Of a DNA stretch of 64,000 nt, positions 1 through 64,000 are shown in pieces. Each line of letters begins with the position of its first letter. The first letter of the stretch is position 1. Origin of the DNA: a candidate division FCPU426 bacterium. GTDB lineage: Bacteria; Oederibacteriota; Muellerivitia; Muellerivitales; Muellerivitaceae. The notes under the pieces were generated by a model. That model did no database searches and was not told the DNA's origin. It saw only the letters and a program-made list of their open reading frames with translations. The translations under genes and the position numbers were made by a program. Location of the stretch: the NCBI GenBank assembly GCA_027452205.1, contig DAIDGV010000024.1:280750-344749 (forward strand), in the 5' to 3' direction.

Positions 1-111
1 AGTGGCGTCGACCAAGGTGTCGTCATAATCCACTTCGCAGGTTTGATCGGCCAGGGGGAATTCGATCTTCACGGTCTTCGGATGGTCGGACAAGGGAAAC
101 CCTTCCAAGAA
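1..111 (-). CDS. Partial CDS running off the window start, unknown product
   Basis: Minus strand reads LEGFPLSDHPKTVKIEFPLADQTCEVDYDDTLVDAT without a stop; start codon uncertain (TTG near 111). Confidence 0.35.
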
Positions 112-200
112 AGTGCCTCATTATAGCGGTTTATCATGGGCGCTCATTGAAAAGAAAGAGCCGCTCTTCATAGAATGCCTCATCCCCTTCGGAGGCATCC

Positions 201-683
201 ATGGCCATTCTGCGTTTTGTGAATTTTTTCACCTTCATCTTCTGGTACGGCACCCTGCTTTATTTCACCTTCATCCAGGCCCCGGTCCTTTTCAAAAGCC
301 TCCCCCGGGAACTCTTCGGCCAGGTCCAGAGTTACCTCTTCCCCGCTTATTATTGGATCGCCTATATCTGCGGCACCCTCTTGGTGGTGACCTATCACCT
401 TCTTCATCCTTTGAAGGATTACCTGCCCCAGGACTGCGTGAAGATCACCGCCCTTTGCTTGATGCTGCTTTTTTCCTTGGGCCAGGGCCTTTGGATCGGC
501 CCCAAGGTGGCTGAACTGCGGATCGAGCGGCAAACGGCTGAGGCTGCCAAGGACCAACTTAAAGTGGATGAATTAAGCAAGGAATTCGGCAAGGCCCACG
601 GCATTTCCAGCCTTTTCAACTTGGTGGTCGTCATTGCGGGGACCGTCTATTTGGTCTATCTTTTTAGGGAGATCAATCCCTAG
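201..683 (+). CDS. DUF4149/TMEM205-like small membrane protein
   Basis: ORF MAILRFVNFFTFIFWYGTLLYFTFIQAPVLFKSL with several hydrophobic helices. Confidence 0.6.
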   Translation: MAILRFVNFFTFIFWYGTLLYFTFIQAPVLFKSLPRELFGQVQSYLFPAYYWIAYICGTLLVVTYHLLHPLKDYLPQDCVKITALCLMLLFSLGQGLWIGPKVAELRIERQTAEAAKDQLKVDELSKEFGKAHGISSLFNLVVVIAGTVYLVYLFREINP

Positions 684-697
684 TCCCGAAGGTTCCT

Positions 698-1837
698 TTG
701 CCCCACCCCGACCGCCGTTCCGAAGAAATCCTGGTTGTCGATCTTGTCCGTGGTTTTTCAATTCTGGCCGTTTTGGCTTTTCACATCAGCCTTAACTGCG
801 GTCCCACGCCTTGGCCCTGGCTTTCCAACCTTTGGGTCAATTTTGCCCTGCGGGGCATGTACGGCGTAACCGTCTTTTTCCTCATTTCGGGTTTTCTCAT
901 AACCCGAACCATCGCCCTTCAAAAAGAGGGATTACTGAACCCCAGTTTGCGAGAATTTTATGCGCGTCGGGCAGGTCGGATCTTCCCCCTACTTTTTGCG
1001 ATTCTTCTCCTGGGTGCCTTTCTTTTTTGGGGACCGCTTTCGCGGCCGATTTATTTCGGTTCCTTCTTTCACAACTCATCCTTACCCCTGGATTGGACTT
1101 TTTGGGGGTCCATTCTCACCTTCTGTTTCAATTGGAACATGATCCTGCACGAAAAGGTTGCCCCCAATGGGTATGGTCTTTTCTGGGGTGTGCTTTGGTC
1201 CCTTTCGGTCGAGGAACAATTCTATGTGCTATACCCCTTGCTCTTAAAACGCCTCAAAACACGCTCATCGTTGACGGCTCTTTTGTTCCTTCTCATCCTA
1301 ACGGGCCCATTGGTGCGTTTTTGGGCCTATCAAACCGATCCTTCTCGTTATTTTTTGTGCTTCATGAATTCCTTCGGTTGTTTCGACCTGATGGCCATGG
1401 GCATCCTGCTTTATTTATGTCAAGAACGTTGGGGAACCCTCTTGCGAGACCGCGAAAAACTTAGTTGGATGTTAACTATTTCGGGTTTGGCCTTGGCCAT
1501 GACAGCCTACTTCAATACCATACCCCAAAGTACTGGCCGGATCCTCGGCCCTTCTTTGATTGGGATCGGCGTCTTCTTTTTTTTATTGGGTGGTATGAAC
1601 ATTGATCTCTTCAAAACGCGACCCTTCCTCTGGCTGGGATTCCCAGGCAAGCTCAGTTATGGCCTCTATCTGCTGCACGTGGGGATCATTTATGTCCTAT
1701 GGCCTTGGTTGCCCCACATGGACACCCTTTTAGCCTACTTGTTACTTTGTTCCGTTTCTTTTCTGACAGCTTATCTTTCTTACCGTTTTTTCGAAGTCCC
1801 CGCCAATCGATGGGTCCGCCAAAAGTTCGGCGGATAA
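698..1837 (+). CDS. Acyltransferase 3 family (OafA/YrhL-like) membrane protein
   Basis: LVRGFSILAVLAFHIS, GVTVFFLISGFLIT, FYARRAGRIFPL, WSLSVEEQFYVLYP motifs; TTG start. Confidence 0.9.
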   Translation: MPHPDRRSEEILVVDLVRGFSILAVLAFHISLNCGPTPWPWLSNLWVNFALRGMYGVTVFFLISGFLITRTIALQKEGLLNPSLREFYARRAGRIFPLLFAILLLGAFLFWGPLSRPIYFGSFFHNSSLPLDWTFWGSILTFCFNWNMILHEKVAPNGYGLFWGVLWSLSVEEQFYVLYPLLLKRLKTRSSLTALLFLLILTGPLVRFWAYQTDPSRYFLCFMNSFGCFDLMAMGILLYLCQERWGTLLRDREKLSWMLTISGLALAMTAYFNTIPQSTGRILGPSLIGIGVFFFLLGGMNIDLFKTRPFLWLGFPGKLSYGLYLLHVGIIYVLWPWLPHMDTLLAYLLLCSVSFLTAYLSYRFFEVPANRWVRQKFGG

Positions 1838-1861
1838 GGGTCCTTCCCCTATACTGGACCC

Positions 1862-3016
1862 ATGAAAAAGATCCCTCTCATCGACCTGGTGCGAAGCTTT
1901 TCCATCCTGGCGGTCCTGGCCCATCACCTCGGTCTGGCACGGATCACCGCCGGCAGTTCTTGGTCCCCCTTGGCCATTCTCTGGTTCAAGATCTGGGCCA
2001 ACGGCCATTTCGGCGTCACGCTATTTTTCGTTATTTCCGGATTTCTCATTACCGGCGTCATCGCTTCTGGCCCCAGGGGACTCTTCAACCCCAGTTATGG
2101 CGATTTCTATGCCCGCCGGGCAGGCCGCATCTTCCCGCTTTTGACCTTTATCTGTTTGTTGGGCCTTTTGTTGGACCATCTTTTCACCGGCGCGTCTTCG
2201 GCCAGTGACTTTTGCTTGCGCCTGCCCCAGGGCCCCCAAATGCCGCTCTTTTGGCTGTCGATCGTGACCTTTACGGAGAACCTCTTCAAGATTTTCAGTG
2301 GGCCACAGGGTTATCCTCACTCCCTTTATTGGGGTGTTCTCTGGTCCCTGGCCATCGAGGAACAGTTCTATCTTTTCTATCCCTGGGTACTTAAACGGCT
2401 GAAGAATCGTCGGCGGATGACCGTCTTTATGCTCACAATGATCCTGGTGGGCATCCTCAGTATGGTCATCGCCTCGCTGTTCTGGCACAAATATCCGATC
2501 GTGGTCTTTAACCCAGCGACTCCCTATAACTCATTTGCCGGATTCGGCCTCATTGCCATCGGCTGTCTACTTTATCTGGCTGTGGAAAAATTTAGGGGTC
2601 ATCTAGCTTCCCATACCCGGCTTTGCTGGGTACTTTCCTTGGCGGGGCTTGGCTTGATTGCGGTCATCTACTGGCATGTGACGGTCAGCATCGATTTTTG
2701 GTGGATGGCCTTGGGGGATACCCTCGTGGCTACGGGACTGTTCATGTTCCTTTTAGGGGCCATGGGTTGGAAGGGCTGGCACTCGCCTCTTTGGCGGCCC
2801 TTCTCTTGGCCGGGGCGCTTCAGTTATGGCGGTTATTTATATCATTCGGCCGTTCTGTTCTTCCTTTGGCCCTTGTTGTCGGGAATGAATGCGTATGGGG
2901 CTTTTGGGGTCTTCGCCCTGGCCGTCACGTTGATATCCGGGATCTCGTTCTATGCTCTCGAGAAGCCCGCCAACAGCTTTATCCGGAAAACGCTGGGGTC
3001 CTCAACCCCGGTCTAA
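1862..3016 (+). CDS. Acyltransferase 3 family membrane protein, paralogue of the preceding gene
   Basis: LVRSFSILAVLAHHLG, GVTLFFVISGFLITG, FYARRAGRIFPLL, WSLAIEEQFYLFYP motifs. Confidence 0.9.
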   Translation: MKKIPLIDLVRSFSILAVLAHHLGLARITAGSSWSPLAILWFKIWANGHFGVTLFFVISGFLITGVIASGPRGLFNPSYGDFYARRAGRIFPLLTFICLLGLLLDHLFTGASSASDFCLRLPQGPQMPLFWLSIVTFTENLFKIFSGPQGYPHSLYWGVLWSLAIEEQFYLFYPWVLKRLKNRRRMTVFMLTMILVGILSMVIASLFWHKYPIVVFNPATPYNSFAGFGLIAIGCLLYLAVEKFRGHLASHTRLCWVLSLAGLGLIAVIYWHVTVSIDFWWMALGDTLVATGLFMFLLGAMGWKGWHSPLWRPFSWPGRFSYGGYLYHSAVLFFLWPLLSGMNAYGAFGVFALAVTLISGISFYALEKPANSFIRKTLGSSTPV

Positions 3017-3630
3017 TTCGTCTCTTCGTTCGACATCTTTTGTCGCTCGCCGTCGATGTAACGCATAGCTGTGGAAAAACCATAGGCCGGGGCCGCGGAC
3101 AAGGCCTTGATATCGTTGGTCTTGCCGATCTTTTCCAGGTATTCCATTACACCGCCCAAGACCAGCATCAGGAAGAATAAGGATGCGTCATTGAGGGTGC
3201 GGATGAGGTGCTGCAGGAAGAAGATATCCGTCGCGGGATAAAAATGGCCTTCCTCACCCAGCGGCATTTCCATTTCCACTTTGCGCACTTCATCGTCCTG
3301 AAGCAGGTGGATGACCGCGGAGGTTTCGGCTTTTTCGGGGAGCTTTTCCAGCAGGCCCTGATTCGGGGCCATGATGGCCGGGCGGATCAAACCTTTGGGA
3401 GTGACCGTGTCGCCCATGGCCGCTTGCACATACTGCATCAGCATGGGGGCTTGCTTGTTCTCACCGAGAAGGAAAAGAGTCTTCACAAAGGCCAACGAGA
3501 AAAGCTGGATCATGTCCCTTTCCCGGGCGATAGGATCCGTCTCGGTGGTCTGGTAATCCACATAGGCGTGGAACCGGTCCGAAAAGACGACCCGCAGGAC
3601 GCCCAGTTCTTGGGAAAGTTCATCTGACAT
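3013..3630 (-). CDS. Hypothetical protein
   Basis: 205-aa ORF starting MSDELSQELGVLRVVFSDRFHAYVDYQ; opposing ORFs look like shadows. Confidence 0.6.
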   Translation of the reverse strand: MSDELSQELGVLRVVFSDRFHAYVDYQTTETDPIARERDMIQLFSLAFVKTLFLLGENKQAPMLMQYVQAAMGDTVTPKGLIRPAIMAPNQGLLEKLPEKAETSAVIHLLQDDEVRKVEMEMPLGEEGHFYPATDIFFLQHLIRTLNDASLFFLMLVLGGVMEYLEKIGKTNDIKALSAAPAYGFSTAMRYIDGERQKMSNEETN

Positions 3631-3633
3631 AAA

Positions 3634-3987
3634 TTATTTGGGCTCGTTTTTGTGTTTTTCAAATTCTTTGCTATATGGGATAACCCAAAAAACAAAAACT
3701 GAAATAAAGGCCGTCAGAGAAATCAACAGAAAGCTTAACGAGAAATTTAAAGAAATGTTTGAGTTTGAACTAGTTGGGTCTTCCCCAAACTTATTTAACC
3801 ACCAAAGTCGGGCATTACTTAAAATCAAAACAAGAAGAATAAACGGGAAAAAAGCCACAATTATGCGAATCCACCAAGACATAGCTTGAACTCTTTGGAT
3901 CGGAAACAACCTATGACAATAAATATAGACGAATACAAAAATAAAAAGACTCCCAATCGGTCCATAAATTAACCAATAAGGAGTCAT
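3634..3987 (-). CDS. Small multi-pass membrane protein, AT-rich coding
   Basis: 117-aa ORF with about 4 hydrophobic segments; composition is more AT-rich than neighbours. Confidence 0.5.
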   Translation of the reverse strand: MTPYWLIYGPIGSLFIFVFVYIYCHRLFPIQRVQAMSWWIRIIVAFFPFILLVLILSNARLWWLNKFGEDPTSSNSNISLNFSLSFLLISLTAFISVFVFWVIPYSKEFEKHKNEPK

Positions 3988-4010
3988 TTACTTGAACCTA
4001 TCTTGATTCA

Positions 4011-5174
4011 TTAATATTTCGGTACGGAAGGATCGACCTGATCGCTCCAGCCCAAGATCCCGCCGGCCATATTGACCAAATGATCGAACCCTTGTTGCTT
4101 CAAGAAAGCGATGGCCTTTTGGCTTCGCATGCCGCTCTTGCAATGGACCACGATCTCTTTGCCCTTGTACTTGTCCAGTTCATGGAACTGGTTGGGCAAT
4201 TGGGACAGAGGCACGAGAACGGAACCCGGGATACGGGCCATATCGTACTCATTCTGTTCGCGCACATCGACCAGGACAAAATCTTGCTTCTCGTCCATCT
4301 TCACCTTCAAGCCCAGCGCGTCGATCTCATCCTTTTTCATGGCCGTTTCCTTGGTCTGGGTATCTTCCACCTTCATGCCGCAGAACTGTTCATAGTCGAT
4401 CAGCTCCTTGATGGTGGGGTTCTTGCCGCACAAGGGACAGCTGGGGTCCTTGCGCAGTTTCAAATTGCGGAACTGCATATCCAACGAGTTGTAGATGACG
4501 AACTTGCCGATGGCCGGGGTCCCGGCCCCGGTGATGAGCTTGATGGCTTCGGTCGCTTGGATGGCGCCAATAGTGCCGACCATTGCCCCCATAACGCCGC
4601 CTTCCGCGCAGGAAGGAACTTCGCCCGGAGGAGGCGGTTCGGGATACAAGCAGCGGTAGCAAGGCCCTTCGGGGGTCTTGAACACGGTCACTTGGCCGTC
4701 AAAACGGAAGATGGAACCATAGATGTTCGGCTTGCCTTGCAGGGCCGCTGCGTCATTGGTCAAATAACGGGTCGGAAAATTGTCCGTCCCATCGATGATC
4801 ATGTCGTAGTTCTTGAGGATATCCATGATGTTGTCGCTCTTCAGGGCGACTTGGTAGGTATTCACCGTCACATCCGGGTTCAAGGCCTTTAACCGCTTGG
4901 CGGCCACTTCCACCTTGGGCTTCCCGACGTCCTCGGTCGTGAAAAGGATCTGGCGCTGCAGGTTGCTGGCGTCCACGGTGTCGAAATCGACCAGACCGAT
5001 GGTGCCCACGCCCGCCGCGGCCAAATAGAGGGAAATGGGACAGCCCAACCCACCCGCGCCGACCACCAACACCTTGGCGGCGAGAAGTTTCTTTTGACCT
5101 TCCACGCCGATCTCCGGCAAAAGAATATGCCGGGTATAGCGCTTGATCTGTTCTTGGTTGAGATTCATGCCCAT
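4011..5174 (-). CDS. moeB: MoeB/ThiF-type adenylyltransferase with C-terminal rhodanese domain
   Basis: RYTRHILLPEIGVEGQKKLLAAKVLVVGAGGLGCP, DGTDNFPTRYL, CxxC pairs, C-terminal VDVREQNEYDMARIPGS and HCKSGMRS. Confidence 0.92.
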   Translation of the reverse strand: MGMNLNQEQIKRYTRHILLPEIGVEGQKKLLAAKVLVVGAGGLGCPISLYLAAAGVGTIGLVDFDTVDASNLQRQILFTTEDVGKPKVEVAAKRLKALNPDVTVNTYQVALKSDNIMDILKNYDMIIDGTDNFPTRYLTNDAAALQGKPNIYGSIFRFDGQVTVFKTPEGPCYRCLYPEPPPPGEVPSCAEGGVMGAMVGTIGAIQATEAIKLITGAGTPAIGKFVIYNSLDMQFRNLKLRKDPSCPLCGKNPTIKELIDYEQFCGMKVEDTQTKETAMKKDEIDALGLKVKMDEKQDFVLVDVREQNEYDMARIPGSVLVPLSQLPNQFHELDKYKGKEIVVHCKSGMRSQKAIAFLKQQGFDHLVNMAGGILGWSDQVDPSVPKY

Positions 5175-5276
5175 GTCTCCGTGGTAATTGTCTGTGAAAG
5201 TTCAAATTAGGAAGGTCATCATAAAAGGGCAAGTCGGGCAGTTCAACCTTTTGGGCCTTATTCCATGCTTTTAGTG

Positions 5277-5292
5277 TGTTTTCCGGAAAACA
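5277..5292. promoter_or_regulatory. 16-bp perfect palindrome, candidate operator
   Basis: TGTTTTCCGGAAAACA is self-complementary; lies between divergent moeB and the 5414 gene. Confidence 0.35.
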
Positions 5293-5413
5293 ATGTCTTC
5301 TTTTTGATCCAAAAAGGACAGGAAGCCGGCATTAAGTTTATTGGGATTTTGACGTAAGGTTTTTCGAAGACGGCGTCTATAAGGTTAGAACAACCATCAG
5401 TTGGGGAGCGTAC

Positions 5414-6001
5414 GTGAAAAAAATAACCTTACTCGTTTTTATCGGGATCCCTTTTCTGTCCATCGCTTGCCGGGGCAATTTGCCGAGTGTCACCCCTCAA
5501 GCCACGGCGACCCCTACCTTTGCCCCGACTGCCACACCCGGATGTATCCAAACCACCGCCTTGCCGACGGTCCAATACAGCGAACCGAATCCCCCGCCGG
5601 CCGCGACACCCTTCAGCACACCCGTTTCCCCGGTCGTTACCAGCATGAGCGGTTTTTATACCTATGACAACCAGGACCATGGCGGGGTTTTATTGAAGTC
5701 GAGCACGGATTGGACAACTTATTGGAACGATCAAAACTTACCCGTTCCCACGACGCCGACCGACTTCGTTTCGAAAATGGTCTTCATTCCGGGGAAATAT
5801 CATTTCGATCAGATCTGTTACACAACGACTAATGTGGTCATCTATCAGAGCAGCGCGGGCGGGGGCGCTCCCCCTTGCCTCACTTGCTTTCCCAATGTCT
5901 CTCCGATACCGACCCCTTCCACGATCAGTGGGACCTATTACGTGGTACCGGCATCATCCCTACCGGTCAGCTTTGCCAGCAGTTTCTTAAATGCCTTGTA
6001 A
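5414..6001 (+). CDS. Predicted lipoprotein with Thr/Pro-rich linker
   Basis: Signal peptide with lipobox-like LSIAC, then PTATPTFAPTATPGC low-complexity linker. Confidence 0.65.
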   Translation: MKKITLLVFIGIPFLSIACRGNLPSVTPQATATPTFAPTATPGCIQTTALPTVQYSEPNPPPAATPFSTPVSPVVTSMSGFYTYDNQDHGGVLLKSSTDWTTYWNDQNLPVPTTPTDFVSKMVFIPGKYHFDQICYTTTNVVIYQSSAGGGAPPCLTCFPNVSPIPTPSTISGTYYVVPASSLPVSFASSFLNAL

Positions 6002-6007
6002 AAAATT

Positions 6008-7213
6008 TTAGGGGCGTTCCCGAAGGGCTTCTTGGAAGACCCCACCCAATCGCTTCACGCCTTCCCGTATTTTTTCCTCGTTGGAAGTGCAAAAAGCCAT
6101 CCGCAAGGTATTCAACCCCTGGCCTTCTTTTGTGTAAAAGGCCGTGCCCACCACATAAGCCACCTTAGCGGCGATGGCCTTCTCGAAAAGGGTCACCGCG
6201 TTGAGATGTTCAGGCAGTTCGGCCCAAACAAAGAAGCCGCCCAAGGGGCGGTTATAGCGGATGGATTTCGGGAAATACTGGTCGATGGCGGAGAGCATGG
6301 CGTCCCGGCGTCCCTGGTAGGTGCCGATCAACCGGCCCAAGTGATCCTTCAAATGGCCGCCCTTGAAGAACTCCGCGGCGATGCTTTGCGAAAGCACATC
6401 CGTGCAAACGTCCGCGGTCTCTTTGGCCATGGTCATACGGGCGATAAGCGACGGGTCCGCGCAGACCCAACCCAAACGCATTCCCGGCGAGGCGATCTTG
6501 CTGAAACTACCTAAATAGATGACCCGGCCTTCGGTGTCGAAGCTCTTGATGGCCTTGATGGTCTTACCCGTATAGTTCAATTCGCCGTAGGGATTGTCTT
6601 CCAAAATGATCAGGTCGTGCTTGCGGGCCACCTCAAGCAATTGGTCCCTTTTCTCCTCGGGCAAGGTGGAACCCGCGGGGTTCTGGAAAGTAGGAATGGT
6701 GTAAAGCAGTTTGGGCTTGGGCGAGGTTCGGGAGACCAATTGGTCCACTTGGGCGGGGTCGATGCCTTGTTCGCCGCAAGGCATGGTCACGAACTTGGCC
6801 TGAAAATTTTGAAAGGCCAAAAGCCCTCCCAGATAGCTGGGTTCTTCCACCAGCACCTGGTCACCGGGGTTAATCAAGGTCAGCCCCGCCAGGTAAACAC
6901 CCTGCTGGCTGCCCGTCGTGATCAAGATGTTCTCATAAGTGCAGTTGATGCCCTGGGCGGAAAGATACAGGGCCACTTGTTCCCGCAGGGGTTTCCAACC
7001 CACGGTCTCGCCATATTGAAGGGCCAGCTTTCCCTGCTCCCGGATAACGCGGGAAGCCGTGTCGGCCAAAATCTCTTGCGGGAAAAGGTCCGCGTCGGGT
7101 GTGCCGCCGGCGAAAGAGATGATGTCCGCTTGTTGGACCAGTTTCAAAAGGGCGCGAATGATGGAGGGTTTCATCCGGTTCGCGTTGGCTGAAAAGAGAT
7201 TCGAGTAATCCAT
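6008..7213 (-). CDS. PLP-dependent aminotransferase, 2-aminoadipate/LysN-like
   Basis: ISFAGGTPDADLFP, TTGSQQGVYLAG, EDNPYGELNY, YLGSFSKIASPGMRLGW. Confidence 0.88.
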   Translation of the reverse strand: MDYSNLFSANANRMKPSIIRALLKLVQQADIISFAGGTPDADLFPQEILADTASRVIREQGKLALQYGETVGWKPLREQVALYLSAQGINCTYENILITTGSQQGVYLAGLTLINPGDQVLVEEPSYLGGLLAFQNFQAKFVTMPCGEQGIDPAQVDQLVSRTSPKPKLLYTIPTFQNPAGSTLPEEKRDQLLEVARKHDLIILEDNPYGELNYTGKTIKAIKSFDTEGRVIYLGSFSKIASPGMRLGWVCADPSLIARMTMAKETADVCTDVLSQSIAAEFFKGGHLKDHLGRLIGTYQGRRDAMLSAIDQYFPKSIRYNRPLGGFFVWAELPEHLNAVTLFEKAIAAKVAYVVGTAFYTKEGQGLNTLRMAFCTSNEEKIREGVKRLGGVFQEALRERP

Positions 7214-7283
7214 GGCACCCTCCTTTGGGCTGGGAGGAAAGTTTTACCACAGACCGGGCTTTAGAAACTAATCGGACGCCGTT

Positions 7284-7736
7284 TTATTTTTCCAGGTGAG
7301 CCTTCAGCATTTGAAGGGTTTGTTGTGTTTGCCGGCGGTGACCGGACAACCCCCAGCCCAGCCGAAAATAAAGTTGGGCCAGGAACCCGACCGGCTCCAC
7401 CCGAAGCCAATAGAAGGAAACATGACAACAGCCCTGCCCGGGAATGATCTCGATGGAAGCCCGGCCCCTCAGGGGTTTGTGGGTGTATTCGAAGAAAAAA
7501 CGGTAGGGCGGCTCCAACCCGGTGACCTTGAACTGGAAAAAGTGGGGCGGCAATCCTTCGACCCGGGCCATGATCTTTTGACCGACCACCGCTTGGTTCA
7601 CGCCTTCCCACTCCAGGCGCAATCCCTTGCGCCAGGCCATGCGCTCTTTCCAATCGGTCAGCGCCTCGTAGATCTTTCCCGGTGTGGTGCGGACCTCGAT
7701 GGAATCCGCGCATTGATAGAAGGCCAAGGTCAGACC
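7284..7736 (-). CDS. SRPBCC/START-like polyketide cyclase family protein
   Basis: AFYQCADSIEVRTTPGKIYEALTDWKERMAW...VEGLPPHFFQFKVTGLEPP. The listed ORF start at 7805 overlaps the upstream gene; the true start is probably near 7730. Confidence 0.6.
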   Translation of the reverse strand, partial: GLTLAFYQCADSIEVRTTPGKIYEALTDWKERMAWRKGLRLEWEGVNQAVVGQKIMARVEGLPPHFFQFKVTGLEPPYRFFFEYTHKPLRGRASIEIIPGQGCCHVSFYWLRVEPVGFLAQLYFRLGWGLSGHRRQTQQTLQMLKAHLEK

Positions 7737-8914
7737 TTCACCGCGCGGTAAGCCTTCAGCTTTTCGATTCCCGCCAGCAAGGTCTCGTCCTTTTTGCCGA
7801 AGCAAAAACGTATCATGCCGATGGAGGTGTGTTCCAAGGTAAAGGAATTCATCGGCACCGTGGCCACATGGCCCTTCTCGGCCAGGTGGATGGAATAGTC
7901 ATAGTCATTCTTGAATCCCGCCTCCGGGATCGGCGACACCAGGTAATAAGCCCCCCAGGGTTTGTAGGCCTTGAACCCCGCCTCGCGAACCCCCGCCAGC
8001 AGCAGGTCCCGCTTGCGCTGATAGTCTTTGGAAAGATGTTGGAAAAAATCGTCGGGCAGGCCCATGGCGAAAGCGATGGCCTCCTGTAAAGGGGCCGCCG
8101 CGCCGATGGTGAGATAGTCATGAACCTTGCGGATAGCGACGGTCAGGTTTTCCGGCGCGATAATATAGCCAATGCGCCAGCCCGTGACTGTAAAGGTCTT
8201 GGAAGCGCCGTTAATGGTGATGGTGCGGTCCTTCATGCCCGGTAAATTGGCCATGGTCACGTGCTTTTCGCCGTCATAGATGATGTGTTCGTAGATCTCG
8301 TCGGTCACCGCCAGCACGTTCCATTTTTGGCAAAGCTGGGCGATGAATTCCATTTCCTTTTGGCGAAAAACCTTTCCCGTGGGGTTGTTGGGCGTATTAA
8401 TGATGATGACCTTGGTCCGGTCGTTGAAGGCCGCGGCCAGTTCATGTTCGTCGTAATACCAGTCCTCTTGGTCATTAGCCGGGGGATGCAGTTTCACATA
8501 ACGGGGAATGGCGCCCGACAGGATACTGTCTGGGCCGTAGTTCTCGTAGAAGGGTTCAAAAACAATGGCCTCGTCCCCCGGATTGATGACCGCCAGTAGG
8601 GTGGACATCATGGCTTCGGTCGCGCCGCAGCAGACCGTGATCTCTTTTCCCGGGTCCAGGTCCCGGCCCCGGAACCGTTTTTCCTTGGCGGCGATGGCGT
8701 CCCGCAGGCTCTTGGCGCCCCAGGTGATGGCATATTGGTTGATGTTCCGTTGGATGGCTTCGATGGCCGCTTGTTTGATGCGTTCGTCCGTGGGGAAATC
8801 AGGCGCGCCTTGGGCCAAATTGACCGCTTTGGTCGCCGTCGCCACCCGGGTCATGCCTCGGATGATGGACTCGCCGAAGCTGTTGGCTTTGTGGGAGATC
8901 AGGTCCTTGCTCAT
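7730..8914 (-). CDS. Class I aminotransferase, methionine/aspartate type (possible MtnE role)
   Basis: VNLAQGAPDFPTDERIKQAAIEAI, NTPNNPTGKVF, TDEIYEHIIYDG, NGASKTFTVTGWRIGYI; divergent from mtnB-like gene. Confidence 0.88.
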   Translation of the reverse strand: MSKDLISHKANSFGESIIRGMTRVATATKAVNLAQGAPDFPTDERIKQAAIEAIQRNINQYAITWGAKSLRDAIAAKEKRFRGRDLDPGKEITVCCGATEAMMSTLLAVINPGDEAIVFEPFYENYGPDSILSGAIPRYVKLHPPANDQEDWYYDEHELAAAFNDRTKVIIINTPNNPTGKVFRQKEMEFIAQLCQKWNVLAVTDEIYEHIIYDGEKHVTMANLPGMKDRTITINGASKTFTVTGWRIGYIIAPENLTVAIRKVHDYLTIGAAAPLQEAIAFAMGLPDDFFQHLSKDYQRKRDLLLAGVREAGFKAYKPWGAYYLVSPIPEAGFKNDYDYSIHLAEKGHVATVPMNSFTLEHTSIGMIRFCFGKKDETLLAGIEKLKAYRAVKV

Positions 8915-8986
8915 CCGCTTCCTTTCATATTAAACAGCGTCCGCATACCTTGACGGAGAGTTAGGATACTGCTAATTTATTTTTAA

Positions 8987-9649
8987 ATGGATTCCATTTT
9001 AGAGCAAAAAAAAGAAAAAACTTCTTCTCTCACCTCCCAACAGACCCGCGAACTGGTTTGCGAACTTTGTCGTAATTTCTACAACTTAGGCTGGGCCTCC
9101 GGCACCGGCGGCGGCATTTCCATCAAGGAAGGCGGCAAGATCTACATGGCCCCCAGTGGGGTGCAAAAAGAACGGTTGAAACCTGAAGATATCTTCGTTC
9201 TCGACGCCCAGGGCCAGGTTCAAGAAGAGCCAGGCAATGGCCTTAAGTTGTCCCAATGTTCGCCCCTGTTCATGCACGCTTACAAAATCCGTAACGCCGG
9301 CGCGGTGTTGCACAGCCATTCCCTGAACGCCATGATGGTCACGACCCAATACGGAAGCCACTTCAAGATCCGCAACATGGAGATGCAGAAGGGCGTGGAA
9401 GGATTCGGGGCTTTCGACACCCTGGAAGTGCCCATCATCGAGAACACCGCCTACGAATGCGACCTGACCGACTCCCTGGAAGAAGCCATCCACAAGAACC
9501 CCAAGGCCCACGCCGTTCTGGTACGACGTCATGGTGTCTATGTTTGGGGCAAGGACTGGAAACAGGCTAAGACCCACGCCGAATGCTATGACTACCTCTT
9601 CGAAGCAGCCGTGAAGATGAAACAAATGGGGATCGATCCCACCGTTTAA
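8987..9649 (+). CDS. mtnB: Methylthioribulose-1-phosphate dehydratase, class II aldolase fold
   Basis: LCRNFYNLGWASGTGGGISIKEGGKIYMAPSGVQKERL, VLHSHSLNAMM, RRHGVYVWGKDWKQAKTHAECYDYLFEAA. Confidence 0.9.
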   Translation: MDSILEQKKEKTSSLTSQQTRELVCELCRNFYNLGWASGTGGGISIKEGGKIYMAPSGVQKERLKPEDIFVLDAQGQVQEEPGNGLKLSQCSPLFMHAYKIRNAGAVLHSHSLNAMMVTTQYGSHFKIRNMEMQKGVEGFGAFDTLEVPIIENTAYECDLTDSLEEAIHKNPKAHAVLVRRHGVYVWGKDWKQAKTHAECYDYLFEAAVKMKQMGIDPTV

Positions 9650-9656
9650 CAGTTCG

Positions 9657-9690
9657 ACGGTATATTGAAAATAATTTTTCAATATACCGT
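9657..9690. repeat. Perfect 15-bp inverted repeat with 4-nt loop between mtnB and mtnD
   Basis: ACGGTATATTGAAAA-TAAT-TTTTCAATATACCGT; arms exactly complementary. Confidence 0.9.
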
Positions 9691-9763
9691 TAACAAACCC
9701 GTCCTGTCCGCCCCTGCGGCCAAGGACTTATTCTTTATTTATAGAAAGCATGTGGAGGTTTTA

Positions 9764-10225
9764 ATGAAAGCGATCTGGCTAGATAACGGCAATAACATCA
9801 CCGCCGAAGAGCTGAACGCCCAAGGCGTCACTTACGAGCAATTCGAGACCGACGAAACCAAATACCGCGGCCCTCTGGAGCAGATCATGAAGGAACGCGG
9901 CTATGTGACCATGGACCAAGTCAAGATGTGGCCGACGATGGATAATTTCGACATGCTCTGCAAAAAGTTCGTGGGTGAGCATTTGCACACCGACGACGAG
10001 GTGCGTTTCGTGCTGGCTGGTTCCGGCGTGTTCGAGATCCGGAGCCTGGATGACCGCTGGATGAAGGTGATCGTGGAGCCCAAGGATTTCATCCTGGTGC
10101 CCGCCAACCGTTTTCACCGTTTCTACCTGACCGACGAGAAGAACATCCATTGCGTCCGTTTGTTCAAGGACCAATCGGGCTGGACCCCCGTCTACCGTGA
10201 GAACTTGGAGGCAGCCGCGAAGTAA
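9764..10225 (+). CDS. mtnD: Acireductone dioxygenase
   Basis: Cupin metal motif GEHLHTDDEVRFVLAGSGVFEIR and ILVPANRFHRFYLTD. Start placed at ATG 9764 after GGAGGT. Confidence 0.92.
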   Translation: MKAIWLDNGNNITAEELNAQGVTYEQFETDETKYRGPLEQIMKERGYVTMDQVKMWPTMDNFDMLCKKFVGEHLHTDDEVRFVLAGSGVFEIRSLDDRWMKVIVEPKDFILVPANRFHRFYLTDEKNIHCVRLFKDQSGWTPVYRENLEAAAK

Positions 10226-10239
10226 CGAAGGTTCCGCTG

Positions 10240-10270
10240 GGCGGAAAGGTTTTTCCTTTCCGCCTTTTTT
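10240..10270 (+). terminator. Rho-independent terminator after mtnD
   Basis: GGCGGAAAGG-TTTTT-CCTTTCCGCC followed by TTTTTT. Confidence 0.9.
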
Positions 10271-10309
10271 CAACGTGGTCCTGAAAACGTTTGCCTCGCG
10301 ACACACACC

Positions 10310-10894
10310 ATGCCTGACTACATAATCACTCCTGACAAACGAGAGATCCCTTCCAGCCATCTTCTTTCTGAAGAATTGCATCGCCGGGCCCTTTCCGTCG
10401 AGATGGAAGTGAAGGGCACTAATTATAAATGGGAAAGCATCCACTTTTACGATCCCGCCGCGCCTTCGACCCAGTGTTTTTTAGAGCGCAACACCCAATC
10501 TCATGTCTTTAAGATCAGCCTGCCCATGGAAAGCACCGAGGAGTCCTCGGAGATGCAAAGAGCCTTGGTGGAGATATTCCTCCTCGAGGTCGGGGGCAAG
10601 GTTTTCGATATCGAATCCAAAAAAAGCCATGACCTAAAATCTTTTCGTAACCTGTCCAAGGACCTCGCTTCGGATTCCAGTACCGAAGACCTGATCTCTT
10701 TCTCGTCCCGGAACTCAGTGAAATTATCCACTTCGGACATGCTTTGGCTGGTCTTCGCTTGGGCCATGGTCCTCTTGGGACTTTACGTTTATCTTCAGGC
10801 CCCTGAATCACGAAAGGTCCTTGTCCTCTTAGCCGACGCCCTCGCTTTGATCAGCGCCGGCGGGATGACCTATACCCTTACCCGTTCCAAATGA
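10310..10894 (+). CDS. Hypothetical protein with C-terminal membrane helices
   Basis: ORF MPDYIITPDKREIPSSHLL...DMLWLVFAWAMVLLGLYVYL; overlaps queG by 4 nt. Confidence 0.55.
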   Translation: MPDYIITPDKREIPSSHLLSEELHRRALSVEMEVKGTNYKWESIHFYDPAAPSTQCFLERNTQSHVFKISLPMESTEESSEMQRALVEIFLLEVGGKVFDIESKKSHDLKSFRNLSKDLASDSSTEDLISFSSRNSVKLSTSDMLWLVFAWAMVLLGLYVYLQAPESRKVLVLLADALALISAGGMTYTLTRSK

Positions 10895-11805
10895 ACGCCA
10901 CTGAGCGGTCGCAAAACCTGAAAGCCAAAGCTTTCGAGTTGGGTTTTGAGCTGGCGGGGCTCTCCCCCGCGGTCCCTCCTTCCCGTTATACCGATTTCCT
11001 CCACTGGCTTTCCAAGGGCTATGCGGGCGAAATGGGCTATTTGGAACGCCGGAAGGAAGAAAGGGGCGATCCCCAAAGGCTTCTTCCCGGAGCCCGTTCC
11101 ATCCTGTCCGTGGCCCTCAGTTACAATCCTTCGCCGGAGCATTACCCGCTGTTGGAGAAGAATCCCATTTCCTGTTATGCCTGGGGCCGGGACTATCACC
11201 TGGTGGTCAGCGAAAAGTTAGAGCGGCTAAAAGAATATTTCTTAAGCGACATTGACCCAGGCGCTCAAGTGAAGACCTATGTGGATACGGGTCCCCTTTT
11301 GGAAAAGGACTACGCCGCCGCCGCGGGATTGGGTTGGATCGGCAAGAACACCCTGCTCTTGAACAAAAAATTCGGGTCCTTTCTTTTCTTGGGCGAACTC
11401 CTGATCACCACTGAAATGGCCTGCGACGAACCTACCGATAACCTTTGCCGCACTTGCACCGCTTGCATGGATGCCTGCCCGACTCAGGCTTTGGAAGAAC
11501 CAGGTTTGTTGAACGCGACTAAATGTATCAGCTATCTCACCTTGGAACACCGCTCCGGCCTTCCTGCCAATACCCGGTTACATGGCTATTTAGCGGGATG
11601 TGACCTATGCCAGACCGTTTGCCCCTATAACGCGAACGCGCCCAAAGGCCGGGAAGAGGGCTTCCAGCCCCGCCCCGAGATACTGGGCCTTACCTGGGAG
11701 GCGGGACGGACCATGACCGCTGAGGAATTCAAACGATTCACAGAAAATAGTGCTTTAGAGCGGGTGAAATATCCTATGTGGGTCCGCAATACCCAATCTT
11801 CCTGA
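10891..11805 (+). CDS. queG: Epoxyqueuosine reductase
   Basis: GLGWIGKNTLLLNKKFGSFLFLGELLIT, ferredoxin motifs CRTCTACMDACPTQAL and CDLCQTVCPYN. Confidence 0.95.
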   Translation: MNATERSQNLKAKAFELGFELAGLSPAVPPSRYTDFLHWLSKGYAGEMGYLERRKEERGDPQRLLPGARSILSVALSYNPSPEHYPLLEKNPISCYAWGRDYHLVVSEKLERLKEYFLSDIDPGAQVKTYVDTGPLLEKDYAAAAGLGWIGKNTLLLNKKFGSFLFLGELLITTEMACDEPTDNLCRTCTACMDACPTQALEEPGLLNATKCISYLTLEHRSGLPANTRLHGYLAGCDLCQTVCPYNANAPKGREEGFQPRPEILGLTWEAGRTMTAEEFKRFTENSALERVKYPMWVRNTQSS

Positions 11806-11933
11806 CAAATCATTGATTAACAGATTAACCCACCGCAATTGTTTCTGGTTGAAAGGCTTCCCCTGACTGGAAATAATCGTTAGCCATTGTTAACGAGATT
11901 GAACCCAGTTCATCATTCAAGGGTGGATCCTTT

Positions 11934-12908
11934 ATGTTCAGCAAAAATCGTTATTACCTTTTACTTCTGCTGCTGATCCTACCCGGGATGGCCTTGGCCT
12001 ATACCACTGATGATTATTTTCACGGGGCGCTGACCTATTACCAACAAAGGAACTATGAACAAGCGATCCGTTATTTGAAATTCGTTGTACAGAACGATCC
12101 GAATAACTGGCAGGCCTATCAGATCCTGGGCAATTGTTACCATGACCTGCACGATGACGTGTCCGCCTTGGCGGCTTATGACAAAAGTTTGGCGGCCAAC
12201 CCGAACAATCCGGGACTGAAGGCTTACGCGGACAACCTTCGCGCCGCCAGCCCCACGCCCACCCCTCCGCCCGAAGCCAAGGAAAAAGCCTTTGTCCGGG
12301 AATACTACGAGGGTAAGGACCTGCAGGAACATGCCCGAACCCAACTGGCCGATTATGGTAAGGACCATCCCTTGGGACGGGAGGACCGCAACATAGTCAA
12401 TTATGGAATGGCCACTTGCGCCCGGGATGACCGGCGGTTCCAACTGGGTTTCAGCTTTTTGGGACCGACCTTAGTGGGTTTGGACGCCGGCTTGTCCCTC
12501 GATCCCACGACCAATCTGGGTTTTACCGGCATCTATATTCCCGGTTCCCTTTTCGGCGAATCGAATTTTTCCTATTACGCGATTGAGCCACGGATCAAGT
12601 TCTACTCCAGCCCGAAAGACGCCACTTTCTTCATCGGTCTCGGGTTGCTTTTTGGCGCCGCCAACGATGGTTCCACCGATGTCAGCTCCAGTTGGATAGG
12701 ACCTAACTTCAAGTTCGGCTTAAGTCTGGTGGATTCGAATGGGCTATATTTTGAGTTGGATTGGTCCGTCGGCGCCATCATCGCCAGTTCCACGACCACG
12801 ACCAGCACTTTTGATTTCAATACGGAGACCTACACCAACTCTCCCAGCACCACCAGCGCGGCGGTACCCGCCCTCATTCCGTCCATCCGCATTGGCATGA
12901 TCTTATAA
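11934..12908 (+). CDS. Secreted TPR protein with C-terminal beta-barrel-like region
   Basis: Signal peptide, TPR-like repeats (DYFHGALTYYQQRNYEQAIRYLKFVV), proline linker, alternating C-terminal strands. Confidence 0.65.
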   Translation: MFSKNRYYLLLLLLILPGMALAYTTDDYFHGALTYYQQRNYEQAIRYLKFVVQNDPNNWQAYQILGNCYHDLHDDVSALAAYDKSLAANPNNPGLKAYADNLRAASPTPTPPPEAKEKAFVREYYEGKDLQEHARTQLADYGKDHPLGREDRNIVNYGMATCARDDRRFQLGFSFLGPTLVGLDAGLSLDPTTNLGFTGIYIPGSLFGESNFSYYAIEPRIKFYSSPKDATFFIGLGLLFGAANDGSTDVSSSWIGPNFKFGLSLVDSNGLYFELDWSVGAIIASSTTTTSTFDFNTETYTNSPSTTSAAVPALIPSIRIGMIL

Positions 12909-12922
12909 CCGGTGGCGGAAGG

Positions 12923-14365
12923 TCACCGGGACCGTTTCGTTCTCTTTTCCAGTTCGCTTCCCCGGCGGATCAGGAAGACGAATTGCCGGTTGTCGGGCAT
13001 CAGTTTCCAAACAACATAACGGTTCAGGAAATGTCGGTAATAATCGGGAAATTGCAGGTTATCCAACATCAGAAGGTCCGGTTGGGTACGGGCCAAGTCC
13101 CTCAACAATCGGCTTTGTAAGGTCGGAGCTAAGGGTCCATAAAAGGCCGGCAAGGCATAGACCATCCCCGAGGGCGGCCTGGCGGGCAGGGCAAAATAAA
13201 AGGTCGTGTCATCTCCCAAATAAAAGAAGGTCTCCTGGGGTTTCAATAGGCCGCGGATACGGTCCGCCAGCCGGTAGGTAATGACAAAAGAAGCGTCGTA
13301 CTTTTTCAGCGACAACTGTTCCATGTTCAAGGAATAGTTAGGCGCTTCGTAGAGGACCAAAAGGAATAAACAGATCGCTCCCGATATATGCCCGATCTTG
13401 TTTTTAAATTTCTCATTCCACAGAACGATCGACCAGCCTCCCGCCACCGCCGTCATCGGCAGCCACAATTGATAGTAGTGATTGAAAAAATGGGCCGGCA
13501 TGGCGATCAACAAAAATATGCCCGCCGAGAAGGCGGCCAATAAGAGCCAGAACTTGGTGTAGGTCCGATAGGTCAAGAATACCGCGCTGGCGATCACCAG
13601 CAACAAAGGCGCTAAGAACCAGGTACAGCGGGGGAAAAGCCATTCTCCTCTCAGACCTTCCATCAAATTCGCCGCGACATCACCCACGTAATACCGGTTA
13701 AAAAGAACAACCGCTCCATAAAAATCGTCCCATTGACCGGTCCATTTAAAACAGAGAAAGACCCCCGACCACAAAAGAACACTGGGAAATAATAAACCAA
13801 GGGATAGTTTGACCCTCTCTTTCCAACGCTCCTTCCCCTTTTGAAAAAAGAGCAAAGCTAACAACAACAAGACACCGGGAAGGACGGCCTGCGGCTTATA
13901 AAAACTGGCCAAGGCAAAACAAACACCCGCCCCTACAAGGCGGTCCATTCTCATCCCGGCGGATAGGGTGAAAAAGAACCCGGCGGTCAAAAAGACATTG
14001 ATGAAGACTTCCACATTGGGCTGATTGGCTTGCAGAAGGGCGTCCGAACAGAAGGCTGTCCAAAAAAGCGCGGCCCATAGACCGGCGGCGCTCCCAAAGA
14101 GAGAGCCCGCAGCATAAACCCCGGCCAGGGTCAAAACCGCCGCTAGGACGCCCAAGGCGTAGACTTCGGAAGGGCCGTAAGGAACGATCTTTTCCATGAG
14201 CCAATTCGTCACATGGATGCCGGGCGGTTTATTGTCCCAAAGGTCCGAATAAAGATGCCGGCCCCGGTTCATCTCATGGCCCATGACCGCATAGGTCGCT
14301 ATATCACGCTCCAACGGTTCCGAATAACTGTGCCACCGCTGGGCTGCGATCACGAAGATCATCAA
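12923..14365 (-). CDS. GT39/ArnT-like multi-pass membrane glycosyltransferase
   Basis: ERDIATYAVMGHEMNRGRHLYSDLWDNKPPG motif plus many TM helices. Confidence 0.8.
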   Translation of the reverse strand: MMIFVIAAQRWHSYSEPLERDIATYAVMGHEMNRGRHLYSDLWDNKPPGIHVTNWLMEKIVPYGPSEVYALGVLAAVLTLAGVYAAGSLFGSAAGLWAALFWTAFCSDALLQANQPNVEVFINVFLTAGFFFTLSAGMRMDRLVGAGVCFALASFYKPQAVLPGVLLLLALLFFQKGKERWKERVKLSLGLLFPSVLLWSGVFLCFKWTGQWDDFYGAVVLFNRYYVGDVAANLMEGLRGEWLFPRCTWFLAPLLLVIASAVFLTYRTYTKFWLLLAAFSAGIFLLIAMPAHFFNHYYQLWLPMTAVAGGWSIVLWNEKFKNKIGHISGAICLFLLVLYEAPNYSLNMEQLSLKKYDASFVITYRLADRIRGLLKPQETFFYLGDDTTFYFALPARPPSGMVYALPAFYGPLAPTLQSRLLRDLARTQPDLLMLDNLQFPDYYRHFLNRYVVWKLMPDNRQFVFLIRRGSELEKRTKRSR

Positions 14366-14434
14366 GAAAAAGAAAAAAAGAAGGAAGCGCGGAGAGGATG
14401 GGGCTTGATCTAAGATAAAGCGCCTCCTCGCAGA

Positions 14435-15178
14435 TTATTCCGGCAGGGGTATCTTGGGAGCCTTGTCCAAAGAGGCCCCTATTTTAAAGAACTCATCCAT
14501 CTGTTGTTTCAAAAGGCCTAAGTTGACACCCATATATTCAGCGGGCAATTGGGCCCACTTTTCGAGGGCTTTTTCGTAAAGACCCTGGGTCCCGACTTTA
14601 TTGCCTTTTTTCATGTGTTCCAAGGCGATCGCCGCTTGGATGATCCCCTGGTAATGCAGCCGGTCCAGCCCCTCCGAGGGGTGCCAGATATCTTCCAACA
14701 TCTCGTGGCACTCGAAATAAGCGCCCGAGTTAAAGAGACGGATGCCTTCCAAATATTCATGTGGATATTTTTCCGGGGCGTCCCAATCCTTGGTGGAGAC
14801 TTCCTCGATCAGGGTTTGGTCCGCTTCGGGGAACTGGTAGGTCTTGAGGTCCTGGGGTTTCACCCAGGCGAAATCCGCGCACTCGATCGGTTTGGGCGTG
14901 CCGCTCTTGAGGCCGCAGAGGAAGATATTGAGCCGCACCGACCGGGTGGGATAGTGATAAGTGACGATCTTGTAGAACTTGCGGATGTAGACTTCGATGT
15001 CGAGCTCTTCTTTCAGCTCGCGAATGACGCACTCTTCCAGCGTCTCGCCGATCTCTTTTTTACCGCCCGGCAGTTCCCAAAAACCGCCGAAAGAGTCCCC
15101 TTCCCGGCGTTTGCTGATCAGGTATTTGCCGTTCTCATAGACCAAAGCGGCGCCAACTTCGAGGGGTGATTGGCTCAT
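14435..15178 (-). CDS. Fused NUDIX hydrolase and DUF309 domain protein
   Basis: Nudix box GGKKEIGETLEECVIRELKEELDI, then YLEGIRLFNSGAYFECHEMLEDIWHPSEGLDRLHYQGIIQAAIALEHMKKGN (DUF309-like) in one ORF. Confidence 0.85.
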   Translation of the reverse strand: MSQSPLEVGAALVYENGKYLISKRREGDSFGGFWELPGGKKEIGETLEECVIRELKEELDIEVYIRKFYKIVTYHYPTRSVRLNIFLCGLKSGTPKPIECADFAWVKPQDLKTYQFPEADQTLIEEVSTKDWDAPEKYPHEYLEGIRLFNSGAYFECHEMLEDIWHPSEGLDRLHYQGIIQAAIALEHMKKGNKVGTQGLYEKALEKWAQLPAEYMGVNLGLLKQQMDEFFKIGASLDKAPKIPLPE

Positions 15179-15531
15179 ACTTTCCTTCTGGCACGTTGAT
15201 TTCGACGGCGTTTCTTCAATTTCTTCCGCTGGAACGTCATCTTTGCTTTTCTTTTGGGGCGGGGCAGTTTTTCACCGGCCACAAAACGGACCTTCCGTTC
15301 TTTCGACAGGGATTTTACCTGATACTCGCGCCTGAGGGCCGTGGAGTAATCGCCCTGGGGTTCCTGAAAGACCAGCGTGACTGGTCCGTGGGTGGCGGTA
15401 TATTTGGCGCCCTTGCCGTTATTGTGGCTCTCGATGCGCTTTTCAACATCCTTGGCGATGCCGGTGTAATAGGAACCGTCCGCGCATTCGGCGACATAAA
15501 GCGACCACTCCGCTTTGGAGCGCCGTTTCAT
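15175..15531 (-). CDS. GIY-YIG domain protein with basic C-terminal tail
   Basis: WSLYVAECADGSYYTGIAKDVEKRIESHNNGKGAKYT; tail KRKAKMTFQRKKLKKRRRNQRARRKV. Confidence 0.88.
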   Translation of the reverse strand: MKRRSKAEWSLYVAECADGSYYTGIAKDVEKRIESHNNGKGAKYTATHGPVTLVFQEPQGDYSTALRREYQVKSLSKERKVRFVAGEKLPRPKRKAKMTFQRKKLKKRRRNQRARRKV

Positions 15532-15540
15532 TCGGTTTCC

Positions 15541-16368
15541 CTAGCTAACGAACTCGATCTCGCCCACCGGCGGGATGAGTTTGTGCTTTTCCCCTTCGCC
15601 CAAAAAGGCGCGGATCGCGTTGCGGCCCTCGTCGCCCATCTCGACCGTGCGTTCGTTCACCCACATCCCCACGAAACGGTCGGCCACGTCCTTGGAAAGT
15701 CCCCGGCCAAAGGCCAAGGCGTAATCCAAAGCGGCTTCGCGGTTGTCCAACGAGTATTGGATGGATTGTTTGAGCTGCTTGGAAACCTTCTTCTTGATGT
15801 CTTCCGGCAGGTCCCGGCGGATGGCGTTTACGCCCATCGGCAGCACCATGCCGGTCTTTTTGAACCACCATTCGCCCATGTCGACGATCTTGTGGAAACC
15901 CTTCTCCTGGTAGGTCAATTGGCCTTCATGGATGATAAGCCCCGCGTCCACGTTACCCTTGGCGACCTCATCCATGATCTGGTCGAAGTCCACGATGACC
16001 TCTTGGAAATCCGGGAAGCAAAGCTTGAGCGACAGATAAGCGCTTGTCATTTTGCCCGGGATGGCGATCTTCTTACCCTTGAGGCTTTCGAGCGATACCG
16101 GCTTGTTGGCGATGATCATTGGGCCATAATTTTTACCAATAGAGCCGCCGTGGGTCAGGATGGCATAGAGGTCCTTCACATAGGCGTAAGCGTGCGCCGA
16201 GATGGCGGTCACTTCCATACGCCCTTCTTTGGCCCAGACGTTCAGGGTTTGGATGTCTTTAAGGACGTGTTCATACTCGATACCTTCGGTGTCGATCTTG
16301 TTCTTGGCCAGGCCATAGAACATGAAAGCGTCATCGGCGTCGGGGCTGTGGGCTAAACGGATCTTCAT
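15541..16368 (-). CDS. mqnD: 1,4-dihydroxy-6-naphthoate synthase-like protein (futalosine pathway)
   Basis: HSPDADDAFMFYGLA, ISAHAYAYVKDLYAILTHGGSIGKNYGPMIIAN, DAGLIIHEGQLTY. Confidence 0.8.
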   Translation of the reverse strand: MKIRLAHSPDADDAFMFYGLAKNKIDTEGIEYEHVLKDIQTLNVWAKEGRMEVTAISAHAYAYVKDLYAILTHGGSIGKNYGPMIIANKPVSLESLKGKKIAIPGKMTSAYLSLKLCFPDFQEVIVDFDQIMDEVAKGNVDAGLIIHEGQLTYQEKGFHKIVDMGEWWFKKTGMVLPMGVNAIRRDLPEDIKKKVSKQLKQSIQYSLDNREAALDYALAFGRGLSKDVADRFVGMWVNERTVEMGDEGRNAIRAFLGEGEKHKLIPPVGEIEFVS

Positions 16369-16433
16369 AACGGGTCCTTTACGAGGGGAATTTTCGAGCG
16401 GCAGTTTACCTTTTCAGACAGGAAAAATCATTA

Positions 16434-16531
16434 GCCGCAGATGTACGCCAATTTTCGCAATAACAAAAAGGAAAAATCGATCGAATCTTGTGCCTTTTAT
16501 TTATGGCGATAATCTGCGTTAATTTGCGGCC
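16434..16531. repeat. Class I palindromic intergenic element, copy A
   Basis: GCCGCAGATGTACGCCAATTTTCGCAA...GATAATCTGCGTTAATTTGCGGCC; inverted termini; resembles 55271-55342. Confidence 0.75.
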
Positions 16532-16535
16532 AATA

Positions 16536-17261
16536 TTAAGGTAAATGTTCCAAGATGGCTTTGAGTACCTTTTCAGTATCGGAAAGGTCCTCAAAGACAT
16601 AATCCGGGCCCTCGGCCCTCAAAACATCGATGGAATAGTTACTGGTCGCGACCGCGATGACCCGGACATGCAAGTGACGGCCGCAATGGATGTCGTTGGG
16701 GGTATCCCCGATCAGCACAATCTCTTTGCGCGAGAACTTGTGCCCGGCGTATTTTTCGGCCGCGTCCAGTCCCCTTTGGGGCAGATCGGACCTTTGTCGG
16801 GTCCCGTCCCCGAAGGCGCCGAATGGAAAATATTGGTTCAGGTCATGGGGTTGAAGCTTGATCCGGGCCCCTTCCTCGAAATTGCCGGTCAAAAGACCCA
16901 TCAGGATCTCCGGGTGTTCATGCAATCGCTGGATCAGGGAAACGACTCCCGGTTTGAGAATGATGTAATCGGGCCGTTCAGTTACCTTGGCCCGGAGCGC
17001 CTTTAAGTATTCGTCTCTCATTATCGGCAAAAGTTGAGTGACCCTTTCCTCAGGAATACTATTCAAACCCAGGATGTCGTAGAAGATCTGAGGGTCCGTC
17101 TTGCCGCCTTGGCGGTATTGAGAGGTGTCGATCGTTCGGGGATCACCGATATCCTTGAATATCTTTTCAAGGACTTCTTTGACCGGGTCTTTCCAAATAG
17201 CCCGGGAAGTGCCCAGAATGGTGCCGTCGATATCAAAAAGAACGAGCCGGGAGGGTTTCAT
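16536..17261 (-). CDS. HAD-superfamily hydrolase, copy 1
   Basis: VLFDIDGTILGTSRA, LLTGNFEEGARIKL, EIVLIGDTPNDIHCGR. Confidence 0.88.
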   Translation of the reverse strand: MKPSRLVLFDIDGTILGTSRAIWKDPVKEVLEKIFKDIGDPRTIDTSQYRQGGKTDPQIFYDILGLNSIPEERVTQLLPIMRDEYLKALRAKVTERPDYIILKPGVVSLIQRLHEHPEILMGLLTGNFEEGARIKLQPHDLNQYFPFGAFGDGTRQRSDLPQRGLDAAEKYAGHKFSRKEIVLIGDTPNDIHCGRHLHVRVIAVATSNYSIDVLRAEGPDYVFEDLSDTEKVLKAILEHLP

Positions 17262-17287
17262 AAACGCAGTTTACAAGATTTTTTAGA

Positions 17288-17343
17288 TGTCATTGCGAGG
17301 AATGCGCCGCGAATAGCGGCGTGAATATGACGAAGCAATCTCA
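17288..17343. repeat. REP-like GTCATTGCGAGG...GAAGCAATCTC element
   Basis: GTCATTGCGAGGAATGCGCCGCGAATAGCGGCGTGAATATGACGAAGCAATCTC with CGCCGC/GCGGCG central hairpin. Confidence 0.8.
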
Positions 17344-17384
17344 GTTTTAATAGGATCTTTCCCAAATGACACCTATTTACAAAA

Positions 17385-18140
17385 TTAGACTGGAGACAGG
17401 ATGGCAGAAAGGACTTTTGAAGTCTCCGATAGGTTCGCAAAAAGGAAATCCGGCCCTTCGGCCTTCAAGGTCTCGAGGGAGTAGCTGCCCGTCGCCACCG
17501 CCACCGCCCGGGCGCCCAGGGCCTCGACACAGCGCACGTCGCTGGGTGTGTCCCCAATGACCACCACATCCTTCCCCAAAAAGTGATGCCCCTTATGATA
17601 TTTGGCCTTTTCCACCGCCATGTCGGGCAGTTCGTCCCGGTGTTTGGCTCGGTCGCCGAAAGCGCCCATTTTAAAATCGAAATACTTCTCCAGGCCGTGG
17701 GTCGAAAGCTTGAGCCGTGCCGCCCCTTCGGAGTTCCCCGTCAGGAGGGAGAGAACGACGTCCTTGCGTTGGTGAAGGTCCGTCAGCAATTCATGGACAC
17801 CGGGTTTAAGTTCGGTGGTTTCAGGACCCTTGATGATCTTGGAGAGTCGTTTGAGATATTCCTCTAAAAGCTTCGGCATCCAGTCGTAAATTTCCTCTTC
17901 GCTGATGCAAATGCCTTCGAAGAGTTCGAACACTACCTGGGCGTCGGTCTTGCCGCTGGGCCGGTGTCGATAAGGGTCCACTCCGATGTTGGTGATGTCC
18001 CTAATGACATCCCGCATCAGGTCCACTTCACCCATGAGCACTTCGTCGCCGGTCTCGGCATTGGGGATCTTCCAGGCGTCTTCTTTGGCGGATAAAAGGG
18101 TGCCATCGATATCGAAAAGGACTAAATGGGTAGGATGCAA
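17385..18140 (-). CDS. HAD-superfamily hydrolase, copy 2
   Basis: LVLFDIDGTLLSAKEDAW, LLTGNSEGAARLKL, DVVVIGDTPSDVRCVEAL. Confidence 0.88.
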   Translation of the reverse strand: MHPTHLVLFDIDGTLLSAKEDAWKIPNAETGDEVLMGEVDLMRDVIRDITNIGVDPYRHRPSGKTDAQVVFELFEGICISEEEIYDWMPKLLEEYLKRLSKIIKGPETTELKPGVHELLTDLHQRKDVVLSLLTGNSEGAARLKLSTHGLEKYFDFKMGAFGDRAKHRDELPDMAVEKAKYHKGHHFLGKDVVVIGDTPSDVRCVEALGARAVAVATGSYSLETLKAEGPDFLFANLSETSKVLSAILSPV

Positions 18141-19748
18141 CTAAATGACTCGCTCGTACTCGTTCAGGTCTTTCTTCCAGACCACCACACCACAGAAACG
18201 GTCGCCTTCGGGGCATTTGGGCAGCGTGCCCGCCAAACTGCGAAGCCCGCAGGGGGGCAGCAGCCATTTGCCAATCCGGGGATGGGTTTCCCGCACTTGC
18301 TGGGCCTCATCCACCGAGGCTTTCCAGATCTCTTCCTGGGCGTTATAGCAAAGCCGCATGGCATGTTTATGGTGCAGGTTCAAAAGGTCCGACGATTCGG
18401 TATAGCGGACCGCCACCGCGTTGGGCAGCAAATAGGAGGCGAACTCGTCGGATACGCCCATTTGGCGCAATTGGCCGATACGCTTCCAGGTCTCTTTCAT
18501 GATGCCGTCGAATTTCGCGACCAGGGCCGGGTCCTGTTCCACCAGGACCGGCAAGAGATAATCCGGCTCGTCCAGGGTCAAGGCATGTAAGGTGGGCCGG
18601 GAAGCCGGCGTCATGCGGTGGCGCTGGTCCTGCGAATCGCCCGCGTGGGACAGTTTCTTGCGGAAGGTGTAATGCGCGTGGAATAAGGTGCGCGTGATCT
18701 TGCTGTGGGTAGAGACGTTCAGCGTCTCGCCCAGGTACTTGTTCTTCGACGGGTCCAGCGCCAAGGCGATGGCATCGTCATCGGATAAAGCCGACGCCGG
18801 CAGGCCAAATACTTCCCGCACGGCGGCAGCTAGGATCCGTTCCCCCTCTTTGGAATAATCGACCAACTTCGACATCCTCCCCCCCAAGGAGGCGTCAAAC
18901 TCCTGCCGGAAAGCCTTCTGCGCCCCGGCGGCAGCGTGGAACGATTCCATCATCTGGTACTCAGGCGTGGCCTCGAGCTCGATCGGCTCTTCGAGGATGG
19001 CCTTATACTCCGGCGCCAGTCTCAATACTTCCTCGACCATCTTGCCCACCACGATGCGCTGTTCCAACGGCGCGTCGAAGGTTTGGCACAAGCGCCAATA
19101 ACGCAAAAGGGTCAGGCCCGACACCGTGTGGTACAGATAAGCGAAGGTGGCCACGGGCAGCACATAGCGGGCCACTTCTTGGGATTTTTTCTGGATGGCG
19201 ACCTGGGCTTTCTTGTGGGTCTCGTCGATGCCCTTGAAACGCTTGAAATATTCCTTGGCCACCAGGGGTTTGAACTTTTCCGTCAAGTCCTGGTAGGACT
19301 GGGTCTGGTAGGCCACCGTTTCTTGATAGAGCTTGGCCGCATCGCCAGCCAAGGGCGGCATAGCCACCTGGCTCGGGTTCACCGTCACATAGCGTTGGGA
19401 AACCTGCTCGGAGTTATAAAAAGGATGGCTGTGCAGGAAGCTCCACAGGAACTGCCGGGAAACATTCTCGATGGCGAATTGGAAATGGGCGTGCTGAAGG
19501 GTGGTGTGATGCCCCGCCTTATAAATGGACTTGGCCAGGTCGTCGCGTTTTTCCCAACGTTCTTTTTGCTTCTCCTCGTCCAGCCCCGCGCCAAAGACCT
19601 GGTCCGTCGTGACGATGCCTTTGCTGGAATAACAGGTGCGCGCCGTGGCCACCGCGTTGTCGAAGGGCTTCACGAAAGAATTGACCAAGGTCACCTTGGG
19701 TTCAGTGGAAAGAAAAGCGGGCAAAGTTTTTTCGGCTAAAGAGGACAT
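18141..19748 (-). CDS. Double-length FAD-dependent thymidylate synthase (ThyX) family protein
   Basis: GHHTTLQHAHFQFAIENVSRQFLWSFLHSHPFYNSEQVSQRYV in N half; HAHYTFRKKLSHAGDSQDQRHRMTPASRP in C half; 535 aa. Confidence 0.8.
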   Translation of the reverse strand: MSSLAEKTLPAFLSTEPKVTLVNSFVKPFDNAVATARTCYSSKGIVTTDQVFGAGLDEEKQKERWEKRDDLAKSIYKAGHHTTLQHAHFQFAIENVSRQFLWSFLHSHPFYNSEQVSQRYVTVNPSQVAMPPLAGDAAKLYQETVAYQTQSYQDLTEKFKPLVAKEYFKRFKGIDETHKKAQVAIQKKSQEVARYVLPVATFAYLYHTVSGLTLLRYWRLCQTFDAPLEQRIVVGKMVEEVLRLAPEYKAILEEPIELEATPEYQMMESFHAAAGAQKAFRQEFDASLGGRMSKLVDYSKEGERILAAAVREVFGLPASALSDDDAIALALDPSKNKYLGETLNVSTHSKITRTLFHAHYTFRKKLSHAGDSQDQRHRMTPASRPTLHALTLDEPDYLLPVLVEQDPALVAKFDGIMKETWKRIGQLRQMGVSDEFASYLLPNAVAVRYTESSDLLNLHHKHAMRLCYNAQEEIWKASVDEAQQVRETHPRIGKWLLPPCGLRSLAGTLPKCPEGDRFCGVVVWKKDLNEYERVI

Positions 19749-19834
19749 GCATGCTCTTGAAAGGGAATAAAGAAGGGGAAAAGTGTCGAGGGATTCATTC
19801 TAACGAAAAACAAAAAACTAACAAAGGCAATTTG

Positions 19835-19916
19835 AGCTTTGATAAACATTGATAAAAACGGATAAATCTTTAACGACAAAAAACCTTATCAAAATTCATC
19901 TGTGTTCATCATAGCT
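19835..19916. repeat. AT-rich imperfect inverted repeat upstream of thyX-like gene
   Basis: AGCTTTGATAAACATTGATAAAAACGGATAA pairs imperfectly with TTATCAAAATTCATCTGTGTTCATCATAGCT. Confidence 0.55.
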
Positions 19917-19951
19917 AAATTGAATTTTGGCTTTAATTTGTTCGAAAAAAG

Positions 19952-19988
19952 AAAAGCGGGTTCCCCTTTCGGGAAACCCGCTTTTTTC
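19952..19988 (-). terminator. Rho-independent terminator, possibly bidirectional
   Basis: AAAAGCGGGTTCCCCTTTCGGGAAACCCGCTTTTTT. Confidence 0.85.
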
Positions 19989-19998
19989 AGCGGAAAAC

Positions 19999-20811
19999 TT
20001 AGCGCGCGTCGTCGGAAGAAGACGCCGTCGGGACCGCGGCCGGGGCCGAAGCGCTCGAAGAAGCGGACTTGGACTTCTTCTTTTTGTGGCTCTTGGTGGT
20101 TGGCGTAATGGTCGAAGCGACCGTCGCTTTGGACGTGACTTGCGCCGTCACAGAAGTCTTCACTACCTGAGTCGAAACAGCGGTAGCAGTAGGTTTGGTC
20201 ATCTCTTTGACCACTTCCTTGGCCTTGGCTTTCGGGTGGGCGGCGTTCACAAAGGCGAAAGACAGGGAAATGCCCTCATCGTCTAGCTTGAACTCATAAC
20301 CCTTGCCCCATTCCAGGTCTACATTATCCTGGAACACTAGGTCCAGGCGGTACTTAGCGGAACCAGACAAAAAGCTTTCGATTTGCTGGAAAGAGCTCAA
20401 GTAGGATTCGCGCTTGTCTATGTTGCGTTGTTGTTCTTTGGGCAGCCACAGTTCCACCGTCAGGAACTGGTTGCCATCCTCAGGGTTGAACACATAAAGC
20501 TCGATGCCCTTATGGGTACCGTAGGTGTAATAGGTCCAATCGCTCACCACACCATGCAACAAATGGCCGTGATTGTCCGCCAGGAGGATCGTATAAGCCG
20601 GCAATTCCTCGTGGGTGGTCAAATATCCATTGATGGATTGGAACGCGTTCTTGTAACGGTCCGTGTTCAAATGGAAAGGCGAATAGGACGAATCCGCCAA
20701 GTTGGTCTCCGACAGGTTGTGGATACCAGGTCCTGCTTGGACTTGGGCCGCGCCAAAGGTCATCCCAGCGACCATGGCCAAGACCGCTAAACGTTGGAAA
20801 GCTTTTCTCAT
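19999..20811 (-). CDS. Secreted hypothetical protein with Lys/Ser/Ala-rich C-terminus
   Basis: Signal peptide MRKAFQRLAVLAMVAGMTFGAAQVQA; tail KSHKKKKSKSASSSASAPAAVPTASSSDDAR. Confidence 0.65.
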   Translation of the reverse strand: MRKAFQRLAVLAMVAGMTFGAAQVQAGPGIHNLSETNLADSSYSPFHLNTDRYKNAFQSINGYLTTHEELPAYTILLADNHGHLLHGVVSDWTYYTYGTHKGIELYVFNPEDGNQFLTVELWLPKEQQRNIDKRESYLSSFQQIESFLSGSAKYRLDLVFQDNVDLEWGKGYEFKLDDEGISLSFAFVNAAHPKAKAKEVVKEMTKPTATAVSTQVVKTSVTAQVTSKATVASTITPTTKSHKKKKSKSASSSASAPAAVPTASSSDDAR

Positions 20812-21024
20812 GCTGAAACCCCTCCCGATATTTCATTGAACTGACGGCACATTCTACCCAAAAAGACCGGGAGCTGGCGGTAAAGATAACCCTTGGGTAA
20901 CCGCAACCCTTCGGTCCAAATAGGGCTTTTTAGGCCCTATTCAGGCCCCTTGCAACCCTCGGTCACGGACTCTTAATATCAAACTCAATATCCCTAGAAA
21001 TATCCCATTCCAAAGGACCCCTCT

Positions 21025-22467
21025 ATGTCTTCCAAGCCTTCCACCCTGGGCGAACTGAAAGCCGCCCAGTATCCCGACTTCACGGTGAAACAGGAACTGG
21101 AAAGGAACCTGATCAAGAAGATCCAGCCCGGAGAGAACCTTTTTCCCAAGATCAAGGGTTTCGAAGAGACCGTCCTGCCCCAACTGACCAATGCCCTGCT
21201 TTCCCATCACGACATCGTGCTTTTAGGCGAGAAGGGCCAAGCCAAGAGCCGTCTCATGCGCTCCTTGGTGCAATTCCTGGATGAGGAGATTCCCGTCGTG
21301 AAGGGTTGCGAGATCCACGACCATCCCTATCACCCCATTTGCGCGGCCTGCCGGAAAAAACTGGCCGCCCAAGGCGATTCCCTGGAGATCGAATGGATCG
21401 GTCGGGAACAACGGTATGGGGAACGCCTTTCCCCCGGCACTAAGATCGCCGACCTCATCGGCGACCTGGACCCCGCCAAGGTAGCCGCGGGTAATCCTTT
21501 AGCCAGCGAAGAGGCCATTCATTTCGGTCTCATCCCCCGGATGAATCGGGGCATCTTCGCTATCAATGAATTGCCCGACTTGGAATATCTGGTACAAGTG
21601 GCCCTCTTCAACATCTTGGAGGAACGGGACATCCAAGTGCGCGGCTATCCTATCCGTTTCGACCTGGACCTGATCCTGCTCTTCACCGCCAACCCCGAGG
21701 AATATACCCGGGCCGGGAAGATCATCACCCAGCTCAAGGACCGCATTGGCGCCGAGATCCGCACCCACTATCCCCTCACCCGGGAACTGGGCATCGAGAT
21801 CATCCGTCAAGAAGCCCGCCTGCCGCAGGATGAGAATATCAAACTCATCGTGCCCGATTTCATGACCGAGATCATCGAGCAGATCACCATCGAAGCCCGT
21901 AAAAGCGCCTATGTGAACCAAAAATCGGGCGTTTCCGCCCGGCTTTCCATCGCCAACTACGAGACCATGATCGCCAACGCCCGCCGCCGGGCCTATGTGC
22001 TGGGGGAAAGCGAGGCCGTACCGCGCATTTCGGACCTGAACTATCTCTATACCTCATCCTCGGGCAAGATCGAGTTGGACCCCTTCCGCGAGGAAACCGT
22101 GAACGAATTCCAGGTCTTCGGCAAGATCATGGACAAGGCCATCCTGCAGGTCTTCAAGGAGCACATGGAGAAAGAACACCTCGAACTGGTCATGCCCGAC
22201 ATGAGCGGCGAGAAACATATCCGGGTCTCGGAAATGACGCCTGCCGCCCAATATAAAGAACTCATTTCACAGCTTCCGGTCATTTGGGAACCGGTCCATC
22301 AGCTCAACGGTAAGAATTCGGAGGTCTATCAGGCTTCCTGCGTGGAGTTCGTACTGGAAGGCCTTCACCTGTCCGGCAAGCTTTCCCGGGGCAAGGTAGG
22401 TGAGTTCTTCGACTACCAGACCCCTTCCAAACCCAAGGCCCGGGCCAAAGAGAAGGAACAGGACTAA
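21025..22467 (+). CDS. AAA+ ATPase, magnesium-chelatase ChlI-like
   Basis: HHDIVLLGEKGQAKSRLMRSL Walker A region, NRGIFAINELPDLEYLVQVALFNILEERDIQVRG, LLFTANPEEYTRAGKI. Confidence 0.88.
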   Translation: MSSKPSTLGELKAAQYPDFTVKQELERNLIKKIQPGENLFPKIKGFEETVLPQLTNALLSHHDIVLLGEKGQAKSRLMRSLVQFLDEEIPVVKGCEIHDHPYHPICAACRKKLAAQGDSLEIEWIGREQRYGERLSPGTKIADLIGDLDPAKVAAGNPLASEEAIHFGLIPRMNRGIFAINELPDLEYLVQVALFNILEERDIQVRGYPIRFDLDLILLFTANPEEYTRAGKIITQLKDRIGAEIRTHYPLTRELGIEIIRQEARLPQDENIKLIVPDFMTEIIEQITIEARKSAYVNQKSGVSARLSIANYETMIANARRRAYVLGESEAVPRISDLNYLYTSSSGKIELDPFREETVNEFQVFGKIMDKAILQVFKEHMEKEHLELVMPDMSGEKHIRVSEMTPAAQYKELISQLPVIWEPVHQLNGKNSEVYQASCVEFVLEGLHLSGKLSRGKVGEFFDYQTPSKPKARAKEKEQD

Positions 22468-22471
22468 ACCG

Positions 22472-24214
22472 ATGATCACCCATGATTATTCCGAATGGCA
22501 CGAACCGGAAAAGCCGCCCTTCACGGTGGAAGAACTGGTCAATGCCGTGAAGGAACTCATGATGCGCTATCACGTGCCCTTTGATGAGGCCTTGAAGCAC
22601 CTGCAGGAAAAGGGCATCCCCTATAACCAGTTCCTCAAGGTGGGCGGATTGGACGAGCTCATCCAAGGATTCTTGGACCAGTTAAACCAGCAAAAACAGG
22701 ACATCCTGGGCCAACACCGCTTGGACGATCTTTTGAGCAAACTGGAGGAGGATATCCGCCGCAAGGGAGCCGAACTGGATCAGCAGATCGCTAAATTGAA
22801 GGATAACGATCTTCTCGCCAATTTTCGGAACGACCTGGAACACCGCAACCCTTCCCAGCTTTACACCCTCAGCTGGAAGGTCGCCCGCCATAAAGACAAG
22901 AAAGCCCCGGAGATCGCCAATTCCCTGCGGAAACTCACCGAGCTGATCCAGAAGATGAACGCCTTGGAAGAACTGCACCAGGAACAGGCTTTCACCGGCG
23001 ACAAGAGCCTGACCATACCCGAGGCCGAACGGGTGAAGGAAAAACTGGAGATGTTGGAGAACCTCCAACAGCAACTCATGGACGCCCTGGAATATGGCGA
23101 CCTTTTCAATATGGACCTAGAGCAGTTGGAAAAGACCCTCGGCCAGGAAGCCGCCCAGGCCTTTGACGCCAAGCGCGAGGAACTACGCCGCCAGTTCAAT
23201 GAAGCCCTGCAATCGACCGGCCAGGTGGATTACGACGAAGGTACGGACATTTACAAGCTCACCCCCGGCGCCGCCCGCAAGATCGGCGAGAAAGCCTTGA
23301 AGGAGGTCTTCTCCCGGCTCTTCACCGACGGCGTAGGCCGCCATCATGCCACCTACACCGGCGAGGGCAACGTGGAAATGACCGTGACGAAGCCTTATGA
23401 ATTTGGCGACTCCCTGAGCCACCTCGACCTGCCCTCCAGCCTCCTCAATTCCGCCATCCGTCAATTAGGCACCAATGCCGCCCCCGGCAAGATCCGCATC
23501 GACAGCCGGGACTTCATGGTGCACCAAACCAAGGGCGCGGCCTCCACCGCTATCGTCATGCTCATCGACCAAAGCGGCTCCATGGCCCGCTTCGGACGCT
23601 TTTATAACGCCAAGAAATTGGCCCTGGCCTTGGACACCCTCATCCGCACCGAATATCCCGAGGACAAACTGAGCTTCGTGTGTTTTTCCACTTTCGCTAA
23701 ACAGGTCTCCATCGGGGCCATTCCGGAACTGGCGCCCAAGGAGATCACCGTCATGGGCGGGGGCATGAACCTGCGGGTGGATATGTCCAACGGCCTGAGC
23801 GAAAAGTCACGGGACTTCGTCCCCGAGCATTTCACCAATCTGCAAAAAGGCCTGGAGCTGGCCCGGGTCCTTTTGGCCAACTCGGACACGAAAAACAAGA
23901 GCATCCTGCTCATCACCGACGGTGCCCCCACCGCCTTTTATGAGGACCATTACCTTTACCTGACCTATCCCCCCAACGAACGCACTTACCAGCGCACCTT
24001 AAGGGAGGTTCGGGCCGTCACCGACGAGGGCATCACCATCAATACCTTCATGATGGGGGACGATTTTGAGAGCGGTTATTTTGGCGAGGGTGAGTTCCTG
24101 GAAAAAATGCACAAGATCAACAAGGGCCGCCTCATCTATCCCGCCCCGGACAAACTGACTCAATTCGTCCTGAAGGACTATTTGGACCAGAAGAACAAGC
24201 TTATCCAGATCTGA
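22472..24214 (+). CDS. VWA-domain protein, probable partner of the AAA+ ATPase
   Basis: MIDAS-like MLIDQSGSMARFGRF and ILLITDGAPTAFYEDH. ATG 22472 (MITHDYSEWHE) preferred over the listed 22400 start. Confidence 0.88.
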   Translation: MITHDYSEWHEPEKPPFTVEELVNAVKELMMRYHVPFDEALKHLQEKGIPYNQFLKVGGLDELIQGFLDQLNQQKQDILGQHRLDDLLSKLEEDIRRKGAELDQQIAKLKDNDLLANFRNDLEHRNPSQLYTLSWKVARHKDKKAPEIANSLRKLTELIQKMNALEELHQEQAFTGDKSLTIPEAERVKEKLEMLENLQQQLMDALEYGDLFNMDLEQLEKTLGQEAAQAFDAKREELRRQFNEALQSTGQVDYDEGTDIYKLTPGAARKIGEKALKEVFSRLFTDGVGRHHATYTGEGNVEMTVTKPYEFGDSLSHLDLPSSLLNSAIRQLGTNAAPGKIRIDSRDFMVHQTKGAASTAIVMLIDQSGSMARFGRFYNAKKLALALDTLIRTEYPEDKLSFVCFSTFAKQVSIGAIPELAPKEITVMGGGMNLRVDMSNGLSEKSRDFVPEHFTNLQKGLELARVLLANSDTKNKSILLITDGAPTAFYEDHYLYLTYPPNERTYQRTLREVRAVTDEGITINTFMMGDDFESGYFGEGEFLEKMHKINKGRLIYPAPDKLTQFVLKDYLDQKNKLIQI

Positions 24215-24237
24215 TCCCCGGTCGTTATAATCCTCTC

Positions 24238-25461
24238 ATGAAAAAAGAACCGATCTCCCCTATCTTCTGGGCCGTCTTTGTGGCCGCCCTGGGCTATTTC
24301 GTCGACGCTTATGACATCGTTCTTTTCACCATCCTGCGCACGAAAAGCCTGCAAGGCTTGGGCGTTCCCGCCGACCAGATCTTTACTGTGGGCATCGATC
24401 TTCTCAACTGGCAGTTGATCGGCCTGTTGCTGGGCGGCATCTTTTGGGGCATTTTGGGCGATAAGAAGGGCCGGTTATCGGTGCTTTTCGGCTCCATCTT
24501 CATCTATTCCATCTCCAACATCCTCAACGGCTTCGTGACCTCCGTGGAGTTCTATCGGTTACTGCGTTTCACCACCGGCCTGGGACTGGCCGGGGAGCTG
24601 GGTGCGGGCATTACCCTGGTCACCGAGATCATGTCCCGCACCGGCCGGGGCTGGGGCACGACCATCGTGGCTTCCATCGGGGTCTTGGGCGTCCTGATCG
24701 CTTCCGTGGTGGGCCAGCAGTTCGACTGGCGGGTCTCTTACTGGATCGGCGGAGCGATGGGTATGGTCCTGTTGGTATTACGGCTGAACGTTTATGAATC
24801 CGGTCTTTTCACGACCCTGGTCAAAAAGAACATCCAGCGCGGTAATTTCTTCAGCCTTTTTTCCTCCTGGAAAAAGACCTTCAAATATGTCCGCGCGGTG
24901 CTTATCGGCATGCCGACATGGTTCGGTGTCAGCATCCTTTTGACCTTCGCCCCGGAGATCGGCAAAAGCATGGGCATGGTCGAGCTGCCCGATTCGGGCC
25001 GAGCGGTCTTTTTCGCTTACGTGGGATTAACCTTGGGCGACATTGCCAGCGGCAGTTTGAGCCAGCTACTGAGGAACCGGAAAAAAGTGGTCGTGGGTTT
25101 CTTCCTGCTGACCTCTTTCTTCATGGCACTCTTCTTTTTGCAGAATGGGTTGTCTTTGCAGGTCTTTTACGCTTTTTACCTGGCCATGGGTTTCGGCTTC
25201 GGCTTTTGGGCGGTTTTTATCACGATGGTATCTGAGCAATTCGGCACCAACCTGCGCTCAACCGCCACGACCACCATTCCCAACTTTGTCCGGGGCTCCG
25301 CGGTACTCTTGACCGTCGCTTTCAAGAACCTGACCCCCCTCTGGGGCGCGCTAAACGCCGCCGCCTTCCTGGGTTTCATGACCATGATCGTATCCCTTTG
25401 GGCCATGAGTTCCCTGGAGGAGACCTTCGGGAAAGACATGGATTTCATCGAGCCGATCTAA
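24238..25461 (+). CDS. MFS transporter
   Basis: FVDAYDIVLFTILR, GDKKGRLSVLFGSIF, TTGLGLAGELGAGITLVTEIM. Confidence 0.88.
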   Translation: MKKEPISPIFWAVFVAALGYFVDAYDIVLFTILRTKSLQGLGVPADQIFTVGIDLLNWQLIGLLLGGIFWGILGDKKGRLSVLFGSIFIYSISNILNGFVTSVEFYRLLRFTTGLGLAGELGAGITLVTEIMSRTGRGWGTTIVASIGVLGVLIASVVGQQFDWRVSYWIGGAMGMVLLVLRLNVYESGLFTTLVKKNIQRGNFFSLFSSWKKTFKYVRAVLIGMPTWFGVSILLTFAPEIGKSMGMVELPDSGRAVFFAYVGLTLGDIASGSLSQLLRNRKKVVVGFFLLTSFFMALFFLQNGLSLQVFYAFYLAMGFGFGFWAVFITMVSEQFGTNLRSTATTTIPNFVRGSAVLLTVAFKNLTPLWGALNAAAFLGFMTMIVSLWAMSSLEETFGKDMDFIEPI

Positions 25462-25485
25462 TCCATGATGCGTCCAAAGATAATG

Positions 25486-26751
25486 AATCAAAACGAAAAG
25501 ATCATCCAAGCCGAGGTCGTTGAGGAAGGCGTCACGCCCCTGGAGGGTTGGCGCAAGACCTTTTCCGCCTTACGCAACCCCAATTACCGTTATTTCTACA
25601 TGGGCCAGACTGCTTCCCTGATCGGCACCTGGGCCCGCACCTCCGCCCTGGGCTGGTTGGCCTTCCAGATCACCCATTCCGAATTCCTGCTGGGCATGGT
25701 GTCGGTTCTGGGTTCCCTACCCATTTTCCTTTTCGCCGTCTATTCCGGTTCTTTAGCGGACCGCTTTCCCAAGATCCGCATCTTCACCTTCACCAGCTGG
25801 TTCGCCCTTTTATCGTCCCTGTTCATCGCCATCCTTCTTTGGCGTGGGCCGGTAGGTATTACGACCCTTCTGGTTTTCGCCGCTTGTTGGGGTGTGGCGA
25901 CCGCCTTTGAGATGCCCGCCCGGCAGACCCTGATGGTCGAGCTGGTCGGAAGGAAAGACCTGGTCAATGCCATTGCCCTCAACAGCGCCATGGTCAACTC
26001 CACCCGGGTCATCGGCCCGGCCATCGGTGGGATGCTCTATGCCGCCTTCGGCCCGGTCTGGTGTTTTTTCTTGGACGCGATGAGTTTCCTCGCGGTGCTT
26101 TTGGGGATCTACCACATCCAGCTTCCGCCCGAACATTACCGGCCCCGTAAGAGTAACTTCAGCTTCAAGCACACCTTGGAGGGTTTTAAATACCTGCGTA
26201 CCGATCGCAGCATGGCCCAAGCCACCGCTCTTTTGGCGGTAATGGGCGTAGGGGGTTGGGCCTATCTTTCCCAATTACCGGCTTTCGTCCATACCCGGCT
26301 GCACATGGATGTTCAAGGCTATGGCTGGCTCTTGGCCATGAACGGCTTGGGTGCCTGTACCGCGGCCCTGCTGGTCGCGTCCCAAGGATCTCGGCTGGTA
26401 ACGACCCGCACCCTCTATATAGGCATCGCCTTGTTCAGCGCTTTCATCATCCTCATGGGTTGGATGGACAATCCTATCGCGGTAGCCTTCATGATCTATT
26501 TCGCCGGTTTCGGCATCATCCTTTTCTTTTCCGTGGGCAATAGCGTGATCCAGACCAACTCTCCGGATCATTTACGGGGACGTCTGATGGGAATCTGGGC
26601 CCTGGTCTTTGGCGGCGGTATGCCTCTGGGCAGCTTTTGGATGGGCGTGTTGGCTTCGAATACCTCTTCCGCCTTCGCCCTTCAATGCGGCGGCGCCTTT
26701 TGCGCCCTGGGCGCCTTAGCGGTCTATGGGATCTTCCGCGACCGGGCCTGA
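25486..26751 (+). CDS. MFS transporter, EntS/MFS_3-like
   Basis: LRNPNYRYFYMGQTASLIGTWARTSALGWLAFQIT, SGSLADRFPKIRIFTFTSW; start likely at 25486 (MNQNEK) or 25465. Confidence 0.85.
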   Translation, partial: NQNEKIIQAEVVEEGVTPLEGWRKTFSALRNPNYRYFYMGQTASLIGTWARTSALGWLAFQITHSEFLLGMVSVLGSLPIFLFAVYSGSLADRFPKIRIFTFTSWFALLSSLFIAILLWRGPVGITTLLVFAACWGVATAFEMPARQTLMVELVGRKDLVNAIALNSAMVNSTRVIGPAIGGMLYAAFGPVWCFFLDAMSFLAVLLGIYHIQLPPEHYRPRKSNFSFKHTLEGFKYLRTDRSMAQATALLAVMGVGGWAYLSQLPAFVHTRLHMDVQGYGWLLAMNGLGACTAALLVASQGSRLVTTRTLYIGIALFSAFIILMGWMDNPIAVAFMIYFAGFGIILFFSVGNSVIQTNSPDHLRGRLMGIWALVFGGGMPLGSFWMGVLASNTSSAFALQCGGAFCALGALAVYGIFRDRA

Positions 26752-26829
26752 ATTTCTTTTCGATGATCAAGATACCCGGCTTAACTTCCGCGCTTCCGAC
26801 GAGGCTTTTGGGTCGCTTGTTCAGTCTGT

Positions 26830-26858
26830 TTGAAATAAACTTTTCCTTGGGCTATCTT
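26830..26858 (+). promoter_or_regulatory. Candidate sigma70-type promoter for cstA
   Basis: TTGAAA - 17 nt - TATCTT. Confidence 0.45.
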
Positions 26859-26884
26859 GGCTCATTCTATTGAAAGGACCCTTT

Positions 26885-28735
26885 ATGAACGTTCTTCCCT
26901 TGATCCTGGGCGCTCTTTGCGTGCTGGTCATCACTTACCGATACTACGGCGCCTTTTTAGCTTCCAAAGTGGTGGTTCTCAACGATAAACGCGTCACTCC
27001 CGCCCATTTGCACAAGGATGGACACAACTATCATCCCACGAGCAAGTGGGTGCTCTTTGGCCATCACTTCGCCGCGATCGCCGGCTCCGGACCGCTGATC
27101 GGACCCGTCTTGGCCGCCCAGTTCGGCTACGCGCCTGGCTTTCTGTGGCTTTTGGCTGGCGTTTGCCTGGCTGGGGCCGTTCAGGACTTCATGATCCTGG
27201 TCGCCTCGATCCGCCGGAGAGGCCGGTCGCTGGCGGAGATCGCCCGGCATGAGATCAGCCCTGTGGCGGGCGTGGTCGGTTCCATCGCCATTCTGTTCAT
27301 CGTCATCGTTGCCCTGGCCGGATTGGGCTTGGCGGTCGTGAACGCCCTCAAGTTCAGCCCCTGGGGTGTCTTTTCGATCGGAGCGACCATCCCCATCGCC
27401 CTGCTCATCGGTTTTTGGATGTTCCGCTGGCGCGTTGGGAAGGAAATGGAAGCCAGCGTCATCGGCGTAACCCTGGTCATTCTCGCGGTGGTCGGCGGAG
27501 CTTGGATCCCCGGCTCCCCCTGGGCCGCCTGGTTCACCCTGGACCCGGACCACGTGATCCTTTACATGGCCATCTACGGTTTCTTCGCCTCGGTCCTGCC
27601 CATTTGGATGCTCTTGGCCCCGCGGGATTATCTGAGCTCTTATATGAAGATCGGCACCATCGCGGCCCTGGTGCTTGGAATTATTTGGGTACATCCGGAC
27701 CTGCAAATGCCCGCCTTTACGGATTACATCCATGGTGGAGGGCCCATTGTGCCCGGCAAACTATTCCCCTTTGTGTTCATTACCATCGCTTGCGGGGCCA
27801 TTTCGGGTTTCCACGCGTTGGTCGCTTCGGGCACCACACCCAAGATGATCGATAAGGAAAGCCACGCTTTACCCATTGGTTATGGTGCCATGTTGATGGA
27901 AGGCTTGGTCGGTATCGTTGCCTTATTGGCGACCTGCTCCCTCTTCCCCGCTGATTATTTCGCCATCAACGTTTCACCGGAAAAGTTCGCGACCTTGGGG
28001 CTGACCCCGGTGCACTTACAGGAGCTTTGCCAGGCAGTCGGCGAGAACGTGGCGGGGCGCCCCGGCGGAGCGGTATCCCTGGCCGTGGGTTTCGCTCAGA
28101 TATTCTCGGGCATGCCGGGCCTACAGGCCTTTATGGCTTACTTCTATCACTTCATGATCCTTTTCGAGGCCCTCTTTATTTTGACCACCATCGACGCGGG
28201 TACCCGAATCGCGCGCTTCCTGGTGCAGGAATTCCTGGGACGCTTCTACAAACCCATGGAAAACCCCAATTGGGTGCCGGGCACGATGCTGACTACTGCT
28301 TTGGTAGTAAGCGCTTGGGCCTATTTCATTTGGACCGGCAGTGTAAGCACCATTTGGCCCATGTTTGGGACGGCCAATCAATTGCTGGCCGCGGTGGCCT
28401 TGGCCGTGGCCACTAGCGCCATCATCAATAGCGGACGCGCCAAATACGCCTGGGCCACTTTTCTTCCCATGCTTTTTGTGGCGATCACGACCCTGTCCGC
28501 TTGCTGGTTGAATATCTTCAACAACTTTTTGCCTTTGGCGGCGTCCCACCCGGAAAAAGCTTTCCAAGCCTATTTGAACGTGGGTGTCACGGCGGTCATC
28601 ATGGTCTGCGCGATCGTGATCCTTTGGGAGTCTTTCTACCGCTGGTATCTGATCTTGGTATTAAAGAAACATCCCAAAGCTATCCAGGACAAGGCTCATA
28701 AGGATGTGGAATTGGCGGACTATGGTTGTTGTTAA
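26885..28735 (+). CDS. cstA: Carbon starvation protein A family transporter
   Basis: [67 protein letters not shown]; start at ATG 26885. Confidence 0.95.
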
Positions 28736-28737
28736 AA

Positions 28738-29763
28738 CTATCCCTTTTTTCTTCGACCTAGTTTTATATCCCAGGTGTCTCGATACATCGCTAAAAAGTG
28801 ATCAAACCTGTCGAAAGATAATATCCGAGTGGAATTTTTAATCCCTCTTTGCAAAACAGTTCTAATTCTTTTTCTGGCTTCGCGATCTGGATTAACAACC
28901 ACAAGTGTTTCTAATTTTTTAGATTGAACGCTTGTTCTAAACAAAGAAGTGGTGTGTAAATCCGTAAGAGGCATTGAGTAACCAACGAAAATTATGTCTT
29001 TCGCATGATAAATTTCGTTAGCTGCGGCTTTCCACAAAACAGAAAAAACACCCTCGTCATATTGTTTATGCCACTCCGGAGGAATAATAGTGAATTTCTG
29101 GTTTCCATTTTGTTTTGTATAGGGCCGTTCTTTTAAATTTACAGTCTTCCCTTCTTCCTGAAAATGCAAAGAACCATGAAGCTTATAATATCGAACTGAT
29201 ATTTTTTCATTTGCTCGCTTATCAGGCTGCCACTTTTCGTGGCCAACAACTTTAGGTAAACAATAACCACTCGCCGAATTCCATTTTTCATTGCCGTGTT
29301 TTTTTAATGCATAATCTAAAACGCAATCATAATTAAAGCCAATTATGGCATCACCAGGCTTTAAATGTTCTTTGACAAATTTTTCGTGCGACTCACAATT
29401 ATGCCCTTCTGTTCCCGCCGACAAAGCTTCCTCTAAAACAATCGCTATAGCCTGCTTCAGTCTTTCGCTTTTTGCTTTGAGACTCCCCAACTTGAAAGCT
29501 CTTCTTCCGCCTGTAACTTCTAACATTCGAATTGTGTGTTCAAACGTTGTAAAAACATTTTACATGGTTACAGAAAAATTTGACCCAAACATTGAAACTA
29601 CATCCTTCATAACAGCATTAATCTGTTTTCGATGTTTTTGACTTTGAACTCTCTGTAGTTGAGTAAAAAAATCGAAATCTAAAGGCGGTAAACACGGATT
29701 TTCTTTTTCATCAACAAAACTACATCCACGAGTCGCCCCTGCCCCGAACACAAAAAGAGCCAT
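28738..29763 (-). pseudogene. SIR2-like domain protein interrupted by a single in-frame TAA at 29560-29562
   Basis: ORFs 29560-29763 and 28738-29526 share one frame: MALFVFGAGATRG...SNFSVTM*NVFTTFEHTIRMLEV...VRYYKLHGSLHF...FVGYSMPLTDLH. AT-rich. Confidence 0.82.
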
Positions 29764-29801
29764 ATTTTTTTCCTTACTAAACTTCTAACAAGTAATAGAC
29801 C

Positions 29802-30338
29802 TTATGCAAAAAATTCGAAAACAAAGAACACCAACCCGACCCCGCCAAAACCCATGCTGATGAACCAAAAGATCTTCCGGCGGGTCAGTGCCGAGATAGC
29901 GCCGACCGCGATGGCGACCTGGAACAAGGTGACCGCATGCGCCAGGGACTCATGGCGGTTCAGGTGTCCTTCGGACTCTTCCTCGAATTTTTTAGCGTCC
30001 TCGCTGATCTTGTCCTGATCTTCTTTATACTGCTCAACCTTCTTTTCGTCGTCTTTCTTGATCGAATGGTGTAAGGCTTTCAGGGTCTCGATCTTGGAAC
30101 TGAGCACCGCGGCCTTGACGCCTTTGGCCTGGTAGTAGGCCCATTGATCGGAGGCCTTGATGCGGTTGATCATGGCTTCGTTGGCATGTCCCCCGGCCAG
30201 GAGTGCCGTGACCGCGGCGAAGACCGCCAGGATGGCGGAGCTGAGGGCGACGCCCATGATCCATCCTTCGTTGCTGTGCTCAGCGCTATGCTCCATATGC
30301 TCATGTAGATGTTCCGTGGGGACTTCAATCTCTTCCAT
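29802..30338 (-). CDS. DUF4337-like membrane protein
   Basis: GVALSSAILAVFAAVTALLAGGHANEAMINRIKASDQWAYYQAKGVKA. Confidence 0.8.
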   Translation of the reverse strand: MEEIEVPTEHLHEHMEHSAEHSNEGWIMGVALSSAILAVFAAVTALLAGGHANEAMINRIKASDQWAYYQAKGVKAAVLSSKIETLKALHHSIKKDDEKKVEQYKEDQDKISEDAKKFEEESEGHLNRHESLAHAVTLFQVAIAVGAISALTRRKIFWFISMGFGGVGLVFFVFEFFA

Positions 30339-30410
30339 TTTTCTCTCCTAAGACGATAGTAGGACAGGACGTTTTTTATCAGCAACGGCGGAAAGTCACA
30401 AGGGGAAATA

Positions 30411-30440
30411 AAAAAGGGGAGCCCTTGGGCTCCCCTTTTT
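30411..30440 (-). terminator. Rho-independent terminator after desaturase gene
   Basis: AAAAAGGGGAGCCC-TT-GGGCTCCCCTTTTT. Confidence 0.9.
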
Positions 30441-30460
30441 ACGTTGTATTGACCTGACAG

Positions 30461-31429
30461 TTAGACCGCGGCTTCCTTCTTGCCCGTGGCCGCCTCGCGG
30501 TAGATCTCTTCGGGATGCAACTTGATATCCCAGACCAAACCGAACCAGGAAAAAACCCGCAGGACATAATGGGACATATCCACTTCCCACCAATAGATGC
30601 CTTGGCGTTCGGAGTAAGGATAGCGGTGGTGATTGTTATGCCAACCCTCGCCCATGGTGATGATGGAAAGAATGAGGCTGTTCTTGCTCTCCTCGCCGGT
30701 GTCAAAACGCTTCTTGCCGATCAAATGGGCCAGGGAATTGATGCAAAAGGTGCCGTGGTAAAGGATGGTCGTGCTGGTGAAGAAACCCCAGCAAAGCATT
30801 TGCAGCCCGTTGGTATGGAGGCCCGGAGCCGCGTGTTCCAGGAAAACCCCGAAGAAGAAGATGGCCGAGGCCAGGATGAGGGGAGCGACACCATGGTACT
30901 TATTGATCCACTTGAGTTCCGGGTATTTTGCCAAGTCCTTTACTGCTTCCTCGTTGGTAGGAGCGTAACGTTTGCAAAGGATCCAACCCACATGGGACCA
31001 CCAGAGACCGCGCAATTTGGCCGAATGGATATCTTGTTCCATATCCGAATACTTGTGGTGATGGCGGTGATGAGCGGCCCACCAGAGCGGCCCTTGTTGA
31101 GCGCAGGAAGCGCCCCAGAAGGCCAGAACGAACTGGAAAAAGCGCCCGGTCTTATAGGTGCGGTGGGAAAAGTAACGGTGATAGGCTCCCGTAATAGCGA
31201 ACATGCGGGAATAGTACATAAAGATGCACATGGCGACTGCGGCCCAGCTGATACCCGTAAAAATGGCCAAGACACCTACAACGTGAACACCAAAAAACGG
31301 GATGCTTCCGCTCCAATCGAGCCGTTCGTCCACTGCGAATTTGGGTTTGCTTTGTTTGTTGTTTTCTTGTTTGGATTCGGTGACCGGATGGTCCACCGTG
31401 GGATTGAAAGCAACTTCAAGACTAGACAT
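30461..31429 (-). CDS. Acyl-CoA/fatty acid delta-9 desaturase
   Basis: Histidine boxes HRYFSH, HRHHHKYSD, HNNHHRYP. Confidence 0.93.
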   Translation of the reverse strand: MSSLEVAFNPTVDHPVTESKQENNKQSKPKFAVDERLDWSGSIPFFGVHVVGVLAIFTGISWAAVAMCIFMYYSRMFAITGAYHRYFSHRTYKTGRFFQFVLAFWGASCAQQGPLWWAAHHRHHHKYSDMEQDIHSAKLRGLWWSHVGWILCKRYAPTNEEAVKDLAKYPELKWINKYHGVAPLILASAIFFFGVFLEHAAPGLHTNGLQMLCWGFFTSTTILYHGTFCINSLAHLIGKKRFDTGEESKNSLILSIITMGEGWHNNHHRYPYSERQGIYWWEVDMSHYVLRVFSWFGLVWDIKLHPEEIYREAATGKKEAAV

Positions 31430-31606
31430 TGATTTTCTACACCTCTTTAAAAAATTTGCGGGGAGGGATCTACCACCCAGCTTTAAACTAGAAATATTAT
31501 ACCGCTAAAAACAGGGGGTTTTACACTCAAAATCCCCCCACTGACTATAACATCGTTCATAAACAGGGCTGAATGCCTTTAAAAAGCCCTTTCGAAGCTT
31601 ATTAGT

Positions 31607-31635
31607 TTGGAAGAAAAATGGGGCTGTTTTATGAT
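31607..31635 (+). promoter_or_regulatory. Candidate sigma70-type promoter
   Basis: TTGGAA - 17 nt - TATGAT upstream of ORF 31667. Confidence 0.5.
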
Positions 31636-31666
31636 AAGCGCACTTCTTCATTAAAAAAAGGACACC

Positions 31667-32620
31667 ATGAGCGAATTCCAGGAAGTCACACCCCAGGTCA
31701 AAAAAAATCTGGTGCTGATCCGCTCACTTCTGGCCGTTCTTCTTCTCACATTCGCTTTTTTCTATTACCAAAACAAACCCGAGGACCTGATAAAGATCTT
31801 GATCTATACCGGGATCCTTCTCGTCAGTTTTATTCCCTTTTTTATTTTAGAAGAGCGCAAATGCGAGTCGGTCCGCTTCCAGAACCTGGTCTTTTCTATG
31901 GATTTCGTTTTCTTAATGGGCGGTCTCTTTCTCTTCAATCATCTGGAAACGAACTTTTTGATCGCCATTTTCCTGACTTTTTTTATTTCGGCCCTGAGTC
32001 AATCCGTGGGACGGAGCATTCTGGTCGCCCTTTTTGTCGTCGGCATTTATGTTTACCTTATCTACTACCGGAACGAGAACTTCAATTATTACGATCCCAT
32101 TCTGCTCCTTTCCTGCTCCTTGATATTGGTTGTCGCTATCCACGCGGGATATCTGGCCTATCGGACCGTCCAGGAAGAAAAAGAGATCCTAGAATTGGCT
32201 CGAAAGGCCTCCCTTTTGACCGAAAAGGTCCGGGAAGGCGACCAACTGGCCTTGAGCTATGCCGCTACCTTGAAGAACGTCCTCGATAGTCTTCCCTTGG
32301 GCGCCATCGCCGTTTCCACGGCCAACACCATCATTTTCGTCAACGCCAAGGCTGGCCAGATCTTGGATATCCACCCCAAGAACCTGACCAACCTCCATCT
32401 CTTGGCCAACGAATCGCCATTGGGTGAATTGGCGCTGACCATGGGGCACGCCTTGAAGAATCGCGTGGAACTAAAGAAAGAATACCTGGTCGTGGAATGG
32501 AAAGGTCAGCAGAAGCGGTTCCGACTCGATAGCTGCCCCGGCGTGGGCCCCGGTGGTTCTCTTTGGGGCACCTTGTTCTTACTACAAGAAACTTCCTTAA
32601 CCTCCAGCACTGAAGGATAA
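31667..32620 (+). CDS. Membrane protein with C-terminal PAS-like domain, no kinase module
   Basis: Hydrophobic N-terminal half, then NVLDSLPLGAIAVSTANTIIFVNAKAGQILD PAS-like motif; ORF ends at 317 aa. Confidence 0.65.
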   Translation: MSEFQEVTPQVKKNLVLIRSLLAVLLLTFAFFYYQNKPEDLIKILIYTGILLVSFIPFFILEERKCESVRFQNLVFSMDFVFLMGGLFLFNHLETNFLIAIFLTFFISALSQSVGRSILVALFVVGIYVYLIYYRNENFNYYDPILLLSCSLILVVAIHAGYLAYRTVQEEKEILELARKASLLTEKVREGDQLALSYAATLKNVLDSLPLGAIAVSTANTIIFVNAKAGQILDIHPKNLTNLHLLANESPLGELALTMGHALKNRVELKKEYLVVEWKGQQKRFRLDSCPGVGPGGSLWGTLFLLQETSLTSSTEG

Positions 32621-32777
32621 GATCTCACCCCTCGATGGAGAGGTGATGAGGACATTTTCTATCCCTTCGTCAATAACACTCTCCGATCCTTTTCATCCAA
32701 CAAAAAGCGTGCATCTTTGTTTCCACGTGGTAAAATATTTTCAGTTAGGTTTCTCTCACTTTTGAAGGAGGTTAACC

Positions 32778-32834
32778 TTGGCCACTAAGAAAAAGGCTGT
32801 GAAGAAGAAGGCTGCTAAGAAAAAGAAAAAGTAA
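32778..32834 (+). CDS. Unannotated 18-aa lysine-rich mini-protein MATKKKAVKKKAAKKKKK
   Basis: AAGGAGG SD 8 nt upstream of TTG; reads TTG GCC ACT AAG AAA AAG GCT GTG AAG AAG AAG GCT GCT AAG AAA AAG AAA AAG TAA; terminator follows. Confidence 0.68.
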   Translation: MATKKKAVKKKAAKKKKK

Positions 32835-32853
32835 GTAGCCTCAAAGCAAATGT

Positions 32854-33295
32854 TCAAAAAGCCTGGGACTCGTTCCTGGGCTTTTCTTTTTTACGGTCTT
32901 TTACGGGGATTACCAGCTTAAGCCCCGACCAAGTCTCATCCACCGCGCAAATTTTGACGTCCACCATCCCGCTTTCAAGAGCGAATCTCCGGACGTGATC
33001 CTCGGTCAGGTCGGTCACTACTTTCGAGGACTTCTTGGGCCAAGAGGCCCAGATCATTCCCTTAACCGCTAAATTTTTCCGGGCTTGGAGGAGAGCTTTG
33101 TCATAGGTCTTTCGATCGATGCAAAAAAAGGTGAACAAAGTCCAAGGACCCTTTTAGGGAAGGAACCACCCGCACTCCCTCCGGTAAGGGACTTAGTAAC
33201 CAAAAGTAACCACTGGGCGGGTTCAGAATGTAAACCTTAAACCCTGTTTGAAAGCCAAGTTTTTTGACCAAGGGTGTTCCGCTATAACCCGCCAT
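32854..33295 (-). pseudogene. DUF3052-like protein split by frameshift in a T7 run
   Basis: MAGYSGTPLVKKLGFQTGFKVYILNPPSGYFWLL...LDFVHLF in one frame; CIDRKTYDKALLQARKNLAVKGMIWASWPKKSSKVVTDLTEDHVRRFALESGMVDVKICAVDETWSGLKLV in the other; joins if the run is T6. Confidence 0.75.
32857..32892 (+). terminator. Rho-independent terminator after the lysine-rich mini-ORF
   Basis: AAAAGCCTGGGA-CTCGT-TCCTGGGCTTTT (12 bp with two G-T wobbles) plus T tract. Confidence 0.85.
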
Positions 33296-33313
33296 GATAT
33301 CCCCCAAAATAAA

Positions 33314-33342
33314 AAAGGCCCCCAGGAACGCTGGGGGCCTTT
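33314..33342 (-). terminator. Rho-independent terminator after sdhB
   Basis: AAAGGCCCCCAG-GAACG-CTGGGGGCCTTT with A tract on the plus strand. Confidence 0.9.
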
Positions 33343-33356
33343 AAGAACTAAAGAAT

Positions 33357-34088
33357 TTACTTTCCAGTGACAGCATTCCACAACAACCGGACCGGATCGT
33401 AATACTTGTCCACTACCCGTTCTTTGAGCGGGATGATAGCGTTGTCCGTGATTCGGATGCTTTCAGGACAAACCTCGGTGCAGCACTTAGTGATATTGCA
33501 AAGGCCAATGCCGTGCTGATCCTTGAGAAGGGCCGTCCGGTCCAGACCATCGATCGGATGCATTTCCAAGCTGGCGATGCGGGCGAAGAAGCGCGGACCC
33601 GCGAAGCTTTCTTTCTTATTGTGCTCCCGCAGAACGTGACAAGTGTTCTGGCACAGGAAGCACTCGATACATTTGCGGAATTCTTGGGCGCGGTCCGCGT
33701 CCCGTTGTTCCCAATGCCAATCAGCTCCATCCTTCGGCGTGAAGGGCGGTATCCTTTTGTTCACTTCGTAATTCCACGAAACATCGGTCGCCAAGTCTTT
33801 CATGATCGGGAAGGTCTTCATCGGGGTCACCGTGATGGTTTCCCCTTCCTCGAACTCGTTGAGACGTGTCATGCACATCAGACGTGGTTTGCCGTTTACT
33901 TCCGCCGAACAAGAACCGCATTTACCAGCCTTACAATTCCAGCGGCAAGCCAGGTCCGAAGCTTGGGTCGCCTGAAGACGATGGACAGCGTCCAGTACCA
34001 CCATGCCCTCGTCGACTTGGACATCATAGTCCTTCAGTTGACCGCCTTCAGAATTGCCCCGGTAGACTCTCATATGGATCTTAGGCAT
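33357..34088 (-). CDS. sdhB: Succinate dehydrogenase/fumarate reductase iron-sulfur subunit
   Basis: CRWNCKAGKCGSCSAEVNGKPRLMC, CIECFLCQNTCHV, CTEVCPESI. Confidence 0.93.
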   Translation of the reverse strand: MPKIHMRVYRGNSEGGQLKDYDVQVDEGMVVLDAVHRLQATQASDLACRWNCKAGKCGSCSAEVNGKPRLMCMTRLNEFEEGETITVTPMKTFPIMKDLATDVSWNYEVNKRIPPFTPKDGADWHWEQRDADRAQEFRKCIECFLCQNTCHVLREHNKKESFAGPRFFARIASLEMHPIDGLDRTALLKDQHGIGLCNITKCCTEVCPESIRITDNAIIPLKERVVDKYYDPVRLLWNAVTGK

Positions 34089-34110
34089 TTGATTTCTCCT
34101 TATTTCGCGA

Positions 34111-36000
34111 TCAATGAGCGGGCACTTCGCCGCGCAATTGCTTCAAGATCTCGGGTTTCAAGAACCCGTCCCGCACCAACTCGGCTTCTAATTCCGCCGG
34201 TACTTGCGGAAGGTCCTCTTGGACCACTTCCATCTCTTCGCCCTTCTTGCGCACCACAACTCGCTTCTTGGCGAAATCTTTTGAATAGGTCGTGTAATCC
34301 GTGCGGGTATGACCGCCGCGGGATTCTTTACGTTCTTTCGCCGCGCGGGCCAAAGCCTCGCCGACAATGAGCATATTGCGGAGGTCCAACGCCACATGCC
34401 AGCCTGGGTTGAAGAGGCGGTTGCCTTCGGCGGAAACCTTCTTCAAGCGCTCTTTCAAGGAAGCGATATCCTTGATACAACCTTCCAGCAGGGCTTCCTC
34501 CCGGTACATGCCAGCGCCCTTTTCCATGGCCGCTTGCAGATCGGCCAAGATAGCGTAAGAAACCTCACCACCCTGGTGGTTAAAAGGTTCGTTCATTTCT
34601 TTGTTCAACTGGGCCAATTCGCTTTCGTCGATCTTGCCTGCCGAAGCGCTCTTGGCATAGGCCGCCGCGTGTTCCCCGGCTAATTTTCCAAAAACAACTA
34701 GATCAGAAAGCGAATTTCCTCCCAAACGATTGGAGCCGTGCATCCCAGCCGAGCATTCGCCCGCCGCGAAGAGACCCTTCACGGTGGATTCTTGCGTTTC
34801 CGGGTTCACCTTCACGCCGCCCATCATGTAATGGCAGGTCGGGGCGATCTCCATCGGTTCTTTGGTGATGTCCACGTCCGCCAATTGCTTGAATTGATGG
34901 TACATGGAAGGAAGCTTCTTCTTGATGTCCTCAGCGCTGCGGCGCGAGGCGATATCCAAGAAAACGCCGCCATGTTCCCCACCACGGCCTTCTTTGATCT
35001 CGGTCCACAAAGCGCGGGCCACAACGTCACGGCTCATCAGTTCGGGTGGTTTGCGTTCTTTGACGTTCTCTTCTTTTTGACCTTCCACCACGACCTTTTG
35101 GAACCAAGCGTTGGCTTCCTCTTCGGTCTCGGCGTATTTGCCTTGGTACTTGGGCGGGATGTACTTGAACATGAAACGCTCACCCTTATTGTTCTTCAAG
35201 ACACCGCCCTCACCGCGCACGCCTTCGGTAATGAGCAATCCACGCACTGACAGGGGCCAGCACATGCCCGTCGGGTGGAACTGCACGTATTCCATATCCG
35301 CCAGTTCGGCGCCGGCCAAATAGGCCAGGGCAAATCCATCCCCGGTACATTCCCAGGAATTGGAATTGACTGAGTAGAGTTTTCCGATACCGCCAGTGGA
35401 AATGATGATCGACTTGGCTTTGAAGAGCACCGGACGACCCGTCTCACGGAAGTACCCGTAAGCACCCGCGATACGGTCGCCGTCCTTGAGGAGCGCGTAG
35501 ATGGTGCATTCCATATGGACTTCAATGCCCGAATGGACACCCTTGTCCTGCAAGGTGCGGATCAATTCCAGACCCGTGCGGTCGCCCACATGGGCCAAGC
35601 GCTTGTAAGTGTGACCGCCGAAATGGCGGACGTTGATGTTGCCTTTGCCGTCGGTGGTACGATCGAATACCGCGCCCCACTTTTCCAGTTCCCGCACCCG
35701 GTCGGGAGATTGCTTGGCATGCAACTCGGCCATCTTCCAATGGTTACCAAAATTACCGCCGATGAGGGTGTCGCAGAAATGCTGGCGCCAAGAATCGCGC
35801 GAATCCACTGTGGCCAGGGAAGCGGCGATACCGCCCTCCGCCATGACCGTATGGGCCTTGCCCAGGAGGGATTTACAGACAATGGCGGTCTTGCAACCCG
35901 CGTTGGAAGCCTCGATGGCCGCCCGGAGTCCGGCGCCGCCGGCGCCGATCACTAAAACGTCATATTCGAAAGATTGGTAATTGTCGCTCACGTTCTCCAC
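34111..36000 (-). CDS. sdhA: Succinate dehydrogenase/fumarate reductase flavoprotein subunit
   Basis: VLVIGAGGAGLRAAIEA, KSLLGKAHTVMAEGGIAA, HPTGMCWP, GECSAGMHGSNRLGGNSL. Confidence 0.95.
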   Translation of the reverse strand: MENVSDNYQSFEYDVLVIGAGGAGLRAAIEASNAGCKTAIVCKSLLGKAHTVMAEGGIAASLATVDSRDSWRQHFCDTLIGGNFGNHWKMAELHAKQSPDRVRELEKWGAVFDRTTDGKGNINVRHFGGHTYKRLAHVGDRTGLELIRTLQDKGVHSGIEVHMECTIYALLKDGDRIAGAYGYFRETGRPVLFKAKSIIISTGGIGKLYSVNSNSWECTGDGFALAYLAGAELADMEYVQFHPTGMCWPLSVRGLLITEGVRGEGGVLKNNKGERFMFKYIPPKYQGKYAETEEEANAWFQKVVVEGQKEENVKERKPPELMSRDVVARALWTEIKEGRGGEHGGVFLDIASRRSAEDIKKKLPSMYHQFKQLADVDITKEPMEIAPTCHYMMGGVKVNPETQESTVKGLFAAGECSAGMHGSNRLGGNSLSDLVVFGKLAGEHAAAYAKSASAGKIDESELAQLNKEMNEPFNHQGGEVSYAILADLQAAMEKGAGMYREEALLEGCIKDIASLKERLKKVSAEGNRLFNPGWHVALDLRNMLIVGEALARAAKERKESRGGHTRTDYTTYSKDFAKKRVVVRKKGEEMEVVQEDLPQVPAELEAELVRDGFLKPEILKQLRGEVPAH

Positions 36001-36023
36001 CTCTGTCCTTTATTCGCCCTGAA

Positions 36024-36791
36024 TTAGAAGATCTTGTAATCCGTCCACACGCCCATGGCCACCAACCGTACATACAGGTCGGCAAAGCCGACCGTGAACA
36101 AGCTGGCCCAAGCCCAGAAACCATGGATCTCGTTGATCTTGGTCACCCGGCACCAGATCTTGTAACGGATATCATTCGAGGGGCAGCTCGAGAAACAGTC
36201 CAGCTTGCCGCCCACTAAGTGGCGCCAAGCGTGGCAACTTCCGACATAAAGGGTCAGCAGGATCGTGTCGACCAGCAGCACCAAGGTGCCCACACCCACG
36301 TAGTAATTCTTCGGTCCTTCTTTCGTGAAGGCAAAGCCCAGGTCGATCCAGTGGTTGATGACCAAGAGAATGGCCAGATAAAGGAAATAGCGGTGAAGGT
36401 TCTGCAGGATGAAAGGAAATGCCGTCTCACCGCGATACTCGCGTGATTCCTCGCCCACCGCGCAGCCCGGTGGATCTTGGAAGAAAGCGCGATAATAAGC
36501 TTTGCGGAAGTAGTAGCAGGTGGCCCGGAAACCGGCTGGCGCCCAAAGGATGAAGATGGCCGGCGACCACTTGAACCAAGAGGGGCTGATGTAAGGCGAA
36601 AAAGCGGGGGAAATATAAGATCCCCATTTGTACCAGATCTCACCGTGAGGCCCGGTCGGCGTCAAAGCCGCCCAGGTCATATAAACGATGAAAGTGATCA
36701 GCGCCGTGGCGATGGCCAGCGGTTCTCCCCACCAATCATCCTGTCGTAATGTGACACCCAGCCCTTTCTGCGTCCTGACATCCATTTCCAT
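36024..36791 (-). CDS. sdhC: Succinate dehydrogenase cytochrome b subunit, fused single-anchor type
   Basis: 255-aa multi-pass protein directly upstream of sdhA; GSCHAWRHLVGGKLDCFSSC. Confidence 0.8.
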   Translation of the reverse strand: MEMDVRTQKGLGVTLRQDDWWGEPLAIATALITFIVYMTWAALTPTGPHGEIWYKWGSYISPAFSPYISPSWFKWSPAIFILWAPAGFRATCYYFRKAYYRAFFQDPPGCAVGEESREYRGETAFPFILQNLHRYFLYLAILLVINHWIDLGFAFTKEGPKNYYVGVGTLVLLVDTILLTLYVGSCHAWRHLVGGKLDCFSSCPSNDIRYKIWCRVTKINEIHGFWAWASLFTVGFADLYVRLVAMGVWTDYKIF

Positions 36792-36824
36792 GCGGCTCTC
36801 CTCAAAATTGATTGGGAATAACGG

Positions 36825-37817
36825 CTACAACTTCAAATTGGAGCTATGTCCCGGTTCGGCCTTCTCATTGGGATTGATATAGGTCTTCGAGAAGTTGACC
36901 GCCGTGGCGCCTTCGGCGAAACCCGTGGCGATCAGGTCCAACTTGCCCGGATGGGTCACGATATCGCCCGCGGCATAAATGCCCGGCACGTTCGTTTCCA
37001 TCTTTTGGTTCACCGGGATCTTGTTCTTTTCCAGCACCAAACCCCAGTCTTTCAAGAAGGACAAGCTGGCTTGGAACCCAAAGTTCAACACCACCGCATC
37101 CATCGGAAGGACTTCATCTTGGTTGGTGTGGTTCTCATAAATCACGGCCTCTTCGACTTTACCGTTGCCCTTGACCGTGCGCAATTCATGCCAAAGCTTG
37201 ATCTCGACCTTCGAAGCTTTGAGTTTTTGAACCGAGGATTCGTGAGCGCGGAATTCATCGCGGCGGTGGATCAAGGTGACCTTTGCGGCAATGGGTTCCA
37301 GCATCAAAGCCCAATCGATGGCCGAATCGCCGCCGCCGACCACCAGAACGCGTTTGCCCTTGAAGGGTTCCAGGGAAAGAACACCATAATAAACACCCTT
37401 GCCTTCGTAAGGAACGATATCGGCATTCGGATGCTTCTTGGGGGTAAAAGACCCCATACCCAAGGTCAGTACGACCGCCTTGGTGTAATGTTTCCCGCCT
37501 TTGTCTGTGGTCAATTCGAATATGTTATCCGACGGTCTCTTGACGACCGTGGCGACCTTTTCGCCCAAGACCAGATTGGGTCTCCAACGGCTCAATTGTT
37601 CATCAAGATCCTTCACCAATTGTTTGCCCGACACTCGGGGGAATCCGGCCACGTCGAAGATGTCTTTTTCAGGGTACATGGCGGAGACTTGGCCGCCCAG
37701 TTGTTCCAACGAATCGATGATCTTGAACTTCATGCCACGAAGCCCGGCGTAGAACCCGGCGAACATTCCGGCGGGGCCGCCACCTACGATCGTCACATCA
37801 AAGATTTCCTCGGCCAT
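36825..37817 (-). CDS. Ferredoxin--NADP(+) reductase, thioredoxin-reductase-like type
   Basis: DVTIVGGGPAGMFAGFYAGLRGMKFKIIDSLEQLGGQV, VLVVGGGDSAIDWAL, GIYAAGDIVTHPGKLDLIATGFAEGATAV. Confidence 0.92.
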   Translation of the reverse strand: MAEEIFDVTIVGGGPAGMFAGFYAGLRGMKFKIIDSLEQLGGQVSAMYPEKDIFDVAGFPRVSGKQLVKDLDEQLSRWRPNLVLGEKVATVVKRPSDNIFELTTDKGGKHYTKAVVLTLGMGSFTPKKHPNADIVPYEGKGVYYGVLSLEPFKGKRVLVVGGGDSAIDWALMLEPIAAKVTLIHRRDEFRAHESSVQKLKASKVEIKLWHELRTVKGNGKVEEAVIYENHTNQDEVLPMDAVVLNFGFQASLSFLKDWGLVLEKNKIPVNQKMETNVPGIYAAGDIVTHPGKLDLIATGFAEGATAVNFSKTYINPNEKAEPGHSSNLKL

Positions 37818-37930
37818 GTCATCCTCCAGTATAAAAACGATTTGAACCCAAAAATCCTGGGCGATTTTAGCTTTCCACGTCCACGCTCTTTATGATGCAA
37901 AACACAAAAAGCATGAAGCGGTGATCTGAC

Positions 37931-37961
37931 AAAAAAAAGAAAACGAACCGAGGTCCGTTTT
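37931..37961 (-). terminator. Rho-independent terminator after ferredoxin gene
   Basis: Minus strand AAAACGGACC-TC-GGTTCGTTTT followed by CTTTTTTTT. Confidence 0.7.
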
Positions 37962-38024
37962 CCCGTTATTCATTCCAGCAACTCAGCTTTGAGGGACCGT
38001 CACCCCTGTGCTACATCCATACGA

Positions 38025-38474
38025 CTAGTGGTTGCGGTTCGGCGCGAAGCTCATTAATTCGGCGGGACGGTCAATGGTAATGCTGCCTTTGATACAAACG
38101 GTCTCGCACAACTTACAGCTAACGCACTTTTTCTCGTCCACAACGGCGATGCGGAAAAATTCGGGGTGATCGGTACGGGGCTGCATGGAGATGCAATCAA
38201 AGGGGCAGATATCAACACAGAACTCGCAAGCAGTACAGGTCTCGGGGTCCACCTTGGCTTTCGGAATGGCCAGGGGCTTGATCTTCTTGACGGTCTCGCC
38301 TTCGGAATTGACGATGGCTTCGACTGGGCAATGGATACCGCAAACGCCGCAATCGATACAGAGGGACGGATCGATATGGAAAGTGGATTTCTTGACGCCG
38401 GCAATCGCTTCCGTGGGACATTTCACTTCACAGAGGGTGCATCCGATGCAAGTACTGAGGATTGTGTGAGGCAA
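38025..38474 (-). CDS. Ferredoxin with four [4Fe-4S] motifs
   Basis: CIGCTLCEVKCP, CIDCGVCGIHCP, CTACEFCVDICP, CVSCKLCETVCI. Confidence 0.9.
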   Translation of the reverse strand: MPHTILSTCIGCTLCEVKCPTEAIAGVKKSTFHIDPSLCIDCGVCGIHCPVEAIVNSEGETVKKIKPLAIPKAKVDPETCTACEFCVDICPFDCISMQPRTDHPEFFRIAVVDEKKCVSCKLCETVCIKGSITIDRPAELMSFAPNRNH

Positions 38475-38553
38475 GGCCGGTCCTTTTCAGCGTTGAGAAT
38501 GAAAAGTGTGAAGCACGACAGGGCCATATTCTAACCAAGTGCCCCTAAAAAAG

Positions 38554-38586
38554 AAAAGGCCCTTCCGTGTTTGGAAGGGCCTTTTT
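38554..38586 (-). terminator. Rho-independent terminator after korB
   Basis: AAAAGGCCCTTCC-GTGTTT-GGAAGGGCCTTTT. Confidence 0.9.
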
Positions 38587-38605
38587 ACGGCGGCTTTCTG
38601 ACAGC

Positions 38606-39499
38606 TTACAGGTATTCGGCGATCAACTTCTTGCGTTGCTCACTGGTCAGGCCCAACTTCTTGATGGTAGCCAGACCGGCGCCTTGCAAGGCCGGGTCCT
38701 CGGCGTCGATGGACGGACGAGGATTCGGGTTTTTGTACAGAACGCCGATGGGAATCTGGGCGCCCCATTCCTTGGCGCGTTCCATGGCAGCGGTCCAGTT
38801 CGAAGGATCGTGGCCCTTATCTTCCAGCTTATAAACACGTTCCTTGAACCAGCCGAAGGTGTTCTGCTTGTTGAACGTCACGCAAGGCGAGAACACGTCG
38901 ATCAAAGCGAAACCAGGATATTGGATGGCTTGGGTATAGAGGCTCTTCAAGTGGTTGATATCGCCCGAGAACCCACGCGCCACGAAACCGCAACCCGCCG
39001 CCAAGGCCAAAGCCATGGGATTGAGCTGCCCTTCGGGATTTCCGAACGGAGTGGACTTGGTCTTCATACCCGGTTCGGAAGTCGGGGAGGTTTGGCCGGT
39101 AGTGAGACCATAAATTTCGTTGTCCATGACGATATAGGTCATGTTCACGTTACGGCGCATGGAGTGGATGAAATGACCTTGGCCTATACCGTAGCCGTCG
39201 CCGTCACCGCCGCAGGCGATGACCGTCATTTCGTGGTTGGCCATTTTACAGCCCGTAGCCACCGGCAAAGAACGGCCGTGCAATGAATGCATGCCGTAGG
39301 ACTTGAAGAAGCCCGGCAAGTTGGAAGAACAACCGATACCCGAGACCACCATCAGGTTCTCGTTCAGGATTCCCAATTCGCCGACCGCGCGTTGAAGAAC
39401 GGTCAGAACACCGTAATCCCCGCAGCCCGGACACCAATCGGGCGGCACTTCCGGTTTGTAAAGTTTCGCGTCTCTCGGTTGTAACGTTGCTGTCGTCAT
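38606..39499 (-). CDS. korB: 2-oxoacid:ferredoxin oxidoreductase beta subunit
   Basis: DWCPGCGDYGVL, ATGCKMANHEMTVIACGGDGDGYGIGQGHFIHSMRRNVNMTYIVMDNEIYGLTTGQTSPTS. Confidence 0.92.
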   Translation of the reverse strand: MTTATLQPRDAKLYKPEVPPDWCPGCGDYGVLTVLQRAVGELGILNENLMVVSGIGCSSNLPGFFKSYGMHSLHGRSLPVATGCKMANHEMTVIACGGDGDGYGIGQGHFIHSMRRNVNMTYIVMDNEIYGLTTGQTSPTSEPGMKTKSTPFGNPEGQLNPMALALAAGCGFVARGFSGDINHLKSLYTQAIQYPGFALIDVFSPCVTFNKQNTFGWFKERVYKLEDKGHDPSNWTAAMERAKEWGAQIPIGVLYKNPNPRPSIDAEDPALQGAGLATIKKLGLTSEQRKKLIAEYL

Positions 39500-39532
39500 G
39501 CTTTTCTCCTTAGAAGGTTTAGGGTTCCTGAA

Positions 39533-41359
39533 TTAATGTGTGGATCCGGTCGAAAGAACGCCCGGGCCAGGAGGATGCGGTGTACGCCATCCCGGCTCGA
39601 GGGACTGAACTTCGACCAAGTTCTTGCCCTTCAACACTTCTTTGATGCCTTCAACGATATGTTTTGGTTCGAACGGCTCGCCGTCGTACTTACGGACATT
39701 GGCATCGGCGGTGATGCCGGCTTCAGCGCGCAAGTGGCGGGCGAACTGTCCCGCTTTGTTCATTTCGACCACGATGACCTTCTTGCCCTTGAGCAAGGCT
39801 ATCGCTTCTTTTTCTTGGAACGGAACGAGGTACTTGAAGGACAAGTGAGCGACTTTCACGCCTTCCTTGTTCAAGCGCTCGACCGCTTCGCTGGCCGCGC
39901 CCCAGGTGGAGCCATAGGTCACGACAACGGTGTTCGAGCTGGCGTCCCCTTCAAGCTTCAAGGGGGTGTAATCCTTCACGACACCTTCCATTTTGCGGGC
40001 GCGCTTGTCGACCATCTTTTTACGGGTGATCGGGTCGGTGTAAACGTCCGAAATGGTCACGCCGTCCTCGTCATGCTCGTCAGTGGCGGACACATACAAA
40101 TGGTTCGGAACGCCAGGGATGACCCGGGGAGAGATACCCGACGGAGTATCTTTATAACGGTAGTAGTTCTTGTCGCCGTCGTCCTCGAGGATCAATTCCC
40201 CGCGGTCGATCTTGAACTCGCGGTCCAAGAAGGAAGCTTCCAAGGTGCAATGGCCTTCGCTCATCAGCAGGTCCGAAAGGACCAACACGGGACATTGGTA
40301 CTTCTCGGCCAAATTAAAGGATTCTTCCATCACCGTATAGCAATCCGCGATGGAGGTCGGGGCAATGATGATCCGGGGGAAATCGCCTTGGCTGGCGCCG
40401 ATGGCTTGATTCAAGTCGCCTTGTTCTTGTTTGGTCGGCAACCCAGTAGAAGGTCCGCCGCGCATCACGTTGATCATCACGACCGGGGTTTCCATGATAC
40501 CGGCCATACCGATGGCTTCGGTCATCAAGGCGAACCCGCCGCCCGAAGTCGCGCACATGGAACGAACACCCATTTGACCGGCGCCGATGGCCATGTTGGC
40601 CACGCCGATCTCGTCTTCAACCTGGCGTACGCAGATGCCCAGGTCCTTACCATGCGAGGCCATCCAGTGAAGGATACCCGTCGCCGGGCTCATGGGATAA
40701 GCGCAATAGACTTTGCAGCCCGCGTTAGCGGCGCCCATGGCCAGGATGTTGTTGCCGTGGACCATCGCCAGTTTGGCGTCGGTCTTCTTTAGGACAGTCC
40801 CGTGCTTCTTATAGGTCTTTACCGCGAAGTCGAACCCGGCCTTGGCGGCCGTCACATTGGCTTCGACCACTTGGGGCTTCTTCTTAAAGGTATGCTCAAA
40901 GACCGAGGAGAGGGCTTGGAAATCGTAGCCCAATAAGCCGACCAAAGCGCCCAAGGCGACGGTGTTCTGCATAATGGGGAGAGCGTCTTTACCCGCCAGT
41001 TCGAAGACCGGCAAGGGGCACAATTGAACGCCTTCAGGAGCCTTGCCCGGCTTTACCTTGTCGCCGTTATAGATACAAATGGCGCCAGCTTTCATTTCTT
41101 GCAGATGGCGATCCATAGAATCTTGGTTCAGGGCGATCATGGCGCTCACTTGGTCGCCGATGTTGGTGACCTTGGTGTCGGAGATGCGCAGGCGGATCCA
41201 GGAGTGACCGCCGCGGATCAAGGATTGGTAGCTGGTATAAACGTAAACATGTAAACCTTGGCGAGCGCTGGTCTGGGCCAGGTTGTCGCCCGTGGAAGCT
41301 CCGCCATCACCGGCCGCACCGCCGATACCCACAATGATTTCGTTAGCCATGAAAAACAC
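39533..41359 (-). CDS. korA: 2-oxoacid:ferredoxin oxidoreductase alpha subunit with N-terminal gamma domain
   Basis: GIGGAAGDGGASTGDNLAQTSARQGLHVYVYTSYQSLIRGGHSWIRLRIS; AYPMSPATGILHWMA; QGDLNQAIGASQGDFPRIIIAP. Confidence 0.92.
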   Translation of the reverse strand: MFFMANEIIVGIGGAAGDGGASTGDNLAQTSARQGLHVYVYTSYQSLIRGGHSWIRLRISDTKVTNIGDQVSAMIALNQDSMDRHLQEMKAGAICIYNGDKVKPGKAPEGVQLCPLPVFELAGKDALPIMQNTVALGALVGLLGYDFQALSSVFEHTFKKKPQVVEANVTAAKAGFDFAVKTYKKHGTVLKKTDAKLAMVHGNNILAMGAANAGCKVYCAYPMSPATGILHWMASHGKDLGICVRQVEDEIGVANMAIGAGQMGVRSMCATSGGGFALMTEAIGMAGIMETPVVMINVMRGGPSTGLPTKQEQGDLNQAIGASQGDFPRIIIAPTSIADCYTVMEESFNLAEKYQCPVLVLSDLLMSEGHCTLEASFLDREFKIDRGELILEDDGDKNYYRYKDTPSGISPRVIPGVPNHLYVSATDEHDEDGVTISDVYTDPITRKKMVDKRARKMEGVVKDYTPLKLEGDASSNTVVVTYGSTWGAASEAVERLNKEGVKVAHLSFKYLVPFQEKEAIALLKGKKVIVVEMNKAGQFARHLRAEAGITADANVRKYDGEPFEPKHIVEGIKEVLKGKNLVEVQSLEPGWRTPHPPGPGVLSTGSTH

Positions 41360-41500
41360 GCCTCCGTCTGGATTTTGTCGAAAAAGATTGGGTCTATTGC
41401 CCTTTCAAAGAAGGGCATGATACCTGTTGCCCACCAAAGTTCGCAATAGTTTTAGGGCATTTTAGGCCGTTTTTGGGTGAACTTTATGATCCGAGTCACA

Positions 41501-41524
41501 AAAAAGAACACCATGGATGGTGTT
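41501..41524 (-). terminator. Probable rho-independent terminator after ORF 41576-41875
   Basis: AACACCATGGATGGTGTT with A6 on its plus-strand left flank. Confidence 0.6.
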
Positions 41525-41575
41525 TGAAATGGGCTTTGTCCTCAAGAAGCTAAAACAGCGCTTTCAACTGCCGTT

Positions 41576-41875
41576 CTACTTCATCTTCTTTTGGACGCTT
41601 TGAACCTTATCTTCCATGGTCTGGGCCCGGTCAGTGCGGGTGCCAAACTTCAAAGTGGTGGTAATACGCGGGGCGCCCATTTGGTGGATCACTTCGTGGC
41701 ATTTCTTGATCGCCGCGAAGACATCATCCCACTCCCCTTCGATGTTGGTGCCATAGGCATGCAGACTAGTTTTTAACCCAGCGTCTTTGAGGACTTTTTC
41801 ACAGGCGGCCACATATTCGGAAACGGAGACACCCACTCCGAGGGGTACCACGCAGAGGTCCGCGATCACGCGCAT
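41576..41875 (-). CDS. MTH1187/YqgV (DUF77) family thiamine-binding-like protein
   Basis: VIADLCVVPLGVGVSVSEYVAACEKVLKDAGLKTSLHAYGTNIEGEWDDVFAAIKKCHEVIHQMGAPRI. Confidence 0.88.
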   Translation of the reverse strand: MRVIADLCVVPLGVGVSVSEYVAACEKVLKDAGLKTSLHAYGTNIEGEWDDVFAAIKKCHEVIHQMGAPRITTTLKFGTRTDRAQTMEDKVQSVQKKMK

Positions 41876-41913
41876 AAAGGTCTCCTTTGTTGAGCTAAGA
41901 ACAGTCTGGATCG

Positions 41914-43365
41914 TTAAAAGGGAAATTTCAAGAAGCCCGCGATCAGACTTCCCAGCACGCAGATGAAAAAAGCCGTGAAAAGACCCCAGGAGATCGGTTT
42001 CAACCCGGCCTTGGCTTCTTTGTCGGTCCGGACATAAAGCTGCATGGCCGCCCGCAAATAATAATAAGCGGAAACAAAGCTGTTCAGGACCGCCACCACC
42101 GCCAGCCAGACCAGCCCGTTATCGACTGCTAATTTGAAGAGGAAGTATTTCCCGAAGAACCCGGCCATAGGGGTCATGCCCGCTAAAGAGAAAAGGAACA
42201 CTGCCAGGGCCAAACCCATACCTGGATGCCGATAAGCCAGCCCTTGGTAATCGGAGAAATTGGAATTCTTTTCGCCTTCACCCGAAGCCCAAGCGATCCA
42301 GCCGAAAACTCCGGCAGTCATCAAGGTATAGGCCAAAAGATAGAAAGCTACCGCCCTCTCGACCACATCCGCGGGCGAACCCGTAGCGGCCGCCAACCCC
42401 ACCGCCACATAACCCGCGTGGGCCACGCTGGAATAGGCCAGCATGCGTTTTAAATTCGTTTGGGCTAAAGCGCTCAAGTTGCCCAAGGTCATGGTCAAGA
42501 CCGCCAGTGTGGCCAAGGCCGCTACCCAAGGACCGGGCATGGAGAAAACCTCGGCAAAAAGCCTCGCGAAGATACCGAAGGCTGCCGCTTTCACGCCCGT
42601 GGAAAGGAACCCCGAGACCGGCGCCGCCGCGCCATCGTAAACATCCGGCGCCCAACCATGGAAAGGCGCCAAGGCGACTTTGAATCCCAACCCCACGACC
42701 AGCAGGGCCGCGCCCAAATAGATGAAGACCATTTGGCTGGCCGCGCCTGGCAGGGCCGGCAAACCTTTTTCGATGAAAAGACGGAGTTCGGAAAAATGGG
42801 TCGTGCCCGAAACCCCATAAAGCACCGCAATGCCATAAAGGAGGAAAGCCGAGGAGAAAACCCCGGTCAGGAAATATTTCAGCGCCGCCTCAGCAGACCT
42901 TTCTTTATTGCGGAAATAACCGGCCAATATGTAACCCGCGATGGACATCAGTTCCAATCCCACGAACAGGGTCAAGAACTCGCCCGCCGAAACCAGCACC
43001 ATCATCCCCGCTGTAGCTAAAAGAATCAGGGCATAGTATTCACCCGTGACCGCCTTTTCCCGCTTTAAGTAACTGGAGGAAAAAAGCACCGTCAACGAGG
43101 CCGACAAAGCACAGATGGCTTGAAGGGTGACGGAGTAAAGGTCGATCACCACGGATCCTTGGAACAAGGCTCCTGGCATTCCTTGCAGGGACAAAAGCCG
43201 GAAGTCCGAGCCTAAAGCCAACAGCAAAAAGGTCAGTGTGGCCAAGGGCGCCGCGCGGCGGCCCGCTTCATGGAACAACACTTCCAGCAGCAAAAGCGTC
43301 AAAGCGCCCGCCACCACGAACCAAAGGGGCGCCAAGGCCGTCAGTTCTAAAGGAAGGGCGTTCAT
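41914..43365 (-). CDS. nuoN: NADH-quinone oxidoreductase subunit N
   Basis: Multi-pass antiporter-like protein; GLGFKVALAPFHGWAPDVYDGAAAPVSGFLSTGVKAA. Confidence 0.95.
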   Translation of the reverse strand: MNALPLELTALAPLWFVVAGALTLLLLEVLFHEAGRRAAPLATLTFLLLALGSDFRLLSLQGMPGALFQGSVVIDLYSVTLQAICALSASLTVLFSSSYLKREKAVTGEYYALILLATAGMMVLVSAGEFLTLFVGLELMSIAGYILAGYFRNKERSAEAALKYFLTGVFSSAFLLYGIAVLYGVSGTTHFSELRLFIEKGLPALPGAASQMVFIYLGAALLVVGLGFKVALAPFHGWAPDVYDGAAAPVSGFLSTGVKAAAFGIFARLFAEVFSMPGPWVAALATLAVLTMTLGNLSALAQTNLKRMLAYSSVAHAGYVAVGLAAATGSPADVVERAVAFYLLAYTLMTAGVFGWIAWASGEGEKNSNFSDYQGLAYRHPGMGLALAVFLFSLAGMTPMAGFFGKYFLFKLAVDNGLVWLAVVAVLNSFVSAYYYLRAAMQLYVRTDKEAKAGLKPISWGLFTAFFICVLGSLIAGFLKFPF

Positions 43366-44882
43366 GGGTGTTTTCCCTTCTCTTTATCCGCGTCCGCTTG
43401 CAACCGTAATTGATCCGCCGCGAAATCGGTCATGGCCGGGGCGGGCTTGAGCTTTTCAATGACGTTGGCTTGAAGGGATTTTTCCATCGGCCGAAGGAAG
43501 AAGTTCGGCGACAGCCCGATGAAGACCACGATCACCAAGAGCGGAAGAAGGAGCAAAATTTCGCGGGCATTCAGATCGACGATGGTCTTTTTCTTGGCCG
43601 ACACAGGCCCCAAGAAAATTTTGCCGTAAAGGTTGAACAGGTACCAAGCGGAGAAGATGAACCCCAAAATGGAAATGAGGGCCAGTACCGCGTTCACTTG
43701 ATAAGCCGAGACCAACACCAATATCTCGCCCACGAACCCGGCAAAACCCGGCAAGCCCACCGCCGCAGCCATTAACCATAAAAAAGCCGTGGCCAGTACC
43801 GGCGTTTGGCGCGCCCAGCCGCCGAAGTCGCTCATTTCGTAGGACCCGCGGCGCTCCACCATCATGCCCGCTAAAAGGAAAAGACCCGCCATATAGGCGC
43901 CATGGCTGATCATTTGAAGCATGCCGCCCTGCAGACCTGTCAGTGAGAAAGTGAAAAGTCCCAAGACGATGAGTCCCATGTGGGACAAGGAAGAGTAAGC
44001 CAGCACTTTTTTAAAGTTGGTCTGCAGGGTTGCCATCAAGGCCCCGTGCAAAAGACCCGCCACCGCTAGGATCATGATCCAGGGCGCGAAAGCCTTCGCG
44101 GCCACCGGGAAGAGCGGGATGCAGAAACGAAGCAGACCATAAGCACCCAGCTTTACCATGATGGCGGACAAGAGTACCGTACCGCCCGCAGGCGCCTCGG
44201 TATAGGCTTCGGGCAGCCAGCCATGCAGGGGGAACAAAGGCACCTTGATGAAGAAGGCCAGACCAAAAGCCAGGAAGCACCAGAACTGCGCGTCATCGGC
44301 GAAGATATGGTCGGCGATCTTCACATAATCAAAGCTCTTCACCTCATGGGTCACATAAAGGAGAGCCACCAGCATCAACAGCGAACCGAACATGGTGTAA
44401 AGAATGAACCGGATGGTCGCCTTCACTTTGTTCTCGCCGCCCCACAAGCCAATGAGGAAGAAAGCCGGGATGAGCATCAGTTCCCAAAACAGATAGAACA
44501 GGAAAAGATCCGTGGAGGCCAAGGCCCCGACCACTGCCGCTTCCATTAAAAGAATGGAGGCGTAATAACCCCGCTGGGCGAAGGAACCGAACCCGCCTAA
44601 CAGGACAAGGGGCACCAAAAATGTGGTCAGCAGCACCAGCCACAAAGAGATGCCGTCGATCCCCACTGCGTAATGGATACCCAAAGCGGGCACCAGGTCA
44701 TACTGTTCTTTGAATTGGAACCCAGCGTTGGAAAGATCAAATTGGGTGTAAAGCCCCAGGGAGAAAATGAAGACGACCAGCGAAACGAGGAACGACAAGG
44801 CCTTCGTGGTCTTTTCCCAGGGGAAAAGGCTCACCAACAGGGCCCCCGCCAGCGGCAATCCAATGAGTAACGATAAGATCAC
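43362..44882 (-). CDS. nuoM: NADH-quinone oxidoreductase subunit M
   Basis: GIDGISLWLVLLTTFLVPL, FFIKVPLFPLHGWLPEAYTEAPAGGTVLLSAIMVKLGAYG. Confidence 0.96.
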   Translation of the reverse strand: MILSLLIGLPLAGALLVSLFPWEKTTKALSFLVSLVVFIFSLGLYTQFDLSNAGFQFKEQYDLVPALGIHYAVGIDGISLWLVLLTTFLVPLVLLGGFGSFAQRGYYASILLMEAAVVGALASTDLFLFYLFWELMLIPAFFLIGLWGGENKVKATIRFILYTMFGSLLMLVALLYVTHEVKSFDYVKIADHIFADDAQFWCFLAFGLAFFIKVPLFPLHGWLPEAYTEAPAGGTVLLSAIMVKLGAYGLLRFCIPLFPVAAKAFAPWIMILAVAGLLHGALMATLQTNFKKVLAYSSLSHMGLIVLGLFTFSLTGLQGGMLQMISHGAYMAGLFLLAGMMVERRGSYEMSDFGGWARQTPVLATAFLWLMAAAVGLPGFAGFVGEILVLVSAYQVNAVLALISILGFIFSAWYLFNLYGKIFLGPVSAKKKTIVDLNAREILLLLPLLVIVVFIGLSPNFFLRPMEKSLQANVIEKLKPAPAMTDFAADQLRLQADADKEKGKHP

Positions 44883-44892
44883 GTTGAACCCC

Positions 44893-46875
44893 TTATGAAT
44901 GTAAAAAGAGATAGATCAATAACGCGGCGCCCGCCGCGATATAAGCCAAGTAAGCCCGCACCAATCCGCTTTGGACCTGTTTCGCCGCTTGGGCCGTGCG
45001 GGTTACCGCTTGAACACCCAATTCCACCAACCGCCCCACAAAGAGCCCCTCGATCAGCCATTGGGACACCCAGCGGGCGATAGCCTTCACGAAAGCCACC
45101 ACCGTGTGTTGATAGAACTCATCCACGTAATATTTGCCTTCGAGCACCTTTTTGACGCCCGAGAAGGTCTGGGCTAGGTTCTTGCTGACCGAGTGTTTGA
45201 AACCGTAAGCGTACCAAGCCAGGGCCACACCCGCCCAAGCCACAAGGAAAGAGAGAAGCATCAGGATAGGTTCGAGTTTAGGAGAAACTCCATTGGCGTC
45301 CAGGGTCGAGAGATGGAACAAGGGATCGAGGAATTTTCCCAGCTCGTCCGCGCCGCCGATGGCCGTCGGCACGCCGATCCACCCGATGAACATGGACCCA
45401 ATGCCCAAAGCCAGCACCGGCCAGGTCATGATCCGGGGCGATTCATGCAGATGTTCGTACACTTCCCGGTCACCGCGGTAATCACCGAAGAAGACCATCA
45501 CGATCAAACGGGTCATATAGAAAGCGGTCAGGAAAGAGGTAAAGAGCGCGATGACATAGAGCACTTCCGGCAAGAGGGGAAAAATAGGGTTCGGCGTCGC
45601 CAAAGCGCGCCACAGGATCTCATCCTTGCTGAAGAAACCGCCGCAGGTGGGCAAAATGCCCGCGATAGCGATCCAGCCCAGCAAGAATCCCAGGCTGGTC
45701 ATGGGGATATGCTTGAGAAGCCCGCCCATTTTGCGGATGTCCTGTTCCCCGCGAAGCGAGTGGATGACCGACCCCGCCGCCAGGAACAAACAAGCCTTGA
45801 AGAACCCGTGCGTGATCAGGTGGAAGATGCCCGATTCATAGCTGGTCACGCCGACGCCCAGGAACATATAACCCAACTGGGAGACAGTCGAGTAAGCCAG
45901 TACCTTCTTGATGTCCGTCTGCACCAACGCGATGGTCGCGGCGAAGAGGGCGGTCAAAACGCCGATAACGGCGATGAGGGTGGAAGCCCAGGGGGCTAAC
46001 ACATAGATAAAGTCCAACCGGGCCACTAAATAGACCCCGGCGGTCACCATGGTGGCCGCGTGGATCAAGGCCGAAACCGGCGTGGGACCCGCCATGGCGT
46101 CCGGTAGCCATATATACAGAGGGATCTGGGCGGACTTACCGGCCGCGCCGATGAAGAAGAACAGGCAAATAAGCGTGGCGGTGGTTTCGGTGAACACCTG
46201 CTTGTGGGCCAAAAGCTCGTTAAAGTTGAAGGTGCCCGCCAAAGCGAAGACCATCAAAAGACCGGCCACGAACCCGGCATCCCCGATGCGGTTGACGATG
46301 ATCGCCTTCTTTCCCGCTTCGGCCTTGGCCACATCGTCGAACCAGAAACCGATCAGCAGGTAAGAACAGAAACCCACCCCTTCCCAACCCAGGAAAAGGA
46401 CCAACAGGTCTTGGCCCAGGACCAGCACCAGCATCGAAAAAAGGAACAGGTTGAGGTAAGTGAAGTATCGGCCAAAACCCTCGTCGTTCTTCATATAGCC
46501 GATGGAATAAAGATGGATCAGGCTGGCCACGAAGGTGATGAAGACAACCATCACGCCCGAAAGCGCGTTTAACTCAAAGCTGAAGTTTACATGAAAAGCG
46601 GCGGACTCGACCCAGTTGAACAGGTCCTGCACCCAGGGGCTGTCCGGGGCCTTCTTGAAAGAGAGGAACATTTCCCAGGACACGATGAAAGAAGCGATCG
46701 AAGCGCCACAGGCGATCAGGGCATTCACCCAGGGTTTCACCGTCAGCACTTTGCGGGCGGAAAGCAGGGTCAAGAAGCCGTTCAGGAAGGCGCCCAAGAG
46801 CGGCAAGGCCGCGATCAGCCACAGCCAATCCGAATGGGTGTAAGTGATGTTCTGAAAATGTTCTAGTTTAAGCAT
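44893..46875 (-). CDS. nuoL: NADH-quinone oxidoreductase subunit L
   Basis: IPLYIWLPDAMAGPTPVSALIHAATMVTAGVYLVAR; long C-terminal helix region. Confidence 0.96.
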   Translation of the reverse strand: MLKLEHFQNITYTHSDWLWLIAALPLLGAFLNGFLTLLSARKVLTVKPWVNALIACGASIASFIVSWEMFLSFKKAPDSPWVQDLFNWVESAAFHVNFSFELNALSGVMVVFITFVASLIHLYSIGYMKNDEGFGRYFTYLNLFLFSMLVLVLGQDLLVLFLGWEGVGFCSYLLIGFWFDDVAKAEAGKKAIIVNRIGDAGFVAGLLMVFALAGTFNFNELLAHKQVFTETTATLICLFFFIGAAGKSAQIPLYIWLPDAMAGPTPVSALIHAATMVTAGVYLVARLDFIYVLAPWASTLIAVIGVLTALFAATIALVQTDIKKVLAYSTVSQLGYMFLGVGVTSYESGIFHLITHGFFKACLFLAAGSVIHSLRGEQDIRKMGGLLKHIPMTSLGFLLGWIAIAGILPTCGGFFSKDEILWRALATPNPIFPLLPEVLYVIALFTSFLTAFYMTRLIVMVFFGDYRGDREVYEHLHESPRIMTWPVLALGIGSMFIGWIGVPTAIGGADELGKFLDPLFHLSTLDANGVSPKLEPILMLLSFLVAWAGVALAWYAYGFKHSVSKNLAQTFSGVKKVLEGKYYVDEFYQHTVVAFVKAIARWVSQWLIEGLFVGRLVELGVQAVTRTAQAAKQVQSGLVRAYLAYIAAGAALLIYLFLHS

Positions 46876-46882
46876 GCCGTCC

Positions 46883-47200
46883 TCAATCCTTCAATTCGTT
46901 GAACAAGTCCACGTTCACGTTCTCTTTCAAACGGAACAAGGCGATCACAATGGCCAATCCCACGCAAGCCTCGGCCGCGGCCACCGCCACCACGAACAAA
47001 ACGATCACCTGCCCCGTCAGGTCGCCATGAATGCGAGCGAAGGTGATGAAGGACAAGTTCACCGCGTTGAGCATCAGTTCCAGGGACATCAGGGAAACAA
47101 AGATGTTCTTGCGCGAAAGCACTCCTGCCGTGCCGATGCCGAAAAGAATGGCCGACAGCGCCAGGTAGTGGGTCGGGGTGATGGGAAATAGAATATCCAT
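46883..47200 (-). CDS. nuoK: NADH-quinone oxidoreductase subunit K
   Basis: [41 protein letters not shown]. Confidence 0.96.
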
Positions 47201-47304
47201 TTAAAATCCTCGGTTCCAAGTTTTGAACAACAGGTATTTTTGAGCCATTGGCTCAAAAATATTCATGAATTCATAATTCAAAATTGTTAATTCAAAATTG
47301 GTGT
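47201..47304. repeat. Class II AT-rich intercistronic element in nuoJ-nuoK gap
   Basis: Minus strand AATTTTGAATTAACAATTTTGAATTATGAATTCATGAAT then hairpin TATTTTTGAGCC/GGCTCAAAAATA (47235-47261). Confidence 0.7.
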
Positions 47305-47808
47305 TCATAATTTCCTTTTCGCGAGCACCAAGGCGCCGACCACCGCGGTCAAAAGCACCAAGGAAAGGATCTCGAACGGGAAGAGATGGTCCGCGAACAT
47401 CTTCGCGCCCACCGAGGCCATGCTGCCAAATTCAGGAGAAACAGAACCATTGGCCCAATCCTTGTTCGGGATCACGCAAAAGAGCATCGGGCTGACAATA
47501 GCCGCTCCCACACCGATCAGGGCTAGGAGAACGACAAAACCCTTGGCTCTCATTCGTTGGAGATCTTCCGGTTCTAAGTTGAGCAACATGATGACGAAGA
47601 TGACCAGAACCATGATGCCGCCCGCATAGACCAAAATTTGGATGATGGAAAGGAACCGCGCGTTCAGCATGGCGTAAAGCCCCGCCAGCCCCGCGAAAGC
47701 GCCCACCATGGCCATGGCTGAGGCGATGGGATTCGTGCGAGTAATGACCATCAGGCCGAACCCGATCAACGCCGCCGCTAGGATATAAAAAAGAACCGTC
47801 TCGATCAT
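47305..47808 (-). CDS. nuoJ: NADH-quinone oxidoreductase subunit J
   Basis: MIETVLFYILAAALIGFGLMVITRTNPIASAMAMVGAFAGLAGLYAMLNARFLSIIQILVYAGGIMVLVIFVIMLLN; ATG placed at 47808. Confidence 0.95.
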   Translation of the reverse strand: MIETVLFYILAAALIGFGLMVITRTNPIASAMAMVGAFAGLAGLYAMLNARFLSIIQILVYAGGIMVLVIFVIMLLNLEPEDLQRMRAKGFVVLLALIGVGAAIVSPMLFCVIPNKDWANGSVSPEFGSMASVGAKMFADHLFPFEILSLVLLTAVVGALVLAKRKL

Positions 47809-48041
47809 TTCGAACCTCTTCGTCTTTTCGGCCGGACTTTCACCCAACGCCGCAATGCCACCACCGACCAGATCGCTTCCACCGCCCCAAAAGGCCAGGC
47901 GCCTTGAAGAAAACCGTACACCGAAGCCAAGACACAACCCCCGGCAAAACCCAGGGTGAACCAAGGACTTCTCGCTTCCAAAGCGTAACAAACCAACATC
48001 GCCGTTACCGCGAATAACCCAAAAAGGGTCAGGGGATCCAA
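47805..48041 (-). CDS. Small membrane protein inserted between nuoI and nuoJ
   Basis: 78 aa; CYALEARSPWFTLGFAGGCVLASVYGFLQGAWPFGAVEAIWSVVALRRW; 4-nt overlap with nuoJ start. Confidence 0.8.
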   Translation of the reverse strand: MDPLTLFGLFAVTAMLVCYALEARSPWFTLGFAGGCVLASVYGFLQGAWPFGAVEAIWSVVALRRWVKVRPKRRRGSK

Positions 48042-48044
48042 GTC

Positions 48045-48590
48045 TTACGGCCTCGCGTGGGGGCCGTGGGTAAGCTGCACCGGACGGGGCGGGTTATAGC
48101 CCGTCACCACATCCTTGTTGTCATGGTTCATCAAGAACTCTTTGCTATAGACCAGGCTCTCGCGGGTGTAATCGGCAATGGTCACGTCAGGGATATCCAT
48201 GCGGATGGCGTCCAGGGGACAGGCTTCCACGCAGAAACCGCAGAACACGCAGCGCAGCATGTCGATGTCGAATTTTTCCGGGCGCTTTTCGATGTTGGGG
48301 TCCGGGGATTCCTCGGCTTTGATGTGGATGCACTCCGCCGGGCAAGCGGTGGCGCAAAGCATGCAGGCGGTACAGCGGGGCGTTCCGTCCTCGCGCTTCA
48401 TCAAGCGGTGGCGGCCCCGGGTGGCGGGCGGCAGGGCCTTTTTCTGTTCGGGGTAAAAGACCACCGACATACGCTTCGGGTTGAAAAGGTTCTTGATCAC
48501 ATGGCCCAAGGTCAGGAACAGGCCTTGCACCACCGCGATCAGGTAAAATTTTTCAGCGCCTTGGGCGCCAGTCCTCTCAACGACTTTCAT
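48045..48590 (-). CDS. nuoI: NADH-quinone oxidoreductase subunit I
   Basis: CTACMLCATACPAECIHI, CVFCGFCVEACPLDAIRM. Confidence 0.96.
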   Translation of the reverse strand: MKVVERTGAQGAEKFYLIAVVQGLFLTLGHVIKNLFNPKRMSVVFYPEQKKALPPATRGRHRLMKREDGTPRCTACMLCATACPAECIHIKAEESPDPNIEKRPEKFDIDMLRCVFCGFCVEACPLDAIRMDIPDVTIADYTRESLVYSKEFLMNHDNKDVVTGYNPPRPVQLTHGPHARP

Positions 48591-48606
48591 TCCACATTCC
48601 TTTTCG

Positions 48607-49908
48607 TCACTTTTGGGTCAACAACACCAGGCCGGTGACCAACAGGTTCACCAGCGCCAAAGGCAGCATCACTTTCCAGCCCAACCGCATCAATTGATCA
48701 TAACGGAACCGCGGCAGGGTCCAGCGCACCCACACGAAAAGCCAGCAGAAGAAGAAAACTTTGGCCAATAAAGCGCCCAGTTGCAGCACCGCCGCCATCA
48801 CGCCCGGGGCCCAGTCTGGCAGGGTCCAACCGAAGGAAAGGAAGAGAACGACGATTGCCGCTAAAGCCAAACCATATCCCAGGTAAGCGAAGAAGAAAGG
48901 TTCGGCCTTGCGGACACCCTTTAAACCTTCTTGGCGCTCCCCATGCACTTGAAAGATGTAACCCAGCACGCCGCCCTTGAGGGCCACTAAGACGCAGAGA
49001 GCGATCAACACCCCATGGGGATGGGCCATCAGCACTTCGGTCGGGGCGTAAGGCACTTGATAGCCGCCCAGGAACAAGGTGGAGATGACGAAAGCCGCCA
49101 CCACCATATTGGAATACTCGGCCATGAAGAAGAGAGCAAACTTCACGCTGGAATACTCGATGTGATACCCGGCGACGAGTTCCGATTCCCCCTCCGCCAG
49201 ATCGAAGGGATTGCGGTTGGTCTCGGCGAAAGACGCCACTAGAAAAAGGATGAAGCCAAAAGGTTGGAGGAAAATTCCCCAGTTCGGCAGCGGCAAGGCG
49301 TGGCCCCAGGCGGTAACAAGCGCCCCTTGGTTTTCCACGATGGCGCTGACCTGGGTGGTTTGATAGACCATCAAAAGCCCGACGATCGCCAACCCCATGG
49401 AAAGTTCGTAGGAGATCATTTGGGCCGAGGAACGCAACCCGCCCAACAGGGAAAATTTGCTGTTCGAGGCCCAACCCGCCAGGATGACCGCGAAAACGCC
49501 CATGCTGGTAATGGAAAGAACGTAAAGGATACCCACATCGAAGTTGGCCGCTTGAAAGACGATGTTATGCCCGCCCACCATGATGGGGGCGGCCAGGGGA
49601 ATGATGAGCAGGGGCAAGAGGGATACCGTCATCGACCAGAAGGGCGCCAGCCAGTAATAGAACTTGTTCGAGCCCGAGGGGGTGATGTTCTCTTTATTGA
49701 GGAGCTTCACCACGTCGGCGAAGTTATGGATCATACCGAACAAGCGCACACCCAGGATCTCCGCGCGGTTGGGGCCGATCCGGTCCTGGATGATGGCGCT
49801 TCCCTTGCGCTCGAGCCAGATCATGAAGGGCACGAACTGCAGCGGGGTGATCCACATGACCACCGTCATCACCGCGATATTGATAAGAGTGAACAACTGG
49901 TTATCCAA
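48607..49908 (-). CDS. nuoH: NADH-quinone oxidoreductase subunit H
   Basis: ERKGSAIIQDRIGPNRAEILGVRLFGMIHNFADVVKLLNKENITP, AETNRNPFDLAEGESELVAGYHIEYS. Confidence 0.96.
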   Translation of the reverse strand: MDNQLFTLINIAVMTVVMWITPLQFVPFMIWLERKGSAIIQDRIGPNRAEILGVRLFGMIHNFADVVKLLNKENITPSGSNKFYYWLAPFWSMTVSLLPLLIIPLAAPIMVGGHNIVFQAANFDVGILYVLSITSMGVFAVILAGWASNSKFSLLGGLRSSAQMISYELSMGLAIVGLLMVYQTTQVSAIVENQGALVTAWGHALPLPNWGIFLQPFGFILFLVASFAETNRNPFDLAEGESELVAGYHIEYSSVKFALFFMAEYSNMVVAAFVISTLFLGGYQVPYAPTEVLMAHPHGVLIALCVLVALKGGVLGYIFQVHGERQEGLKGVRKAEPFFFAYLGYGLALAAIVVLFLSFGWTLPDWAPGVMAAVLQLGALLAKVFFFCWLFVWVRWTLPRFRYDQLMRLGWKVMLPLALVNLLVTGLVLLTQK

Positions 49909-49940
49909 ATCAACGACTCCCGCAAAGATTCATTCCAACC

Positions 49941-51587
49941 TTAAGCTTTCGAGCATTCACCTTCGCATTTTTTACCCAACACGTTCGGCTGGGCCTTGAT
50001 GCCCTTGAAGGGCTCCTCGGCCACCGATGCCAACCCAGCCAAAACCACTCCCGTTGAGGGGATGGAATTGAAGGTAAGCCCCTTCAGCGCCTCTACTTCC
50101 TTCGCCATCGCGTTGAACACCGATGGCGTGTCCACATAGTCGAAACCTTCCACTTTCAAGGCGTTGGCCAAACAGGCCAGCCACATCGAGCTCTCGATCA
50201 CATCTGGGTTCTCCGGTTCAAAGGCCTGGCGGAAACGCTGCAGGCGGCTGGTGGCGTTCACGAAGGTGCCGTTCTTCTCGATGAAGGTGCGCACTGGGAA
50301 GACCATGGCCCCCTTCTCGACGGTCTTGGTCTGATGGACCGAAAGCACGATCAAGGCATTCACCTTGCCATAGACCTTTTGGGCCAAAGCTTCGTCATGG
50401 CCGAAAGGATTGTTGTGCATCATCAGGACGATCTTGAACTCGCCCTTTTCCATGCGGGCCAACAGGTCCTTGCCTTCGGTATCAAAACCCAAAAGCTTCA
50501 GGCCTTGACGGTTCGGGGTCTTGTCCGCCACTTTGAGCACGTTATCCGCGTCGCCCGGCTTGTCCCAGAAAGGCGCAGCCAGGTTCTTGGGGTTGAAACG
50601 CTTTTCGAAGAGTTTCTTCATCACATAAAGATCTTCCAGCGCCGCGGTGGGCGAGGCGATACCCGCCACTTGGTCCGCCGGGATGTCCTGGAGCAGTTTG
50701 GCCAATTGATCGATGCCATAAGCCAAGTTGCGGTTCTCTTTGCCCACTCGCACTTCAGCGGCGCGGTTGGTCTGATAATGGTCGAAGGAGAAGCGGCCTT
50801 CGTCGCACATCCAGGTCTTGTTCAGTTCAGGATTCTCACGGGGCATGAAGCGGTAAATGTGGCCCTTGTTCTGTTCCACCGTCATGTTGCAGCCTCGGGC
50901 GCAGCCGTGGCAGACCGATTCGGTCTTTTTGAGGAACCAGACCCGCTGTTTGAAGCGGAATTCTTTCAGGGTCAGCGCGCCCACCGGGCAAATGTCCGTC
51001 ACGTTGCCCGAATAGGCGTTGTCCAACCGCACTCCCGGGAAAATATCGATCTTGGCTTCATGGCCCCGGTTCACGATGGCCAGTTCGGAGGTTTTCGGCA
51101 CTTCATCCACGAAACGGATACAGCGGGTGCAAAGCACGCAGCGTTCTTGATCGAGCATGATGTGCTCGCCGATATCTTCCGCTTTGCCGCCCTTGAAGTA
51201 ACGGGGCACATCCCGGCGGGCGTCATAAAGGCCGTATTCCATATACTGGTTCTGCAGTTTGCATTCGCCCGCTTTGTCGCAGACCGGACAATCCAGCGGA
51301 TGGTCGAGGAGCAGCATTTCAATGGCGCTCTTTTGAGCGGCCTTGGCCTTGGGCGACAAGGTGTGAATGACCATGCCCTCCGCCACCTTGGTGTTACAGC
51401 CCACGGTCAGCATGTTGCCCTTGGGACCTTCGATCTCCACCATGCAGGTGCGGCAATTGCCCGCCACGGGCAGGTAGCGCTGGTAGCAGAAATGCTCCAG
51501 CTTCACGTCGTTCGAAAGCGCCGCCTCGAGGACGTTCGTTCCGTCCGGCACTTCCATCACTTTTCCGTCGATCGTGATCTTCGCCAT
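49941..51587 (-). CDS. nuoG: NADH-quinone oxidoreductase subunit G, compact form
   Basis: CYQRYLPVAGNCRTCMVEIEG, HPLDCPVCDKAGECKLQN, CVLCTRCIRFVDEV, SVCHGCARGCNMTV; 548 aa. Confidence 0.93.
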   Translation of the reverse strand: MAKITIDGKVMEVPDGTNVLEAALSNDVKLEHFCYQRYLPVAGNCRTCMVEIEGPKGNMLTVGCNTKVAEGMVIHTLSPKAKAAQKSAIEMLLLDHPLDCPVCDKAGECKLQNQYMEYGLYDARRDVPRYFKGGKAEDIGEHIMLDQERCVLCTRCIRFVDEVPKTSELAIVNRGHEAKIDIFPGVRLDNAYSGNVTDICPVGALTLKEFRFKQRVWFLKKTESVCHGCARGCNMTVEQNKGHIYRFMPRENPELNKTWMCDEGRFSFDHYQTNRAAEVRVGKENRNLAYGIDQLAKLLQDIPADQVAGIASPTAALEDLYVMKKLFEKRFNPKNLAAPFWDKPGDADNVLKVADKTPNRQGLKLLGFDTEGKDLLARMEKGEFKIVLMMHNNPFGHDEALAQKVYGKVNALIVLSVHQTKTVEKGAMVFPVRTFIEKNGTFVNATSRLQRFRQAFEPENPDVIESSMWLACLANALKVEGFDYVDTPSVFNAMAKEVEALKGLTFNSIPSTGVVLAGLASVAEEPFKGIKAQPNVLGKKCEGECSKA

Positions 51588-51588
51588 A

Positions 51589-52869
51589 TCATTGAACCTT
51601 TTCGGGTACGGCTACGGTATTTTTCACCAGGTACTTCTCGAAATCACCGCGGAACTTTTTCAGGAAACTGCGCACCGGCATGGCCAGCGCCGAGGACAGC
51701 ACGCAGATCGTCTTGCCTTCCATGTTGTCGGCCACTTCCAGCATCAGGTCCAGTTCCTTCGCGGTGGCCTCCCCATTGAGGATCTTCTTCAAAAGGCGGT
51801 CTTCCCAAGCCGTGCCTTCGCGGCAAGGGGTGCACTGCCCGCAGGATTCGTGCGAATAGAAATGGGTCAGGTTCTTGAGCACCTTCGCCATGTCCGTATG
51901 CTCGTTCATGATGATGCCGCAGCCCGTACCGAACATGGTGCCGTGGGCTTTCATGCTTTCGTAGGATAAGGTCAGGTCTTCGCATTCTTGGGCCGTCAGC
52001 ACCGGGCAAGAGGAACCGCCCGGAATGACCGCCTTGAGTTTGCCTCCCTTCACACCCTTGCCATAGTTGTTGAGGAAATCCATGAAGGGCATACCAAAAG
52101 GCATTTCCCAATAACCTGTCTGGTTCACATGTCCGGAAAGACCGAACACATGGGTACCTGGGGATTCTTGCGTTCCTAAAGCGGCATAAGCCTTGGCGCC
52201 GTTGGCGATGATCCAGGGAACGGAGCAGAGCGTCTTCACGTTGTTGATGATGGTCGGGCAGCCGAAGAGACCTACCACCGCCGGGAAAGGCGGTTTGATG
52301 CGGGGTTTGCCCGGTTTGCCTTCGAGGGATTCCAACAACCCGGTTTCCTCGCCGCAGATGTAAGCACCCGCGCCGCGGTGCACATAAATTTCCAGATCGA
52401 AGCCGGAGCCCTGGATGTTCTTGCCCAGGTAGTTGGCTTTCTTGGCCTCATCAATGGCGGCATTGAGCCTTTGGATCTGTTCGTAGAATTCACCACGCAC
52501 ATAGATGTAAGCGGTATGGCTATTGATGGCAAAACAAGCGCAGATAATGCCTTCTAATAAAAGGTGCGGGTCGTTAAAAAGCATGTACCGGTCGGTAAAA
52601 GTACCCGGTTCGCCTTCGTCGGCGTTGACCGCCAGGTAAATGGGTTTGCCGGTATTTTGGGGGACGAAAGACCACTTCATGCCCGTCGGGAAGCCCGCGC
52701 CGCCGCGGCCCTTGAGGTTAGAAGCCTTCACTTCCTCGATGACCTCGGTCGGTTTCATCGTGAAAAGTTTCTTCAAGGACTCATAACCGCCCGTGGCCAA
52801 ATAACCCTTCAAGGTATGGCCGTCTTTCACGTTGAAACGCTTGGTCAGTTGGGGTTCGAAGTCGGCCAT
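51589..52869 (-). CDS. nuoF: NADH-quinone oxidoreductase subunit F
   Basis: LKGRGGAGFPTGMKWSFV, NADEGEPGTFTDRYM, AGAYICGEETGLLESLEG, ESCGQCTPCREGT. Confidence 0.96.
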   Translation of the reverse strand: MADFEPQLTKRFNVKDGHTLKGYLATGGYESLKKLFTMKPTEVIEEVKASNLKGRGGAGFPTGMKWSFVPQNTGKPIYLAVNADEGEPGTFTDRYMLFNDPHLLLEGIICACFAINSHTAYIYVRGEFYEQIQRLNAAIDEAKKANYLGKNIQGSGFDLEIYVHRGAGAYICGEETGLLESLEGKPGKPRIKPPFPAVVGLFGCPTIINNVKTLCSVPWIIANGAKAYAALGTQESPGTHVFGLSGHVNQTGYWEMPFGMPFMDFLNNYGKGVKGGKLKAVIPGGSSCPVLTAQECEDLTLSYESMKAHGTMFGTGCGIIMNEHTDMAKVLKNLTHFYSHESCGQCTPCREGTAWEDRLLKKILNGEATAKELDLMLEVADNMEGKTICVLSSALAMPVRSFLKKFRGDFEKYLVKNTVAVPEKVQ

Positions 52870-53348
52870 TATTTCGCCTTCAATTCGTCGATGATCTGGT
52901 TGATCTTCTCGACCGTCAGGTTCTCGTGGTACTCGTCATTGATGCGCATGCAGGGCGCGGTGTGGCAAGAGGCCAGGCATTCCACCCCTTGCAGGCTGAA
53001 TTGCCCGTCAGCGGTGGTCTGCCCGTCCTTGAGGTTCAATTTCTTTTCGACCGCCGCGCGCACATCCTCGGCGCCGTTCAAGAGACAGGAAATGGTCTGG
53101 CAGAATTGCAGGTGATATTTGCCGGGCTTCTGCTTTTGGTACATGGTGTAGAAGCTGGCCGTTTCCATGGCTTGGGCGGGTGAGCAGCCCACCAGGTCCG
53201 CGGTGGCCTTCAGGGCCTCGGTGGAGATGAAGCCGAATTCGCGCTGGGCCAACCACAGGGCAGGCAAAAGCGCCGCGCGGCGAACGGGATAGCGTGCCGC
53301 GATGGCTTCGAATTCTTTTTTAACTTCCGGTTTAAATTCGACTTTCAT
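52869..53348 (-). CDS. nuoE: NADH-quinone oxidoreductase subunit E
   Basis: RRAALLPALWLAQREFGFIS; 2Fe-2S ligands CQTISC and CLASCHTAPC. Confidence 0.95.
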   Translation of the reverse strand: MKVEFKPEVKKEFEAIAARYPVRRAALLPALWLAQREFGFISTEALKATADLVGCSPAQAMETASFYTMYQKQKPGKYHLQFCQTISCLLNGAEDVRAAVEKKLNLKDGQTTADGQFSLQGVECLASCHTAPCMRINDEYHENLTVEKINQIIDELKAK

Positions 53349-53485
53349 TTGTTCCCCGAATTTTTAATTTTGAATTCTAAATTATGAATTCAGGAAATTT
53401 CCCTTCAAAACCCGAAGGGAAATTCTCATCAATTTAAAATTCAACATTCACAATTCAAAATTCCGATAAGCCAAAGGCTTATCGG
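53349..53485. repeat. Class II AT-rich intercistronic element in nuoD-nuoE gap with two hairpins
   Basis: Minus strand AATTTTGAATTGTGAATGTTGAATTTTAAATTGATGA; hairpins AATTTCCCTTC/GAAGGGAAATT (53396-53424) and CCGATAAGCC/GGCTTATCGG (53463-53485). Confidence 0.75.
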
Positions 53486-54720
53486 TCCAACTCCCCGGCG
53501 ATGATGTTGATCGAGCCCAGGCTCGCCACCGCGTCGGCGATCATGGAACCCTCGATCATCTCGCCGAAAGCGGCAAAGTTCATGAAGCAAGGCGGACGGC
53601 ATTTCACCCGGTAAGGGTTCTTGCTGCCATCGGCCACGATATAGAAACCCAGTTCCCCGTTGGCTGCCTCGGTGAAGTCATAGACTTCGCCGGGAGCCGG
53701 GCAGATGCCGTGCATGATGATCTTGAAATGGTTCATCAAGCCTTCGATGTTGCCGTAGGTCTGCTGTTTGGGCGGCAGGGCTACCCGCTTGTCGTCCGTC
53801 ATGATGGGACCCTTGGGCATCTTGCCCAGGGCCTGCTCGATGATATGGATGGATTCTTCGATCTCGTAAAAGCGGATGAAGATACGGTCGTAAACGTCGC
53901 CCACCGTGCCGACAGGGATATCGAATTGGAAGTCCGAGTAGTTGTAATAGGGTTCCGCTTTGCGCAGGTCATATTCCACGCCGCAAGCCCGCAGGGTCGG
54001 CCCGGTCCAGCCGTAAGAAATGGCCCGCTCTTTGGAGATGATGCAGACGCCTTTGGTGCGGTCCAGGAAGATGCGGTTCGGGGCGATCAGCTTTTGAACA
54101 TCCTTCACGCTGGCGCGGATCTCTTTAAGGACCGCCTTTACCTCGTCGCCGAACTCGGGATAGACATCCCGGGTCAGCCCGCCGATCCGGGTATAGCTGC
54201 TAGTCAAGCGCGCGCCGCAAAGCTTTTCGAGGATGTTATAGACCTTCTCGCGCACATTAAAGGTGTACCAAAAGTTCGTCAGGGCGCCGATATCCACCAG
54301 GTTCGCGCCCGCGCAAACCAAGTGGTCGATGATGCGGTTCAATTCAGCCGTGATGACACGGATATAGATGGCCCGCTCGGGCACTTGAATGGCCAGCATG
54401 CGTTCCACCGCTTTGCAGAAACCCACGTTGTTCATGATGGCGGAAACGTAATTGAGCCGGTCGGTATAAGGGATGCACTGTTGGAAGGTATGGGCTTCGC
54501 AGTCCTTCTCGAAGCCGCGGTGCAGGTAACCGATCTCGGTCACCGCCGCCACGATGGTCTCACCGTCCAGCGCGCAGAGCGCCCGCAAGGTACCGTGGGT
54601 CGCCGGATGGCTGGGGCCCAGGTTGACCATCAAAAGGTCTTTGCGTTCTTGGGGTTTCAGGGCTTCCAGGCCCTTGGAAGAGCTGACGGGTAAAAGGGTT
54701 TGGCTGTCGATCATATCCAC
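53479..54720 (-). CDS. nuoD: NADH-quinone oxidoreductase subunit D
   Basis: NLGPSHPATHGTLRALCALDGETIVAAVTEIGYLHRGFEK, YTDRLNYVS. Confidence 0.96.
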   Translation of the reverse strand: MDMIDSQTLLPVSSSKGLEALKPQERKDLLMVNLGPSHPATHGTLRALCALDGETIVAAVTEIGYLHRGFEKDCEAHTFQQCIPYTDRLNYVSAIMNNVGFCKAVERMLAIQVPERAIYIRVITAELNRIIDHLVCAGANLVDIGALTNFWYTFNVREKVYNILEKLCGARLTSSYTRIGGLTRDVYPEFGDEVKAVLKEIRASVKDVQKLIAPNRIFLDRTKGVCIISKERAISYGWTGPTLRACGVEYDLRKAEPYYNYSDFQFDIPVGTVGDVYDRIFIRFYEIEESIHIIEQALGKMPKGPIMTDDKRVALPPKQQTYGNIEGLMNHFKIIMHGICPAPGEVYDFTEAANGELGFYIVADGSKNPYRVKCRPPCFMNFAAFGEMIEGSMIADAVASLGSINIIAGELDR

Positions 54721-55253
54721 CCCTTCTCTTCAAGGCGCACATCCATCTCATCCATCAAGGACGCGTTGGCCGACAAGGCTTGGCGGCGAGTAATGGGATA
54801 GTCCTTGCGCAGTGGGTGCCCGACGAATTCGTGGTGGTTCAGGATGCGCTTCAAGTTGGGATGGCCCGAGAACTTCACGCCGACCTGATCGTAAGCTTCG
54901 CGCTCCAGCCAATTCGCGTTGGCATAAAGGTCGGAGATGGTCGGCACCGTCGGGTCGCCTTCGTCCACGAAGGTCTTCAGTTGAGCGCGGTGGCCCAGCT
55001 TGAGGGACTTGAGCAGATAGACCACGCCGAAGCGGCCTTCGCCATGGTTCGGGAAAGCGGAATAGTCGAGGGCGACCAAGTCGATGAGCATGTCAAAGGC
55101 GGTCTCGGCGTCATCGCGCAGGAACTTCACCACCGCGGGCACTTGATCGGCGTTCAGTTGGATCTCCAACTGGCCAAAGCGGTCCACCGAGCCCTTCACG
55201 GCCCCGGGGAACTTCGCGGATATCTTTTCCATCAACGTCTGTCCGTCCATCAA
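54711..55253 (-). CDS. nuoC: NADH-quinone oxidoreductase subunit C
   Basis: ANWLEREAYDQVGVKFSGHPNLKRILNHHEFVGHPLRKDYPI. Confidence 0.96.
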   Translation of the reverse strand: MMDGQTLMEKISAKFPGAVKGSVDRFGQLEIQLNADQVPAVVKFLRDDAETAFDMLIDLVALDYSAFPNHGEGRFGVVYLLKSLKLGHRAQLKTFVDEGDPTVPTISDLYANANWLEREAYDQVGVKFSGHPNLKRILNHHEFVGHPLRKDYPITRRQALSANASLMDEMDVRLEEKGWI

Positions 55254-55270
55254 TTCCTCAAATCAATTTT

Positions 55271-55342
55271 GCCGCAAATTCACGCAAATTTTCGCGGTTC
55301 AAAAAATCTTAAGATCTGCGTTCATCAGCGTAAATCTGCGGC
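55271..55342. repeat. Class I palindromic intergenic element, copy B, in nuoB-nuoC gap
   Basis: GCCGCAAATTCACGCAAATTTTCGCGG...GATCTGCGTTCATCAGCGTAAATCTGCGGC. Confidence 0.78.
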
Positions 55343-55353
55343 CATTCTTCACG

Positions 55354-55857
55354 TTAATAATTAAATTTCGGTTCCTTGACCATGTACTGCGCCGCCGGGG
55401 TCGTGCCCGGGTTCTCGATCTTATGCTGCAGCTTCAAGACCGCCTGCAAGATGGCCTCAGGTCTCGGCGGGCAACCGGAGATATAGACATCCACCGGGAT
55501 GATCTGGTCGATGCCCTGCACCACCGTGTAGTTGTTATAGAAACCGCCCGAGGAAGCGCAAACCCCCATCGAGATGACCCACTTGGGGTCGCACATTTGC
55601 TCATAAATCTGCTTCAGGATGGGCGCTTGCTTGAAGGTGACCGTGCCGGCGACCAGGAGAAGGTCCGACTGCCGGGGCGAGAAGCGCACTAGTTCCGCGC
55701 CGAAGCGGGAGATGTCGAACACCGAGGAAACCACACCCATGAACTCAATGGCGCAACAGGCCGTGCCGAAGGGCATCGGCCAGAGGGAATTCTTGCGGCC
55801 CCAGGCCAGGACTGCGTCCCGGCGGGTGGTGAGGATCGGCAGGCCTTCTACTCCCAT
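55354..55857 (-). CDS. nuoB: NADH-quinone oxidoreductase subunit B
   Basis: [60 protein letters not shown] placed at 55857. Confidence 0.96.
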
Positions 55858-56225
55858 TCGAAGGCTCCTCTCTTGAGCAGGTAATACCAGCCAAAGGCCA
55901 GCACGCCCAGGAAGGCCACCATGGAAAAGAACCCGCCCCAGGCCATCTTTTGGAACAGCACCGCCCAGGGAAAGAGGAAGACCACTTCCACGTCGAACAC
56001 GAGGAAGCACATGGCGATCAGGTAGAACTTCACGTTGAAATGGTGGCGGGCGTCGCCCTCGATGGCCGGACCCTGGATGCCGCATTCATAAGTGGACAGT
56101 TTCGTCTGGGTATCATGCTTCGGGCCTAATAGGGCGGACAGGATCATCATGGCCGCGGGCACCGCCACGGCCAGCGTCAAAGCCAGGGCCAAAGGCAAAA
56201 GATTTTGGATGAGCTCCAAGTTCAT
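55848..56225 (-). CDS. nuoA: NADH-quinone oxidoreductase subunit A
   Basis: [44 protein letters not shown]. Confidence 0.96.
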
Positions 56226-56313
56226 GAAAGACCCCGAAAGGTTGGAAAATTGGGACCCCGCTCGGATGGAAAAGCCTAGCTTGAAAAGAGGCGATAGGAG
56301 CGGAATTGGGGCG

Positions 56314-56343
56314 ATTATAAGGACTTTATCGGCTAAGAATCAA
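56314..56343 (-). promoter_or_regulatory. Predicted nuo operon promoter
   Basis: Minus strand TTGATT - 18 nt - TATAAT. Confidence 0.6.
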
Positions 56344-56359
56344 TGTGAAATATTTCACA
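56344..56359. promoter_or_regulatory. CRP-consensus palindrome, site 1
   Basis: TGTGAAATATTTCACA, perfect 16-bp palindrome matching TGTGA-N6-TCACA; abuts the predicted nuo -35. Confidence 0.75.
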
Positions 56360-56426
56360 AACTATGCCTTTTTAACCCTTCGGAAACGCTTTTTTTACCT
56401 GTCGGGCGATTTGCGGGGTTTTTACC

Positions 56427-56442
56427 TGTGAAAGATTTCACA
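56427..56442. promoter_or_regulatory. CRP-consensus palindrome, site 2
   Basis: TGTGAAAGATTTCACA matches TGTGA-N6-TCACA; 83 bp from site 1 centre to centre. Confidence 0.72.
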
Positions 56443-56545
56443 AGGCTTAATCGTCGGGGCCAGGGTTGATAATCCCGGTTACCCAGGTCTACCTTGGTTC
56501 AAAGAGGTTTTTTCACCAACCCATTTCCTTTTCCAGGAGCGCCCA

Positions 56546-58126
56546 ATGAAAGATTTCCTCGACCGGTCCCTCAAAAAGATCACGGACGCTTCCATCCGGG
56601 CCGCTGAGCGGGCCCAAAAACTGGACAGTTTCTCCCACATCACCACCAAAGAATCCCTCCTGGAACTAGTGGGCAAAAAACTCAAGGACCGCAAGATCGT
56701 CCTTGTCTCCAACCGCGAGCCCTATGCCCATGTGTTCCAGGGGGACCGGATCAAGGTCATCCGCAACGCCGGCGGGTTGACCATCGCCCTGGATTCCATC
56801 GCCCGGGCCTTCCATGCCGTCTGGGTCTGCTACGGCGGCGCCAACGCCGACTTCAAGGTCACTGATCCCCAGGGCCTGGTCTCCGTGCCGCCCGGCGAGG
56901 AAAGCTACCAAATCAAGCGCATCCGGCTCAACCGCCAGGAAGAGCGGGGCTTTTATGAGGGCTTTTCCAATGAGACCCTTTGGCCCCTCTGCCATGTCTG
57001 CTATGTCCGCCCCAAGTTCACCCCTTCGGATTGGGACACTTATGACGCGGTCAACCTCAAGTTCGCCCGGGCCGTGGCTCAGACCGCCGAGAAGGACAGC
57101 CTCATCTTCCTGCAGGACTATCACCTTTGCCGTGTAGCCTATCACCTCAAGACCCTGCGGCCCGATCTGATCACGGTGCTTTTCTGGCATATCCCCTGGC
57201 CCAACCCCGAGATCTTCCGCATCCTTCCCTGGAAGAAGGAGATCCTGGAAGGTCTCCTCGCCAATGACATCTTGGGCTTCCATTTGAAATACCACGCCGA
57301 GAACTTCCAGGAGACCGTGGGAATGGAACTGGAATGTCGTATCGATTGGGAACTGTCCAGGGTTGAACGGGGCGAGCAGGTGACCCGGGTGCGGAGCTAT
57401 CCCATTTCCATCGACTTCGAGGACATTTACCGGCAGTCCGGGTCCCTGGCGGCCCTCAAGGCCGGTTCCGAGTTGGCGGTGGAACAGCGGTTCCAAGGAC
57501 TGAAGCTCATTCTCGGCGTGGACCGATTGGATTACACCAAGGGCATTCCTGAACGCCTCGACGCCTTCGACCGGTTATTGATCGCCCATCCTGAGTATCT
57601 GGGTAAGGTCAAGTTGGTACAGATCGGCGTGCCCAGCCGGACGGGCCTGGAGGACTATCAACAGGTGGTCACCAACATTGAGAACCGCTGCGCCGAGTTG
57701 AACGGCCGTTACGGCCAGGAAGATTGGGAACCTGTGCTTTTCCTCAAGGGGCACCAGGATTTCAACACCCTGCTGCCCTATTACCGATTGGCCGATGTTT
57801 GTGTGGTCAGTTCCCTGCATGACGGCATGAACCTGGTAGCCAAGGAATTCGTGGCCGCCTCGGACAACGACAAGGGCGTGCTGGTGTTATCCCGTTTTAC
57901 CGGCGCCGCCCGGGAACTGGAGCAGGCCCTGCTGGTGAACCCCTATGACACCTTGGCCTTCGCCGAAACCCTTCACCAGGCCCTTGTCATGCCCGCCGAG
58001 GAACAGAAAGCCCGCCTGACCCGCATGCGCAATACCATCGCTGAGAACAATATCTACTCCTGGGCCCAGGCGATCCTGTCGGACATCATCCGGCTGGCCG
58101 AAGACCAAGTCTTGGTGAAAAGCTGA
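56546..58126 (+). CDS. otsA: GT20 synthase, trehalose-6-phosphate or glucosylglycerol-phosphate type
   Basis: SNREPYAHV, RNAGGLTIALDSIA, QDYHLCRVAYHLK, GVDRLDYTKGIPERLDAFDRLL, SSLHDGMNLVAKEFVA. Confidence 0.85.
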   Translation: MKDFLDRSLKKITDASIRAAERAQKLDSFSHITTKESLLELVGKKLKDRKIVLVSNREPYAHVFQGDRIKVIRNAGGLTIALDSIARAFHAVWVCYGGANADFKVTDPQGLVSVPPGEESYQIKRIRLNRQEERGFYEGFSNETLWPLCHVCYVRPKFTPSDWDTYDAVNLKFARAVAQTAEKDSLIFLQDYHLCRVAYHLKTLRPDLITVLFWHIPWPNPEIFRILPWKKEILEGLLANDILGFHLKYHAENFQETVGMELECRIDWELSRVERGEQVTRVRSYPISIDFEDIYRQSGSLAALKAGSELAVEQRFQGLKLILGVDRLDYTKGIPERLDAFDRLLIAHPEYLGKVKLVQIGVPSRTGLEDYQQVVTNIENRCAELNGRYGQEDWEPVLFLKGHQDFNTLLPYYRLADVCVVSSLHDGMNLVAKEFVAASDNDKGVLVLSRFTGAARELEQALLVNPYDTLAFAETLHQALVMPAEEQKARLTRMRNTIAENNIYSWAQAILSDIIRLAEDQVLVKS

Positions 58127-58128
58127 CC

Positions 58129-58911
58129 ATGACCTCTTCTCTTTTCCCCACACCTCAGGCGGCCCATCCCCTTTCGGTCTTTTGGCGGCCCCGCCCCCTG
58201 CTCCTCTCCTTGGATTTCGACGGTACCCTGGCGCCCATCGCCCCCATGCCGACCCAGGCCCGCGTACCCCGCGCCACCGGGCGCCTCCTTTTGACCTTGG
58301 CTCAAAGACCCGGTACTCATCTGGCCTTTCTGAGCGGCCGGGCCTTGTCGGACCTGAAAAAGAAGGTTGTCCTCCAAGGGGCCCTTTATATCGGCAATCA
58401 CGGCCTGGATTTCTCCCCCTCTTCCCTGGGCTGGAATGGGGAGGCCAAAGAACGATGGCATCACGTTTCCCGCCGGGCCCGCGAAAAGCTCTTGCCTGTC
58501 CTGCGGCGCTGGCCAAAAGCCCTTTTGGAAGATAAGGACCTGGACCTGAGCCTTCATTACCGGACCTTGCCCACCGGCCAGGTACGACCTCTCCTGGTCG
58601 AGGCTTCCCGGTCGCTCCAGGGCCTGCCAGTGGTCTGCCGTAAGGGTAAGAAGGTGCTGGAACTTCGGCCCCAGGGCGCACCCAGCAAAGCCCAGGCCCT
58701 GGCCCGATTGATGGCCCGCTACCACATCCGGAAAAAGAAGGGTTTGTGCCTGCATATCGGCGATGACCGGACCGACGAGGATGTTTTCCGCGCTTTCGCC
58801 AATCAGCGGAATTTTATCGGCATAAAGGTGGGCGCGGGCAAAACCCTCGCCCAATACCGGCTGAGGAACACCCGGGAAGTCCGGCGGTTCCTCCGTCTAT
58901 TAACGGGATGA
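58129..58911 (+). CDS. otsB: Trehalose-phosphatase family protein
   Basis: LLLSLDFDGTLAPIAPMP, FLSGRALSDLKKKV, LCLHIGDDRTDEDVFRAF. Confidence 0.92.
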   Translation: MTSSLFPTPQAAHPLSVFWRPRPLLLSLDFDGTLAPIAPMPTQARVPRATGRLLLTLAQRPGTHLAFLSGRALSDLKKKVVLQGALYIGNHGLDFSPSSLGWNGEAKERWHHVSRRAREKLLPVLRRWPKALLEDKDLDLSLHYRTLPTGQVRPLLVEASRSLQGLPVVCRKGKKVLELRPQGAPSKAQALARLMARYHIRKKKGLCLHIGDDRTDEDVFRAFANQRNFIGIKVGAGKTLAQYRLRNTREVRRFLRLLTG

Positions 58912-58939
58912 AGGCAGCGACCATTTTAAGGAGGACAGG

Positions 58940-59641
58940 ATGGATATGACCGTGACGGCAACAGCGACCCCGACGAACCTTTGGACCTTACCCTTGCAGC
59001 AACTGGCGTCCGATTGGGGCGATATGGCTCCCAAAATATTGTCGGCCCTGGTGGTCTTGGCCGGAGGGCTGGCCTTAGCCTGGTTGATCCGGGCCCTCAC
59101 CCTGGGCGCCTTCAAGGTGCTCAAGCTCGATGCCCGGCTGCAGAACCTCTGGCTCTTCCGCTTTTGGACCCGGGGCATGGGCGGCCACGGGCCTTCCGAG
59201 ACCCTCTCCTCCTTTTTCTTTTATCTGGTCCTCTTCGTGACCATCCTGCTTTCCATCCATCTCATCGGCGTGGATGGCGGCGAGAAGATCCTCTCTTCTC
59301 TGCTCGGCGTGGTACCCCGGGTGCTCAGTTTTATGCTCATCCTTTTTCTGGGCGCGCTCCTGGCCATGTTTTTCTCGGTCATCGGCCAATTCATCCTGGC
59401 CGGGTCCCGGGCCCAGCACCCCGCCTTCTGGGGCAAGGTCATCGCCTGGGGCACTTTCGGCATGACCGTCATGTTCTCGCTGGAACCTTTGGGGTTGGTG
59501 GGAAATTTCCTCACCGTGGCCGTCTATATCGTCTTCGGTGTCATCGGCCTGGCGGCGGCCATCGCTTTCGGTCTGGGCTGCAAGGATTTGGCCCGGGAAT
59601 TCATCATCGAATTGCTCAAGGACAACGGAGCGAACGACTAG
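58940..59641 (+). CDS. Membrane protein with conserved TM-helix repeats, MscS-associated type
   Basis: PKILSALVVLAGGLALAWLIRALTLGAFKVLKLD, GLAAAIAFGLGCKDLAREFIIE; no clear MscS beta domain. Confidence 0.7.
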   Translation: MDMTVTATATPTNLWTLPLQQLASDWGDMAPKILSALVVLAGGLALAWLIRALTLGAFKVLKLDARLQNLWLFRFWTRGMGGHGPSETLSSFFFYLVLFVTILLSIHLIGVDGGEKILSSLLGVVPRVLSFMLILFLGALLAMFFSVIGQFILAGSRAQHPAFWGKVIAWGTFGMTVMFSLEPLGLVGNFLTVAVYIVFGVIGLAAAIAFGLGCKDLAREFIIELLKDNGAND

Positions 59642-59649
59642 GAGCCTTC

Positions 59650-60390
59650 ATGGAACCTTTCGTCTTCAGGACTTCGGTCGAATCCATCCAGCTCACGGGC
59701 CTCAAGGCCGCCAGCCTGCGGGAGCTCAACGAAGGGCTGGAAAAGACCGATGGCTCCTCCGTTTATCACCACACCCACCGCTTTTACCGCAATTACGCTT
59801 TCCTGAACTCCTCCAACCGGTCCGACTTCGACCTTTGGGTGGGGGATAATTTGAAGGAAGCGGAAGTTTCCGAGCGGATGAGCGCCTTGGACCTGCGCGA
59901 TTACATCACCCTCGCCGACCTGCGCCAGGCTTTGTTGGCGACCCTGGAACCTTTGAAGGATGTTCCCGGGCGATGGGATCGGCAGGTACCGCCGGGGATG
60001 GAGTTCCATTTTTGTAGGTCCGTCAGTCTGGTGCTTCCCGCCGGTCATGAGGCCGGTAACCTGGAGGAGTTCATCGCCGCGATTGAGAAGGTGGATGTGG
60101 GCTGCCTTTATCATCACCTCATTGAGGCCCCCCTTCACAGCGCCGAGGGCGGGCGTTCCAATCACTTTTCCGGTTGGCTAAGGGCCCAGGGGTTTCCCAA
60201 GGAAGCCCAGGCCGTAGCCGACATCGACCCTTATCGGGGGAACCTGGAGGACCTCCGGCAGGAAGTGCTGGGGATCTTCCAGGCGCGTCAGTTGGGGGCC
60301 ATCCTTAAACGGGCCGTAGGCCGGCTTTCCCGGGAAACCGCCGGTGAACCCGCCGCCCAATGGCTGCGCCATTGGCGCCAGGAGGGTTGA
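59650..60390 (+). CDS. DUF5752-like protein
   Basis: VFRTSVESIQLTGLKAASLRELNEGLEKTDGSSVYHHTHRFYRNY; ATG 59650 chosen over the long listed ORF. Confidence 0.72.
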   Translation: MEPFVFRTSVESIQLTGLKAASLRELNEGLEKTDGSSVYHHTHRFYRNYAFLNSSNRSDFDLWVGDNLKEAEVSERMSALDLRDYITLADLRQALLATLEPLKDVPGRWDRQVPPGMEFHFCRSVSLVLPAGHEAGNLEEFIAAIEKVDVGCLYHHLIEAPLHSAEGGRSNHFSGWLRAQGFPKEAQAVADIDPYRGNLEDLRQEVLGIFQARQLGAILKRAVGRLSRETAGEPAAQWLRHWRQEG

Positions 60391-61632
60391 ATGTCCTCAC
60401 CTTATTCCGCTTACCGTTCCATCATCGGAAAGGCCGAACACGACCTCATTGCCCGGTTGGCCCAAAGGCTGGAGGGCCGCTCCCTGGCCATGGTCAATTC
60501 CACCCGGGATGGCGGCGGCGTAGCCGAGATCCTGCGTAATATGGTCCCCCTCTTGAACGAGATCGGCGTGCCGACCGATTGGGAGATCATCGAAGGCCGA
60601 CCTGACTTTTTCGGTATGACCAAGACCCTGCATAACGCCCTGCATGGGCGGCCTGAACCCCTGACCGCGGCCATGATCGACGCCTACTGGGAAGTAAGCC
60701 GGATGAACGCCGGCAAGCTGGCGGATAAATTGGACAAGCCCCTGGTCTTCATCCACGACCCCCAGCCCGCCGGGCTCTTGCGCGATCTCCGCAAACCGGG
60801 CCAAAAATGGGTCTATCGTTGTCACGTGGACGTTTCGAACCCCTTCCCACCGGCTTGGGATTTTCTCGGACCGATCGTGACCAATTATGACGCCTCGGTC
60901 TTTTCCCACCCCAGTTTCGCCCAGAAGATGGTCAACCCCCAGTTCCTCATCGCGCCCTCCATTGATCCGCTGACGGATAAGAACAAACCCATCCCCCCGG
61001 AATTCGTGCAGAAGACCCTGCGTCGCTTTCAATTGGACCCGAAACGGCCTCTCCTCACGCAGGTGTCCCGGTTCGATAAATTAAAGGATCCCATCGGCGT
61101 CATCGCGGCTTACCGTCTGGTGAAGAAAACCCATCCCCGGGTACAGCTCCTCCTGGCGGGCGGCGCGGCCTCCGACGACCCCGAGTCGGTGCATATCCTT
61201 CCAGCCATCCAGGAAGCCGCGGGCAAGGACCCGGATATCCATGTACTGGACCTTCCGCCTTTTTCCGATCTGGAGATCAATGCCCTTCAACGGGCTAGCT
61301 CGGTGGTGCTGCAAAAATCGCTCAAGGAAGGTTTCGCGCTGACGGTGACCGAGGCGTTATGGAAGGAAAGGCCGGTGGTGGCCATGGCCGTGGGCGGTAT
61401 TCCCCTGCAAGTGCTGGATCACAAGACCGGGTATCTGGTGCACACCGTGGAAGGCACCGCCACCGCCATTCGGCGGGTCTTGGACCATCCCGAAGAAGCC
61501 GCGGTCCTGGCAAGGAACGGCCGCAAACATGTCCTGCAGAACTTCCTGATCACCCGTCACATGAGGGAATACCTGAGCATGTTCCTGTCGGTGCTGCACC
61601 CCGGTCAGGCAATCGTCCGGTTCGGGGCTTAA
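60391..61632 (+). CDS. treT: GT4 trehalose synthase (TreT)-like glycosyltransferase
   Basis: MVNSTRDGGGVAEILRNMVPLLNEIGVPTDWEIIEGRPDFFGMTKTLHNALHG; C-terminal KEGFALTVTEALWKERPVVAMAVGGIPLQ. Confidence 0.85.
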   Translation: MSSPYSAYRSIIGKAEHDLIARLAQRLEGRSLAMVNSTRDGGGVAEILRNMVPLLNEIGVPTDWEIIEGRPDFFGMTKTLHNALHGRPEPLTAAMIDAYWEVSRMNAGKLADKLDKPLVFIHDPQPAGLLRDLRKPGQKWVYRCHVDVSNPFPPAWDFLGPIVTNYDASVFSHPSFAQKMVNPQFLIAPSIDPLTDKNKPIPPEFVQKTLRRFQLDPKRPLLTQVSRFDKLKDPIGVIAAYRLVKKTHPRVQLLLAGGAASDDPESVHILPAIQEAAGKDPDIHVLDLPPFSDLEINALQRASSVVLQKSLKEGFALTVTEALWKERPVVAMAVGGIPLQVLDHKTGYLVHTVEGTATAIRRVLDHPEEAAVLARNGRKHVLQNFLITRHMREYLSMFLSVLHPGQAIVRFGA

Positions 61633-61635
61633 CGG

Positions 61636-62874
61636 CTATTTCAATCGGTCATCGCATTCCTGGATCTTGCTTTTGGCTTCCTCGGCCAGGGCCCGGTTAT
61701 TGGGGATGGCCAGATCTGGGTGGGCTTTCACCACGAAATTGAACTGGTCCTTGGCCTCCAAATAACGGCCCAGGTGCATCAGCGCGATACCCCAATTCTC
61801 GTGGATGGTCGTTTCATGGCCATCCAACTGGGCGGCCTTCTTGAACTTATCGACTGCGTCCTTGGATTGTTCCTCGCAGTCCAAAGCCACCCCCCAGTTG
61901 TTATAGGCCTGGGCGTCCTTGGGATTGAGGGACAGCGCCTGCTTGCAGGCGGCGATGGATTCGGGGATATGCCCCTGCTGGCACAGCGCCTTGGCCCACT
62001 CGTCATAAGCGGGCCCATAGTTCGGGTCCATGGAAAGCATCATCTTGTTGCAGATGTCGATGGCCTGGGGGTATTTTTTCTCCGCGATCAGCACCGAAGC
62101 CCAGCATAGATAAGGTTCCATCCGGTGTTCGTCCAGCGCAATGGATCGGTCGAACATCGAGACCGCCTCGTCGGGCTGGTCCAAGTTGGCCAGGGCCATG
62201 CCGTAGGACTCATAGGTTTCCGGATTCTTGGGGTCATACTTGATGGACTTCTTGAACTTGGTCACCGCCAGCTCGAAATTGCCCAGGTGACAAGCGGTGC
62301 GGCCCCAGTCCCGGAAGGTTTCGGCGTTGTAGGGGTCCATCTCCAGCAATTTCACGTAAACGCTCACCGCTTCGTCCAAGCGGCCCATGTGGGCCAGGGC
62401 CCGGCCCAAAGAGTGATAAGGCTTGATGTAATTAGGATCCAGTTGGATCGCCGCGCGGAACTTGGGAATCGACTCGTCCCAGAATCCGCCTTCCGAAAGC
62501 ATGGACCCCCAAAGATAGAACCCCGCCTTGTAGGTCGGGTAATGGGCGATCTCTTGCATGAACATTTGATCGGATTTTTTGGTGTCGCCTAACTTGCCCA
62601 GCGAATAGGCCCAAGCGCCGTAAGCGTCCGGATTGGTGGTTTTCAGTTCCAGGGCCTTCTTGGCCTTCTCGATCGCTTCGTGATATTGCCCGATCGCCAC
62701 CAAGGCTGAGGCCCAGGAAGCGTAAAGATCCCCGTCGTTGGGATGACTGGGCGCGAATTCTTCACAATGCTGGATGATCTGGTGGGCCTGCGTGATCGGG
62801 TCCTCGACCGCGCGAAGCAGTGATGGGGTTAAAAGGAGCAGGACAAAGAAGAAAGTTTGGATTCGTTGGACCAA
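61636..62874 (-). CDS. Secreted TPR-repeat protein
   Basis: Repeated TPR motifs; TTG start at 62874 (LVQRIQTFFFVLLLLTPSLLRA) chosen because the longer ORF crosses a terminator. Confidence 0.75.
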   Translation of the reverse strand: MVQRIQTFFFVLLLLTPSLLRAVEDPITQAHQIIQHCEEFAPSHPNDGDLYASWASALVAIGQYHEAIEKAKKALELKTTNPDAYGAWAYSLGKLGDTKKSDQMFMQEIAHYPTYKAGFYLWGSMLSEGGFWDESIPKFRAAIQLDPNYIKPYHSLGRALAHMGRLDEAVSVYVKLLEMDPYNAETFRDWGRTACHLGNFELAVTKFKKSIKYDPKNPETYESYGMALANLDQPDEAVSMFDRSIALDEHRMEPYLCWASVLIAEKKYPQAIDICNKMMLSMDPNYGPAYDEWAKALCQQGHIPESIAACKQALSLNPKDAQAYNNWGVALDCEEQSKDAVDKFKKAAQLDGHETTIHENWGIALMHLGRYLEAKDQFNFVVKAHPDLAIPNNRALAEEAKSKIQECDDRLK

Positions 62875-62915
62875 TTTTCCGGCCTTTCCCAGTGGTCTAG
62901 GAACCCTATTAAACC

Positions 62916-62950
62916 AAAAAAAAGGGCCCCAGGAAAAAATCCTTGGGCCC
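62916..62950 (-). terminator. Rho-independent terminator after outer-membrane protein gene
   Basis: A8 then GGGCCCCAGGA-AAAAA-TCCTTGGGCCC (plus strand). Confidence 0.85.
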
Positions 62951-62966
62951 TGGGTTAAAGTCTTTA

Positions 62967-63521
62967 CTAGAAGAGGGAATAACCCAGCAAAAGGTCGAAG
63001 CTGCGGTTCTGGATATTGGTGTCCGTGGTCACATTGGTCAGGCCTATTTCCCAACGGCCGCTCAAGGACAAGGCGTCCACGCTCACCTCAAAACCCACGA
63101 TGCCGCCCCAATCCGTCGAGGCGGGGTTGGTAATGACCCCGTTCTGGGCCTGGGCCAGGGTGTTGAAAGCCGCGTAAGGACCGATCAGCAAAGTAGGGTT
63201 AAGAATAGGAATGCCGAAGGAGAACTTGGCCAGCACCGGCACTTCGATGTAATCCAGTTCAAAATTGCTGGCACCGCCCAGGCTCTGGGCTCCTTTGCGG
63301 ATATAAAGGCATTCGGGTTGAATGGCGAAATTGGCGAACCCCACGTTCACGAAAGCGCCCCCGGCCAAGCCCAGGCGGTTACCTTGGATCTGGCTGGCAT
63401 CCGAATTCACGAATGAAGAGGTCGCCTCGCCCGCTTCCACACCCAGGTGGATCGATTGGGCTTGGGCCGAAGCCGCCCCCAAAACCAAAAGCAGCGCGGA
63501 CAGCAGGACTTTTAATTTCAT
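62967..63521 (-). CDS. Outer-membrane beta-barrel (PorT-like) protein
   Basis: Signal peptide MKLKVLLSALLLVLGAASAQAQ; GVEAGEATSSF, LDYIEVPVLAKFSFGIPILNPTLLIGPYAAFN. Confidence 0.8.
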   Translation of the reverse strand: MKLKVLLSALLLVLGAASAQAQSIHLGVEAGEATSSFVNSDASQIQGNRLGLAGGAFVNVGFANFAIQPECLYIRKGAQSLGGASNFELDYIEVPVLAKFSFGIPILNPTLLIGPYAAFNTLAQAQNGVITNPASTDWGGIVGFEVSVDALSLSGRWEIGLTNVTTDTNIQNRSFDLLLGYSLF

Positions 63522-63642
63522 GATCAACTCCTTGGCAAAAATTAAAAAAACCATTAACGACAACCACCATCTTAACCGCCGATCACTTCTGATAAACGCC
63601 GCGGTTTCTTTTTGATTCTTAAAAAGTATAGTCCAAATAAAA

Positions 63643-63669
63643 AAGCCCGGAAGGGATTCTTCCGGGCTT
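63643..63669 (-). terminator. Rho-independent terminator after gnd
   Basis: AAGCCCGGAAG-GGATT-CTTCCGGGCTT with A tract on the plus strand. Confidence 0.9.
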
Positions 63670-63691
63670 AAAAGCGTTGTTTAACAGGCTT

Positions 63692-64000
63692 TTACTTCGT
63701 CTTCGACAGCCAGTCCGTATGCACAAAACCCCGTTCCGGATGGTCCACCCTTTCGTAGGTGTGGGCCCCGAAGAAGTCCCGCTGGGCCTGGGTCAGGTTC
63801 TGCGGCAGGTTCGCGGTGCGGTAAGCGTCGAAGTAGGCCAAGCTGGCGCTGAAGGCCGGCGTGGGGATACCGTTGGAAACCGCCACCGAGATGACCTTGC
63901 GCCAATTGGCTTGGGTCGATTCGATCTGCTTCTTGAAGGATTCATCCAACAAGAGCGACTGCAGGTCGCCTTTGCGTTCGTAAGCCTTCATGATCTCGTC
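63692..64000 (-). CDS. gnd: 6-phosphogluconate dehydrogenase C-terminal part, cut by window end
   Basis: AVSNGIPTPAFSASLAYFDAYRTANLPQNLTQAQRDFFGAHTYERVDHPERGFVHTDW. Confidence 0.93.
   Translation of the reverse strand, partial: DEIMKAYERKGDLQSLLLDESFKKQIESTQANWRKVISVAVSNGIPTPAFSASLAYFDAYRTANLPQNLTQAQRDFFGAHTYERVDHPERGFVHTDWLSKTK

Follow-up and report, generated by a model that had tools for sequence, protein, structure and literature searches.

Does a short stretch of DNA lying between a PAS-like gene and a converging DUF3052 gene encode an 18-residue lysine-rich peptide and, if so, what might such a peptide do? The stretch is part of the window, by which we mean the whole 64,000-nucleotide piece of DNA that was analysed. 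A sequence-only reading had proposed that an unannotated mini-gene with its own Shine-Dalgarno (SD) sequence and terminator is present here. This proposal is strongly supported, both by direct reading of the cassette and by the conservation of the cassette in relatives. The parts of the cassette are:

32728..32736, + strand: extended -10 promoter element TGG-TAAAAT (TGGTAAAAT), from the sequence and family comparison
32765..32771, + strand: SD sequence AAGGAGG, with a 6-nt spacer TTAACC to the start codon; GGAGG is present in all family copies
32778..32834, + strand: mini-ORF, TTG start at 32778-32780, encoding MATKKKAVKKKAAKKKKK, then TAA; variation in relatives is dominated by third positions
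32857..32891, + strand: intrinsic terminator with a 12-bp stem, 5-nt loop and T tract, from the sequence and folding

The mini-gene in the window and its phylum

Read directly, MATKKKAVKKKAAKKKKK is specified by 18 codons ending at 32831 and followed by TAA at 32832-32834. The peptide contains 11 lysines, one fewer than originally counted, together with 4 alanines and no acidic or aromatic residues. The spacer between SD and TTG is 6 nt long rather than the 8 nt first given, while the 12-bp hairpin with T tract is as described, with 12 pairs at 32857-32885 and a T tail running to 32891. The hairpin has a folding energy of -15.8 kcal/mol (z -4.2 relative to shuffles). The TGGTAAAAT element lies 30 nt from GGAGG, and a simple scan for promoters gave no sigma-70 site that includes a -35 element. 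The window genome holds a single copy. The complete architecture had been taken to make a chance origin less likely. However, an SD with a start codon is not in itself rare, since AAGGAGG-N6-DTG occurs twice in the 64-kb window against 0.54 expected, and 11 of 100 shuffles reach two occurrences. By themselves the SD and start codon are weak evidence for the mini-gene, and it is conservation that makes the case.

The neighboring genes are those originally named, an upstream PAS-like gene and, directly downstream, a DUF3052 ORF that converges on the mini-gene, with weak Pfam scores. The DUF3052 gene (minus strand) is split into ORFs at 33307-33101 and 33138-32854 that overlap at 33101-33138, near an A-run, which suggests a frameshift and either a pseudogene or an assembly error. 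The final codons of this gene overrun the terminator of the mini-gene. In G007, another genome of the family, the same-strand upstream gene is akin by eye to the PAS-like gene (FSMDFVFL, FNY-DPIL and LDSLPxGAIAVST are found in both); a related-locus search of other genomes' contigs found no relatives of the PAS-like gene.

Our comparison set contained one genome per species and, for the window's own copy, other genera only. The mini-gene cassette is present in six of the eight family genomes, which represent five genera including the window's own. There are seven family copies: that of the window, two in G001 (~11 kb apart) and one each in G002, G003, G006 and G007. The G006 copy was first found by a DNA search of the family and those of G001, G002, G003 and G007 by pattern searches. 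The cassette consists of an extended -10 element, an SD, ATG or TTG followed by GCN, 14-18 codons, a stop and usually a terminator, and the peptides of the other copies are MAKKKKAAKKKATKKKKR, MAKKKAKKTAKKKKR, MAKKAVKKPAKKKKRK, MAKKAKKAAKKKKKR, MAKKVKKAAKKKKR and MAKKAKKAAKKKKR. All seven copies have the extended -10 upstream, in the form TGnTA[CG]GAT in six and TGGTAAAAT in the window, and the six are separated from GGAGG by 17-23 nt as against 30 nt in the window. GGAGG is found in every copy and a terminator in most. In G006 and the second G001 copy (L014) the hairpin is visible by eye, is mismatched and fails the rule of our terminator script. Loss of the frame or of the SD in relatives had been named as grounds for abandoning the gene, and both are kept in six of the eight family genomes. 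Among the three closest copies (G003, G006 and G007) there are 0, 1 and 7 variable sites at codon positions one, two and three, stop codon included.

The patterns used found no mini-gene in G004 or G005 (genus g4; G005 is 98% complete), and the mini-gene is therefore not essential throughout the family. MAPKKK ORFs in these two genomes were rejected as mini-genes, being the starts of ~155-aa proteins. The proteins in question (L194, L195) have a Lys/Ala-rich N-terminus (MAPKKKKTAKKSA...) and are DksA/TraR-like by eye, and MAPK starts occur in other family genomes too. In several family copies, alignment A1 contains conserved blocks upstream of the -10, GCAAC-n-AAATTC and AAGATATAAAAATTT, that are possibly an operator or UP element.

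Irrespective of these relatives, the window frame could be a functionless accident of its own genome, given that its peptide is TTG-started and differs in detail from those of the relatives, all of which belong to other genera. Against this, the window shares with them the cassette, the extended -10, the SD context GAAGGAGGT and the terminator, and a same-strand PAS-like gene lies upstream in both the window and G007. Chance is a highly improbable explanation.

Across the phylum, a strict pattern (SD, start and AAKKK codons) matched 6 of 45 genomes, and a reversed control pattern none. A very loose pattern (SD, start and KKxx-stop) matched all 45 with many control matches, and was discarded as swamped by chance. 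Three further families of the phylum (G018 and G041-G044) have versions of 11-13 aa, and a strong hairpin and a T run come after each one. The G018 peptide, MATKKKAKKKKKK, has a TTG start; those of G041 and G042 are MACKKKAKKKKK and MACKKKVKKKKK, and those of G043 and G044 are MATKKKKAKKKK and MAKKKKAKKKK. In G023, also of this phylum, the same cassette holds a 44-aa Lys/Ala/Val repeat ORF of KKKVA type (MAVKKAAKKKVAKKK...; L005, 1512-1646), a possible bridge towards proteins resembling histone H1. The 44-aa protein has no Pfam match at E 0.1 and no relative among solved structures, and a protein search with it returned its own genome as the sole match. A second, weaker relative of this repeat protein lies elsewhere in the G023 genome (L036).

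Coding signature in the Nitrospiraceae

A 501-nt region around one Nitrospiraceae copy matches 115 of the 119 genomes of that family. We read 30 of these loci, and all 30 encode MATKKA(A)AKKKKK, always from TTG. The peptide is MATKKAAKKKKK in 25 loci and MATKKAAAKKKKK in 5, a length difference of one whole Ala codon, and an SD-like GGGGGTGAG or GGAGGTGAG stands at a fixed distance from the TTG. The 501-nt query included the mini-gene, so its ranking favors loci that have kept it; each locus is independently tied to the others by the adjacent HARE-HTH gene, the stop codon of which lies 32-52 nt upstream of the mini-gene in 30 of 30 cases (L197-L226). The HARE-HTH gene and the mini-gene are probably a two-gene unit. 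In the loci checked, the mini-gene converges with lpxC.

Third-position changes in relatives had been put forward as a check on the frame, and the result bears the frame out in the Nitrospiraceae as in the closest family copies. The 25 twelve-residue copies comprise 12 distinct DNA sequences with 0, 0 and 7 variable sites at codon positions one, two and three. A random single change in this ORF is synonymous in 19% of cases (36% for transitions). The variation takes the form of AAG/AAA swaps without AAY and of four-fold changes in ACN and GCN. Sequence identity is 93% in the ORF and 93% in the SD, compared with 45% in the 36 nt upstream and 59% in the 50 nt downstream, the flank values being underestimates because they were computed ungapped. 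Counts of variable sites are circular when made among copies grouped by identical peptide; such counts were not used and were replaced by the loci from the region query. On this comparison, the Nitrospiraceae pattern is a protein-coding signature.

These data bear on whether the interval instead specifies a small RNA that is not translated and whose purine-rich AAG/AAA tract is accidental. The mini-gene has its own promoter and terminator, as an RNA gene would, and in the predicted fold of the window the Lys-codon tract can pair with the U-run of the terminator, a pairing that we set aside as a by-product of purine and pyrimidine tracts. A non-coding tract is hard to square with variation confined to third positions, AAG/AAA exchange without AAY, four-fold ACN and GCN changes and a whole-codon indel in the Nitrospiraceae. 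Nor does it sit well with an SD and start that are kept while the flanks drift, and no Rfam family matches above its gathering score within the window. We regard this explanation as very doubtful. Because variation falls at third positions, length changes by a whole codon and the TTG is invariant, the window interval is, as judged from these comparisons, a real, translated gene under purifying selection rather than a product of chance.

Mini-genes in other phyla and in archaeal bins

We scanned 85,462 named genomes for an SD, a start, four Lys codons and a stop, a search that places a lower bound on the breadth of the group. Among the matches listed, translation separated at least ~40 apparent mini-genes from ordinary gene starts; many matches in low-GC genomes were of the latter kind and were rejected. 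The record labels among the matches listed include Rokubacteria, Acidobacteria/Terriglobia/Sulfotelmatobacter, Nitrospira, Nitrospirae, Deltaproteobacteria and Betaproteobacteria and, for archaea, soil Euryarchaeota and DPANN archaea, although these phylum labels come from metagenome bins and may be wrong, and contigs may be misbinned. One record, L089 ('Proteobacteria bacterium Centralia_MAG_561'), is identical to G003 across the gene and its surroundings and so belongs to the window's family. Versions outside the phylum (Nitrospirota, Acidobacteriota, Rokubacteria, Deltaproteobacteria and archaeal bins) are 11-16 aa long.

In 14 named genomes with mini-genes, all 15 pattern matches are mini-genes, compared with 1 control match. 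The pattern is present in 45 of the 201 genomes of one acidobacterial family, with control matches in 7 genomes; 28 of the 45, or ~14% of the family, carry Lys-rich mini-ORFs as read among the matches listed. Terminators follow 29 of 53 mini-genes, against 2.5 expected from shuffles.

Several of these copies have further features in common. At least six soil archaeal bins with the Euryarchaeota label (L045, L080, L086, L114, L139, L146) encode an identical VAKKKKGKKKKR from a GTG start and share a conserved T-rich block downstream. In the acidobacterial copies L050, L058, L063, L071, L072, L107, L116 and L154 the SD is preceded by a conserved 5' leader (about TTTGCAAGGGAAAATCGTTCAC) and the stop is followed by a hairpin whose GAAGCACCTC region is similar. 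On the Rokubacteria contig L044 an SD-preceded MKKKAKKKKK (4513-4564, minus strand) stands in tandem after the mini-gene MAKKKATKKKKK. On the betaproteobacterial contig L088 (2498-2559, minus strand) a Lys/Ala-rich reading continues in another frame past the stop of the mini-gene, as if this had been cut from a longer H1-like gene.

The constant trait of the mini-peptides is clusters of Lys spaced by Ala, Gly, Thr or Val, with the length (11-18 residues) and last residue (K, R, H or Q) being lineage-specific. Acidobacterial peptides end in H, most of those in the window's family in R and those of Nitrospira in K, a distribution compatible with either common ancestry or convergence across phyla. 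Convergence between phyla is possible since the neighboring genes differ and short, simple Lys/Ala sequences can arise repeatedly. Nitrospira copies adjoin HARE-HTH and lpxC, acidobacterial copies hydantoinase, MerR, LemA and other genes, those of archaeal bins ketopantoate reductase and endonuclease V, and the G041 copy FtsK and phosphomannomutase.

The neighbors are also relevant to attenuation. Attenuator leader peptides of the his/trp leader type are encoded by short ORFs rich in one residue and followed by a terminator hairpin. The mini-gene resembles them in both respects, and could be a lysine-sensing leader in which ribosomes stall at the Lys codons and the hairpin attenuates a downstream gene; a same-strand MerR-family gene does lie downstream in some Acidobacteria (L072, L090, L111, L116). 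However, the window, G007 and the Nitrospira loci checked all have a convergent next gene. In the window an attenuator would have no target, because the downstream DUF3052 ORF converges, and this arrangement rules out attenuation there. The downstream genes differ between phyla, with no conserved regulated gene, and residues other than Lys are also selected, Ala and Thr being conserved with synonymous change only. Attenuation is thus a most unpromising account of the group as a whole.

Possible targets of the peptide

The product would be an 18-residue disordered polycation. An enzyme or a membrane peptide is an unlikely identity for a chain of Lys with Ala or Thr, and DNA, RNA or another polyanion is a reasonable binding partner. 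The peptide probably acts in trans, as there is no conserved neighbor across lineages and the gene is its own transcription unit, and its composition suggests that it would bind nucleic acid electrostatically, neutralizing backbone charge. The most likely target would be the nucleoid, coated by a free 'histone-H1 tail without a body', and the main alternative a pocket in ribosomal RNA. We are evenly divided on this proposal as a whole, that is, a complete monocistronic micro-gene whose product is a free polycation acting in trans on nucleic acid, most likely on the nucleoid.

Resemblance to H1-like and AlgP tails had been noted at the outset. It holds for composition and goes no further, and a ribosomal ligand of the bS22/eL41 type fits about equally well. 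H1-like proteins such as chlamydial Hc2 and the AlgP KPAA domain are, like the mini-peptide, Lys/Ala-rich, disordered and very basic. Their long repetitive Lys-rich tail is lacking in the mini-peptides (18 aa in the window, 11-18 aa in nearly all relatives), which are likewise without a domain or long tandem repeats, G023 alone having repeats. Hc2 is 165-237 aa long (PMC2848022), while AlgP carries a KPAA-rich, H1-like tail of 195 aa on a 124-aa domain (PMC9239181). AlgP sits at polyphosphate granules and determines their spacing (PMC9239181), a precedent for the mini-peptide being a ligand of such granules or of some other polyanion. Nevertheless, AlgP function requires the long tail on a helical domain, and no polyphosphate gene adjoins the mini-genes examined, so we think this role improbable.

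A ribosomal micro-protein occupying an rRNA pocket, either stoichiometrically or at times of stress, is an unlikely reading too, albeit one with substance. The precedent is Borrelia bS22, an unannotated protein of 61% Lys/Arg with a GUG start that was discovered by cryo-EM alone and was the sole ribosomal protein that mass spectrometry did not identify (PMC10618245). Like bS22, eL41 and mS38, the mini-peptides are tiny, extremely basic and liable to be missed through very short length and a rare start codon. A house-keeping role would suit their near-invariant sequence, their strong SD and the conservation of non-ATG start codons, TTG in Nitrospiraceae and GTG in soil archaea. The sequence likeness claimed here is one of charge only. 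bS22 has about 30 residues (gene 93 nt) and eL41 24 in a single helix (PMC10618245), and proteins of this type, which sit in the 16S h2/h27/h44/h45 pocket, are 24 to about 30 aa long, helical and described as Lys/Arg-rich, whereas the mini-peptides have 11-18 residues that are nearly all Lys/Ala. In length the mini-peptide falls outside both the H1-like and the bS22 families. A patchy distribution in Acidobacteria and absence from G004 and G005 would be unusual for a ribosomal protein, and in the Nitrospiraceae the mini-gene adjoins a HARE-HTH gene rather than one for translation. HARE-HTH is a DNA-binding domain, and its adjacency favors a DNA-related role in that family. Together with the H1/AlgP-tail composition and the G023 bridge form, this link leads us to place the nucleoid slightly ahead of the ribosome as the probable target.

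We found no description of such Lys/Ala strings or of such a family in the open-access library searched, and the role of the group appears to be undescribed. The GMSC small-ORF catalogue spans 9-99 aa (PMC11364881), so raw entries for the mini-genes may exist there. We tentatively suggest, with rather more doubt than confidence, that micro-genes of 11-18 codons are widespread in several bacterial phyla and archaeal bins, have been systematically missed by annotation and encode free polylysine peptides that hardly vary and form a conserved part of the nucleoid or ribosome. If this is right, most Nitrospiraceae and several other phyla contain a gene of ~40-60 nt that has been overlooked. Common gene callers apply a length limit that a gene of this size falls below, and a nearly all-Lys peptide is almost invisible to trypsin proteomics. 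The mini-peptides would then serve as a minimal model, supplied by nature, for polycations of the H1-tail or bS22 type, and they raise the question of what a 12-residue polylysine peptide does that selection should keep it letter-perfect.
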